A stretch of 64,000 nucleotides of DNA, from positions 1 through 64,000 of the forward strand of contig JAVTVJ010000292.1 of the NCBI GenBank assembly GCA_034509425.1, read 5' to 3'. Position 1 is the first letter of the stretch. Each line of letters opens with the position of its first letter. Source of the DNA: Eopsaltria australis. Its lineage: Eukaryota; Chordata; Aves; Passeriformes; Petroicidae. The notes under the pieces are model-generated. The model had not been told where the DNA came from and ran no database searches. It was given only the letters and a program-made list of their open reading frames with translations. Position numbers and translations under genes: made by a program. Below, one piece after another: positions 1 through 64,000 of the stretch.

Positions 1-552
1 GACATCATGAGCCCAGGTGGCCAAAAAGCAGCACTGTTGTGGCTTGTGTCAGCAATAGTGTGACCAGCAGGACCAGGGTAAGGATTGAGCACCTGGACTG
101 GGCACTGGAGGGTGTCCAGGGAAGGGAACTGAGCTATGGAAGCATCAGGAGCAGCTGAAGGAGCTGGGGAGGCTCAGCCTGGAGAAAAGGAGGCTCAGGC
201 GGGACCTTCTGGCTCTCCACAACTCCCTGACAGGAGGGTGTAGCTGAGGCAGGGGGTTCAGGCTCTGCTCCAAGGGAACAAACAACAGGACAAGAGGAAA
301 CAGCCTCAAGCTGTGCCAGGTGAGGGTTAGGTTGGATATTGGGGAAAAGTTCTTCATAAGAAGGGGTTGTCAAAGATTGGAACAGGCTGCCCAGTGCCAT
401 GCTGCAGTCATCATCTCTGGAAGTGTTCAGAAGATGTGTGGATGTGGCACTTGGGGACATGGTTTGTGGTGGCCTTGACAGTGCTCAGTTTAGGGTTGGA
501 CTTGATGACCTTAGAGAGCTTTTCCAACCTTATGGATTCTGTGATTCTAAGC
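1..552 (+). mobile_element. CR1 LINE fragment, long, running in from the left edge
   Basis: The sequence reads as the 3' part of a CR1 element: CCCAGGTGGCC, CAGCAATAGTGTGACCAGCA, GTTAGGTTGGATATTGGGG, GTGTGGATGTGGCACTTGGG, and the tail GATTCTGTGATTCTA. There appears to be an internal deletion near 80-110. It is truncated by the window start. Confidence 0.85.
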
Positions 553-1942
553 TAGTATATTTGGTAATCTGTTCTTTTGTCTCCTCAGGAGCAGGACAAA
601 TCTCAAAACTCTCTTATTTTCTCATTATTACAGTAGTGGCTTTGCCAGGAGTAAGTAACGGGATGGCTGCAGAAGAAGAAAATTTTGTTGTGGCCAGTTG
701 GAAGGACAGAAGCAGGATAAGAAATGCAATGTCATGAAAGTGGGGAGAGGGGTGAGAAGGCTTGAAGGGATGTGAAGCCAGTGGAGATGTGTGCCCATGC
801 AGAAGAGAGCAAAGCTGTAAATGAAGGCTTTACTAATTGCACTGTAATAAAGGCAGAGCATTGATGCCTTGGAAGCTGCTAATGCATGCAGTGAGGCAGA
901 GCATACAAAGTCAGCTTGATCCTCTAAACTTAGGGGTGTAAGTTCATACAATGAGTTGGCAGATGCTAAAAACATGAGCAAACGTGTTGTATGTCCTGGT
1001 TTCAAAATGTTCCTCCTTACCTGCAGCCTGGCTGCTCTCCCTTTTCCAGAGGGTGAGCGCTTTGTCCCAATCTGTGGCAAAGCCAGTGAAGTTCCCTGCT
1101 GCTGAAGGCTCTACTTTTTACTCAGTGTGAAGGTGGAAGCTGGTGAGCTCATATCTGTGTGTTTATAACATGTCAGTTGAGAGCCCTGGGGGATTTTCTA
1201 GTCTTTGAAGTCATGTGGGAAGTAGCAGATCTTGTCTGGAAAGAGCTTTCCACATCAGGAGACTTACCCAGACATATTACGCAGGCACGTGGGGTGGATG
1301 TTGGAAAACCCAGTGGGAAGGCATGTGCCTTGTCCTAAAGCAATGATCTTGGAGCTGCTTTGGGGAGTTGTGGTCCTGTGTCTGTAGAGAGCGGGGTGAT
1401 TTCACCCATCCTAACACAAAATGTGGCTTTCTTAGAGGTCTCTTCTTAAAAGAATTAAAAAGTAATTATGGGGCTGAATTCCTGCTTTTTGGGGTGTTGC
1501 TTCATCCACCAGGCATTTGCAGTTGTATTTCTGGATTGGAGTGACTCCTGCAGGGGTCAAAACCACACACAGACCTGGACCAGGCCTGCTTGCTTCCATT
1601 TGAAGAAGGAGGGGTTCATTGACCATTTCAGTTTGGACAGATTTCTGAAATTGTGCCACAAACCAAAACTTTGACAAAACTTGTTCCTATCATGGAAGGG
1701 CCTCCAGAGTAACTCAAGGAGATCAAAGGAGTTTTGAGTTCACAGGAAATGAGCTTTTCCTTTGAAAAGGGGGAACAAGGATGGCTTTGACTTCTTTACA
1801 CCAACCTCTCATTTGCAATGTCCTTTCCTTCGTCTGAAGGGCTCCCCTGAAAAATTGTGTGGCTGTGAGCAGTGTCTGTGTGCCATTTATTTACACTGGA
1901 TTATGGGTATCAACACAAACAGCAGCTGCCTTCCAGGGCTGC

Positions 1943-2074
1943 CTGGAATTCTTACAGTCCGGGTTGGATCTGGCTTGGAGCAACCTGGTCTAGTGGAAGG
2001 TATCCCTGCCCATGGCAGGGGGTGGAATAAGATGAGCTTTAAGGTCTCTTCCAGCCTAAACCATTCCATGATTT
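1943..2074 (+). mobile_element. CR1 3' tail
   Basis: Typical CR1 3' text (GGAGCAACCTGGTCTAGTGG, CCCATGGCAGGGGGTGGAAT) ends in CCATTCCATGATT. Confidence 0.85.
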
Positions 2075-3202
2075 AACACCACCTGGAAGCTGGTTTCTAC
2101 CTGTAGTGCTGCAGGTTTATCAGTGGAGGAGAGGTGGTGACATAGCTTTGGGTCTAAATGTTTTGGAAGCGTGGAGGATACAGTGCTGTTGTTTTTTACT
2201 TAGCTAACTGTGCTGCAAATAATTTCCTTTCAAGTCTTTCATTAAATAACTGTTCCTGTGTCTCCAACTGTATTGTAGTGAAATCAATCCTGGAATTGGG
2301 CTGATTCACCATTAGGGAAATATCTTCATGCAGCTCTGTTCAAATGGAAGTAACTTTGAGGAGCAATCTTGCTGAGTGGGTGGAAAGGTAGGAAGGAATC
2401 ATTATAAAAAATTTTGAATCATGGCAGGATGTCATCCTGGTGTTCTGAGCAGCCTTTAAATATTAATGTGACTGACAGTCTGGTCTTCATTCTTTTGCCA
2501 CTTCCCCTCCAATGCCGAGTGCTGTGCTGGTCCTCAAAGGCCATATTTGATGCCATATTTACTACTTACACCATCATTACCACCTATTAAAAGTGTAAGA
2601 TCTTAGTGTAATCCACGGTGCCAGCAGCTGGGCTCTGCTCCTCGGCTTGGCTGTGATAAAGAGCTTCTTAGAGGCATGGTTCACTTATCCATCACTGCTC
2701 TGAATTCCTGTTTGCAGGAGGCTTTCAGCTGAGGGAGGATGGTTAGTGTTTGCAGACTGTCAGGCGTGACCTTTCCATCCTTCTCCCTAGGGGGACCTGA
2801 TCCAGATGGGGAGCGGGGAAAGGATGGAGGCGTAGGAGCTCATAATCCTTAACATCTTATTTTGTGAGCCAGAAAATGTGTGGTGGAACTTGTGCTTAAT
2901 TTGCCTGAGGATAATGGAGTTGCTTGTCCCATCTGAGATGTGCTGAGCAAGGTATAAACTGGGCAGGGTTTGTGCTCTTGCTGGAGATTTCTTTCTGTTT
3001 CCATTTCTGAGGTTGTAGGTAGTTCTTGGTCATAAATTATTCAGTCTTGATTAAAATAATGACTTTGGTCTCCAGAGGAAAAAAATTCTTCTCTGACTTT
3101 GGTGGTATTGAGTGTGTTTTCCAAAGTGTTGCTGGCTTTTTACTCATAGAATTCCTGTGTCCTGCTCATCTTTCTTAGTGATCCAACTCTAGGAACACTA
3201 CA

Positions 3203-3318
3203 GCATCATGGAATCATTTAGGTGGGAAAAGCCCTGTGAGATCACTGAATCCAGCCATTCTCCCAGCACTGCCAAGCCCATCACTAAGATGTGTCCCCAA
3301 GTACCAGACCCATATGTT
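3203..3318 (-). mobile_element. CR1 3' fragment
   Basis: Reverse-complement CR1: it starts CATCATGGAATCATTTAGG and continues with CCAGCACTGCCAAG and GTCCCCAAGTACCA. This is the subfamily with the GTGGCACTTGGGGACA box. Confidence 0.75.
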
Positions 3319-4129
3319 TTACTACATGGAAGATGATAGCTTTAACTGGAAATAAAACATTTGGCTGGAATGTTCTGTGTCCACTTCTCTTGCTGTAGCA
3401 GAGATTGACCAAATAGACAGACCAAAACTTTGCATGCTTCACTTTTATCTTCCCAAACTTTTATCAGAAAGACCTGTGTGAGTAAATCCACCAACTACTA
3501 GAAGTCATTCTCACGTTTGGTTTGAATTCAGCAGTAAAACTCCGTAGTTTCACTGTTCTTTTTCATGTTGTTTGTTTTGAAGCCAGTCTCTCCTCCCAGG
3601 ACAGCCTGGGGTGGGGTCCAGTCAAAGTGATTTTCTGGTATCTGATAGAGCCTCATCACTGCTTCTGCCAACTGGTTTCACAGGGCAAACACAACCCTGC
3701 TGTCTCTGTGCCAAGCATGGCAGCTGAGAGTATGTGGGGATGTCTGTGATGAAAAACCAGTTCAACCAGTTCATCGGTAACGGATGCTTCCTGCATATCC
3801 ATGTTCAGTTCTGAGTATTAAACGTGGAATTAATTTGAGGGACAAGTAAAGCTTGGTCATGCTAAATAATTTCTTGTACATGAACATCTCCAGCTCTTTT
3901 GTCTAGGCCAGAGGTGCTGAATCGCAAATGGTGTTTCACACGTTGCTTGGGAGCACGTTGGGAGCTTGTCACTTTGGTTTATGGCCAAACTGGTGGTGTG
4001 GCTGGGACATGGAGGTTGTCAGGTGACCCAGTTGTCAATTCCTGGGTATTGTCAGAGCTCCTGGATATGCTGCAGACATGCTGTGTGACATTTTCTTCAG
4101 GGATCCACAACTGTCCCAAGTGACAAGGA

Positions 4130-4441
4130 GAATTCCAGTTCCTAAAGGGGTCCTATGGGAAGGCTGAGGAGGGACTTGTTGCAAGAACAAGAAGTGATAG
4201 GACAAGGGGACTTTAAGCTGAAAGGATGTGTTTAGGTTGGATATTACGGAGAAATTGTTCCCTGTGAGGGCGGTGAGGCCCTGGCACAGGCCCTGGAAGT
4301 GTCCAAGACCTGGCTGGACAGGGCTTGGAGCAACCTGGTCTAGTGGAAGGTATCCCTGTCCATGGCAGGGGGTGGAATGAAATGAGATGGTCTTTAAGGT
4401 CCCTTCCATCCAAACCATTCGGGGATTTCTTTGATTCTATA
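4130..4441 (+). mobile_element. CR1 3' fragment
   Basis: It contains GTTTAGGTTGGATATTACGG, GTGAGGCCCTGGCACAGG and CCATGGCAGGGGGTGGAATG, with a TTTGATTCTAT tail. Confidence 0.85.
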
Positions 4442-4731
4442 AATACCCAAAAACTGGAATTTCTAACAGGTAGTTCCCTGCATTTTCCAGATCCAGCATG
4501 AGTGACTTCTGCCTTCTATCCAGGTGCCTTAGGTCAAATGAAGTCTCCAGAAATAGAAGTGTTCCACAGCAGGACGCCAGGGAAAGCATAGTCAGATTTC
4601 AGAAGGGCTCATGCTTCTGTTCTGTGTGGATGGATAATAATCCTTGTCTTTTATTTTTGGATAACTGGAAGTAGGTAGCTTAGCTTCATCCTCTGGTGGA
4701 CCAGAGGATCATCACTGAATGGGCCAGTGCC

Positions 4732-4791
4732 AGGTTAATGGTTGGACTCGATCATCTTGGAGGTCTTTTCCAACTTTAATGATTTCATGGC
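4732..4791 (+). mobile_element. CR1 3' terminal remnant
   Basis: GGTTGGACTCGATCATCTTG and GGTCTTTTCCAACTTTAATG form the last 60 nt of a CR1. Confidence 0.7.
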
Positions 4792-5519
4792 AAAATGAAC
4801 AGAAGGAGCTCTTGCTAAGCCCTCTACAGAGGTATTGCTGCAGGAGAACCGAGCCAGTTTCCTGAGTAAAGTAACTTCTGAGTCCTCATTTACATGGTTG
4901 TGTTTTTAGGTGTCCTTCCACAGGACTCTTGGTTGAGTGGTCTCATTGAGCCACTTCTGTGATTGCTTTGGAGGCATCAGAAGTAGGACACAAACCTTGT
5001 TGGTGAAATTATACAGGAATTGTTCTATTCACATCTGGAAAATCTGAATGCAGCAGTGTTCCTGTAGGGCTACAGTCCAGTACCTTTATATCCTGGGATG
5101 TGGGGGGTAGTTCCAGGTGTGTTCATTCTAATTCTTGCTTGAGAACTGCACCCCAAGAGTGCCTGATACCATCTCCTGATGCAACACTTGTGCAGACAAG
5201 ACATCCTGCAACCTTTCCCTTTATCATGCTGATTTCTTGGGAAGTGGGGGGAAGCTCAACTACCACGCTGGTACCTCTGGACTGTGCTTGTGGGGCAGGA
5301 CCTCCTGGGTCCTTGCAGCTCCTGCCAGTCTCCTTTGGTCTTGTTCCTGAGCACAGAAGAACCATGTGGCTTAGAAGGGTTGAGAAGCATCTGTGTTTTG
5401 TCCCCTTTTGACTGAGTTACCAGCTTTTTGAAAATAGTTAATTGTGCTTTGGCTTCCCATTTTGGTCATCTCTATAGGAGAGCAGTTTGAATTAGCAAAT
5501 ATATCTGAGGTCGCTTTGA

Positions 5520-5571
5520 AGTTGGACTTCAGTGATCCTTGTGGGTCCCTTCCAACTTAGATTATTCAGGA
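5520..5571 (+). mobile_element. CR1 3' terminal remnant
   Basis: GTTGGACTTCAGTGATCCTT followed by GTGGGTCCCTTCCAACTTAG is a short CR1 end. Confidence 0.65.
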
Positions 5572-5850
5572 TAATCTAGATCAACTTTAAAAGAGGTAGA
5601 AGCAAGGAGAATTTTATTTGAGTACTACAAAATTTTCTTCTCTTGGCACCTTTCATTGGCCCCTTTGTATTTTTTTTGTCTGACTTTGGTGTAGTACTTG
5701 ATAAAGGTATGAAGTGAGGAAAAACCAAACCTACACTTCACAGGGGCTTTAAAGGTGTGACGTGGTTTCCTCACAGTGTCCATCTGACATACTGGTATAG
5801 TTAGAATGGCTTTGATTACTGCATGTGGTGTCAGTCCTGATAACTCCAGT

Positions 5851-6000
5851 GGAATCATGGAATTACAGACTGGCTTGGATTGGAAGGGACCTTAAAGCTC
5901 AGCAGGATCCACCCACAGCCATGGGCAGGTACACTTCCCACTAGACAGGTTACTCCAAGCCCCATCCAACCTGGCCTGAGACACTTCCAAGGATGAGACA
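5851..6000 (-). mobile_element. CR1 3' fragment near the leader exon
   Basis: It reads GGAATCATGGAATTACAGAC, TTGGATTGGAAGGGACCTTA and CCCCATCCAACCTGG in inverse orientation. It ends about 200 nt before the leader exon. Confidence 0.8.
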
Positions 6001-6207
6001 AGTAGCAACAGTAGATGGGCAGCACTTTCATTTCTTCATGGCATCAGGGCTTTTTATCAGAAAGTTATTAAGAAAACGATAAAGTTTTCATATAGCTGTT
6101 AAATTCTTTGAGGCCAGGAAAGTTCTGGACATTCGCCCTGTCGTGCCTTTCTCACCTGGTATTTTAAAATAATGATTTTTATTTCATGTATCTCTTCTTT
6201 TCCCCAG

Positions 6208-6623
6208 GTAAGGAACCAAAAGCAACCTGCCTTTATTGAATTCTCAAGAACACAGTCGACCCTTTGGTACATTATCAAGATGCATTAGGAAACTGGATCT
6301 GGTGCCAAAAGAACTCCATGAGTTTCCATGACTCTCTTGAACTCCAGCGCAGATACTTTCGGATATAAATTTCTGTTCTAAGGAGAAGAGTGTGTACTCC
6401 AACTCCTTTCTGCCAGCTTGCTGGCAGAGGTATTTCACTAAGATCATGGACCATCCTAATAGGGATAAGGATGAAAGGCAGCGGACGACGAAAGGAATGC
6501 CGGGAAGGAGTGGGCACGGCTCTCGGCCGAGCTCATCGGCGTCTTCTGGTGTTCTTATGGTGGGACCCAACTTCAGAGTGGGCAAGAAGATTGGGTGTGG
6601 GAACTTTGGAGAACTCAGACTAG
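6208..6623 (+). CDS. CSNK1G1: CSNK1G1 coding exon 1 with 5' leader (ATG at 6446)
   Basis: The coding part, 6446-6623, encodes residues 1-59 plus the first base of Gly60. This is the variable N-terminus followed by the start of the kinase fold ([22 protein letters not shown]). The exon probably begins at 6208 after a pyrimidine-rich AG and ends at the donor GTAAGA at 6624. An in-frame TGA at 6338-6340 and no other in-frame ATG before 6446 fix the start. The leader holds three short upstream ORFs in other frames: 6280-6288, 6318-6368 and 6328-6381. The coding boundary is certain. The leader boundary at 6208 is inferred from the acceptor alone. Confidence 0.95.
6280..6381 (+). promoter_or_regulatory. 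Cluster of three upstream ORFs in the CSNK1G1 leader
   Basis: The leader contains ATG-CAT-TAG at 6280-6288 (minimal, two codons), a 16-codon uORF at 6318-6368 and an overlapping 17-codon uORF at 6328-6381. All end before the main ATG at 6446, leaving at least 64 nt for reinitiation. They are direct readings. An effect on translation of the kinase is inferred from general knowledge of uORFs. Confidence 0.6.
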
Positions 6624-9600
6624 GTAAGAAGCAAGCATTTTAGTGGCCTGCATTATGCAAATTAGCATTTCACCACTGGAATATAAATATGTAAAAACTT
6701 ACCCTGGCTTGAGAAACGTGTGCGCTGTCTAGTTTCCCAAGCGTTGAGCTGCCTTACCTGAAGCTTCCGACTCAGAAGATGTAACTCTTAGCATGATTTT
6801 GATTTACATAAAGTCAAAGGGAATACACTGGAGAGGCCAAAGATGCAAATTTTGAACAATCCCAACAAATGATGACTGTTCACAGCGCTGAATGTCTTGC
6901 CTAAGGTGAAAAAAAATTCTTAACTGTGAATTGCTAAATCTTGCTCTCAATTTTTTGTCTATAAGCTAGAACGCCCATTTAAAGGGATGGGTGAGACTCT
7001 TTCCCAGCGCTCAGACTCAATTCCATGTCCTTCTGTAACCTCACTGCCCTAATTTCAGCCCCATCACTCTCTCCCTGCCCTGTCTGTGTGTTGGACTTGC
7101 TGGCGAGGAGCAGGATGTGCCGAGTGGCCATCTGGCTTCCTCAGCCAGCCCGGCAGTCCCACATTTGTTCATGGTCTGTTGGTTTCCTAACCACGTCTTG
7201 CAGCTGGTTGCCCAAACAGATGGTTCCACTGATGCATTGTTTGTTTAGGACTACTTAGGAGACCAATGCAGAGCAGCACACTGGGCTCTGAAGTCATCCT
7301 AAAAAAACAATGGTTGTGTTTTAAATGAGGTGGGGAAGCAGCCGGTGTTGCTTCACATAACTCAAGGGTCTTAACACTACTGATAGCGTCTTTGTAGATT
7401 CCTGCTCAGAATCTGTGATCTTAAATGAATCCGTGGAATTTCCCACTCTGAGGTTGGGTTATTGCATCAATACATGTGCTGCTGTTCCCTGGTGTGAAGA
7501 TCAACCAGCTCACTTCTGGTGTGTCTTAGTAAATGGGTATGTTGGTTTCAGCATTGCATCAGAGAAGTTTTATTGATTCACCCGAGCAGAGATAACACTC
7601 CTAAGGTGGAGAGAAACCAAGGGCAAGGGTGGAAACTCCCACCTTCCTGCACATGAGTATAATTGGCAGCTAAAGATAAATTTGCATCCTTACAGTGACA
7701 TAACATGAATTGCTCTGTTGGATTCTCAAAGCCCCCCCCCCCAACAGCACGATCTCAGGATCCCCAGGGAGATGTTGAATTGCTTTGTAATCCAAGCTCT
7801 GCTCTGAGGTTTAGCAGCTGTTGTGGATCCCTCTGGGTATATGGCTCTTGAGTTTATTCAGCTGGTGCCCAAATCACAGAATCAAAGACTGGTTTGGGTT
7901 GAAAGGCACCTTAAAGCTCACCCCCTCCCACCCCTGCCATGGACAGGGACACTGTCCACTATCCCAGATTGCTTCAAGCCCCATCCAGCCTGGCCTTGGA
8001 CATTTTCAGGGATGGGGCAGCCACAGCTGTTCTGAGCACCCTGTGCCGGGGCCTCACCACCCTCACAGGGAACAATTTCTCTCCAATATCCCATTTAACC
8101 CTGCCCTCTGGCAGTCAGAAACCATTCCCCCTTGTCCTGTCCTGTCACTCCAGGCACTTGTCCCAAGTCCCTCTCCAGCCCTCCTGGAGCCCCTTTAGGC
8201 ACTGGAAGAGGCTCTGAAGTTTCCCTGGAGCCTCCTCGAGAAGAACACCCCCAGCTCTCCCAGCCTGGCTCCAGAGCAGAGGGGCTTCAGCCCTTGGAGC
8301 ATCTCTGTGGCCTCCTCTGGACTTGCTCCAGCAGCTCCACATCCTTCTGATGTTGGACCCTGGGCTGGAGGCATCTCTGCAGGTGGAGTCTCACCTGAGA
8401 GGGGCAGAATTCCCCCCTCCCCTGCTGCCCACACTGCAGGGAGGCAGCTCCTGTTTCCATGATTCTTTTTCACATTTCTCAACATTTTAGCGGTATTGGG
8501 TTTGTGACTCATGTATAGTTTCACGGCATGGACTTTACAGAAGAGATTTCACTTGTGAAAAAGTCAATTTACAGAGAAATTCATTTTTAAATATGGAAAT
8601 GCAACACCTGCTAATTGAGTGGCTCTATTTTTTTAATAATACATGTATCATTAACGCTAGCTTACTAAAAATTAAGGCAACGAGCCACACATTCTGATAA
8701 CAACAATTTGTTGTAAACTTCTTACAGAAGCTGTATTACTCTTTTTTTTCATTTATCTTTCTTTTCACCAGTCACTATCACTTTAAGAGCTCCCGTTTGC
8801 TCAAATAGCAGCTATTTCTCTTGCACAGCCCATGGTAATTATCGCTGGGGGGAAGGCAAAGCAGAAGCTGAAATCCGAGCGCACAAGTCTCTGATAACAG
8901 TTTTGTCCTGTGAAGATGAATGAAGTGCCCTCTCCTTTTTGCCTGTTTTTGACGTGGTTTCAGAGCAGTTAAGCACCGATATCACAGGCAGAACAAAGTC
9001 ACGCACTGATAAGCAAAGGGAAAATAGGCTTTTCCAATCCCCTGAAGAATTTCTCTTTTTCAAGGTGTTGTGTTTTCGGTTTAAGCTGCTCTTGTATCAA
9101 GGACTGATTGTTCAGGAAGGAGATGGCACTTACCTAACGAAGCTGTTTGCTGTATATATCCAGCTCACTGCTCAGGGTTGATCTTTCGTGCTGCACAAGT
9201 GTTGGTGGAGGGTCTGTAGGGCATCATTCCCTGGGTGGAGGTGCATCTCCAAGGCTGTGATGGAAGTCATGGGATCCATAGGGAATGGAGTTCTCATGCC
9301 TCCCTCCTTGGGGTTTTATTTTGCTCTTCAAAGCATCCAGTTTCCTCAGGGATTTGGGCCGGAGCTTCCGTGCCTCAGTGTCCTCAAACTGAGCACTTCC
9401 ACCATGTCCTGAGCTGATCCCGCAGTGAGGGCAGCAGGGGAGTGGAGGATTCTGTCCCTCTGCCCCACTCAGACCCCGCCTGCAGAGCTCCCTCCAGCTC
9501 AGGAGTCCCCAACATCAGAAGGATGTGGAACTGCTGGAAGAAGCCCAGAGGAGGCCATGGAGATGCTTTGAGGGCAGGAGCCCCTCTGCTCTGGAGCCAG

Positions 9601-12600
9601 GCTGGGAGAGCTGCAGGTGTTCACCTGAAGAAGAGAAGGCTCCAGGGAGACCTCAGAGCCCCTTCCAGTGCCTAAAGGGGCTCCAGGAGAGCTGGAGAGG
9701 GACTTGGGACAAGGATCTGGAGCATCAGGACAAGGGGGAATGGCTTCCCATTGCCAGAATGAAATATTGGGAAGAAATACTTTCCTGTGAGGGTGGTGAG
9801 GCCCTGGCACAGGCTGCCCAGAGCAGCTGTGGCTGCCCCTGGATCCCTGGAAGTGTCCAAGGCCAGGCTGGACGGGGCTTGGAGTAACCTGGGATAGTGG
9901 GAGGTGTCCCTGCCCATGGCAGGGGGTGCAATGAGATGGGCTTTAAGGGCCCTTCCAACCCAAACCATTCTAGGATTTGGGTAGGAGAAATGTCCTTATC
10001 CGAGGAGGGGAAGAGGCAGTTTCAGGGAGCAAGATGCAGCTGGAGCTGCCGATGGGGCTCATTTGCTGATAGCGAATGCGGAGCAGATAATCCAAGTGTG
10101 TTTAGGTTTTCTTCCCTCAATGTCCTCACATCTTCTCCTCCACAGCTGTTGGCTGGAGCCCCAGTCTGTCTCAGAGGGTGGAGGGGTTTATCTGCCTCCT
10201 GCTTTTCAAGGGATTTGGCCTGTGAGCTCTTTCAGTGCTTTCTGGTGTCGGAGGATTCCTGATGAAACTTCAAAATCTTCTTTTTACCCTTAGTTTCCAG
10301 TCTGGGCATAATATTATGTCTTTTCCTAAAAGACTGAAACAAGTACATGGAAATCCCCCTGTGTGTCAGGGGTTAATGCTTGGACTCAGCTTTCAGCTCT
10401 GCTGGCAGAAAACACCCCCTCTGAGGATATTTAAACTCACATTTAAATCCCTATTGTGTTAAAGAGCATCACCAGGTACCAAAAAAGGTTGGAGCTATGA
10501 TGTCTTCTATTCCTGAGGGATGTTAAAGGAATCTGCTTGGTGCAGACTGGACCTGGGAACACCCAATCACAGATTTCGAGGCCAGAAGTACCCTGAGTGA
10601 TACAGCAGGGAAAGCATCAAAAGAAGTTAAGTGCAGAAAACATGAAGCTGTTATACAGTAAACTAAATTCCCCCTGATATTTCAGGATTTCAAGTTGACT
10701 GTGTGTCTTCTCCCATGTTCATAATGTCTTTAATTTTACTGAGTCTCCCCATGCTGTTGTACCCATGTGCTGAGGAGGACATGGCATGTTTTTTAATGCT
10801 GCCATGTGGATGTGGAAGAGCTGTTCCAGCTCCTGCCTGCTCTGAATGATGTCACTCCCTGTCCTGGGCTTTCTCAAGAGCTGGGCTGTCCAAGCATCAA
10901 TATCCATTACAGGAATTGGAAAATAAATGAGTAAGAGAGCTGAGCAAAGCTGATGCTACAAATAAGCCCTGATAACTTCCATCCTGGGTAGCACCTGAAT
11001 TTTGGAGTTGCTCAGTAAAAGCGTGACTTGTGCTGTGACCCTGATGAGCAAAGGTCAACGCTTCCCTGAACAAATCCACAGGAAGCTTTTGTGGTGGGGG
11101 CTTCCTTCCTCCAAGGGGACAGTGGGACTGGAGGAGGTCAGGACGGTGGGACAGAGGGGGTCCAGGGACTGCCCAAGCATCCTTCCCGGTGGTATCTCTT
11201 CCAGGAGAGTTTGCTGTCAGGCATGAGCCGTGTGGAGGTGGAGGGGGAGTGATTGCTCAGATTCCCTGGCAGAGGACAGTGACTGATACAGTAACCGGCA
11301 GTGTCAGAACACAGGGAGAGATGCTCGGTGACACGGAGCTGTGCATCACTGCCTCGGATCACTGGAGAGGCCCAGGGCTTGCTTCAAACACCAGACAGGC
11401 TCCTGGAGGGAAATTCCCCTCCAGCTGTAGCACACATGGGTTCCAGCTCCGGTTCGGTGCACTGGGAGCTGGATTTGAACTCGAGTAGTTGTGCTCATCT
11501 GATGCTCCTGCCTTTCGTGCTTCCCAGAGCATGATCAGCCTGCTGAAACTCCCTGTACATCCCAGGATGCAGTTGTTCAGTGTCCAGCAGATCCCAGACA
11601 TTTCCAAAAGCAATGACACTCTGACTCTTCATTTTTTTGTTTCCCAGACTTTTTTGGCATTGTGAATAATGAAACCTCCTTTAACACGTGCGTGGAGTGA
11701 AAGTGCTGTCATAAAATACAATTACTTTGTGCTGAGTGGAAGCTGTTATTTGCCTGCCCTGCTGAACTGCTGCAAACTGTTCATTATTTTGATTATTTTC
11801 AGGCTTATGCTTTGTTAAAGGCAGGAACTTCAGGGGGAATTGGGAAAACAGCCCTTTGGCACCACCAGTGTCACAATTTTTCATTGTGCCTCACTCTGCA
11901 TATGTTGAATGTGGAACTAAAAGACTTTTTCTTCTCCCTTTGCAGGTAAAAATCTCTACACCAATGAATATGTAGCGATCAAACTGGTAAGTAGAAGCTT
12001 CAGGTGTCTTTAAATGACTTGTACTTCATGTTAAAAGTTCGAACCAAAAGGAAGTTTTTCAATTTGGGCTCAGTGCAGCTGTCATCCTCAGCTGGGAATG
12101 ACTTACTAAAACCAACATCAATTCTTAAAAGTACTAAAAGCAGGAAAAGAACCCATCCTTCCAGCTGCTGAAGGTTTTTGGTACCTAAAGGGTCTGTAGG
12201 TGTCTTAGAGCAGTGAGAGCCTTGTTCCTCTGCCCATGTCCCAGTGAAGGGCACTGGTAGTGGGTTTGCCACCTCCTGCCGCTCCATGGCTCGAGCCTTT
12301 CCATTCAGGATTCCGTGAATTCTCCAGCTGTCAGAATATTTGGTTAGGAGAATGGCACTGTGCAGCCTGGTGGTCCATGTTTTTGGAGTCCAGAGACAGG
12401 AAAGAGGGTGTTCCTTTGGTTAAAATTCCCTGGGGGAGCAGAGCACAGCTCGGTCTGGTGTGATGCTGAGAGATTGCAGATGGAACAGGCAAAACATGAT
12501 CCAGTTTGGTGAAGGTCAGTCTTTCCTATGGCTGCCTTGGGTTGCAGAGAAGATACAATCTCATCATCTGTGGAATCTGGGGGATGGGAAACTCCCTAAC

Positions 12601-15600
12601 TTGTAGCTCTTCTGCATTTATAAACTCACAGCCTAACTTTTCCTATCTGTAAACTCAGACTTTCATTAATGCCTTGGGGTTTCAGGTTCGATGTCTTCAC
12701 CTGATGTGCTGAGTTCTCACGCGAACACTCTTTAAACCTGATTCAAACCCTAAAATCTGGAGTTAAAGTTGTGGTGCTAATTTGATACTGCAGCAAACCC
12801 TCCAGTTTGCCCAGCTGCTGCTGTCTGGTAAAATGGCAGGGATCACTCTGGTGACAGAAAATCAGGATGGACCTGGTGCATTAATTGTGATCACGTTCGA
12901 GTGCCCCATATTCCAAATCTCTAGCATTCCCCTTATGATGTGTAGTAGATGAAAAAATAATTACAGCATTGCAGGAGGGACTTGTTTTCATGCCTGTTGG
13001 CATATGTGAGAAGATGTTCTCTAAAGTAAATAAAAAAATGCCTGCAGAGGAATTCAGGAACATAGTATCCCAGACTGGTTTGGATTTTTTGGAATGGATC
13101 TTAAAGCTCATCTCATTCCACCCCCTGCCATGGTGGAACCCCAAGGACACCTTCCACTACCCCAGGTTGCTCCAAGCCCTGTCCAACCTGGCTTTGGACT
13201 CTTCCAGGGACGGGGCAGCCACAGCTTCCCTGGACAATCTGTGCCAGGGCCTCAGCACCTCCACAGGAAAGTATTTCTTCCCAATATTCCATTCTGGCAG
13301 TGGGAAGCCATTCCCCCTTGTCCTGGCACTCCAGGCCCTTGTTCCAAGTTCTCTCCAGCTGTCCTGGAGCCCCTTTAGGTACTGAGAGGGGCTCTAAGGA
13401 TCCTTCTCTTCTCCAGGTGAACACCCCCAGCTCTCCCAGCCTGTCTCCATAGGAGACACCCTTGATATGGATCCACAGCAGGAAGAATAATTGTTGCTTT
13501 TAAACCATAGAAAATGTGCTGTGTACACAGACGAGGTGTTTTATTGAGGCAATAATGCTTCTAATTTGCTTCCAAAGATAATCCCACAAAGTTGTTGCAT
13601 TGGAAACCATGAGGTAAAACACAGCTGTACTAGTCCAAAGGGTGCTTTTTTCTCTCAAAAAAGTGGCTGCAGTGACACCTCTCAGAAACCTGAAGCTTTT
13701 CCATATGGCAGGACACAATGGCATTGCCTCATAGCTGCCTCAGTCTGACCTGTTTTTCTGGTCACATTCTTTCTTCATTTTTCTTACTGGTTTTTTTTTC
13801 CTGAATAACTGAGTGTTAAAGCAGTTACTCTGCAACACACTCCAGTTTCATTTGCCCTTGTTGTTGATCCAAGCTTAAAAATCTCAGGTCCTTCTCATGT
13901 GAAGGGCTGGAATTGCCTTGGCCATCCAGGTGTCCATATACCTGCTGTGTTTGGAAGAAGTCAAAGGAGGGGACAGTAGGAGAAATGGGGTTTCTTGGTC
14001 TCCTAATCTTAGACAAAATTCTACAGGAATAAGAATGACTCAGCCTCCTCAGCAGCAAATACACTTCTCTTACACGTGGACTTAACTGCTATTTTCTTTA
14101 TCCTTCAGATAATTTATGGATTAGTGATGGAGTAGCTGTAAGATGTACTTATAGGCAACATTTTCTTTCATCTGCGTTGTTGGACCGAGTCAAAGCACTG
14201 CTCCAAGTCCTTCAAGCTGTGAGATTGTCTTCTGCCACTGCAGCCCTGCTGCGTCAGCTATTTCTGCCTCCTACCACAACATTAGAGCTGGGAAATGAGG
14301 GAATAGTGTGATGGATACCAAGAGCCCATCAGAAAGTGCTGTGAAATTCCATGCTAGCGCCTCATGGTTTCTTTTCGGGACTGAGGATACACCTTGGAAA
14401 ACGGCTGGCAGTGGAGATTGGTCCCTGTGTTGATTTGTGTGGTGTCACCAAGTAGCTCCTGGTCCTGCTCTTCAGCTGACTTACTCGGTCAGGGGCTTCT
14501 GGTTTGTTCTTCTAAGGGTTTTCAAAGCTGCATTGCCCACAGTAGGAATTTCTTCCCTGGGAAAAACCAGCCTGGTGCCATCCAGCTGCAGTTGGAGCAC
14601 AGGTACCAGGCCATCCCCTGGCAGCAATGATGACGCCGTTGGTTCGAGCTGTGGATTTCCTCCTTTAGGCAGTAGCAATTCAGTTATTTTTGCTACAAAC
14701 ACAACAGCTGCCAACATCCCTAAGCCCTTGGCCTACAGGACAACCATCTGTGCTGGTATGATCTTCTTGGAAGCTGCCATGACTCTGGCAAGTGTCCAGA
14801 GCTCCAGCTCCAGCAGAAGTGGCTCAGGGATGCCTCCCCTGATTTTGTGACAAGCAGCATCATGTACTGCTGCATCAATCCTTCCCCTTTAAATGTTTGG
14901 ATAAATAAACTACTCCCTGAACAGGCCAAGTTCCTGTTGCTCTGAATCCCTGTGCTCTACAGGTGTTTGTAGACTCTCCCTCAAGCCACCAGCAACAATT
15001 ACCTTAATTTAAATGTGACTTATATAACAAACTTGTTTGTGTGTTGCTTTGTATTTGCCTTTGGTGCAGGTTCAGTTTTGCCTCCAGAATATTTTTTCCC
15101 ATTGTTTGCTGAGTATTTGGTCATATTTGTCTTCTGGAGCTTTAAGACATCAGGAATTTAGTGACCTTGGAGGCCTTTTCCTACCTCATTGATTCTGTGA
15201 TTAAGTTGCAAAGTAACCAGGAGCATTTGTTCCCCTTGCTGGGAAGTGGATGGGATGACTTGAGCTGGTGAGGAACAGCTTGGCTGCAAATCAAATTACC
15301 TGAATTCCTGTACAGAATTCCTTCTCCACACTTTGAAAGAAGCCTTGATTGTGGAGTTCACACCCAGTGTGGACATCAGTCTTAAAGTGCAGACTAGAGG
15401 ACAACGAAAATTGAGGCCAGTATTAACTCCTATCTCCAGACTGCCTGGGCAGTTGGTGAGCCCACATCCATGCCTATCCCAAGTGCACAGTTTTATTGCA
15501 AATGTAATTACTCCAGTCTCTTAATCCTCTCCATATTAACTTTATATTTTTAGAACCTCTGTAATCTTGCACGTTAATGCCTTGATGGATCGTAGGCATT

Positions 15601-18600
15601 AAGTCTTGTGCGTAAAGCGCGGATGAGTAACAGTTGACAAATGGGACGGTTTGGGTGCATTGCAGACTTACCCATTTTATTTTATTTTATTTTATTTTAT
15701 TTTTGTATTTTGTGGATTAAAATAGAGATTTCTTGAGTGTTTCAAGATGTTTGACTGACACCTGCCACAAGAAGGGGGAGACTTCTTCCTTTTTGCCAAC
15801 TGTCTGGCTGCACTGTGGTGCTTGCTGTGAGCGACTGTGTTCTGGTCTAAAACACGCTTGTATGACTCAATATTTTTCAAAAATACAGGCTGGAGACCAA
15901 CAAAAACCCTGGGGGCAATTACAGAGTGAACTGGGGCTTGAACTTTTGCAGCCTTGACTTCCCTCTGCCAATGTCCAAGGCTGTTCTTCAAGGACCAGGA
16001 GCTTTGTGGAATGATTCTTGGATTTCACTGCAATGAGTGAACTTTGTATTTAAATGAGAAGGTTATTTCTCCTCCAGAGAGCAAATCTTAATGCTTTTTG
16101 TTCTCTTCTTATTTAAATGACATGCAATAGTGAAGTCTGTTGTTAGAATTTCGATCTGGGGTGTTTTAATTATGCACAAATATTCAAGTATAAGTTAAAA
16201 CTTCTTTTAGTCAAACTGATTTTAACCAATTTATTTATTTCTGTTCTAGGAACCAATTAAATCCCGGGCACCACAGCTTCATTTAGAATACAGATTTTAT
16301 AAACAACTTGGAGGTGCAGGTGAGTAAACCTACCTTAAGCTTATCAAAAGTTTGGGATTTCTTTATTGAATCAAACACCACCATAGTATTTGTTGTATAA
16401 CTCTGACTTGAACTTAGGGATCTGGGTCAATTCCTTTTAGCCTCACACAAGTTTTGGAAGCAATTTGGTGAGAATGGGATCATAATCATGATGTTGGATA
16501 ATTGTGTGGACCTAAACCCTTGAATTTGTGAGGATTTGTTGATATGGAAATACCCCTGTAAGTGTTTGTAAAACATAGGAATTGTCAATGAATGGAAACT
16601 TATTTGTGTATAGAACAGCACCCCTTAAGTAGGTGATCTGAAGTCTTTAAACCTAGGAAATTGTTTCCATTTTTACTTGTTAAATCATGACAGTGTCCAC
16701 AAGCCCTGTGACTCCTCTGTGCAAACATGGCAAATAGGAGAAAATTAGAGCAAGATCAGCCAAAGGTGTGACTTTTTATGCATTTTTTTCTGGCAGTCTC
16801 TGATTTCCCTGATACACAGCTTGAGTTGTGTCTAATAGTGTTTGGATTTTCTTCCCTGAATTTATGGTTGTTTTTTAAACCTGAAGAGACTTTTAGCATG
16901 TGCTGTTTCCCATGCCAAGGATTTCCACAGCCTCGTGCAGATTGTTCCACTGCTCAAGGAAGTCTCTGTGAAGCAACAACCTTCTCTGCTCCTTCTGTGC
17001 CTTGATCATGTATTGACTTTGGGTTTTGACAAGTTTCTTACATTACTGTAGCTTTTTTATACTTCTGATTTTATTTTTCCTGTTTTCTCTGAATGGACCC
17101 AGCTTCCACTTGCAGAGGATGTCTGATGGACATCCAGAAATACTTTGGTAATTATATATTACCAAAATCCTGAGTTGAACTTCCTGCTGGAGTTCTGTTG
17201 GTGCTTGTGATTTCTGGGATACCCCAGCCCACATGTCTTGTGACACATGAATGAATCCCAGTCTGCTTTTTCTACACCACTTGGCTTCCTTCCACTCTTT
17301 AAAGATGTTATTAAGGAGTTATAAAACCAATCAAAATTTGAAGGAATGGCTTTATTTTCGTTAGATTAAGTATTTTTAAGTATTTTAAGTGTTTAACAGG
17401 TTTTTTCCTGTTCCTAAAGAATTTAATCTTTCCATCCTGTAATACTTAGTCACTCAGAGCATTCATAGAATCATGGAATGGTTTGGGTTGGAAGGAACCT
17501 TAAAGCCCATCTCATTCCAGCCCCTGCCGTGGGCAGGGACACCTCCCACTAGCTCAGGTTGCTCCAAACCCCATCCACCCCTGGCCTTGGACACTTCTAG
17601 GGATGGGGAAGCCACAGCTTCTCTGGACAACCTGTTCCAGGGTCTCACCACTCTCACAGAGAGGAATTCCTTCCTAGTCTTTAATCTGCTGTCTTGCAGC
17701 ATTTGTCAAGGGACTGTTGAGAAGCCTCCTGAACAACCTGACTCTGTTTCTCTCTCTTTGTGCTCCCATGAGTGTCGCACACCCAGCTGTGATGAGCTGT
17801 TGGATGCCTTTAGAAGCTCTTGTGCTGCATTTTTGTTAAAACAATTGGAAATTGGCCAAGACTTGAGTGGAGGATGTGAACTACAATTCTGGTCTCACCA
17901 TGAAACCTGGAATCCGAACAAAACAAATCTTGGTGGAGTCAGGCTGCCAGGAGCAGGGAGGATTGACTTGGTGCCTGCACCAGGGATTAGGGGAAGAGTG
18001 TCTGGCTGGAAAAACAGATAAATAAATGCTGACATTGGGGAGATAGAGGGGTTTGTTCTCAGTGATGTTGCTAATACCAGGCTCCCCTTAATGGTCCTTG
18101 CTCTGGAACTGCTCAAACAGCCAGGCTTGAACTTCCAGTAGGGATGTCTGGTTCCTTGGAATTGTCATACGCTTGCCAAAGAAAGACTAGAAGTGTCCGA
18201 ACACATGGCGTGCATGACTCAGAGAGCACAACAGTAGTGTTGCATGTGACATTCTGCTCAATAAATTAGCCAATTAATCCTGCCAAATGACGTGGCTGGC
18301 TGAAGCTCCCACCATCAGCTGAAGGAGGGAGAGCAGAGGGAGCCTGGCTGTGACACACGGGATGACACCGCCTCATCCCCTCGGCAGCGCAGCAGCCGCG
18401 TTCGACTGCGTGTGCAGCCAGATGGTCCCAGTGAGCTCTGAGATGTCAAAACTGTCATCACCTGCAGCTTTGGGAGAAAAATGGGGTTTTTTTCCCAATG
18501 AGAAGAGTTTTAATGGTTATTTCCTTCGTGGATGTTCAGAATAAACATTTTTAAATGTGTTGCTCTTGGGTAGTAGTCAGAGGAAAATTTAGGCTGGAAG

Positions 18601-21600
18601 AGACCGACCTACTTGGCCAGTGCCTGAAGGATGTATGTGGGTATCAATTACCTGCTTCACTTGACATCATCACAAACTAATGAAAACAGTCTTTTTTTTC
18701 CCTTTTCTAAGCTATTCAGTCAAGTTTTGCATTTCCTTTGGTGCAGCTGGGCAGAGTAGCAAATAGCCCAGTAATTCAGAATCTAAATCCTGAGATGAGC
18801 TTCCCTGTGAGATGTTTCCACATGAACAGAGGATGTGATAACTGCCTCTTCCTTGAGCAGTGACTCTGTGGCTCCCTGTGCCACGTGCTCCGTCAGCTTG
18901 GATGTTCCAAGACTTTCTGACAGGGCACCCAAGTTGCATCTGTTCCCTCCCAGCAGCACCAGTTTCTCTGCCTGCCAAGTGGCTCGGATGAGGATCCCTA
19001 GTCAGCTTGGATTAGCCAAGTAGCAGACTGGATTTCATGTGTCTCAGACATCTTAAGATGCTTCACACTAGATTAAGTGACGGAGCAGGGAGAAGTTTGT
19101 CAAAGGGATCTAAACTGTAGGAATGTGGCTCTTCTTGGTGCTTCTCAGAACAGCTCAATACTGGTGGACGAATCCAGTGGATTCAAATAAAGTCCTGAGT
19201 CAGGAGTAACCAGCTAACAGATGTCTCTGATGTGCTGCTTTGGATATTTGATGCTGTCTCTGATGTTTTAGTGCCTCCCTGTTTTAGGGAAACTAGCAGC
19301 TCCCCTGTAATTCCCTTCCTCTAATTGGAGGAATGCTTGCACATAGAAATGGGTTTTCATGATTCTTCCTTGAACTTTTCTCCCCGCAGAAGTCGAGCGA
19401 GGCCCTGCTGCACAGCGACCATCTGCTGGCTTCTTCTTTCTTGCTGTGGAATTAAATATTTAATAACCTAAAATAGTGTCTGAGTGCTTTACCTTCGTGT
19501 GAGCAGCAAAACAAAACAGCAAAGCGCGGGCACGGAGTCAGAGACCTGATGGTCAATCTGTAGGGTGTCTCAGGAAAGGACATCTTTCCTTTAGGAAATG
19601 TAATTCATTTAGGGTTTTAGGTAGTCTGGGGATACGATCCATTTGCTCATCAAGGTAATTGAAGTAGTTTTAACAATCTTTGTGTAAACTAGTTGCGTTG
19701 CTTTCATCAGTCCTCTAATGCCAGTGTTGTACTGAACTGCTTAATGCTTGGTTTTTGTCGTAAAAGCCACGTGAGCTTGCACCAGCATCCTGACTGGAGT
19801 TGTCCTGGCCTGAGCCATCCCCAGGATCTCACCTTACTGGTGGTTGCACAGTCAGTCCTGATGGCAGCACCTACCTGAGCATGAAGATGAGCAGCACAGT
19901 TCAAGTGTGATAGTTATTCTCCAAAATTAGGCTCTTGCTCTGTGACCCTCCTTGAGGACTGGCTGTACCAGCTGTTCCCTCCTCCCCAAGGCTGGTTCCT
20001 TGGCTCCTGGGCTTCTCCTTGCTCTGATGCTTTGTACAGCTGCTTGAATCTGCTGCTTCCATACCTTGGGGACAAGAGGAGCTCCCTCCAACTTGACCAG
20101 ATGCTTTTGCATCTCCAAGCACTGCCAGAAGCAGTTCAAGTCTCCAACATGTTTCCAGTATTGGATAAGTCACTTGAGCATGTCATTTGTACTTGAAGTT
20201 TGTGGAATAAACTGAGTTATTTGTCCGTGATCAAACAGATCCAGCTCCTGGCTCCTGGAATGGTTCAACTTCCTGGGCTGTTACCAAACGACAAAAACTT
20301 GGCTTTGCTTGAACTGCCCCCTGCTCACCCAGCAGCATCCCAGGACCCTCCTGCTTGGTTTGGGATGAATAAAAGCAACTGCTTTTCCCATGGCTTGCAG
20401 GAGTCCTGCAGCAGCTGGGTCCTGCTGGTGGCACACCTGGGTCTCAGTGATTCCATTGGCTCTGTCCTGTGGGCTCTGTTTGCTCGTGGATAACAGGAGT
20501 GGTCTTTTTGTTTTGAGGCTAATTCCAGATTAGAAGAATCTAATCTTCTCTTCAGGAGCTGCTGGAACAAGTCCAGAGAAGGGCATGGAGCCCCTCTGCT
20601 CTGGAGCCAGACTGGGAGAGCTGCAGGTGTTCACCTGGAGAAGAGAAGACTCCAGGGAGAACTCAGAGCCCCTGCCAGTGCCTAAAGAGGCTCCAGGAGA
20701 GCTGGAGAGGAGCCTTGGACAGGGGTCTGGAGTGCCATGACAAGGAGGAATGGTTTCCCACTGCCAGAGGGCAGGGTTAGACGGGATACTGGGAAGGAAT
20801 TCTTGGCAGTGAGGGCAGTGAGGCCCTGGCACAGGTTGCCCCATCCCTGAAAGTGTCCAAGGCCAGGTTGGACATGGCTTGGAGCAAGCTGGGATAGTGG
20901 AAGGTGTCCCTGCCCATGGCAGGGGGTGAAATGAGATGGGCTTTAAGGTGCCTTCCAACCCAAACCATTCTGGGTTTTGTTACCACATTTCAAAGCACCT
21001 CTGGCACCTCTCCCTGTAGAGGCTGTGTGTAATGCCTTCCCTGTAAGCATCACCTTTGGAAGGTAAAATGGAGCACTGTGTGCTTCTTTTGGCTGCATGG
21101 AGCTGATGCTCAAGTTTCCACATAGTGACAGCTTCTGCCTGTGCACATTGTGTGCAGAAGTCATGCATTTTTGATTCAGTAGTAGTTTATTTTTATATCA
21201 GCTGGCAGATGAGTCACACCTTCCCCCACCCTTCGCAGTCCCACCTTGGCACGTGATGCATTCGGGCACGTGGCACCGTGCATTGAGTTCTGTGCCTCAG
21301 CTCTGCAGCCCGTGGTCATCCCCAGCATGGGCAGGTGACACTGGCAAGTGGATGTTGAACGTCACGAGCCTCCACAGTGGCGTGGTGGGGAGCAGAAAAG
21401 GAGCCTGATACGCTGGAGAATCCCAGGAAACTGAGATCTCTGCTGTCCCCAGCCCACGCAGCGGATGAGTCACAGTGTAGGAGCAGAATGTTCTGAGTCA
21501 GGGAGGGGTATGTCAGTGCATATAGAATATTGACGGATTCTGTGGTTTTGTTTTAATTCCTGCTCTGTAAACAAGTTCACCTCTAATGAAGTATGGAGTC

Positions 21601-24600
21601 TGTGTGTTTACTTTCGGACCTCTCTGTGTTGCACAACTCGCCAGAGCGAAGCAGTCTGTTTACTTGTCAGGAGGTAGGACCAAGGGAAATGAAGGTGGTA
21701 TAAATAACCAAGCCTTTGCATAGTCTAGTCAATATTTGCATATATATTCCTCAGTGTGGCTGAGCTGTCTGCTATCCCTGCTGCCTATGGAGTTCTGTCG
21801 GGATTGCCTGCACTGAGCACCTTTTTCTTTGTTGCTCCTGCTTTATCCACACACTCTTTGTATGTGTCGGTGTGCTTTATGAAGAAATTCTTTCCATGCC
21901 AGTTGCACAATGCTGTCATTCACATGGCAATTATGGGTTATTTTGGTAAAGCTCGTTATGGGATGGATGTAAACAAGTCGCCCTTGGTGGAGCTGCCAGC
22001 ACCAGGATTTCACAGGGAGGTCGTTGTGCACGAGTCTTCCCCAAGGGAGCAGGAGCAACTCCAGGCCATGTGAGGGAGGGTTAGTGCAAGAGGTCCCCAC
22101 CCTTCTTTAATTAAAAAGTGTGAACATGCCCATTAACAGTGGCCACAGTCAGATTAATCTTCAGAATTCCTACTCATATTTGCCACCTGGATGGAAATAT
22201 TGGTGTGGCCAGGAGCTGAGCTAGGTCACCCCTCAGCAGGGGAATGGTTTGGGGGGGTGTGGAGCTGCTGGGTGGTGATGATCATAAAATCAGAGTGGTT
22301 TGGATTGGAAGGGCCCTTAAAGCTCATTTTGTGGCTGTATGGGCAGGGACACCTTCCACTAGACCAGCTTGCTCAGAACTCTGTCCAACCTGGCCTTGAA
22401 CACTTCCAAGGATTGCTCTTCTGCACCCCAAAGTGAGTTTGGACTTGCAGGGAGCAACACGTGGCTGTCACCTGAGGTATTTTGTGTCTTGCTTATTGTA
22501 TGGAAGGGTTTGTTCATGTCTGTCACACTGCAACGCTGCAGATGAGCACTGCAGCCTCCTCCTTTGAAATACTGGAAATATTTTAGATTGCCATTGTTCA
22601 GTGACTGTAAGTATTTAATAAGTGACTCATCTGTGCAAGGTGATACAAAACTGACATCTGTTTACAAGGAAAACAGCTTTGGGACACATCTCATGCCAGT
22701 CATTCCCTACCTCAGATGACTGCAATAGACCCAAAGGTTTTAAGATGTTGGGTTAATTTTCTACCAGCAAGGAAGAACGTCTCCATTCTCAAATCCTGCT
22801 CAGATGTGTGCCCTTGGCCATAGGTGGGAGATGTTCAGCAATGGAGACAGTTTCATTCTCCTGAAGACTTTTTTTTTTTAGGCAAGAAGTGGAGACCCTC
22901 ACGCTGAGCTGCAGCCTAAGGAATGGTGATCAGCAGCTTCATGAAGTCAGGGCAGTCCAAGGAGCTTGAACTTGAGGCATCCTGGACTTCCAAGCTTTTG
23001 AATTGCAAACTGAAATGCAGTGGATTACTGTAAAGTGCTCAGTTAGACCCTGCTGCTTTCAGAGCTGGCTTGCTGTTGATCTCCAGAGAATTATGTTTCA
23101 CTATTTAAAAATACTTGGCTTTCTTTTTTCATGTGGCCATTCCCTTGTTAGGAAGGGCTTCCTGAATGTGCACATTTCAGCATCTCAGCATCAGAAGTTT
23201 TGACTTCCTTGGGCTAAATTTAGGTTTTGTCAATTGGAAGTTATCAGATGCTTTTAAAGCAAGGCCATTAATATTTGAATATGAGATTAAGGCAGTTTCC
23301 ATTTTATATTCTGGAAAGTCCTCATGCATTTCATACTCTTCCGGTATTCGTGGCAGTAATCACAAATCAAACACCAGCAGCTCCAGGCAGCGTGTGAAGG
23401 AGAGCAGCAGGATGCTGGGAAGCTGGAAAATGCCTTTCCTGGAGACACTTTTCCTTGAAGCTGTAGTAGCTGGACTGGTCCAAGTCATCCCAGATGCCTC
23501 ACTGGGTTCTCATCACAGTCAGCAATGTCTGCTAAGAGCAGGTTGTGGGTTGTGGGATGTGCTGCTCCTCTGAGGATCCAGCAGGGCTCAAGGAGAGGGA
23601 CAGACTTTTAACCCTGGTCTCTGTGCTGCTTCTGGTACTTTCTAGCAAACCTTGAGCTGAAATATGTCTTGCTGGCTATCAGCCCAGGCTGTGCTTGGAA
23701 ACTGGAGTGCCTCAGCCATCAGAGTGACCACAGACCCACAGACTGGTTTGGGTTGGGAGGGACCTTGATGCTCATCTCATTCCATTCCCTGCCATGGGCA
23801 GGGATACCTTCCACTATCCCAGGTTGCTCCAAGCCCTGTCCAACCTGGACCTGAATACTTCCATGGTGGGGAGTCCACATGACACGTGATGTTTGAAGAT
23901 AATGGAATTTATATTTTTATTGAATGAAAAACACAGTTTGGCAATGAGGGCCAGGATAATTAATAAGGATGTGGGAGTTAATTGGCTGTTCTGCTTGTCC
24001 CCCTTTCCTACCCCTTCTATGAACATTCTTCAAGCCATGGGGATGATGCACTTAGAAACTAATTGAGGTCTAAAGGTATAAAATTAGTTTTCAGGGGGCT
24101 GCTGTGTCGGGTGTTGAGCTCTGCCTTGTTCCAAACAGAGCTTTTTCCCCTTAGGAAGATGGGTGCCAGATTTGATGGCACCCCTTCCAACACAGCAGAG
24201 GCATCCTACACTCACTGGAGGTTTTTAAGGTGCAACACTGAGCTGTGCCAGGAAAGTCCTGATAAGGAGGGCTGCCCACCTCCCAGACCAACTCTCCAGT
24301 GGGTTTGGAATTTGTGTTTTGGAGCTGTGCCCTGCCTGCTATTGAAAAACCTCCTTTCATTGCTAAAAGATAAGGCACAGGCTCTGCCCCTGAGTCTGTG
24401 GTGGGTCATGCTGGAGTTCTGAAGTTCCATAATAATTTTTCTGTCTGAAAGTGGCAGTTTTCCCTTTAAAATTCCATTCCTACCCGCTCGGCTCTCTTAA
24501 GGTGAAACAGAGATGATATCTGGAGGTAGGATCTGATTTAGCACCTCTGAACTCCTGTTTGGCAGCAGGTTCTCCTGCGATAAGAGGGAGTGGGAGGTTC

Positions 24601-27600
24601 TCCCTCAGGCTGGAAGGACTGTATGGGTAACACTTTCCTACTCATGTGAAAAATGCCTTTTTCCCTCCAATCCTACAGCAGTGATGGGACAGATGGATGC
24701 CAATTTCTTGGCTTGTTGTGGAGAGTTTACGTGTGTTTGATTCTTATCCATCACTTTCTAGTTTGGTGCTGCTGCAGGGGCAAACCTGCAAAAATCCACC
24801 CTCCCAGTGGGACCAGTGTGTGTATTGCAGGCAAATCCCAGCACAGCTCTGGGATGACACACAGGCCTGTGCTGCCAGAAATGCCACTGGATTGTCCAGC
24901 CACAATCAGATGGGAAACTGGCCTTCAGCTGCCTGAGCATGGCCAAGCATCATCTTCCTCCTGAGCACCCAAAGGTTTGTGTCTGATAGCACTGTCTGCT
25001 TTATCCAGCTGGATCTGATCCACTGATCTGCCATCCCAGTTTAAAAAGCTGTTGGATCCAGGACAAATCCTGCCTGTTATGTGCCAGTTTTGCCTTTCAT
25101 CCCTGTGCTGTCCTGGTGAGACTGACTGTGGTCACTGCTCAGTGCTGTGGCTGCAGCTGAGCCGCAGCCCAGGCGTTCAGACCTGCCCTGCGTTGTCATC
25201 GTGGTGGTGTCACCCCGGTGTGCAGCTGGGAAGGAAGCAGGGAAAAGCTCTGCCTCCGAGCTGAGGAAGAGCAGGGGCCACCCAAGACTTGGTGTGATCA
25301 AACTGAAATGGGTCTCTGGGCAGCAGAGGAGCAATTCAGCACAAGCAATTTGTTTTTGCTGCTTTCGTGGCATTTTTTGTCTGCCCAGAAGTAGCCTCTT
25401 CCCTGGCACTGCTTCTGGAGTTAAGTTTGGGTGCTGCTGAGCAACCAAGAATTCTTGTTGATTTTTCTTAAGATAATACCTGTTATTTCCTTAACACACA
25501 TCACTTCATGTGCATAACATGTTCCTGAGGGGCAGTTCTGATCTCTGCTCCCTGTGACCAGGAACACCACCAGAGGGAATGGCTGGAGCTGTGTTAGGGA
25601 GGTTTAGGTTGGATATTGGGAAAAGGTTCTTCCCCCAGAGGGTGGTGGGGCACTGAACAGGCTCCCCAGGGAATGGTCACAGTCCCAAGGCTGCCAGAGC
25701 TCAGGAAGTGTTTGGAAAACACTCTCAGGCACAGGGTGGGATTGTTGGGGTGTCCTGTGCAGGGACAGAAGTTGGTCCACGTAAGTCACTTCCAGCTCAG
25801 GATATTCCATGATTCTATGAACTTGTTCTCAAAAGAAAAGAAAATTACCAAGGGCCCTGTGATTTCATCTCAACTTCTCTGTTACCTGGTTCAAATGAAG
25901 TGTCCCAAACTTCCCACTTCACTCCCTCTCAGCAGGCAGAGCTGAGGAATTGCACAGCAAAGAAAAACTGTTCAGGAGCAATTTCCAATTTCTCCTTGGA
26001 TTTTTTTCTCTTTTTTTGGGGGGTGAAGTGGGGAGAGTAATTTGTTTATTTGTTGGTTTCTTTCTTTTTTGTTGGGTTTTTGTGGGTGTTCTTAAGCAGC
26101 AGAACCCAGCTGGCCACACAGATGTGCTCTGGCTTTGAGGTGCCTGGCAGAGCTCACACGGCTGCGTGAGCTGCAGTGCAGCAGAACCACAGAATCATCT
26201 AGGCTGGAAAAGAAGCCCTCTCAAACCATCAAGTGCAACCATACCCCAGTGCTGACAAGGCCACCATGAACCCCTGTCCCCAAGTGCCACATCCATGTGG
26301 CTGTTAAATCCCTCCAGGAGTGTCACTGAGTGACTCCACCACTGCCCTGGGCAGCTCTTCCAATGGTTTTCTTTCATCTTTGTCCTGGTATTGCAGGTGT
26401 GTGGGAAAACGTAGTAAGGATAGAATTTAAGCTAGAGCTTTTTTGGGTGGTTTAAAACAACTTCTAAAATTATTTACTGGTTCTATCCTTCTCTTAAGGT
26501 GTTGTTCTGTGTGCCAGCTGCCATCATCACTGGAGCAAGACATTGTGTTGGATATAAAATCCAACAGTAACATGGAGATTTGAATGCAGTCATTTCCCCG
26601 AAGCCCTAGAAATGTGAATTCAGTCTTTTGAAACTTGCCAAAAAAGCAATTTATTGTGCTGTGCTTTATTCTTTCGTGTTTGTCAAGAATTGAAACCATT
26701 TCACCAGTTCAGTTGTTAGAGCTAAAAAACTGCCTGTGAATGGGTGTTTCTGGGTAAATTTCCCAGATTCTGAAAGTTTTCCTGCATTCAACTTGTCCAG
26801 ATAGGGCTGATTCTCCTCCCAATCTTTTTTTATCTTTATGAATACAAATATGAATATCTCCTTGGTACCGCCTCTGCAAGTGCTTCTTCCTTTGTGGATG
26901 TGAAGAGTTGTTTAATAAAGTGAAGCCATGATGTCAGGAAACCAGCTTGTACCACTCAAGGAAGATGAAATGCCACCCCGTTCTAATAACACAGCGATCC
27001 TGAGATTTATTTTTCTGCAGTGGAAGTTAAAATCAAACAGTTTGGATTTTTACCAGCAGCAAGAACAAATATGTTCTTCCTTCTGTCCTTCCCCGGTCTG
27101 TTTTTCTGCTGTTCCTTTTCCTGTACCTTTTCTTTTTGTAGATTCAAATACTACCAAAATGAAACAAAACATAGCAGGGATTAAATACATCCTGCATATC
27201 CTGAGATAAGCTGGAGTGAGGCTGGAGGCTTGGAGTCCACATGGAACTCCTTGGAGCTGACAGTAGCTCCTCACAGCTCATACACAACTGTTGCACCATG
27301 ATGTGCCTGATGTCTCCTCCCTTGAAAAGCTCAGCTCAACTTTCTGTGCTGTCATCAGGGGAGAAGGTGTTGATCCAATACCTTCCTGTGGCTCCTCACT
27401 CCTGGAAGTGTTCAAGACCAGGTTGGATGGGTCTTGGAGCAACCTGGTCTACTGAAAGGTGTCCCTGCCTGTGGCAGCTTTGAGGTCCCTTCCAGCTTCT
27501 GAGGTTCTCCTTTGAGTTATTTCCTCTTGAGTTCAGAGAGTGTTTGAGCTGCACCTTTTCCACATCCAAGGCCAGGAGTAGGGCCTTGCTCTGCCTCTCC

Positions 27601-30600
27601 TCCTCCTCCTCACCCACCGATGGGCTAAAGCAGAAATTCCTGCTAGGCAGTGCTGCCAGAGCATTCAGCATTTGCTAGGAGAAATTATTTATTGCCCAAA
27701 TGAAGTAGGGAAAAGATGCTGTGAAAAGCTGGCAGCAGAGAGCCAAGTGTCTGGCAGCAGTTGGAGCAAATGGAGCAGGAGGATGTTCAGGCACAGGAGA
27801 TGTGCCAGGGGCTCTGGACAGGTCTGGCTGCTCTTCACCCTGTTCAGGTGAGTGAGAAAGAACTAAAGGTAAACTTTGGGCTCTCAAACCACAGTATCAG
27901 AGCTCAAGAGAGCAAGGAGATTATTCAGGAGCTTTACAGGCTGGAAGCACTCAAAGCATGGTGTTCATCTCTGTGGGCCACCATTGGAGCAGCCACAGTG
28001 CCAGCCGTCCTCCGACTCCTCCAACCCCACTTCTCCATGTGTGTGGGTTGGATCACTATTTTTAGGTTCTTTCCCTAATCTTATGCCAGTTCAAGGTTTG
28101 TGAAGCCTAGGGGTGGTTGGTGAGATTGTGGCAGACCTTTTCCACCGCCTCTTTTTCCACCTGCAGGTGAGCTGGTGCTGGAGTCACAAATTGCATTTTC
28201 TGCTTGTTTTCCTTCACATCTTAACTGCTGTTTCTCAAACAAGAGAAAACACTCTCAATCACCCAAAATCTGTGTCCTTCCCTAAGTTCCCCCAGGTAAG
28301 ATTGAAGGTGAAGGGCTGTATCATAAAGCTTTTACAGCTGTACTTTAAAGGAAGATATCTCTGGAAGGCATCCAATCAAATATATGAAAGAGCCTTAGGA
28401 CAAGGTTATTCCCAGCAACAAACCCAATCTCAAGTTTTCTCCCATCTTTCTATTTTTGAAGCAAACTATTTCAAAACCTGAATGGCAGGATTTTTACTTC
28501 CAGCTCACAGAAATAACCTGTTAACTAACATGCTCAGGTAGACTTAGATGGGGCATGTTTGAAGAGTTTAAAAGCTGAGATATTGGCCCAGTCAATGTTG
28601 ATCACAAATCTCCTCTTTCGGCCAGGATTTCATTCCGATTTGAAAATTAAGAGAAGGGTAGATCCTCATTAGAGTAATCAGCTTAAATGGGTTGACTACT
28701 CTAAAGCAATTTGTTTAATTTGTTTGGAACATGTTTAATTTTAGCTATAGATATTCAGCCCTCTCACAGTTGCTATTTATGGTGTTCATCGTGTAATTTT
28801 GTGTTCTGTGATTTGTAAAAATAAACTTTCTGCTCTGAATGAGATTTTTGTGACAATCTACGGCCCATTCATCAGATCCTCTTTAAAACCACACAGAACT
28901 TTCTGTGCACTGATGCTTCTGTTGTGTGTCTGCATCTGTTTCAGTGAGGAAGAGTACTTGCTGTCCACACAGAGTGTGGGTTTGCTTCAAGCATCAGCCC
29001 TTTGCTGGGCCTTGGATTGCTGCCCCCTCCCTCTGTCTTTGGATGTGGAATTTGGGGTTCTTCTGGAGTGTCTCCTCTCTGCAGTAGAGCTCAGTGTCAA
29101 AACCTACATGAAGAGAGGGTCTGAATTCTTCTTTCATTCTTGAAATTGAAGACATCAGCTTCTCTGTTAGACCACACCTCATTGAAGGGCAGTGGAAACC
29201 AACTCCCCATGGGAGCAAAAACCATGGGTAGTTCAGAAACTGCCAGTATTGACCACAATCTCTGGATATTTCCTGGTGATGTGCTGCATGGAGATGTGGC
29301 ACTTGTCTTTCCATTAATGTAGAAGCCACGTGCAGCTTCCTGCACCTACTCCCTCATTCCTCCTAGGGTGTATTTTACTTGCTGCTGATGAGGTTTATTC
29401 ACAGCCTCTTGTGATGCTCACACAGAACCTCAGGCCAGGTGGGTTCTGCTTCCTTTGCCTTCCATGCAGGACAGGTGCTGCAAACTCTGATTTCCCTCGG
29501 GCATAACCTTAGATTGGCATCTCTGCCCATCACCATTAAATAACCAATCCTGGAAATGGCTTTGGAACGTCTGTGTGCCTGAACTAATGTGGTTTTTTGG
29601 AGTATGCTGTATGTCTGAGGAGTAATGGGGCCATTAGTCATGCTGCAAAACACACAGCAGCAAGGTAACATTACTCAAATCATCCAGGACACTTGATGTT
29701 GTGATGAAGTTTCTGAAAGGTGTCCCGGGTGTTAATCTGGCTCAGGTGAAGCTCTCTGGAAGAGCAGTGATCCTACTCTTTGTTAGTGTTCCCATTCTTG
29801 TGTTCTAGCTCAAGCCAAGTGGTTTTTGGGTTGATCCGAGATACTGCTCAGCCACAGAGCATGAGAAAGGATGGGAAAGTCCCTTTTGGTGGCAGCCCAG
29901 AAGCAGTGAGAGTTCAACATCCCCAGAAAGCCAAGGCCAGTCTTTGGAGCGTGGGGGAATCAAAGTCTTGAGTTTTTGGCTTTGATGTCTGCATTTGCTC
30001 TCATTGCAGCAGTGATGTTTTAATCTACAAAATGCTTTGCTAGGTTTTCACTGTGCTCAGCTTGAATTTCTTCTGAGACGTTGCTCTGCTGAAATAGCAG
30101 AATTTGCTTGTGGATTCCAGTGCAGTCAGTGATCAGTCTGTGATTAGTGGGGTGATAAACTTCCTGTGAGAGTGAGGGTGGAATGGGGCCTTTTCCATGT
30201 AGCTGAGCCAAATCACTCAGCAGCAAGACCAAAGCTGTTTAAGCAAATTGAGATGATTTCTGCTTGCAGCAGTCTCTGCTGTAATAAACTGGTTTTCCGC
30301 CAAAGGAGAACCTGCACATACCATGCCTGTATTTTCTTCCCTTAATGTATTGCTTTTATTTGATACCATGGAGAAATTCCTAGTTCTGATGTGATTTCAT
30401 GCATTGATTGCATTAAACAGATCATGGTTTGTACTTCAAGTGTTGAGTTGTACCTTTGAAACATCAATATGAGACTCTGCTCTGCTGGTGGCTTTTCATC
30501 CCACCGTGTCTGAATTCAGAACTGCTCACCTACAGCAGGACACCGTGGCTTTGTGTGACCTTTCCAGTCCTCTCCCAGTGCAATTACTCTCCATTAAAAA

Positions 30601-33600
30601 CCTCAACTCCAACTTTGCAGGCAAAAATGTCCTTTTTCCTCCATCGATTTCTTCAGTTGGCAACATCCTTCTTAAGTATTTACGGATCTGCTGGTGGTAT
30701 TTATGGAGTTGCTGTGGTTCACTGTGACAATGGACTCAGCACCAGGACATGATGCTTTTCGCTGAAATAGAGGCCAGCTATGTCATAAATTATGCAGATA
30801 GGCTGTGACAAAATCAAGTTTTATGCAGATTTTCTTAGGCTGACCCTTTTTACTGTTCAGAATGGCTCTGGAGCTGCCTGTATCTCAAGTTTCATCATCT
30901 TATCTGCCAGCACATTCTTTAATGTGTACATCAAGTTCATCTTCCAAGCTTTTCCTCTTCCCAAAAAGATGGTGAATGTTGAGTTGAGTTGGAGTGAGCT
31001 GAGGATGTGATGCCCTGAGTCCCTCCGAACTTTACTTCCATAACTAAAGTGGAGCTGAGGATCCTTGGCTTGGGCTGGGAGCTCCACAGGGCTCGTCAGC
31101 AATGTTCCTTTGGACCCAGGACACAGGTTCAGCCTGGCTCTGGAAATCAGAGAGGTGTTACATCACTTTATCCTGGCAAAGGTAAGAGGGAAGTCCTTGA
31201 CTGCAGAGCTGGCAGTCAGGGAAAACCCTCAGGGAAAAATCGAACACTAAAAATATGCCTGAAGCCAATGATGTCTCCTGTATTCTGACATTTAGGATGC
31301 TTTTATTATGTTCTTCACTAAGGTCTCACCTTGTCAGAGCTCCCACAGAAAGCAGAGCCTTCCTGAGGGTTTAAGACAAAGAGGCAAGCTCTTGGCTGTG
31401 AGCTCTGAGTAGGTAAAGCTGAAGGAATTGGGGTCCTTGAATTGGGATCCTTGAATTGAGAGCACTAAGTACATGAAATCCCCACCATTGTTTATTTGTA
31501 GGTAGAATCTAGAATGAGCTCAGGTTTAAACTTTGCATAAAATATTCTGTTACTCTCTTATTCTCTATTATTATTCTATTATTCTCTGATAAACAGAGAT
31601 GCTGATCTTGATTTTAGAGGTGATTTTCTAGGTAAGTCCTCATCAGACTTTCCTGAAAACCCAGTGGCTCACCATGAGTCACTTCAAGAGCTGCTGCAAT
31701 TATTCCAGCCTTCAGCACTAAGCTGATGACATTAAATTGCCATTTGTGTTGATTTGGGGATATTTGAAAGCATCTTGGAGCTGCCTGGATCATATCCCAT
31801 CATTGTTTGGCATTCTATATTGCTTCTGCATCAAACCATCCTGGATTTAATGACTGTTAGTGCTTCCTAAAGCATGGAGCTCTGTGAGGAGCAGCAGCCT
31901 CCCAAACCTAGGTTGGGTCAATGTTTTACATGGAACACAAAATGCTGGGTAGACAGGGAATTCCTGCAATACTCTGTAATATCCCATTAATGCATCCTGA
32001 CAACAAGATTCCCTGAGCATGTGAATTAATGAGATAAAAACCCTCCTCAGGTAATCTTTTGTCAAACTGCGTTTTGTTCTTTTGGGGCAATACTTGGGAG
32101 CACCAGTTCTGTGCTGTTTAAGCTTTTGTAATCTCAGTGCTGCATTTGTTACGTTGTTGACAGGTTGCAGAGTTCTGAATGCCCTCCCGTGGATTAACCA
32201 GGCTTCCCTAAATCTGGAGTAGGACATGCACTTGTGTCGCTGACACAAAATGTTTCACTTCCTGAGCACCTCACAGAGCCGACACCAAACTGTGCGCTTA
32301 ATTAGTCGAGTATTTTGCTGTGTCTAATATTGATCACTTATGCAAATCCAGGTGTGTGCCTGCACTTGCTTAAAACATGCCATGAAATTAATAATCACAG
32401 TGCTTTCAGGTCCCGTGCACTATAATTTATGATCTCTGGGGGAAAAAAGGCTGCACACGTAGCAGTGCTCCCCATGCTCAGCCTTTACACTGAATAGCAG
32501 GATGGCATATCTTTGGGCATTCAAGCAAATAGCTTGTTTTGACATAAGACAAAGCCCTATATTTCAAAACAAAACCTTTCTGTTGTGTTTTGGAACTGTT
32601 TATGAGGTGCAGACTGGAAATACATAGATATTTAAACGTGTTCCCCAGCTTGGCACTGACGCTGCGACGCCGAGTGCTGGTGCAGGTGCTGATTAGCAAA
32701 ATGAGCACTTGGGCCTACACTGAATTCCTGCTGTATGGGCTGCTGTGGTTTCCTTTTTGACTCAAAAGTAATTCCAGGAGTGCTGTGCAGCTCCGTGAGT
32801 CTTCCAACACCAAGGCTGTTTTTTTCCCTTCCCTTCTGATGCCTTTCAGAAAGCTGATCCACCCAAAAATCCCCTGCCAGCTGAGTATCAACACTGTACT
32901 CCCACAGAGCAATCTGTTGGGTGGGAAGATGGGCTCTGGCTTCTACCAGTTCAGTGTTGATAGTTGTGTGTGTGCACATATGCTAATGACCATGGTCACC
33001 TATTTTTATGTGGTGATTGGTTAAAATTTCAAACTTTCCCCTATTTTAAAGGAAAAGGTTTTTTTTTTTCCTTTTTACTAAGTGTAAACTTCGTGTAAGG
33101 TTGTGCTGAAAAACAAGGTGACCAAAGGTTATCTTTGGTGACAAAGCAGCCCTTTTTTGGCCATGCTTCATTTTCTCCAAGGACTATCATCTTCCTAACT
33201 GCTCCAGTAAGTGCCAGCCTGCATCTGGGGCTGTTCTCTGCCTGGTGTTTAGTGGGATACAGGGAACTCCGTGTCTTGTTCCCTAAATCCAAGCCTTTAA
33301 GCTGCCAAAGCTCGATGCTTTCAGGTGGTCTTGTAATTGCTCTGAGATCCATTTGTCTGTCCAAGGGTGTAGCTGAGCAGTGGTTTGGCCTTTGGTTCCA
33401 GTTGGTGCTGGAACTCACTTCCTTGCTGGGCAGCATCAGAGAGAATACTCAAGAAGTGACAGTAAAACTCTGCCTAACGAAAGGTGTGCACACAGGAGGA
33501 GGGGAATTAACCTTATCCCATTGACTGATTCCAGTTCTTTTCCTGTTCTTGCAGCTGAAGGGCTCCCCCAGGTGTATTACTTCGGGCCGTGTGGGAAGTA

Positions 33601-36600
33601 CAATGCCATGGTGCTGGAGCTGCTTGGTCCGAGTTTGGAAGATCTGTTTGACCTCTGTGACAGGACGTTCACTCTGAAGACGGTGTTAATGATTGCCATT
33701 CAGCTGGTGAGTGACGGGCAGGGCCCTGCCCTGGGATCTCCCTGGGTGTCCTTCCATCCTAGGGTTGGCACAGTGCAAGGTTCAGGGCTGAGAGAATCTT
33801 CTTCCATCATAGAATCACCGAGTGGTTTGAGTTGGAAGGAGCCTTCAAAGATCTAATCCCACCCTCCATGGGCAGGGACATCTTCTGCTAGACCAGGGTG
33901 CTCCAAGCCCCGTCCAGCCTGGCCTTTAACATTTCCAGGCATGAGGCAGCCACAGCTTCTTTGGGAAACCTGTGCCAGGGTCTCACCACCCTCACATTCT
34001 TCCCAATATCCCATCTAACCCTGTGTCCTGGCAGCAGGAAGCAATTTCCCCTTGTCCTGTCACTCCAGTCCCTTGTCCAAGGTTCCTCTCCGTCTTTCTT
34101 ATAAAAGAAAACTTCTCAGGGGTGAGAGGGACTCCTGCCTATGAAGGGAAGGTCAAATTATGCTTATGAGAAACTGGCTCCATGTGCAGCAGAACCAGTG
34201 AAGCTGGATTCCTACAGACTTGCATCCCATGTCCCCTACACACCCCTGCCCCAGTACCTGCCCCAGCTCCCTCCCTCTGTTTGGACATCCCAGGAGCATC
34301 TCATTTCTCACCCATTCCGTGGGACACACAGAGCACAGCACCCTCCCACACTCCTACCAGTTCTACTGGTTTGGTGCTACTGGGCTGCCCATAGACTGAA
34401 ACCTCACAAGGCAATGTAAGCTGAGCCCTCCTTAGCCAAAATACCAGCATGTGAGGGCTCTGCCTTGGTCAAATTTGGTCAAAAATTTGGTCAATCAAAT
34501 GGGTTTAAATTACTAACACTTGGAATATAATAGTTCTATAGGCAATGTCACAGAGCCTCACATTAATAGCTCCACAGATAAAAGCATGGTAGGGGAGAGG
34601 AGATTGAAGGGATGAGGAACACAATCCTTTCCAGATAAACTGAAGTTTGACACAGTAGAATCTCAAATGGAAAACTGAGATCAGACCTGCTGAAGTTTGA
34701 ATAGCACCTGCCTGGTACTGAGGCCTCCCACAGCAGAGCAGTCAGGTTCTCTTGGTTTTGAGTGTTTTTTTATCAATGGAAAACCAGTTTATAGTATTGG
34801 CTTTGATAAAATCAAGTGGCAGCAGCTGGCAAAGCCTCAGATATGGCTTGTGTGACCTTTGGAGGGAAAATATAAAGATGTAAATCCATTCCCAAGGGAC
34901 TGCTGGGGAAATCAAGGCTGTCACAGCCATGGCTGCTGCCTTTTGCCGAGTCCTGGGGCTGCAGCTCAGCTCTGGGCTTGGATGTTCTTCACTGGCATCA
35001 CCATTGTTGATGTTGATCTTGTGGCCAGGCTGCAGCTTCCCAGGGCACTGGTGCCAGTTGGAAAACACGTGCTGAGACTGATGCAAGGAGACACCAAAAG
35101 CAGTCAGAAATGAAGGAGCTGATGTTCTCTCCAAGGATCAGGTGCTCCTTTGGCCATGGGGAGAAGTTGTAAGCCTTCTCAGTCTCCTCAGGGAGGTTAC
35201 ATGAGTTTCCAGTTTGGAGTGTGCACATTTAAGAAGACAGATTCAGCATCCTCAGGTGTGCCCCATCACCTGGCCCTGCGAGAAGTGTTTTCCAAAGGGG
35301 CTGCCACTTACTCCTCAACTGAAATGAAAACCCTTTGCTGCAGCCACAAGGCTTTAGGGAAAATTGTCTTCATCTTTCTCCCACACTGAATGATTGCAGT
35401 CACTGCACCACGCTCCAGTGAGACACATCAGAAAGGAAAGCTGGACTCTCAAACTCCATGGGTTCACATCCATGAGTTATGTTTTGTTCTTGCTTCTGAC
35501 TGGCCAAGTCTGCTTGAGCTGCTGTAATTCTTACCACAGGCATTTGTCCCCTGATCTTTCTCCTCATACTTAGGATGATCTCCATGTCTGTAAGAGCATC
35601 CAGTCCCGTGGTCAATTTTTAGCCAGAGACATGCTGGAAAGGTATTTTTTAATAAGTATTTCTGCTTGGCTGGTGTGAATGAGCTTGACAGCTTGCAGCA
35701 TCTCAGGACTGGGGTGGATCCTTTCCAGATGTTAGAAGAAAGAGGAGTTTCTCTAGCAAAAACAAGGGCAGTGTCTTTTAAGAAGTGCCACGTGAGATTC
35801 TGGGAGAATCCAAACAGAGTTTTACATCAGGAAGGCTCTCCTGGCTGAGGGCAAGAGAGACAGGATGACAATGAGTCTTCAAGAAATGCAGCCTGGTTGG
35901 GAATTGTTCAGACTGGAACTACTTCCTCCATACTCCACATGCAGCTGAAGACATCCAGCAGATCCAGTGGGTAAGGCTCGTGAACAATGCCAAGCTTGGC
36001 AATTAAAATGTGGTCACTGTGTCAGTCCCTACAGCCCATAAGTCAGGGGAGAATTTTTTTTATTCAGGCTTCTGTTTTTCACTCTTGACCAGATCCAGCC
36101 TGTATGATGCTCACTGACAGCTTACAACAAGCTCTGTTGTGCCACCAGGCACTGGAAAAATACTCTAAATGTGATCTGGACCAAGTCGTGGCAAGATGTT
36201 TTCCTACCAGTGACCATCAGAATTGCCTTTGAACAAGATTAATTTCATTCTCTGCTGATCTGATCTATATTCAAGCAGGTGATGTGTGGAAGAAGGTCTC
36301 AAATTTATCAGGAAGGTCAAGAGATGGAACTGCTGTCAAGATCAGCCCCTTAAGAGTTACCTTTCTGGGAGAAGAGGGTTTGTTACACTTGCTGCCTTGG
36401 CAGGAGGAAGGCAAATGAAAGCACGGGTTTCTTTGGCACCTGCTAAATGTCACAATATCCTCTCATTTCTCCACCGCTGCGCAGGGGTCCTGTTGTGTGC
36501 CAAGGGATTCTCTCCTCTCCTAAGGGTTTCTCTGACATCTGAAGTAGAGATTTATGGCTCCAAGGATGGACTCAGGCAGCCATGGCCATAGAAATCCCCC

Positions 36601-39600
36601 TGTAATTCACAGTCTTCCATCTACCCTAGTGCTCCCATGCTTGCTGTTTTTCCAGTGTTGGAGCAATTCCAAGTTAGTCCCAGTTCCTCGAGTGGTTTCT
36701 CTGCCCTTAAAAGAATGATTTCAGAGTGTTTGAGCCTGTAGTTCAAACCCAAAGGAGTGGGCACTGCATCCAGCACATTTCTGGAGGGAGAACTGCATTC
36801 CCCTCTCCTTCAGACGCGCGATGGGTTTGATGCTGAGGCTGTGCTGCAGCACCGCTGCTCGTGTGTGCTCAGGCAGAGTCTGGAAGGGAGATGCAGCCCA
36901 GACACTCCACATCACAGCAGCCACGAGCAGGGAGAGTGTCTTGTCAGGGTGAATAAAGCATGGAAGCTACCCCAGGAAACATCTTTCTGACTCGGGGAGT
37001 GTCTTTCAGCTGCCATGGCTGAGCAAAGCTCTCCAGCATGAAGCGTGCAGGCAGGTGGAAGTAAAGAAGGAATATGAAAGACCCTGCAGCAGCTCTGTGT
37101 GTGTGTGTGTGTGTGGTGGAAGCAAAAAAGGCAGGTGGGAGGAAAAAAAGGCAGGAAAATAAGTACCCTTGAGTGCTGCTGGAGCATATTGGCTGATCTG
37201 ACACCTCAGATGTCCAGGTTGTTGTTCCTGCCTCCTGCAACTTGCCGAGAGTTTTTAAAGAAGAAAAAAATGGGTCCTTTTCAGGTTCTCTAATTGCTGT
37301 TGGGATTTCAACAACTGAGCTGCTCTGGTAGCAGGAACAAATCAAATGAGCCAGTCAGGCTCTGCTTGGAAGCTTGTTATGTGTAGAGAGGCAAGGAAGC
37401 TCTTTGTTCCACTTTCAAGGGTTGCATCTTCATTTGAATTGCCTCCCGACGTGGCTTTTTGTCTCCCAAACTGCTGCTGTGTCCTGTAGGTGATTCAAAG
37501 TGTGAAGAATGACTGAAGAGCATGTGCTCTGCTCTGCACCAGCCTGTAATTGATTGGAAATAATGGCTGTTAGCCGTGAAACCCATTTTCTCAGCACATT
37601 GGAATCAATCACTGCATGGAGGGGAGGGAGCGGCAGCACGTGCTGTTCCCTTCTTTGAAGAGTCTTTGAGCAAATCCTGTTTTTTAAGCCTGATTCACCT
37701 GCAGCCAGTTTTTTCCTGTCTGCTGCCCTCTCTGTACAGCTGTTTATTTTATAAGGAGGGCTGCCCCCTCCTGCCTGCTGCTTCTTTCTGAGAGGTGGAA
37801 GTGCAGCAAAATTTCCTTTAAAATAGTGTGCATGGTAAGGACCTGGGAGTGTGATGGAGGATCACATGCATGTGGACTTATAAAACCAGGTGTGGGTCCA
37901 AAACCTGTGTAGAGAAAGAGTGGTCTCAGTTTGCCAGCTGGGAATGTGTCTGGATTCAGTGAGAAATGAAGGAGCAGTCAGGGTCTGCCAGCCCAAGGGG
38001 GGTTGGAAGGGCTGATGGGGGGGTCCCTGCTGCTTGGCTGGGGAAGAGCTGGCTCAGAGACCCAGAGGCTCCAGCCTGCAGAGCTTTCCTGCCAGGATCC
38101 ACCTCATGGGGGTGACCCTCACCCTGGATGTCCCTCAACACGGTGTGGCAGTGACCTCTGGGGACTGAGGCTCGTTAGTGCAAAACTGGGAGTTGGTGGA
38201 GCTTTTGCAGAGGTTTCATAGCGTTGCCAGCCCACAAATATCTGGGTCAATCCCAGTAGCCTTTCCAAAGAAACAGCTTGTTTAAGCCACTGTGCCCTCT
38301 GGCATGCAGGGCAGCTTTGACCAGGACAGCCATAAATGGGGGTTCATGTGTGTTCATTTGAAACCTAAAAAGGCAGTTAAAGGTAATAAATGAAATGAAA
38401 TTGAGAATTATTTCCAGTTGGAATCATCTCCTAAGTTCAGGTCCCAGAGGAGAACTGCTTGACAGCCTGCTCAGACATCACCTGCAATATGTTTGGTTTC
38501 AAAGAGCAATTTTAATGATGAGCTTCCAAATAAGGTGTGTTGTTAGAGGCCCTCCATCACCTCAGAAGTGGGGTTCCTGCCCTTTCACCTTCTCATTCAG
38601 TCAGACTTCCAGAAAAACCCTAGTCAAAAGCAGAAAAATATCCCAGCTATTGCTAGCTGACAGCAATGAGATTAATTATTATTTTAGTCAGCTTTGAAGA
38701 TCGTAAAGCTTCTGCCTGCCCAAAAATCCCCCTCCGTGAAGAATCTGGCGTGTCTAAGACAACATATGGGTCGAGGGAGGAAGGTGGTAAGACACAGAGC
38801 AACAGGGGAAGGCAGTGGGCAAGGGAGGAGCTCTTGGTAACCGGTTTAGTATGTTTAAAATCAATACAAAAAGGCTGCTGCAGCTCCCCTGGCACCCTGC
38901 CAAGAGCTGCATCCCAGTGGTAACGCCTCAGGAACAGCCTCTGCCATTTCCGTGGGAATAAAGCAGGGAGCACAGCATGGTAGCCTTGGAGAGGAGGGGA
39001 TGACAGATTCCTCTCAGGGCTCTGCTGGGAAGCTGTGCTCACGAATAACGTTTGCCTGGTGGTTTTGCAGATCTCTCGGATGGAGTACGTGCATTCCAAG
39101 AACCTCATCTACCGGGATGTCAAGCCGGAGAACTTCCTCATCGGCCGGCAGGGCAACAAGAAGGAGCACGTCATTCACATCATAGACTTTGGATTGGCCA
39201 AGGAGTACATTGACCCAGAAACCAAAAAACACATTCCCTACAGGGAGCACAAGAGTCTCACTGGAACAGCAAGATACATGTCCATCAACACACACCTTGG
39301 CAAAGGTCTGTCTGCGTGGGGGGAGCTTACGGAGTCCTTCAGGCTGGAAAAGCTCCCTGAGGTCACTGAGTCCAGCAAGTGACCAGCACTGCCATGTTCA
39401 CCACTAAACCATGTCCCCAAGTGCCACATTCACACGCCTTTTGAACACGTCCAGGCGTGGTGACTCCACCAATGCCCTGGGTAGCCTGTTCAATCCTTGA
39501 CAACCCTTTCATTGAATTATTTTCTCTAATATCCAACCTGAACCTTCCCTGGTGCTGCTTGAGGCTGTTTCCTCTTGTCCTGACCTTTGTTCCCTGGGAG

Positions 39601-42600
39601 CAGAGCACAACCCCACCCAGCTGCACACTCCTGTCAGGGAGCTGTGCAGAGCCAGAAGGTCCCCCCTGAGCCTCCTTTACCTCCAGGCTGAGCCTCCCCA
39701 GCTCCTTCAGCTGCTCCTGGTGCTCCAGCCCCTTCCCCAGTTCCATTCCCTTCCCTGGACACATTCCAGCTTGCCATTTAAATCCTGTAGACCTCCCATA
39801 GCATCTTGGCTCAGCTCTCTTGCTCCCTTGGAGCTATTTGTGAACCTCCCAATGCCGTTTACAGTTGTGAGGCATTTTTTTCCTCCCCTCTTTTGAGGAA
39901 TCAAGCCAGCTGAAATGTTGGAAGCCTCATAATTACAGTTTTTATTAGGAACTAAATAACTGGGAGCAGTCCTGCACTGATAAGCAGGCAGGCAGTGATT
40001 GCTGCACTGGATGATAGACAAATAGATTTTTATAGCACAGCACTGTCCCAATGCCTTCCAGTTCCAGGTGTTAGAGTTGGATGTTCCCTGACCTAGTAAT
40101 TGGTTGGAGAAGATGAATTATTTAAGTAACTTTAAATCTGTCTTTTATCTCCTCTCCTTGCTGCTTTCTTTCCTACCAGAAGATTACATTTCTGTGGCTG
40201 AAAGGCAAAAAAAAAACTTATTAAATGTTTATATTCCCTTAAATCCATACAAGCAGTGAGATAATGGAATATTCTCTAGGAGGCCTCCTAGCATGTTGGC
40301 TCCCACTTGGAGAGCTCACTCTCTTTGGGGAGTAGGGAGAGATGAGCCTAGCTTCTAATTTTGGAAAGTGAAGAGTCAGGCAGGGATGGAGGCATGGGAG
40401 GGCACAATGGGAGCAGGCTGGGAAGCTGCTGGTGTGGGCGATGTGGAGGGAAGATGTGTTTGTGTTTGAAGTGCACCATGTGCCTTCCTTAGGACCCATT
40501 TCCCACAGGATTTCAGCTCCTACCATGGCTCATGCAGGGGAAGGGTCCAAATCCGTTCTGGGGGTGCATTTGAGGGGGCTGTCCCTGCCCACAGGGGTTC
40601 TGAGGAGCTGATGCTTTGCTGGTGAGACCAGCCCAGGAAGAGTCAGTCCTTTCACATTTCGAACTCAGGAGTCTGACTGCAGTTTTTCTGAGAGACAAGT
40701 GCACTCAACCATCTTCCTGGAAGTCCATCTGCATCACTGCACTAAATTACCCAGGGCATCCTCTTTTTTTCCCTTTTTTATCAGGATAACTGCAGGAACT
40801 GTCATTTCAGTTCCCTTCTCCCCAGTGTTCCCACTCCCAGCATCTCCTGCAGGTTAAGTGGCTGCAGTGTCATGGGCTGGATCTGCTCTGGATCTTGGAG
40901 CATGTTGTTTGGAGCAGGTGGGGTTCAGAGTGGGGGGAGGTTGCACCAAATGAGCCCAGGAGCTCAGTGAACCCAAGAATGCAGCTCAGCCAGCCCTGCA
41001 TTGCCTCCATATCTATTGTTCCCTTCTGTCCTCCCCTGGGGTTTTGGATACATTTTGGCAGATTCTTTTTGGATACTTTTTCCTTTGGCGCCATGCCCCC
41101 TTTTCCCCCCTTCATTTATAATTATAACATCTGCATGGCAGCAGCAGCAAGTGTTCCACAGTGCTGGAAGGAGCTGGTTTTGATCTGCTCTGATGATCAG
41201 CAGAGGCCAGTTGGGAAAGGGTTGGCACAGTGCAAGGGTAGATCCCTGCAGCTGGTTGTGAGTATCCCATTCCTATTTAGTCCAGAGGAAATGGTCCAGC
41301 ACCACATGGCACCACTGACACTGGCAGATCAGAGAAGAATCAGGGCACTGCTTTGTTCCTCTGCAATGAAGAGTTGTTCATTCTGTCTCAGGCTGGGATG
41401 TGTGTTGTGCAGTTCCCATGTTATCTCATGGCTTCTGGCTGATTTTACACATTTTCTGGCTTTCTGAAACAGCTTCTGGTTTTGCACAAGATCTGAGCTG
41501 CAGACAGCAAGTGAACATCCCTGTGGTACCTTTATCTCAGATACAGGTGTGGCTGCTGCTGAGATCTCAGAGTCATTTCTGCTTCTGCAGCAATAATTTG
41601 TCATCTCTTCTCTTTTAGAGCAAAGTCGTCGAGATGACTTGGAAGCCCTTGGCCATATGTTCATGTATTTCCTCCGAGGCAGCCTGCCCTGGCAAGGACT
41701 GAAGGTAGGTTTGAGCTTTACATTTTGTCCTCTAAAACTTTGGCTAGTCTCTATCCAAAGGAGAATCTGCTGGGGAAACCTTTGCATAACTCACTCAGAA
41801 GCGCTGTCCTTTCCTTTGTGTCCTTGAAGCCCAACACTGAGGCATTAAGTTTAGCTTCGGGGAAGATTTTAAGGTAGAAATACATTACCTGGAACTTCAA
41901 GTTGCCAAATGGGTACAGTTTTGGAGAGAAGGTTGAACAGAGAGGCAGGGACAGCAATGAGGGAGCTGTGATTGGAAGCTGCCCTGAACTGGAGCGTGAC
42001 TGGGACACAGTGGCCATTTATGAAATTCCAGTTACGGCAACACAATCCCCCAGCTGCATCTGTGGTCCGTGTTTATAATGGGAGCAGTTTGATGGTTTTA
42101 GATGCACAGATGGACTTCAGCTTGAAAAACTGGTTTTCTGGCACAAGTATTGGACTTGGCTTCCCTCCAGAGACACTGGACACTCAGTGCTGGGGAGTTT
42201 ATGAGATGCTGTGTACAATGTGGAGAGCTGCAAGTAATTGAGTTGCTGACTGCCGCTGACATCCATCAGCTGAGCTAACAAGGAGTAAGTCATTTGCTGG
42301 CTCCAGAGCTGTTGGAAGCTGCATCTTCACTTCTCCATCACCTCCCTGATGATTATAAGCTACTGTGTTCAGCTTTGGAATTGCAGGGAGTGACGGGACT
42401 GAATGTGATCAGGTTAGGTTTATCAGAGAAGACAAGAGCTCCTGCTGGAAAAAGTAGCCAAGGCTTTGGGTTCAGGAGCTGCTCAGCAGAGCTCTGCAAT
42501 GGTCAGTGGGTTATAGACCTCGTTCAGCTGTTTTTCACCACCTATCCAGAGTTAGTCTCAGCTCAGCCTCATCAGGCACATGCCAGAAGTGTTAGGAGCA

Positions 42601-45600
42601 GCTCATAAAAGCAAAGAAGGGTTTTTCAAGCATGAAAGGGATTGTGAAAGAAGTCAGACTCTCTCTGATTTTATGTCCACGCCTCTCTGTAAGTGTATTA
42701 TTCTAGTACGTATTTTCTTTCTGGCTTAGTTGAACTCATCTGCTTTAAATTAATCTTGTAAATTATTCTAAAAGAACTCCAAGTTTATACAAGGTTCTAC
42801 AAAAGTTCCTCAGTTCAGTGCAGAGCTTAAGAATTAGTGGACTCCTTTTTGAGGTCCAGGGCAAACACAGACTCTCCAGCTGGATTTAGAATGTGGCATC
42901 TTTGCTCTTCTAGGTTTCCTTGGTTTACACTTCTGGTCTGTACTGTCAGGGCTGTGTCTGCAGAGGATGTCTACAGTGCTAATTATGCTGCTGCCAGGTC
43001 TAATTGACATATTTTGAAATGGAGGCAAGAAACCCCACTTTCAGGGTGCCAGCTGAATCAGAGTTCTCTGCCTCAGGGTGATTTAGGTGGGAAATCCAAC
43101 TGCAAATGCTTTCATTTCCTTGTTGACCAGATACTAAACCAGTGCTGAGTGATGGATGGTTTGGTGGTGAAAGGAAAGGCTGTGTGGGAGCAGCTTGGGA
43201 TTTGGGAGAAATGTGACTGATACAGACTCATTATCAATGTGATAACATCCTGTTGTACAGAGGAAAATCCAAACTGCTGTGTAGTGGGGCTGTTTTGCAG
43301 TTGTTTGTGTAGGCAGCTCGATGGCCCTATGACTGGGGAGTTCCTGATGTGCCATCCCAGTTCATGCACCTTTATTTCCTTCTCCCATGAAACCTTCCCT
43401 GCACAGTCCTCAGGACTGTGAGAAATGAGACTTGTAAGACACTAATAAGGGTCCTGCTTTTTCATGAACAAAGATGTTTTGAACATCCTTGGATGTTCTC
43501 TGCCAATAGCCTGTGAAATATTCGTACTGGAGTAGTCCAGGATGCAGTTCAGTTACGAGTAACATCTCCTGATGTCACCCAGAATGGGCATTAAATACCT
43601 TGTTTTTCTTCCCGTACAGCATGTCCTTTCTCACATGGTTGAACTCTTTCTCCACAACTGTTTTGTCTTTGTGCGCTGCAGGCTGACACCTTAAAAGAGA
43701 GATATCAGAAGATTGGGGACACAAAGAGAAACACTCCAGTTGAAGTTCTCTGTGAGAACTTTCCAGGTAAAGCCCTGATGGGATCGTGTGAGTGCAGCTG
43801 GAGGTGGGCACACCTTGTTAAATAGGATGGGCCTGCACTCCTCTGTCAGAAAGCATTGGATGACATGTATTCAATATGTTGTTCCTCAAGCTGACGAGCA
43901 GCTGGAGTTGCTGCTATAAATTAGCAGGGCCTGAGGTCTTAAAAGGAACAAAACTCTTCTCATCAAGGAGGCTGGACAGTTCTCAAGGGCCTCGTATGCC
44001 TGCTTTACTTCTTGACTTCCTTCCGAAAGAGCTTCTCATTATTTTCCCTCTCCCAAATGATGGTGTTGGAACTACCGAGTTAATTCTTTTCCAAATGGAA
44101 GGTTTTGCAGGTGTTGCAGGTGTAGGTGGCCAGCTTGGAAGATGGGATGGTGTGTCTGTTCATGAATTCCACCTTCTGGGAGCCGTTTTAAGGAGAGTGT
44201 TACTATAGTGTGCTTCTAGCCAAGGCCAGCAGCTTATCTCCAGTTAAACACACATGGAGCAGGGAGAGCAGGGTACAGAGTTAGCGCCTTCCCCAGGGTC
44301 CCCTGGCTACAGAGTGCGCCTGGGAGGTTTTGTGGGGGGTTTCTGATGTCCTGATACCAGAGGGAGCACCCACAATTAATCCCATTCCTGTAGGAGCTGT
44401 TGTGCCACACAGCTCTTTCCTAGCATGAGGAGCAGCACTCTTGGAACGTGATGATTGTTCACTCAAGTCACCTTCATTCCCCAGATGTCTCATTTCAAAA
44501 TCCACCTGGTTCCAAGCAGATCAGCTTCAGGTTGGCTGTTCTCATCTTTTTGCCAATACCTCTCCTCACAGCTCCTTCAGGTCTGTGCTGATGGGAGATG
44601 AGAGAACTGAGTTCTCTCCCTTGGTTGTTCTCCACCTTCCGGAGGTACTTAAAAGAGAGGATTCTTTCTTCTCCTTTTTTTTTTCCCCTCTTTCTACCTC
44701 CATGGAAGCCACAGAGAGAGTTAAGTATCAATAAGCAGTTCTGTTATTTTTGTCAGCTGAAGGCAAGGCCGTGAACCAAGGGAGAGCCGGGAAGAGAGGC
44801 AGGACATGAGTTCCTAGGGCTCAACATTCTGTGCATGCAAAGTGCAACCCAGATGCAGGAAAGAAATTAATTAGCTTAACACCAAACCCTGGTCTGTAAA
44901 TTAACCCTCTTCAGGTAAATTAACCCTGGAGCCTCCCCCTCTACAGTATATTGAATATTCAGGTGCTGCCAGTGTCCTGATGTTGAGTACCGCTGTGCTA
45001 TGGACTAACAGACCCTGGTTCTCAGGGATGCCTTGGAAGCCCACCAGTATCTCCTGCCTTCCTTCCCCAAATAAATGTCTATGGCTGTTTTATAGCATCA
45101 CAAAATCCCAGACTTGTTTGGGTTGGAAGGGACCTTAAAGCTCATCCAGTTCCACTCCCTGTCATGGGCAGGGACACCTTCCACTATTCCAGGTTGCTCC
45201 AAGCCCCATCCAACCTGGCCTTGGACACTTCCAGGGATGGGGTAGCCACAGCTGCTCTGGGTAACAGCATTCTAAATGCCTGTGAGCAGCCTGTTGTCAA
45301 GTTCAGTGAGTTTATTTCTCAATCTGTTTATTTTTGTGCAAATGTATGGAATAAATCAAGGTGTAGAAGTCAGATTTGAGCAGAGGTCGGACTTCCATCT
45401 TTGCTTGAGAACTGTTTGAATTGCTTTCTGTTTGGGACTGTTACTCAAAACAGTGACTTGTAGGGGAAAAGCCAGAAGTAGCTCTGGCAGCCCAGACATT
45501 GGTTTCTAACAACTCATTTGGAAGACTGGGGATAAAAGCTGCTGCTTTTTCCTGTTTTCCAACAGAGGAGATGGCCACGTACCTCCGCTATGTCCGGCGA

Positions 45601-48600
45601 TTAGACTTCTTTGAGAGACCAGACTACGATTACCTACGGACCATCTTCACGGAGCTCTTTGAAAAGAAAGGCTACACCTTTGACTACGCCTATGACTGGG
45701 TCGGCAGGCCAATTGTGAGTTGTCCCTGCTAAATCCTATGCCTTGCCTTCCAGGTGCTGCTTCCCCACCATTGCCTTTTTGTTCCCAATAATCCCAGTTG
45801 CTTCCAGTGAGTTTAGGATCAAATCGTTCAATTCTCAACACAGTGAGATGTCCTGACATTGCATTCAGGGGGTTCTTGCAGTGCCTGGAAGTTTTGCTGA
45901 GAGACAGAGACCCCATCCCACCCCTCTGGACATTCAAGCCTCATTTTCTCATTTGTGACAATGAACATGATGAGACTGAATTCCCTCTAGTCTAGCACAC
46001 GATTGGAGACCAGTATCTAAAATCCATCTTAGATCAGGAGAATCCCAGAAACCCCCTGTAAGGATCATGTTCCCATTGAAAAGGTACAGGAGATCAAGGC
46101 AGGGTTCTGATGGATGTTGAGTGAATAGAATCCCAGAATGGTTTGGGTTGGAAGGGATCTTAAAGCCCACTTTGTTCCAACCCCCTGCCCCCATGGGCAG
46201 GGACACCTTCCACTATCCCAGGTTGCTCCAAGCCCCATCCAACCTGACCTTGGACACTTCCAGGTATGGGGAAGCCAAAGCTTTTCTGGGTAACCTTGAC
46301 AGGGCCTCACCACCCTCACAGGGAGGAATTTCTCCCGAATACCTAATCTAAACTTGCTCTCCTGAACTCAGAATATCTTGGAGGACACTCGGAGGCCAAG
46401 CCAGATCTGTACATGGCAAGGAAATGTGGGAGAATCCAACCTCCATTTAGCAGATCTATGACTCCATGTGGACAATGACCCTGATCTCATTGCGTCACCT
46501 TTATCATCGAAACCCTGTTAAACTCAGGAAGACCTTGGCCAAAGGATGTGTCACGGGGAAATAGGGTAGAAGAATGTAAAGCTCTTTGTTTTGGGTCATT
46601 CTGCTCACAACCCACCCCAAAGACCAGTAATGACATCTGTAAATGAATTGTCACTGGTGCCAGATCAAATGCCATCAGTGCTAAACGTGGTACCACTGCT
46701 GGTGCTTTACTGTCCCAACTATATTTAGCATTCCCAGTGCTTACTGTGCTCAACAGAGTTCCAAAGAAATCATCCCTTTGTGAATCAAGATTTTCTCTTC
46801 ATTTTTCTTTAATTACAAAGGCAGTTCATAAAGAGCACCTTGTAAGACAAGCGTGCTATTGCTGACAACCACGGTGGTTGCCATGGAGATCTCGATGTTG
46901 GGAGCAGGGATTATGACTTTGGTGAGAAGAGAGCAGATGAAGCTTTAATTTTAACACGTCCTGTTTCTATGCAAGCATGATTTTTACAAGTGGTGAGACG
47001 ATGGGATGGGGAAAACAAGTCTGTATATTTTCAGTTGTAATAATCCTGTGTGAGACGCACTAGGTGTGATCTGACATCGAGACAGGCACCTGACTGTATC
47101 TTCTTAATTAATTTTTATACAAGACATTTGGTGCTGGTGTCCACCATCAAATTTCATGTCTGTAAATCACAGGGGTTTTATAGCCCTGGCTGTAATTCTT
47201 GGCTCCTTTGGGCAGTGTTTTGATGTTTTACTGCTTCCTACTGGCTTGACAAGGCGGGTTTGTGCGTGTGAGAGTCTTCACCCTAACCAACACCTTGTTT
47301 TCCAGCCTACTCCTGTGGGATCTGTCCACGTAGATTCTGGGACATCTGCAGTGACAAGAGACAGCCACATCCACCGGGACCGACCATCACAACAGGCCCT
47401 TCGCAATCAGGTGCATTGCTTGGCTCCTCTCCCAATTCCTCTGGCACTGGAGAAGCAGAAGCCACATGGCATTATAGATGGCTGGGGCTGATTCTTGCTC
47501 ACAGCAAGGACAATTCCTGCTTCATTTAGAGATGGTGATTGGAGGAGGATTTTGTCAAAGCAGCAGGTTGTTGAAATGAGGTATCAACCAGTGGAATTCC
47601 TCAGTATCGTGAGCCAACCGCAGTCCAGTTTGGAATGGGGTTGTTTTTCTGTAGTTTGTGGGTAAACAGGTTAAAGTTGATGATCCAGCCTTGTTAGACT
47701 CCCTGACTACCACACTTTTTGGGGTGCTTTTACTCATAGCACATGGACCATGGAGCAGACTGAGAGTTGTGCTGCTGGCAGCCTGTTCCCAGGTGCCCTT
47801 TGCCCATGGAGCATGCAGCTGTGACAGGGATGTGTCCCAAGAACATGCACATGTCCTTCTCAGAGTGTCCAGTTCCCAGTGTGAGTGTTGCAGAGCACAA
47901 AGGACAGGCAGGGCAGAACCCTCAGGAAGGTATCAATGGTCTGCATGAACTGCCACAGGGAAGTTGAATTACCCATTTTTTCCTTTTCTGTTGTACTGTT
48001 TTGTAGGTGTTGAGAGTTTGGATTTTCTGTGTTAACAAAATCCTCAGACTTTCAGTAGATCTCCAACTGCAGCTCCTAGCTGGAGCTGTTGCTGCTCTTA
48101 TTTCCAGGGAGTGATTCCAGGCTTATTCTGTTCCTCCAACCTCCATGTTCAGCTCAGTTCCTCGAGCTAGGGTTTGTGGGTGCAGAATTGAGTATGGGGT
48201 GTAGCAACCTGTCTGGGCTCAGCCTTCCTGGGCTCTGAAGGGTCACACAGCCAACACAGGGTAGGATACACCCCAGTCCATCAACTACAGTTGAGATGAC
48301 CCCTCCTTGGTAGAGTTGCAGTAGAAGCCGGGTTGTTTGCAGCATGAGTTAGTGCATGGTGATTAGTGTGGGCTGGTGTGTGAGCCCTGAAAGCCATCTG
48401 CTTTAATAAATTCCCTGATGGATGCAGTAACCCTTTGTTTTTGGGGGGAATGTCCACCTTGACCACAGACCTTCACGTTGTGTATGTGTGAGGCATCGCG
48501 TTTCCTTGACAGCACAGTGACACCTGGCTTCGTTTTCAGGCATTTGTAGTTCACAAAGGCCCAAAGAAATCCCAAAATATGCAGGCAGCCTGCAGGCCTT

Positions 48601-51600
48601 GTTCTCCTGAGCCTCACAGATAGTCCAGATGCTGGATTGCACAGCAGCTGTTGTCATATTTTCACTTAAACATTACTTAGGATGATGAATTATTTAATAT
48701 AACAAGGGGGGAAATCAGGTTCTTCTCACCAAAACATAAACAACTCTCTTCTGAGGGATGTTACTTTAAAGTCTTGAGCAAAGCATTTCTCTAAAGGAAA
48801 AAGGCAAAAAAATAAACGTCTCGAGCAGTGAATTGGAGGCGTGGGTTTGGGTCTCCAAGATTTAATGGCCTAATTTTTGTTCTTGGGTATAATAACTGCA
48901 GATTCTCTCTTACAATATTTGACTGCTAGTAAAGAGCCAATGTGGAATCTCTTCTTTGTAGCCTTTTCCTCTGGAAAGTGAAGGATTTTAATCAAAGATG
49001 AGTGAGCTCTTCCCCCTCTGTCTTTAGTCTTGCCGTGTGATTTGGAAGCTGGTAGGAGGGTGATGAGTGTTAGGGGGAACTTGATGCTCCCAAGCTGTAT
49101 CAGGGGACATTTTGGTTGGACATCAGGAAAAGGCTCTTCCCCCAGAGGGTGGTCTGGCACTGAGCAGGCTCCACAGGGAATGGTCATGGCCCAAGGCTGC
49201 CAGAGCTCTGGGAGTGTTTGGACAATGCTCTCAGGCACAGGGTGGGATTGTTGGAGTTGGACTGATGATCCTTGTGGGTCCCTTTCTATTCTAGTCTAGT
49301 CTATTCTATTCTGAATTTCACGGCATCACTTCCTCGGTGTCACTCCTTAGGTTGAGTTGGGCTCAGCTCAAGCCAACTTCAAACCCAGTTTGTCACGTAC
49401 TTGGCTGTTGAGCTGAAAGAGACAAATCTGGCTCTTGTGGCTACTGCAGCCTTTCCTGGAAATTGGTTCCAGGCTCCCAGGTAGGAGCCTCCTTCTCCCA
49501 GCACTGATGTAGCTTCATTCCCTGGGCTAGTCAAGCCACCTGATGCTGTGGAAGAATAGCACTCAATTTCATGAGCTCATAAAACTTGCATTTAAATTCT
49601 CTGGTTATTCCTAATCTTGTGAATTGCAGCCATTAAAAAATATTCCAAGGGAGATGCTTCTTCTTTGGATGTCACCAAGGACAAGAGGTGTGAGCAGCAT
49701 CTCAGGCTGATGGGAAGAACGTGTCATGAGAAGATTTGATAAATGAGATGATCTTAAGGTCCCTTCCAACCCACACTGTTCTATGATCCTATGACAAAAC
49801 CACCTCTAGGGAAATAGCACTTGGGTTTGGTGCCTGCTTGGAAGAGCAGCCCCATGGATCACGTCGGGAGGCAGTCAGAGCAAAGGGAACAATTATGGAT
49901 GTTTTATGGAGGCTTCTCTTTTAATTCTCCTACTTTTTGCATGTGCTCCTGCTCTAGTTGAATGACAATCTTGTGATTGTTGAAGTTTATTTTAAGCTTT
50001 TTGGAGTCTTTCTCTGGGTGCACTTTCACTGCTCATAACCTGGGTTTATTCGCTGGAGCCTCTTGTTTCCTGGCCAGATCCATGGTGTCTCATTCAGCTG
50101 AGGCCAACACAGATCTGTTTGTCCCACACTTCTCAGTCTTGGGAAGCATTATTCCCTCTAGTCAGTTGGGTTCAGGTGTGCTGAGATTCTCCTGGGTCTT
50201 TGATGTGTTGTCATCAAAGCTGTGTCACTGTCTTGGTTTCAAAGACAGGTGTCTGCCAAGGAAGGCGGGAACCTCCCTCGGAATGGAAAATGTGACTCTC
50301 TTCCTTCTGAATTATTATAACTTTGAGATGACGGGGCTTTCAGGCAAAGCTGTGGGGAGAGGATTAGCAGTTCTTTGCTGGACTGTGTGTGCACAAGGAG
50401 ACAAACAAACAGCACCGGCGGCAGCAGCGACCCCCGGCACAGAGCCGAGCCCGGGCCCGGCCGCCTCTCGCTGCGGGCGCTGCCCCTCGGCTGCAGTTCC
50501 GCTCTCGGCCGGCAGGGGCGCTGCTGCTCCCGGCCGGGAGGGGCGGGGGCGCTGATTCCCCGCGCCTGCAGGGGGCGCTGTGCGCGGGCTCAGCCCCTCC
50601 CTCACGCCGTGATGGCGGCCGGGGCAGGGGGAGGCTCGGAGCGGCTGCTGGGACGAGCAGACCCCGGAGGAGCAAACGAAATGTATCAGAAATTCTGCAG
50701 CTGCAGCGGGAGCCGTGGGGTTACAGTGTAGCGAAAATCCCGAAGCAGTGGCACAGAGCCGGCGGGGATGGGCAGTGGCAGCCGCGCTCCCGAAAACGCG
50801 AGAGGCTCCATTGGAGGAGAGAGAGGGCTCGGGGTCCAGGGTTTTCCCCTAAGCCACCCGAGTAGATGGTGAGGGTCCTTTCTAGTGAGGTAGGGTGTTA
50901 ATAAGGTCCCAATCCTACAGCTGCTCTTATAAGCAAAGGCTCACCTACAGTAAGGAAGGAGCAGGACAGGGCGGGGCTCCAGCAGTGGCAGTGAATTCTC
51001 CCCAGAGTAAGCAGCAGCTCGACCTTTCCTCCCCCGCTGCCGACAGCGAGAGGGAGCCAGCAGCTGCACCCTGTCCCCTTCCCCTGCCTAAAATCCTGTA
51101 ACTCTGCCCTTCCCAAGAGAAAAGCCCTCAGGCAAGAGAGTAGCCAGCTGCACCCTTGCCCCTCCTCGCAGCCACATCTTTTGTTCTCTTAAGTATCGGC
51201 GGTTTCTTAGCAACAGATGGGACAAAATTCCACGAGGGAAAGCAACAAAAGGAAAAACCCTAACCGCCAATAGTGACCCACCAGGGCTTCACTGCAAGAG
51301 CAAAGTGATTCTTTTAAGAAAAAACAAACTAAATTCTAGTAATTTAAATCACCTGACATTTTCATCTGTTGGGAGCAAAGAGGAAACTTGTTAGCCAAAG
51401 CTTCTTGTCTGCTTTTCTGCAGAAACCCAAAAAGCCCCCAGTCCTCTCTCCAGTCAAGCAGGTGTGGATGTTTCCTTCTGCACTGCACAGGTGAATCAGT
51501 GTGTCGAACTGCCTTTGGGTGAAATGAAATGTTTGGCTTTGGTTTATATTGCAAATTTTTGTTTAAAAATATGTATTTGAGGGAGGTTGAGCTTGTGAAT

Positions 51601-54600
51601 CCCAGCTTACTGCCATGCCAAGTGCTCTGGTGTGTGTGGCCTGACAGACATAGTTAAATACTGTCAGTATAATTGTGGCTGTGCTGAAAACCATGGAAGT
51701 GAAGCTGTGTAAAGAAATTAGTTCCAGAATAGATCTGTCCCTTCGTTCAGCAGCTGGAGGAGATGAAATCCACTCCCACAGTGGATCATTGTAGCCACCA
51801 TGGAATTAAATAATGAAGTGCACTTGGTAAAGGGGAATTTTAGCCCAGCTAAAAGTGTAAGTGCCTTGCTTTCTGCAAAGAAACTAACTCACTAACCAAT
51901 ACACCTTTCTTTCTTCTCCTCATTCACCTTTTGCCATCTCTTCTGTTTCTCTCATGCTCCTGCACTCCTGAGCAGGCGTCATCGGATCGCCGAGGAGAGT
52001 GGGAGATCCAGCCGAGCCGGCAGACAAATACCTCGTACTTGACATCTCATTTGGCTGCAGATCGACATGGAGGATCAGTGCAGGTACCTCTTCCTTCTGT
52101 TGTGTGCAGCCTTTGTGTTAAACCTCCTGAATTCTCCTCAAATTGCAGCGATGTTGTGGTCAGGAGAGTGTTTTCACCAGTCCTGACCCGTACATCCTGC
52201 TCAAGCCATGGTTTGGAAGAGATCCGAGCTGTGATGGTGAACATTGTGGCTTTTACTGTTTCAACAAAAAATTTTAAGCTGTTTTGAACCCAACTTTGTT
52301 CAACTGAAGACAGAAAGGAGCGGCATTAGTAGGTCTGGTCTATAAAGCACCTTCTACCCAATCTTGGAGGTGCTCTAGGGCAGTGCAGGCAGCTGAAGTA
52401 GGATTTGTTGTACACAGTCCCCATTAATGTTGGGAAAACAGTTGAGCTGTTCCAAAGCAGATCACCACCAGTTTGAGGGCATGGTGGGCCCAAGGTGGAT
52501 CTCGAAACGGTTGTACTGGAAGGAGATGAGCAGAGGATGTGCAACAGACAGTGTTGGAGCTGGCACTACCAGTGCTTTTAAATTCCTGAAAAATTCCTGT
52601 TCCTGAAGCCTTGCCTATCCTGGTTGTCACTCAGGCTTGCTGAGGGACCTTCTGGCACTAAAGCCAGAGTGAGCTGGCTGGATAAGCTGGAGAGAAGGTG
52701 CAGGAGCCATCCAAGCAAACAAGAACTCTGATATCACTGCCTCCTTGGCAGAGCTTTGCTATAAGTGGGGGGAGCCTCCCTTGGAATGGAAAATGTGACT
52801 CTCTTCCTTCTGAATTATTATAACTTTGAAATTACAGGGCTTTCAGGCAAAGATATGGGAAAAGGATTAACAGTTTTTTATTAGTATGTATGTGTATAAC
52901 AAGACAAACAACAACAATGGCAGCAACAACAAACAGAAGCAGGAATCCAGTGCCAGCCTTCTCTCGACTGCAGGTATGGTAAGGAAAAAACAGTCCAGAA
53001 GGGGCTGGACTCCACAGTGGCAGCAAATCCTCTCCACAGTAGCAGCAACTCGAACATTCCTCTCTGATCAAGGGAGGAGTTGAGCCTAGCCCCTCACTCC
53101 CCCAGCCAAAATCTCATGGTATCTCTGCCTTTCCCAAGAGATAAACCCCCAGCTAAGAGAGTAGCCAGCTGCACAATTTCCTCTCCTTGGCCACTTTAGT
53201 CTCTTAAGTACCAGTCATTATCATCTCTTAGGCAACAGATGGGACAAAATTCCCTGAGAGAAAGAGAAAAAAAAGAAAAATCATGATCTCCAGCAGTGGA
53301 GCTGCTGGGAGCTGGGGAGTTGGATGGTTATCCCTGCAATGGAAAAGCTGGAGTGAGCCATCATCACAGATGTGAGGCAAAAAGAGATGAGAGATTGTGT
53401 CAGTAGCTTTGGGGCAAGGACGTCATTCCCAAAATTGGCTGTGTAAGGAATGAGACTTAAGGAATGAGGCTTCTCCCCACGTACTGTCAGGCAACAGGAC
53501 CAAGGTGCTCACCTGTAAAAACGTCAGAAGAAAACAATCAGCATCTTACAGTTTGTGTGTGTAGATAGGGCTGGCAATGAGTGCTCACACCGGTGCCTGG
53601 GCTCCCAGAGGGGCCCCTCCATGCCAGGTCATGTGCTGGCCACAGGAATGTGAGTTATGGCACACACACACGGCCCCCACCTGCTGCTCTGCTTTGGCTG
53701 CTCCAGCCTGGAGACTCCAAGGCACCCACGAAACTCAGCAGCCTCCTGAGAGGGTGCAAAGAGACAGGAGCAAAAGCTTATTTGTCAGATTTCCCATTTC
53801 CTCAGCAGCCCTTGTCAGGGAGCCTCGTGAACAGGGTGTTCCTTTGTCTTTGCAGGTGGTGAGCTCAACCAACGGGGAGCTGAACGTGGATGACCCAACA
53901 GGAGCACACTCCAACGCACCCATCACAGCGCAGGCAGAGGTGGAGGTGGTGGAGGAAGCTAAGTACGTTTGCTTTACAACAGGCTTTCCACTGGTTGGTC
54001 ATTATCCTTCTCCTGGGAAGCGAGGGGGGACATTTTTCTGTGGCAAAATCCTCAATGCTCGTGTCCCATGCCCTTTTCCTTGCATATTGCTGCTTTTGTG
54101 CATGGTGCCTTCAGTGCTGCTGCTGCTTCTCTTTGACACTTGTCATGCCTGGAGAACATAACTCTTACTCAGAGCATGTATTGCCAGATAGACATTTCAG
54201 TAGCACAGATACCAAAATACCAGGAGCTGATCTCAGGAATCCTGGTGAGCGTCCCCCATTGCAGAGGGAGAACACACTGTACTCTCGTGCTGAGAGTGTA
54301 GGAGTAGCTTGAGCACAGCTCAGCAAAGAGATCACTGGTCTGAGAGTTGTCACTTCATTTCTGGCTGAGAGGTGGGTGCCAGGTATCCAGAACAGTCTGG
54401 AAGTAACTCTTGCAGGAATGGGTAGTTCTCCCTGGGGGTTCTCTTGGTCCAGCCCTGAGAAGCTGAGTGAGAGGAACCAGAAGCAGCTTGTGGAGCAGAA
54501 AGTGCTCTCTCTAAGCTGACCTCTCCTATAGCTTGTGATCAGACATGAGAACTGCTGTCAGAGCTGCTGCTTTGACCATTTTGGCTCCTGTCCGCATCCG

Positions 54601-57600
54601 GCACCATCGTGTCAGCTTTTGCACCTTCTCGCTGCCTCTGAACAAAACCAGGACCTGTCACTGCAGCGTCACCACAGAGTTCGGGCACTCCCCGAGCAAG
54701 GGGCCAGCAGGCCCAGGGTTGCCTTTGAACTGGTTGGTGCTGAGACATGGCCCACCTGCCTGGTTATTATTTGACTGGGTGATACTGGTGCCACATGTCC
54801 CCCATTGTTTGCCTCAACCTTTGTGGGCACTTCTGTGTGAAAAGTGGCAGGTGCGAGGAAGGGTGTATGGATGGAAAAGGTCCCTAGGTATGTGTCACCT
54901 GGTCTGGTTGTCCTGAAGGTCTTCTACTGTCCTGTCTCTCTCCAGGCCTTGCTTGTGTGCTCCCATATTGGTTTTTGGGTGCTGGGAAGCAGAGCATAAG
55001 CTGCTTTGCACTGACAGGATTGGAGTCTCTTGTAATTCCCAAGCATAGATCGCTTCATTCTGCTTTGTCTTTCCTTACATCTCTGATCGCAAATTCTCTC
55101 AGGCACACAAGAAGGGCAAAGGTCTTTGGGACTCTGCTCTGCAGAAAAGGGCGCCAGAGAGAGCTGGCAGGAGCTGGAGCTGGGCTCTGTGTTTTGAGAT
55201 CATGTGCAGTAGTGGGATGGGCTTTCCCTGGCACTCCAGAGGCAGAGCCATGCCAGTGCTTCTGCTTGGAGTGTGCTGGAGAAAAGCTCCAGTTTTCGGC
55301 AGTGGGTTTCGTTGGAGGGCAGGTCCCAGGTGTAGATCCATCATCAGACCCTTCTGCTGCTGGAGCTGCAGGGGACAAGAGCAGATGGTGGCCTGGAGTC
55401 CCTTTCTGATCCCAGTCTCAGATAAGAACCTGATGGGGCTGGTGCCTCCGTGGAGAATGGGTGTTTGTCAGGGGCCTCGCGCCCGTGGAAGAGCTGGCGA
55501 GGGCAGAGTGGTGTGAGTGCTGGGGCGGGCGGCGGGCAGGCCTGGTGTGTGTCTGCCGCTCTGCACTGCATGTTTGCATGGCTGCAGTGACTCGCTTCCA
55601 TCCCACCTCTGTGAACTAATCGCTCTTTCTTCCTTTCTGTGTTTTTTCTCTACACTCTCTGTAGCTGCCTGAAAATGCTCAACTTGTGGTGAGTCCCTCT
55701 CTCCAGTCCACATGCAAGGGGGAGCGGACCAGACTAGACTGGGGTTGGCAAAACCAAACCCACCAAACACTAAAAAGGCACAAAGTCAAAGCCAACCCAG
55801 AGCTGTTTTGATTTTAGGACCAATCACAATATTGGGGAGGGCATGGGCTGTGTCTGACCGGCCACACTAGGCTGAGGGATTCGGCTGATCTCTGAATGAA
55901 TGGATGCAAAATCGAATTTTAATCCTTTCCTATTTGGCTTTCCATCTCCCCCAAACGTTTACGTCCATAAGCAGATGATGCCTGATGGAGTTGGGCAGAG
56001 TTGGGCCTAGGCTGGCTGAGCCTCTTGCGGGAATTCCTCACACAGACGGTTACAAAGGGAAAACCCTGCACTGGGTATCGAGGAGATGGGCCAGTCACTT
56101 CCTTGGAAAGTCTCCTCTTGGAGAAGCACAGGCCAGGGAGAACGGAAGGACAAGGCCAGGGAGTGCTCATTAGTGACAGAGCCCCTACTCAGAGAGGGTA
56201 GGTGGGAGGTGGCTCCTTTCCAGCCAGCTGAGGTGCAGGTAAATGGGCTTCTCCAGGAAAGAAGGAGTGGGAAAGGTTGTCCTTTAGCACTAGTCCAAGC
56301 CCAGCTTGGGGCTTTATCAGGGTTTTGAAGCTGCAGCTGTAGTGTCCCAGTCTCAGGAGGTGCCCCTTGGGGAAACCACGTACCCACTAAGTGGAGGACC
56401 AAGCACACACGCAGATGAGTTTGTAGGTGCCAGGGTGGGCTGATGGGTGGAAATTGCCACAGAGCAAGGGGATCAAGCCCGTGTGTAGCGAGGAATGTCC
56501 TTGTTGGATGGGAGACTGACTCTGCCCTGCTCTCCATAGGCATCGCCTCCAATACCTCTGGCATCTCTGGCTTCTCTGTATGTCGTAGTCTGGGGCTGTT
56601 CTCTTGGGCATCATCTGCATGCAGAGAGATCACGTTCTGTAATTGTCAGCCTGCCTTATCCTTTTATTTTGGTGTTTTGCCTCTGCCTGTCTGAACTGCC
56701 AGGACTTCCTTTCCTGAATCCTTCCCTGGACCTCTGAGTAGGAGCCTAAAAAGACAGTCACAAGGAAAACCAGCCAGGAGTCAGTCAGCTCCCTTTGTCT
56801 GGTGCCCAAGGAGTCGAGTGCTGCTCAGCCCCTTCTTCCCTTACCCGCTGCATGCAAAACCATCACTCATGCATCCTCCATCCTCTCCCTGTGACGTCCC
56901 CCTTTACTCACCATCGCACAAGCCATGAAGAAAGGTGGCTACTGTGGGAGAGAAATACTGCAACAGGCTAAAACAGGAGATGGGGGCAGATGGCCCAGGA
57001 CAACAGAATGCCAGAGCAGTCCTGAGGTGGGGGTTCCAGCCTGGGATGGGGGTGCTGAGGTGGCAGACGAACACCTCAGTGTGGGTGGGCAGCAATGGAG
57101 GCATCACTTGCCCTGCAAGTGCAAGGGCTTTGCGTTTCTCCTCGTCCCACCACCTGACTGGGCCTAGAGATAAATCATGGACATCTGTCCATGCAGTGGG
57201 AGGGGTCCTTCCTCTTGGGAGGCTGTGGGAGCTCTCCATGTCACAAGGAGAGTATTGTTTGTTCTCCCAAGCAGTTGATCTGTGCTGGCAGGCTTGGCTC
57301 ACAGCCGGTTGTGCTCACCCATCGCTTTTGCACTCCAGAGTGAGGCTTGTGCACCCAGGGACCAGCACTTGGGTGAGAGTTCCTCTAGCTCTGAAAGGAC
57401 AGGGGTATAAAGCTGACATTCCATGAAGGACCCAGTGAAAAATAGTTTGGAGAAGATGTTAGAGTGGTTTGTAATGTTTTTAGCCTACAGCAGATGGTTG
57501 TAGGAAAAAACAATCTTTGAATCCTCATGTTTGCCTGTCAGAGCTCAGGGAGCATTTGAACAACACTCTCAGGCACATGGTTGGATTCTTGGGGCTGTCC

Positions 57601-58678
57601 CGTGCAGAGCCAGGAGTTGGACTCAATGATCCTTGTGGGTCTCTTCCAATTCAGGATCTTCTGTGACTCAGTGGTCTACTCTGGTTGCTTATCCAGGCAT
57701 CCCTTCCAGCAGCCAGAAAGAGCAGTCTTCCAGCATCACTCGGGCTTCTCCGGGGATGGCTGTCCCAGCAGATGGAGAAAGACGTAGCTTGGGAGAACTC
57801 GCAGATGTGCAGAGCATTTCTGACAGTGGGCTGAGGGTAGAAACGTAGATACACATCCAACACCAAGGAATTCTATAGGAAGCCAGGAGAAGTATAGGAT
57901 CTGGATGACTGCTCCCAGTGTATCCCACAGGGAACCCACCGCTCCTCACGGTTCAGCTGCGTTGGGCGTTCCTCTCCCCACCTCAGCCTCCACTCTTCAT
58001 CCTTCTTGCTTCCCGTAATCCTCTGCACCACCCTCACATCGGATGGGGGAAGAAGCAGGGGTTCTGCATCCCAGCACTGAGTGATTGATCCAAAGTGGAA
58101 GCTCTGGTTATCATGAAAGGTTCAGTAAAGAAACCTGGTCCCTGAGCCGACATCTCTTTGGAACTTGTTTTTTTAGTGAACAGTGGTGAAAACCATGTGT
58201 CTCGTGGCTGGGAAAAGCAGCCAGACCTCACTGTCCCAGTCCACTTCCTCTGGGGTGGGACAGAGGGAGTGGAGCACCTGGGTCCCTGTTTTATCACTTT
58301 GCCAGATGGCTCCTTGTGTTCCTGCTCCAGTGGAGCCTGGGAGGGAGAAGCCTGGCCAGCATTCTGGGGCCTGGCAGTGGGAAATCCCAGCTGGCCATGG
58401 CTAAGTCTCCCAGTCCGGGCTGGTGATGTCATCCACTCTCCAGCAGCTGCCCCCCATCCCAGCAGCATGGTGGGGCCCGGGCTGGGCAGGCAGAGATGCT
58501 GTTGCATGAGGACAAGTGGGGGGGACAGCAGGGATATCATGGGGACATTGCGGACACATCACGGGGACATTGCAGGCTGCCAGGCGTGGGGCTGACTCTC
58601 CCTCCTTGTCCTTTGTCCTCCAGGTGCTGCTGCTTCTTTAAGAGGAAACGGAAGAAGACGGCTCAGCGTCACAAGTGA
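6446..58678 (+). CDS. CSNK1G1: Casein kinase 1 gamma 1, whole gene span (11 constitutive coding exons plus 2 optional)
   Basis: This is a Ser/Thr kinase of the CK1 gamma subfamily, a membrane-anchored kinase known to phosphorylate LRP6 in Wnt signalling. Joining exons 6446-6623, 11946-11986, 16250-16319, 33555-33706, 39071-39305, 41619-41704, 43682-43766, 45566-45714, 47306-47410, 53856-53962 and 58624-58678 gives 1263 nt, or 420 residues plus TGA, against 422 in human as I recall. Visible motifs are the P-loop [11 protein letters not shown] (about 50-60), VAIK Lys72, RDVKPEN with catalytic Asp163, DFG Asp186, the CK1-specific SIN segment in place of APE, and the tail [17 protein letters not shown]. 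The N-terminus [16 protein letters not shown] and the downstream PPIB identify gamma 1 rather than gamma 2 or 3. The start ATG at 6446 is preceded by an in-frame TGA at 6338-6340. Two optional in-frame exons (51976-52083 and 55665-55688) can extend the tail. Confidence 0.97.
7873..8446 (-). mobile_element. CR1 fragment, about 570 nt
   Basis: A long inverse CR1 reads from TCACAGAATCAAAGACTGG through CTCACCACCCTCACAGGGAA and CTCCAGCAGCTCCACATCC to TGGAGTCTCACCTGAGAGGG. Confidence 0.85.
9440..9978 (+). mobile_element. CR1 fragment, about 540 nt
   Basis: It covers the same stretch as the copy at 7873-8446 in the opposite orientation: GGATTCTGTCCCTCTGCCCC, GAAGCCCAGAGGAGGCCATG, GGCTGCCCAGAGCAGCTGTG, and an end in CCAACCCAAACCATTCTAGG. 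Confidence 0.85.
11946..11986 (+). CDS. CSNK1G1: CSNK1G1 coding exon 2 (VAIK lysine exon)
   Basis: This 41-nt exon encodes the rest of Gly60 and residues 61-73 ([13 protein letters not shown]). It includes Lys72, the ATP-anchoring lysine of VAIK. It lies between the acceptor TTTGCAG and the donor GTAAGT and matches CK1-gamma sequence without gaps. Skipping it would shift the frame and remove the catalytic lysine. Confidence 0.97.
13061..13452 (-). mobile_element. CR1 fragment
   Basis: Inverse CR1: CTCATCTCATTCCACCCCCT, CCCAGGTTGCTCCAAGCCC, CTCCACAGGAAAGTATTTCT, and CAGCTCTCCCAGCC at its far end. Confidence 0.85.
15158..15203 (+). mobile_element. CR1 3' terminal remnant
   Basis: It reads TTAGTGACCTTGGAGGCC, TTTTCCTACCTCATTGATTC and TGTGATT, a very short CR1 end. 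Confidence 0.55.
15674..15703. repeat. TTTTA microsatellite
   Basis: A run of TTTTA pentamers of about 30 nt lies in intron 2. Confidence 0.9.
16250..16319 (+). CDS. CSNK1G1: CSNK1G1 coding exon 3 (alphaC region)
   Basis: This 70-nt exon encodes residues 74-96 and the first base of codon 97. It starts [20 protein letters not shown] and continues GGA. The region carries the alphaC helix and the glutamate that pairs with the VAIK lysine. The acceptor is TTCTAG and the donor GTGAGT. The GGA segment is the variable junction; codon 97 completes as GCT (Ala) across the splice, where I recall Gly in human. Confidence 0.97.
17464..17695 (-). mobile_element. CR1 3' fragment
   Basis: It opens CATAGAATCATGGAATGG and continues GGTTTGGGTTGGAAGGAACC and GGGCAGGGACACCTCCCACT, ending near the GAGAGGAATTCCTTCC block. 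Confidence 0.85.
20552..20980 (+). mobile_element. CR1 fragment
   Basis: It runs from GGAGCTGCTGGAACAAGTCC through GGAGCCAGACTGGGAGAGCT and GGAGCAAGCTGGGATAGTGG to CCAACCCAAACCATTCTGGG. Confidence 0.85.
21210..21500. promoter_or_regulatory. Candidate intronic enhancer: AP-1 and E-box cluster
   Basis: Three TGAGTCA motifs (21210-21216, 21466-21472, 21494-21500) and two CACGTG E-boxes (21250-21255, 21267-21272) lie within 291 bp. A further TGACTCA is at 22623-22629. Motif presence is direct; enhancer activity is inferred. Confidence 0.4.
22281..22415 (-). mobile_element. CR1 3' fragment
   Basis: ATCATAAAATCAGAGTGGTT, GGACACCTTCCACTAGACCA and GTCCAACCTGGCCTTGAACA appear in inverse orientation. 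Confidence 0.8.
23724..23868 (-). mobile_element. CR1 3' fragment
   Basis: ACTGGTTTGGGTTGGGAGGG, CCATGGGCAGGGATACCTTC and AAGCCCTGTCCAACCTGG appear in inverse orientation. Confidence 0.8.
25533..25819 (+). mobile_element. CR1 3' fragment, different subfamily
   Basis: GGTTTAGGTTGGATATTGGG, GTTCTTCCCCCAGAGGGTGG and CTCTCAGGCACAGGGTGGGA are followed by CATGATTCTATGA. The diagnostic middle block is shared with the copies at 49095 and 57538 but not the others. Confidence 0.85.
26186..26372 (-). mobile_element. CR1 3' fragment
   Basis: ACCACAGAATCATCTAGGC, CCCCAAGTGCCACATCCATG and GAGTGACTCCACCACTGCCC appear in inverse orientation. Confidence 0.85.
27383..27508 (+). mobile_element. CR1 3' tail
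   Basis: GGAAGTGTTCAAGACCAGGT, GGAGCAACCTGGTCTACTGA and TTTGAGGTCCCTTCCAGC form a CR1 tail. Confidence 0.8.
33555..33706 (+). CDS. CSNK1G1: CSNK1G1 coding exon 4 (hinge region)
   Basis: This 152-nt exon completes codon 97 and encodes residues 98-147 ([20 protein letters not shown] through MIAIQL). It covers beta4, beta5, the hinge ([12 protein letters not shown]) and alphaE. The acceptor is TCTTGCAG and the donor GTGAGT. A CR1 copy begins about 100 nt downstream of its donor. The sequence is essentially invariant among vertebrate CK1-gamma proteins, so the assignment is secure. Confidence 0.98.
33807..34105 (-). mobile_element. CR1 3' fragment just past exon 4
   Basis: CATAGAATCACCGAGTGG, CTGTGCCAGGGTCTCACCAC and TTCCCAATATCCCATCTAAC appear in inverse orientation. 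It starts about 100 nt after the exon 4 donor. Confidence 0.85.
37096..37115. repeat. GT dinucleotide microsatellite
   Basis: A GT run of about ten units lies in intron 4. Confidence 0.9.
39071..39305 (+). CDS. CSNK1G1: CSNK1G1 coding exon 5 (catalytic loop and activation segment)
   Basis: This 235-nt exon encodes residues 148-225 and one base of Glu226. It contains the catalytic loop YRDVKPENF (Asp163, Asn168), the DFG motif (Asp186), the [20 protein letters not shown] stretch, and the CK1 signature [20 protein letters not shown] that replaces the APE motif. The acceptor is TTTTGCAG. The donor GTCTGT is weak, with a pyrimidine at +3. A minus-strand CR1 starts about 30 nt past the donor. Confidence 0.98.
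39306..41618 (+). other. CSNK1G1 intron 5
   Basis: This 2.3-kb intron has a CR1 occupying its first 500 nt. The remainder is unique-looking sequence with no visible exon. Confidence 0.9.
39335..39790 (-). mobile_element. CR1 fragment abutting the exon 5 donor
   Basis: Inverse CR1 beginning about 30 nt after the exon 5 donor: GGTCACTGAGTCCAGCAAG, TGTCCCCAAGTGCCACATTC, GGAGCAGAGCACAACCCCAC and CTGAGCCTCCCCAGCTCC. Confidence 0.85.
41619..41704 (+). CDS. CSNK1G1: CSNK1G1 coding exon 6
   Basis: This 86-nt exon completes Glu226 and encodes residues 227-254, beginning [20 protein letters not shown] and ending SLPWQGLK. It covers helix alphaF, including the conserved Asp of the RRDD segment and the SLPWQGL motif of CK1 kinases. 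The acceptor is CTCTTTTAG and the donor GTAGGT. Confidence 0.98.
41705..43681 (+). other. CSNK1G1 intron 6
   Basis: This 2.0-kb intron shows no CR1, no microsatellite and no exon-like segment. Confidence 0.9.
43682..43766 (+). CDS. CSNK1G1: CSNK1G1 coding exon 7
   Basis: This 85-nt exon encodes residues 255-282, starting [20 protein letters not shown] and ending EVLCENFP, plus one base of Glu283. It forms the alphaG region with the CK1-typical [11 protein letters not shown] segment. The acceptor is GCGCTGCAG and the donor GTAAAG. Human reads IEAL where this reads VEVL, a conservative change. Confidence 0.97.
43767..45565 (+). other. CSNK1G1 intron 7
   Basis: This 1.8-kb intron has a minus-strand CR1 at 45096-45270 ending about 300 nt before exon 8, plus a pyrimidine-rich run near 44665-44700. 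Confidence 0.9.
45096..45270 (-). mobile_element. CR1 3' fragment
   Basis: GACTTGTTTGGGTTGGAAGG, GGACACCTTCCACTATTCCA and TTGGACACTTCCAGGGATGG appear in inverse orientation. Confidence 0.85.
45566..45714 (+). CDS. CSNK1G1: CSNK1G1 coding exon 8 (end of kinase domain)
   Basis: This 149-nt exon completes Glu283 and encodes residues 284-332. It starts [20 protein letters not shown] and ends [15 protein letters not shown], closing the C-lobe with the FDYAYDW block shared by CK1 family members. The acceptor is TTCCAACAG and the donor GTGAGT. Confidence 0.98.
46123..46362 (-). mobile_element. CR1 3' fragment
   Basis: ATAGAATCCCAGAATGGTTT, CCCCATCCAACCTGACCTTG and CCTCACCACCCTCACAGGGA appear in inverse orientation. 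Confidence 0.85.
46790..47160. promoter_or_regulatory. Candidate conserved noncoding element in intron 8 with RFX-like site
   Basis: A repeat-free block has a 15-nt near-palindrome CAACCACGGTGGTTG (46866-46880) overlapping GTTGCCATGG (46877-46886), the core of an RFX/X-box-like motif, in AT-rich surroundings. Conservation is a guess from its character and cannot be tested here. Confidence 0.35.
47306..47410 (+). CDS. CSNK1G1: CSNK1G1 coding exon 9 (start of C-terminal tail)
   Basis: This 105-nt, phase-0 exon encodes residues 333-367 of the regulatory tail ([20 protein letters not shown] and on to [11 protein letters not shown]). It is one residue shorter than my recollection of human in the PSQQ...LRNQ stretch. 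The acceptor is TTTTCCAG. The donor GTGCAT is weak, consistent with the alternative splicing inferred downstream. It is a tail exon, not a catalytic one. Confidence 0.95.
49095..49314 (+). mobile_element. CR1 3' fragment with expanded tail repeat
   Basis: GGTTGGACATCAGGAAAAGG, TCTTCCCCCAGAGGGTGGTC and CTCTCAGGCACAGGGTGGGA end in an ATTCTAGTCTAGTCTATTCT microsatellite-like tail. Confidence 0.85.
49741..49795 (+). mobile_element. CR1 3' terminal remnant
   Basis: AAATGAGATGATCTTAAGG and CCCTTCCAACCCACACTG are followed by TTCTATGATCCTATGA. Confidence 0.75.
50229..51280. mobile_element. LTR-like interspersed repeat, copy A, with a GC-rich interior
   Basis: This segment begins TGTCTTGGTTTCAAAGACA and shares several blocks in the same order with 52771-53312: GGAATGGAAAATGTGACTCT, TTCTGAATTATTATAACTTT, GAGAGTAGCCAGCTGCAC and GCAACAGATGGGACAAAATT. 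Two copies of one repeat, non-coding and with TG at one edge, suggest a solitary LTR of an avian endogenous retrovirus. I did not assign a family. Copy A carries about 460 nt of CpG-rich sequence (about 50415-50870) that copy B lacks. No viral gene is visible. Confidence 0.65.
51976..52083 (+). CDS. CSNK1G1: CSNK1G1 optional in-frame cassette exon (36 residues)
   Basis: This 108-nt segment lies between an acceptor (CTCCTGAGCAG) and a weak donor (GTACCT). It is open in phase 0, the same phase as the exon 9/exon 10 junction, so inclusion adds 36 residues without a frameshift. Its translation ends [12 protein letters not shown], closely matching the segment I recall just before VVSSTNGEL in CSNK1G3 isoforms. 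It starts [20 protein letters not shown]. The match to a paralogous tail exon is strong evidence that it is real. The degree of inclusion is unknown. Confidence 0.85.
52771..53312. mobile_element. LTR-like interspersed repeat, copy B
   Basis: This is the second copy of the repeat at 50229-51280, in the same orientation and shorter. It has the GGAATGGAAAATGTGACTCT block, ACAACAACAATGGCAGCAAC, CAGTCCAGAAGGGGCTGGAC, GAGAGTAGCCAGCTGCAC and GCAACAGATGGGACAAAATT. It lies between the cassette exon and exon 10. The LTR identity is inferred; the repeat relationship is seen directly. Confidence 0.65.
53856..53962 (+). CDS. CSNK1G1: CSNK1G1 coding exon 10 (acidic tail)
   Basis: This 107-nt exon encodes residues 368-402 ([20 protein letters not shown], then [15 protein letters not shown]) plus two bases of codon 403. 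The acceptor is TTTGCAG and the donor GTACGT. Codon 403 is AAG (Lys) when spliced to the last exon. It becomes AAC (Asn) when the 24-nt microexon is included. Confidence 0.97.
55665..55688 (+). CDS. CSNK1G1: CSNK1G1 probable 24-nt microexon before the palmitoylation motif
   Basis: This 24-nt segment has a strong pyrimidine tract and GTAG acceptor (to 55664) and a consensus donor GTGAGT at 55689. Spliced between exon 10 (ending AA) and the last exon (starting G), it stays in frame and changes K-CCC to [13 protein letters not shown] recall a very similar NCQKVLNMW insertion in a CSNK1G3 isoform, which supports a real and ancient microexon. It adds a cysteine and a hydrophobic patch next to the lipidated cysteines. 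It was found by frame and splice-site logic, without transcript evidence. Confidence 0.8.
57538..57666 (+). mobile_element. CR1 3' fragment
   Basis: CACTCTCAGGCACATGGTTG and GGAGTTGGACTCAATGATCC are followed by TTGTGGGTCTCTTCCAATTC. Confidence 0.8.
58624..58678 (+). CDS. CSNK1G1: CSNK1G1 last coding exon (CCC-polybasic tail, stop TGA)
   Basis: This 55-nt segment encodes the end of Lys403 and [17 protein letters not shown] followed by TGA at 58676-58678. The cysteine cluster is the palmitoylation site known to anchor CK1-gamma kinases to the plasma membrane, and the KRKRKK stretch supplies basic contacts. The acceptor is TTTGTCCTCCAG. The exon continues into the 3' UTR. Confidence 0.98.
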
Positions 58679-61204
58679 CCCGTGCCTCCTGGGCCTTGCA
58701 GGAACCACCACGCCTGCAGCTCCTGCCCTGTCTCACTGGAAGGGGCTTGTCTTTAGGAGGGAGGAGGAGGAGGAGGCATAGGAGAAAGAGAGAAAAACAA
58801 AAACAAACAAAAAAAGAACCCAAGTGACATTTTAAACCAAAAAGAGAAGAAAACGTTCCAAAACAAACCACTCTGGGGTGGATCTGCTGAATGGTCTCCC
58901 TCATTCACTCCAAGCCTGAAGCTCCTTTTGGGACCAGGACTGTGGCTGGCTCAGGTCTTGGTCACCTTGGGAGGGGGGCTGGCTGGCTGACCCTCCTTCC
59001 CGTTGTTTACGGCGAAGGCATCGTTGACGCAAACCTGAGGACTGTGCTTAGTTCCTGCTCACTTTCCTCCCCTCCCTCCCCTGCACTCTGCTCCTCTGTC
59101 CTCCTCCCTCCTTAATTAAGTGAAGAAATTCCATAGGCTCGATTGGCTGTGGAGAGGGCAGGAGGATGCAGGGCAGGCAGGAGAGTTGCTAGGAGAAGGG
59201 CCTGACTGCTGCAGCAGGAAGAGACAGGTTCTCTCTGTGGCTCCTTGGGAACAGTTACACTGTAATGTGCAAGCTGTGAGAAATTTGCAATCTACTGTTC
59301 CAGTTAGGTTTTTTTTTCTGGCTCCCTTGACACCTCCCTCCTCTGACAGTAACAGAGCAGTGTGGATTGTTTTAAAGATGCTGACGTCGTTGCACTTTTT
59401 ATTATTTTTAGCATTTACAGATGCACATTGTATCTGTGGATCTCTGCGTGGCCACGCCAGCGCAGGCAGACATCCAGCGGGGAGGATGGTGGGGTGCACG
59501 AAAATGCCCTTGAGTGGGGATGTCCATGACCCTTGTGCCAGTCTGGGGCTCCCGACGCCCACCTTGGGCCGCGCGCTGAGGAAAGCATACTTGAATTTCC
59601 AATCACCCTTCCTAGCTGCCAGTGAATGTCCTTTCCATGGTTTCCTACACCGTGCCTAACCCAGCTGGCCGGGAGATGCGAGGCTGATACCCAGCATGGG
59701 CCAGAGGGAGCGGCATGGGCTTTGCTGAGCCAGAGAAATTTGTGCTGGTTTAAGAGGTCAGGATTGAGGTTCCTGAGAAACAGCTATTTCCAGAAGCATG
59801 GGCATTTCTCGGTGTGGGTAGCTAGGCAGCCTTCTCAAATCCGTCCTTGGGGTGGTTTGGAACCTTCTGCAAGAACATATTAGTGGGAGCAAAGCATCCC
59901 CAGCAGGGGAGAGGATGCTTCATGCCTTAACACTGATCTCATCTCCTGATGGTCAGATAGGTTTGACTGGAATCGCCTTCACATCCTCTCTGTGAGCATG
60001 GGGCAGGCGCAAGTTCACCCACGGTTCAACCCAGCCACGGTTCTCCTGCACTACTTTGAGCCAAACCAATAACAAGGAAAGGGCTTGGGGTGCTTTGCAT
60101 ACCCAGATAAACAGTGAAATCTTGCATCCAACTGCAGCATTTCCCAAATTGGAGGAGGTGAGGCTGCCTGGGCTTACTGGAGAGGTGGCAGTGCTGTGGG
60201 AGAACTCGAGCAGCTTTGGGAAGGTTCTGAGTAGGTTCCTTCGACTTTGTCTTTCCATGTGTGACACCAAATCAGGCTGGAATGGTTCTCTTGTCATAAA
60301 CTCAGGCCTGGCTTACCCCAAAATCCTGGAGAGCATGAAGGGAGAGGCTAGATCTCATTATCGTTTAACAATTTAATGATAATCTGCGTAGGTTGGCGTA
60401 CACAGAGTGACATTGCCAGGAGGTTCAGTTTCTTTACCTGGGTAGGAGCAGGCTTAGAAGGGAGGAGATCAGCCTGGGCAGCGAGCTCTGGGCTAGCTCA
60501 TCATGCATTCCTGAGTCAGGCAGACACTGGTGTGGTGCCAGGGTGGAAAAGCCTCCCTCCTGGCCAAGATCCCTGCAGGGTGTCTCTTCTCCATTCTCCA
60601 CTGCATTCTCTCCATGCCTTACCCCGATGAGCGCGATGGAGGCGCAGAGCCCTCGGCTCACGCAGGCACCTCCTTCCCCCTTAGCAAAGCGCTTTCCTCC
60701 AGCTGGGCCATGGGCCGGGCTGGGAGCAGGGCAGGAAGGGCACCACTCACCTCCCGCAGGCACATGCCAGGCACGCCGCCCTGTTCCCTCCTGCCACAGG
60801 GAGGACACGGCCATGGGCACATTCCACCTTTCTCTTTCCAAACTCCTCCGCTGCCAGTGGCTCCCAGAAGCTGTGTCTCTGGCACAGGCATTCCCCTCTC
60901 TGCTGTAGGAAACCATGGTTCGGCGTCTTGGGAGGGGGGTCCAGGGGCACAGGCGCTCCCTGGGAGCCGCCCTGCCCGCTGCCGACAGAGCCGGGCCCTG
61001 AGACACTTCCGTTGCTGCCCTCCCAAGCCCCACTAAGTGCCTGTCACCAGAACTCGATTCCTTCTGCATCTCCTGCCGTGTTTGGTCATTCCTCGCTGCC
61101 TCCACTCAAGGAGCAGCTTGTAGTTGCAGCATATGTAAGTGTTTGCAGGGTGAGGGAGGGCGGGGGGGAAAGGGGCCATCTCAACAGGTTTTGTTCCTAA
61201 ATGT

Positions 61205-61275
61205 TTTTGGTTTCTTTTGTTCCGTTGTTTTTTTGGTTTTTTGTTTTTTTTTTTTTTTTCTGATTTTTTTTTTAA
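61205..61275. repeat. T-rich tracts in the CSNK1G1 3' UTR
   Basis: Successive T runs are broken by G or C (TTTTTTTGGTTTTTTG, a longer T run, then CTGATTTTTTTTTT). They are complementary in composition to the A-rich tract at 61531-61580. Confidence 0.85.
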
Positions 61276-61530
61276 GTGAATGTATTTGATCGTTTAGAAA
61301 CTTTCCTGACCTTGTTTTTAAGTGGGTTGGTTTGAAAGCTGTTTCATGGTGACCCACTACAGCTTCTCTCCGGAGATACGGTGTTCTTTTAATCCTACAA
61401 TGATGTGTTTGTAGGGGAGGACTGTCCCCCCACGGCATGCTGGTAATGCTCACTTGTACCAAGCCCTCTTGCACTATAATCGTACGTTGGACTCTTCAAA
61501 AAAAAGGGCAAAGATGTGGGGTGGCTTTTT

Positions 61531-61580
61531 AACAAAATAAACAAAAAAACAAAAAAAAAAAAGAAAAAAGAAAACAAAGC
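61531..61580. repeat. A-rich tract in the CSNK1G1 3' UTR
   Basis: Runs of A with single C or G interruptions (AACAAAATAAACAAAAAAAC, then an A run and AGAAAAAAGAAAACAAAG). It could pair with the T-rich tracts 260 nt upstream. Confidence 0.85.
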
Positions 61581-61870
61581 AGGTTACCAGCAAGTCCTGT
61601 GCTTGAGGGAACCGCTGTCCCCAGGGAGCTCGGAGGTGACGAGGAGACGCAGCCAGACTGAGCCAGCCATGCTGTGGTAGGATGTAGGGCATTAACCTGG
61701 GCAATCCCTCCTCTCCTTGCCGGCAGCGGTTGGCAGCCGGGAGACCCCAGGCAAGGGGAGGGCTCCTGGAGGCTCCTGGTGCAGGTGCCTCTGACGCGGC
61801 TCTTGGCCCTCCAACGTTGCGATGCAGTCTTCTGAGGTATCAAGTGAGATGATTATTATTTTTTTTTTTC

Positions 61871-61876
61871 AATAAA
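61871..61876 (+). terminator. CSNK1G1: Polyadenylation signal AATAAA of CSNK1G1
   Basis: AATAAA follows a T-run at about 61859-61869, with T/GT-rich sequence around 61935-61960 downstream. It is the best candidate distal signal. A second AATAAA at 61536-61541 lies inside the A-rich tract and is a weaker candidate because it may be incidental or support internal priming. Confidence 0.7.
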
Positions 61877-61895
61877 ACATTGCACTGCTGCATTG

Positions 61896-62787
61896 TTCTC
61901 CATGAATAGATGTATTTATTACCTCAGCCTGACCATGGCGCTTGTGTTTTGTCTTCCTTTGGCTCTGCTGGGCACTTGTGTCACCCTCTGCACCCCTTGG
62001 AGGGGACAACACATGGGTGGGACTTTGTGGGACTTTCTCAACGCTTGGTGCTTTACAGCTCTGTGGGGGTCAGCCAAGGCGGAGGTTGGCCAAGGGGTGG
62101 TCGCACCAACTTTCCTTCTCCCGGCGCCCACACATTCCCACTTCAGCCATCCTGGAATGCAGGATGCCTCGTCCTGAGGCTGCCCTTGAGAAGGGAGCAC
62201 AGGGAGAGGGGTACCGGGACCTGCCCCCCTGGCAAGGCTGTGGGATAAAAACTGAAGGAAGGAGAGAAGCCCAAATTCCTCTTAAGTACCAGGAGCATTG
62301 CATTGCACCATCACTGAAGGTGTCACTGCCCGTGGCACGGGCTGGACATGAAAAGGTCTCTTCCAACCCAAACCAGTCTGTGATTGCAAATCCTGGACTT
62401 AACATGTGGAATTAGGCTTGGGTCAGTGTCAGTCTCTGAAAAATTAAATCTCAAAGGTGGAGATGCAGGGTCCAAGGGTCAGGGAGGGAACCTTTGAGGT
62501 TCATCTCCTTGTCAGAGTGCATGTGTCCCCAGACAAACTTTTGGGAACGGGAAATGAAAACTCATGGTACTAATGGTACATTTAAGGCTGGGAACTGGGC
62601 GGGGAAATGTCACACGAGAGATCACAGCGTGGAGTAGGGTGCATGGAAACATTTTGGTTCAGGTGCAGGTGTCTCCGAGTGGGTTCAGTGCCAGCTGCTC
62701 TCAAAGGTGCCTTGGCTCTCCTGGCATCTCTGCTCAGACACTGACCCGCAGCCATTCAGCTCGCCGGGAGCCCGGCCCGGAGGAGGA
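61896..62787. other. Intergenic spacer between CSNK1G1 and PPIB
   Basis: About 0.9 kb has one CR1 remnant (62317-62391) and no exon or RNA gene that I can support. It is followed directly by the minisatellite. Confidence 0.75.
62317..62391 (+). mobile_element. CR1 3' terminal remnant, intergenic
   Basis: GTGTCACTGCCCGTGGCACG and GGTCTCTTCCAACCCAAACC are followed by AGTCTGTGATTG. Confidence 0.7.
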
Positions 62788-63250
62788 AACCGGGACACAC
62801 CGGGGACACACCTGGGACACACCGGGGACAAGCCGGGACACACCGGGACATACCAGACACACAGGGGATACTCCGGGACACACCAGGGATACACCGGGGA
62901 TAGACCGGGACACACCAGGGATACACCGGGGATACACCGGGACACACCAGGGACACACCGGGGACACACCGGGACACACCGGGGACACACCAGGGACACA
63001 CCGGAGACACACCGGGACACAACGGCACACACCAGAGACACACCGGGGACACACCGGGACACAACAGGGACACACCGGAACACACCGGGGACAAGCCGGG
63101 ACACACCGGGACACAACAGGGACACACCGGGACACACCGGGGACAAGCCGGGACACACCGGACACACCGGGGACACACCGGGACACAACAGGGACACACC
63201 GGGACACACCGGGACACACCGGGGACACACCGGGGACAAGCCGGGACACG
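62788..63250. repeat. GGGACACACC minisatellite between CSNK1G1 and PPIB
   Basis: About 460 bp consists of units of roughly 10-12 bp with the core GGGACACACCG and variants GGGATACACC, GGGACAAGCC and GGGACACAAC. A higher-order block (ACAACAGGGACACACC followed by GGGGACAAGCC) recurs near 63061, 63113 and 63185. Because the unit lacks stops in several frames on both strands, it produces long open frames of His-Thr-Gly-Asp-Pro or Cys-Val-Pro-Gly type. I regard these as non-coding by-products. It ends about 370 bp before the PPIB ATG. Confidence 0.95.
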
Positions 63251-63259
63251 GCGGAACAG

Positions 63260-63618
63260 CAACCCCGACCCGCCTCAGCTCCCGCCCCCCGGCCGCTCCC
63301 ATTGGCCACCGCCACTCTAGGCCCCGCCCCCTCCCACCTCCTCCCCCTCAGTGACCAATCATCGCGGCGTTCCGCTGCCGATTGACAGCTCCGCGGCCGC
63401 CCGGCGAGGGGCAACGTGGCAGACGCCCGCGCCCCGCCCGGCCGGAAGGTGCTGCCTTCCCCCCCCCGTGGCCGCGGTTGGTCGCGCCCGGGCGGGCGGA
63501 GCGGGCGGCAGCGCGGCGCGGGCGGTACCAAGGCGCGGCGCAGGCGGGGGTGCGCGGCGGGCGTGGCCGGATGCCGGCGGCGCGGCGGGCGCTGTGGCCG
63601 GGCTGCGAGCGGCGCAGG
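63260..63618 (+). promoter_or_regulatory. PPIB: PPIB CpG-island promoter and 5' leader
   Basis: The sequence is very GC- and CpG-rich and TATA-less. It has an inverted CCAAT (ATTGG, 63301-63305), a direct CCAAT (63355-63359), GC boxes GCCCCGCCCC (63321-63330) and GCCCCGCCCG (63431-63440), and an ETS-like CCGGAAG (63442-63448). This is a typical housekeeping promoter layout. The transcription start is not determinable here. The island continues into exon 1 and intron 1. Confidence 0.8.
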
Positions 63619-63726
63619 ATGAAGGTGCTGGTGGCGGCGGCGGCGCTGGGCGCGGCCCTCCTGCTCCTGCTGCCCGCGGCCTCCCGCGCCGACGAGCGCA
63701 AGAAGGGACCCAAGGTCACCGCCAAG
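63619..63726 (+). CDS. PPIB: PPIB (cyclophilin B) exon 1, partial gene
   Basis: Exon 1 of the endoplasmic-reticulum peptidyl-prolyl isomerase B, which assists procollagen folding with P3H1 and CRTAP. The 36 codons start MKVLVAAAALGAALLLLLPA, a clear signal peptide, and continue SRADERKKGPKVTAK, the conserved start of the mature protein. The ATG at 63619 is chosen because it matches the start I recall for chicken PPIB. An in-frame ATG at 63571 would add 16 residues; human also has a short N-terminal extension. The exon should end at AAG (63726), as in human, but the donor there is GTCGGA, which is poor. The remaining exons lie beyond the window. Synteny with CSNK1G1 upstream on the same strand supports the call. 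Confidence 0.93.
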
Positions 63727-64000
63727 GTCGGAGTGGGGGCGAGGCGAGGCCGGCGGGGGGGGATTGGGAAAGATTCCGTGTGGGGGGAGCCCGCATGGGG
63801 CAGGGGAGACCCGGGGAGGGGGAAACTGGGGTGAGGGGCCCTGGATGGGCTGGAGGGGTCTGGGATTGAGGGGGCCCGGGTGGGAAGGGTGCGGTAAGGC
63901 CCTGAAGGAGGGAGGGTTCAGCGCGGAGGGGTCGGGGGCACCTGGAAGGGCGGGGGAGGCCTGGGGACAGCTTGGCCCAGCTCTGGGGACGCTGATGTGG
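63727..64000 (+). other. PPIB: Start of PPIB intron 1
   Basis: GC- and G-rich sequence (GGGG runs, still within the CpG island) runs to the window end. Purine-rich G runs here are common in first introns of housekeeping genes. No further exon is visible. Confidence 0.75.

What the first reader, a model, noticed from the sequence alone, without database searches (positions are those of the whole stretch)
55665..55688. A 24-nt microexon rewrites the residues just before the membrane-anchoring cysteines of CK1-gamma 1
A 24-nt segment with strong acceptor and consensus donor stays in frame between exon 10 and the last exon and changes K-CCC to [12 protein letters not shown]. It adds a cysteine and hydrophobic residues at the palmitoylation site. 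A closely similar insertion is, as I recall, present in a CSNK1G3 isoform, which would make this an ancient, paralog-shared microexon. Automated gene models easily miss it. It could tune lipidation or localisation.
Basis: partly seen in the sequence, partly recalled or inferred. Interest (0 to 1): 0.75.

Follow-up and report, generated by a model that had tools for sequence, protein, structure and literature searches.

The report
Ancient microexon beside CK1-gamma lipid anchor
A tiny optional 24-base exon in a bird kinase gene inserts eight amino acids right next to the kinase's membrane anchor; it is real, is shared with a sister gene and with other jawed vertebrates, and is already present in public gene models, but what it does is untested.

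Summary
Window 55665-55688 is a 24-nt, in-frame, phase-2 cassette exon of a bird CSNK1G1 gene; inclusion changes EEA-K-CCC to [15 protein letters not shown]. By my thresholds it is the only well-sited one of 303 frame-open candidates in its intron. The same genome carries its counterpart in CSNK1G3 (NCQKVLNMW; 19 of 24 bases identical) and no recognisable remnant in CSNK1G2. Public proteins show the insert in G1- or G3-type CK1-gamma of birds, mammals, reptiles, amphibians, coelacanth, ray-finned and cartilaginous fish (89 of 207 listed proteins). So it is an old, annotated, alternative microexon. In print, a 24-nt human CSNK1G3 exon, very probably its counterpart, is called PTBP1-responsive, and a C-terminal in-frame CSNK1G3 exon rises in epithelial-mesenchymal transition (PMC4358235, PMC3158048). 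Not met in my paper searches: insect CK1-gamma proteins carry 6- or 8-residue inserts of other sequence at exactly this junction (69 of 74 newly listed, with a query that favours inserts), and both bird paralogs have two UGCAUG motifs within 150 nt upstream. Most likely role: a splice switch that lengthens and alters the palmitoylated anchor. That function is inferred.

The parts
55665..55688 (+). 24-nt cassette microexon, CSNK1G1; with flanking bases encodes NCLKMLNLW
   Evidence: sequence; paralogous exon in CSNK1G3; same peptide in vertebrate proteins
53856..53962 (+). preceding coding exon ([10 protein letters not shown]...EVEVVEEA + AA)
   Evidence: tblastn and junctions
58624..58678 (+). 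coding part of last exon: CCC palmitoylation cluster, basic tail, stop
   Evidence: tblastn and sequence
55620..55664 (+). CU-rich tract with TCTCT/TCTT elements and acceptor TGTAG; PTBP1-like (motif meaning recalled)
   Evidence: similar tract in CSNK1G3, local alignment score reached by 7 of 500 shuffles
55567..55572 (+). TGCATG, RBFOX-type motif at -98
55575..55580 (+). TGCATG, RBFOX-type motif at -90
   Evidence: CSNK1G3 has TGCATG at -144 and -75
55689..55694 (+). donor gtgagt, also gtgagt in CSNK1G3
51976..52083 (+). second in-frame exon of the same tail (108 nt, encodes GCGTCA...GTGCAG, peptide like [36 protein letters not shown]), present in some public isoforms and absent in others
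   Evidence: tblastn and sequence; isoform tails

Best explanation
It is a genuine, deeply conserved alternative cassette microexon of CSNK1G1, paralogous to the CSNK1G3 24-nt exon, that acts as a splice switch on the kinase's membrane anchor. Skipping gives the short anchor [12 protein letters not shown]. Inclusion replaces the lysine by NCLKMLNLW, so a fourth cysteine and a hydrophobic stretch stand between the tail and the acylated cysteines. Most likely this changes which acyltransferase or membrane the tail meets, or how firmly it is held, and so how the kinase is shared among Golgi/post-Golgi puncta, plasma membrane and cytosol, and hence which substrates it reaches. Inclusion is most likely repressed by PTBP1 on the CU-rich tract, with RBFOX acting through the paired upstream UGCAUG motifs. 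Shown here: exon, frame, conservation, alternative isoforms in public models, motifs. From papers: the CCC cluster and tail are needed for localisation; PTBP1-responsiveness of a 24-nt CSNK1G3 exon. Inferred: every functional consequence of the insert, and regulation of the CSNK1G1 exon.
For: Exon, frame and uniqueness. Paralogous exon in the same genome at the same junction (19 of 24 bases; 0 of 500 shuffles as good). Protein variants N-C-[LVIQ]-K-[MVL]-[LI]-[NS]-[LM]-W in 89 of 207 listed proteins, 44 of G1 type and 45 of G3 type. Of 8 with/without pairs that I picked, 6 differ by exactly this insert; the other 2 pairs were from different species. Localisation: CK1G3 lacking its last 20 residues, or with the three cysteines changed, moves from puncta to nucleocytoplasm (PMC9254030, passages). 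An insert is compatible with anchoring: the fly Gish signal tested, SRCCCFFKR, fits the insert-bearing Drosophila form (...[14 protein letters not shown]; the link is my inference) and HA-Gish was mainly membrane-associated (PMC4900676, passages). A 24-nt CSNK1G3 exon, chr5:122941033-122941056, has inclusion 0.73 in control and 0.41-0.47 in diseased corneal endothelium and is described as PTBP1-responsive (PMC4358235, passages); a C-terminal in-frame CSNK1G3 exon rises by 0.55 in EMT (PMC3158048, passages).
Against: No RNA-seq was available, so inclusion in this bird is inferred from related gene models. No experiment on the vertebrate insert was found. The introns downstream show no paralog similarity (407 of 500 shuffles score as high). 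UGCAUG upstream predicts repression by RBFOX, and PMC4317164 finds the motif enriched downstream of microexons; PMC3158048 infers raised RBFOX activity in EMT, where the CSNK1G3 exon rises, so RBFOX repression fits poorly and PTBP1 loss fits better. The G3 insert hardly changes the Kyte-Doolittle sum of the anchor core (13.7 against 13.1 skipped; G1 insert 20.6; cores counted from the first cysteine to FF), so greater hydrophobicity is not shared by both paralogs.
Confidence: 0.72

Rival explanations
1. The insert is mainly a short protein-interaction motif or spacer, not a change of lipidation: the conserved K, N and W positions bind a partner near the membrane.
For: C, K, L/I, N/S and W recur at fixed places from sharks to mammals in two paralogs; insect inserts are conserved within their own groups, e.g. 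NGSLYSR in 39 listed Drosophila proteins, and that one adds no cysteine.
Against: The place, directly against the CCC cluster, and the added cysteine of the vertebrate inserts point to the anchor; insect inserts share only position and short length.
Confidence: 0.3
2. The exon is a non-functional splicing by-product that is tolerated because it keeps the frame.
For: 71 of 207 listed proteins end in the plain skipped form, so the kinase is made without it; no function was shown for it in any paper found.
Against: Retention of length, phase, splice sites and peptide pattern in two paralogs of one genome, and of the peptide from cartilaginous fish to birds and mammals.
Confidence: 0.04
3. Sequence at 55665-55688 is a chance open segment, not an exon.
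For: 303 frame-open AG...GT segments exist in the intron.
Against: Only one has good sites by my thresholds; the encoded peptide stands letter for letter in public CSNK1G1 proteins, e.g. P0001.
Confidence: 0.01
4. It belongs to the neuronal SRRM3/SRRM4 microexon programme.
For: Size, frame and vertebrate conservation fit that programme (PMC12626424, start of abstract in a listing; PMC8797185, passages).
Against: No UGC near the acceptor in either paralog: nearest TGC upstream at -82 (G1) and -75 (G3) (motif rule recalled). Published CSNK1G3 data show inclusion in corneal endothelium and mesenchymal cells. The held text of PMC12626424 does not name CSNK1G genes.
Confidence: 0.12

Closest known systems
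CSNK1G3 24-nt cassette exon (human chr5:122941033-122941056 in PMC4358235; assembly not checked)
   Same: Same length; the bird G3 insert NCQKVLNMW is homologous to the G1 one by position, phase, CU-rich tract and 19 of 24 bases
   Different: Different paralog; three residue changes (L/Q, M/V, L/M); a PTBP1 response is in print only for G3 among what I read. That the published exon has this very sequence is inferred from its length and the C-terminal place given in PMC3158048
Insert-bearing insect CK1-gamma (Gish) isoforms
   Same: Insert at exactly the same residue before CCC, replacing K by N..., 6 or 8 residues longer
   Different: Other sequence; exon structure in insects was not examined; homology or convergence undecided
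Neuronal microexons (SRRM3/SRRM4 programme)
   Same: 24 nt, in frame, alternative, vertebrate-conserved
   Different: Lacks a UGC element near the acceptor; no neural restriction shown
Gish isoform F, which lacks the palmitoylation motif (PMC6768662, passages)
   Same: Alternative CK1-gamma C-terminus changes the anchor and partner binding
   Different: Loses the anchor, whereas this exon keeps and extends it

Membership tests
Alternative vertebrate microexon | 3-51 nt, multiple of three, canonical splice sites | tested here: met
   24 nt, AG/GT, donor gtgagt
Alternative vertebrate microexon | Included and skipped isoforms of the same gene | tested here: met
   6 of 8 with/without protein pairs differ only by the insert; the 2 failures were cross-species pairs; from gene models, not reads
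Alternative vertebrate microexon | Conserved across vertebrates | tested here: met
   89 of 207 listed proteins carry it, cartilaginous fish to birds and mammals
SRRM3/SRRM4 neuronal programme | UGC element just upstream of the acceptor | tested here: not met
   nearest TGC at -82 in G1 and -75 in G3; rule recalled
SRRM3/SRRM4 neuronal programme | Neural-specific inclusion, lost without SRRM3/4 | not testable with these tools
   no RNA-seq
CSNK1G3 24-nt exon homologue | Same junction and phase, similar peptide | tested here: met
CSNK1G3 24-nt exon homologue | PTBP1-responsive inclusion | not testable with these tools
   CU-rich tract present in both paralogs; response in print for G3 only
CK1-gamma palmitoylated tail | CCC cluster followed by basic residues, kept in the included form | tested here: met
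   [11 protein letters not shown] retained
CSNK1G2 counterpart | Homologous microexon in the matching CSNK1G2 intron of this genome | tested here: not met
   431-nt intron; best match 15 of 28, reached by 506 of 1000 shuffles

The most novel reading that the evidence does not exclude
The intron directly before the CK1-gamma palmitoylation cysteines is an old microexon slot in animals: jawed-vertebrate CSNK1G1 and CSNK1G3, and several insect groups, hold a 6- or 8-residue insert there with different sequences, so that splicing has repeatedly, or since the bilaterian ancestor, been used to retune the lipid anchor of one kinase, under PTBP1/RBFOX control in vertebrates.
Probability: 0.35. Interest if true: 0.6.

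Novelty: already known. Interest (0 to 1): 0.36.

Why it matters
CK1-gamma is the CK1 group anchored to membranes by palmitoylation (PMC9157009, passage), and what it acts on (LRP5/6, Smoothened, CERT) depends on that anchor (PMC4900676 and PMC9254030, passages). A splice switch inside the anchor, kept since early jawed vertebrates in two paralogs, would be a direct way to set kinase location by cell type. It also bears on the clinic: a CSNK1G1 patient variant near the three cysteines is predicted to disrupt splicing (PMC9254030 discussion, passage).

Tried and rejected
Exact 27-base pattern for one codon choice in the genome: 0 matches, replaced by the degenerate pattern. CSNK1G2 intron: frame-open 24-nt segments such as KCHFWWLLW and NQCHLLWQV exist but have poor sites, and no remnant exceeds shuffles. 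Two G2-like public tails with odd inserts, P0166 (coelacanth, KGGKHINLM) and P0168 (green turtle, NLSVFLRR), were set aside as possibly forced gene models; they prove neither loss nor presence in G2. Structure prediction was not run: the tail is expected to be disordered and a model would not decide anything.

Papers. All were seen as passages found by term, none read whole. PMC8911335 names CSNK1G3 for trans-splicing only. PMC12626420, on zebrafish microexons, is the one paper the search lists for csnk1g1 with microexon, but the held text shows no occurrence, so it may name the CSNK1G1 microexon where I could not see it. PMC12626424, PMC4446417, PMC8797185 and PMC4317164 show no CSNK1G mention in the held text. 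PMC11121090 lists a CSNK1G1 mutually-exclusive-exon event between preadipocytes and adipocytes without naming the exon; PMC11203723 lists only a transcript name. Searches gave no paper that I could see describing the CSNK1G1 microexon or the insect inserts; supplementary tables could not be searched.

Limits of counts. In one search, 47 of 207 proteins were neither insert-bearing nor plain skipped by my expressions (truncated, intron read-through or other ends); they stay in the denominators. Each protein search lists only its best 120. Shuffles permute two-base blocks. The exon starts used as UGCAUG controls were approximate for several exons.

Full report
Observation. Window 55665-55688 reads CTGCCTGAAAATGCTCAACTTGTG between a CU-rich acceptor ending tgtag and donor gtgagt. 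The window holds CSNK1G1 on the plus strand: tblastn with a recalled human protein matches exon after exon from 6446 to 58675. The preceding exon ends with AA at 53962 and the last exon begins with G at 58624, so the 24-nt exon lies between phase-2 introns: skipping gives AA|G = K before CCC, inclusion gives N-C-L-K-M-L-N-L-W before CCC. In the 4661-nt intron, 303 AG...GT segments of 3-51 nt keep the frame open and 19 are 24 nt long; only this one passes my thresholds for a pyrimidine-rich acceptor and a near-consensus donor (thresholds set after seeing the exon).

Paralogs in the same genome. A degenerate pattern with up to 3 mismatches over 1.17 Gb gave five hits (one for the reversed control); besides the window, one lies on contig C5066 at 1051430-1051460, downstream of a CK1-gamma kinase exon found by protein search. 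Fetched sequence shows the order: exon ending ...VMDET-AA, microexon CTGCCAGAAAGTGTTGAACATGTG, last exon CCCLFKRRKRKTIQRNK. This is CSNK1G3 by its tail. The two microexons share 19 of 24 bases; none of 500 shuffles aligned as well. The pyrimidine tracts are similar (7 of 500 shuffles as good), the downstream introns are not (407 of 500). The third paralog, C702 (CSNK1G2), has a 431-nt intron at this place; its best match to either microexon is 15 of 28 bases, reached by 506 of 1000 shuffles. So the exon is recognisable in two of three paralogs here.

Other vertebrates. The 120 proteins listed for the included bird protein and 87 further ones listed for a shark G3 tail give 207; 89 carry the insert, 71 end in the plain skipped form, 47 have other or truncated ends. 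Variants are NCLKMLNLW (20), NCVKMLNLW (17), NCIKVLNMW (5, sharks and rays), NCQKVLNMW (43, G3 type) and four single forms; 44 are of G1 type and 45 of G3 type. By the names they cover birds, marsupial and placental mammals (mouse XP_017168762.1 for G1; a human entry for G3, P0140), Anolis and turtles, frogs and caecilians, coelacanth, ray-finned fish and cartilaginous fish. Of eight with/without pairs tested, six differ by exactly the insert; the other two were pairs of different species. Against easy annotation, 26 of the 120 proteins stop at the end of exon 10 or a few residues into the intron. The lists are capped at the best 120 and hold cluster representatives, so these are not frequencies.

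Insects. A third search with a barnacle tail carrying the G3 insert listed 120 proteins, 74 of them not seen before. Of these 74, 69 have an insert at the same junction, starting with N in place of K and ending in R before CCC: NGSLYSR (39, all named Drosophila), NSFLCCLCR (14, tephritid flies), NVWFICR, NVCFISR, NVCFICR, NICLISR, NICFLSR, NLCFICR, NVCFIYR (14, Hymenoptera), NCWNSIISR (2, Culicoides). The other five, barnacles and two unnamed entries, lack it or look like intron read-through. The query favoured inserts, so this says nothing of frequency, and insect DNA was not seen, so that these are microexons is inferred from length and place. C. elegans has VKCCCFRRR (PMC10166522, passage). 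Whether vertebrate and insect inserts share descent is open.

Regulation. Two TGCATG motifs lie at -98 and -90 in G1 and at -144 and -75 in G3. In 150-nt windows along the G1 and G3 stretches, two or more occur in 0.63% each (of 2554 and 1594 windows; 0 of 1594 for G2); of 12 other, partly approximate, G1 exon starts checked, one has a single motif and 11 none. The motif was chosen after looking, so this is a lead. RBFOX and PTBP1 are established microexon regulators (PMC4317164, passages), but that paper finds TGCATG enriched downstream of microexons, whereas here it is upstream, where RBFOX tends to repress (PMC3158048, passage). A 24-nt CSNK1G3 exon at chr5:122941033-122941056 has inclusion 0.73 in control and 0.41-0.47 in diseased corneal endothelium and is described as responsive to PTBP1 and relatively insensitive to MBNL1 (PMC4358235, passages). 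CSNK1G3 is listed with an in-frame C-terminal skipped exon rising by 0.55 in EMT, where PTBP1 falls about 2.5-fold (PMC3158048, passages). I infer that these are this exon's G3 counterpart.

Function. The three cysteines and last 20 residues keep CK1G3 on puncta assigned to distal- and post-Golgi compartments; without them it spreads and CERT is hyperphosphorylated (PMC9254030, passages). In flies the signal tested is SRCCCFFKR, which fits the insert-bearing Drosophila form, and the protein is membrane-associated (PMC4900676, passages), so an insert here is compatible with anchoring. The bird G1 insert raises the hydropathy sum of the anchor core from 13.1 to 20.6 and its cysteines from 3 to 4; the G3 insert adds a cysteine but hardly any hydropathy (13.7). 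My reading is a splice switch on anchor strength or membrane choice; this step is inference.

Verdict. Real, ancient, alternative, already in public gene models, with its paralog in print. The vertebrate-insect coincidence at one junction is the part worth following.

Noticed in passing
window 51976-52083: A second in-frame exon (36 residues...[22 protein letters not shown]) in CSNK1G1, used in some public isoforms only. PMC9157009 calls a 33-residue insert unique to CK1-gamma-3; this bird G1 exon and related sequence in G3 (70% identity) and, weakly, G2 of the same genome suggest that a tail exon here is shared. That the two are the same insert was not checked.
   Followed up: partly
P0212-P0281: 69 insect CK1-gamma proteins carry 6- or 8-residue inserts of varied sequence at the same junction; the tephritid one (NSFLCCLCR) adds three cysteines, the Drosophila one (NGSLYSR) none.
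   Followed up: partly
P0166: A coelacanth G2-type tail has KGGKHINLM at this junction, faintly like the G1/G3 insert; it may be a forced gene model or a relic of a G2 microexon.
   Followed up: no
P0021, P0066, P0077, P0078: Turtle and mammal CSNK1G1 models have another end with a shared peptide WHWSQSSAV; tblastn did not find it in this window.
   Followed up: partly
window 62789-63249: Minisatellite of ACCGGGACAC-like units downstream of the gene, periods about 11, 21 and 32 bases, up to 44 copies.
   Followed up: no
G000 C138:41517, C1303:44822, C1268:5844: Three contigs match the CK1-gamma kinase exon with identical scores (70% identity), perhaps copies or split haplotypes of another CK1 gene.
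   Followed up: no
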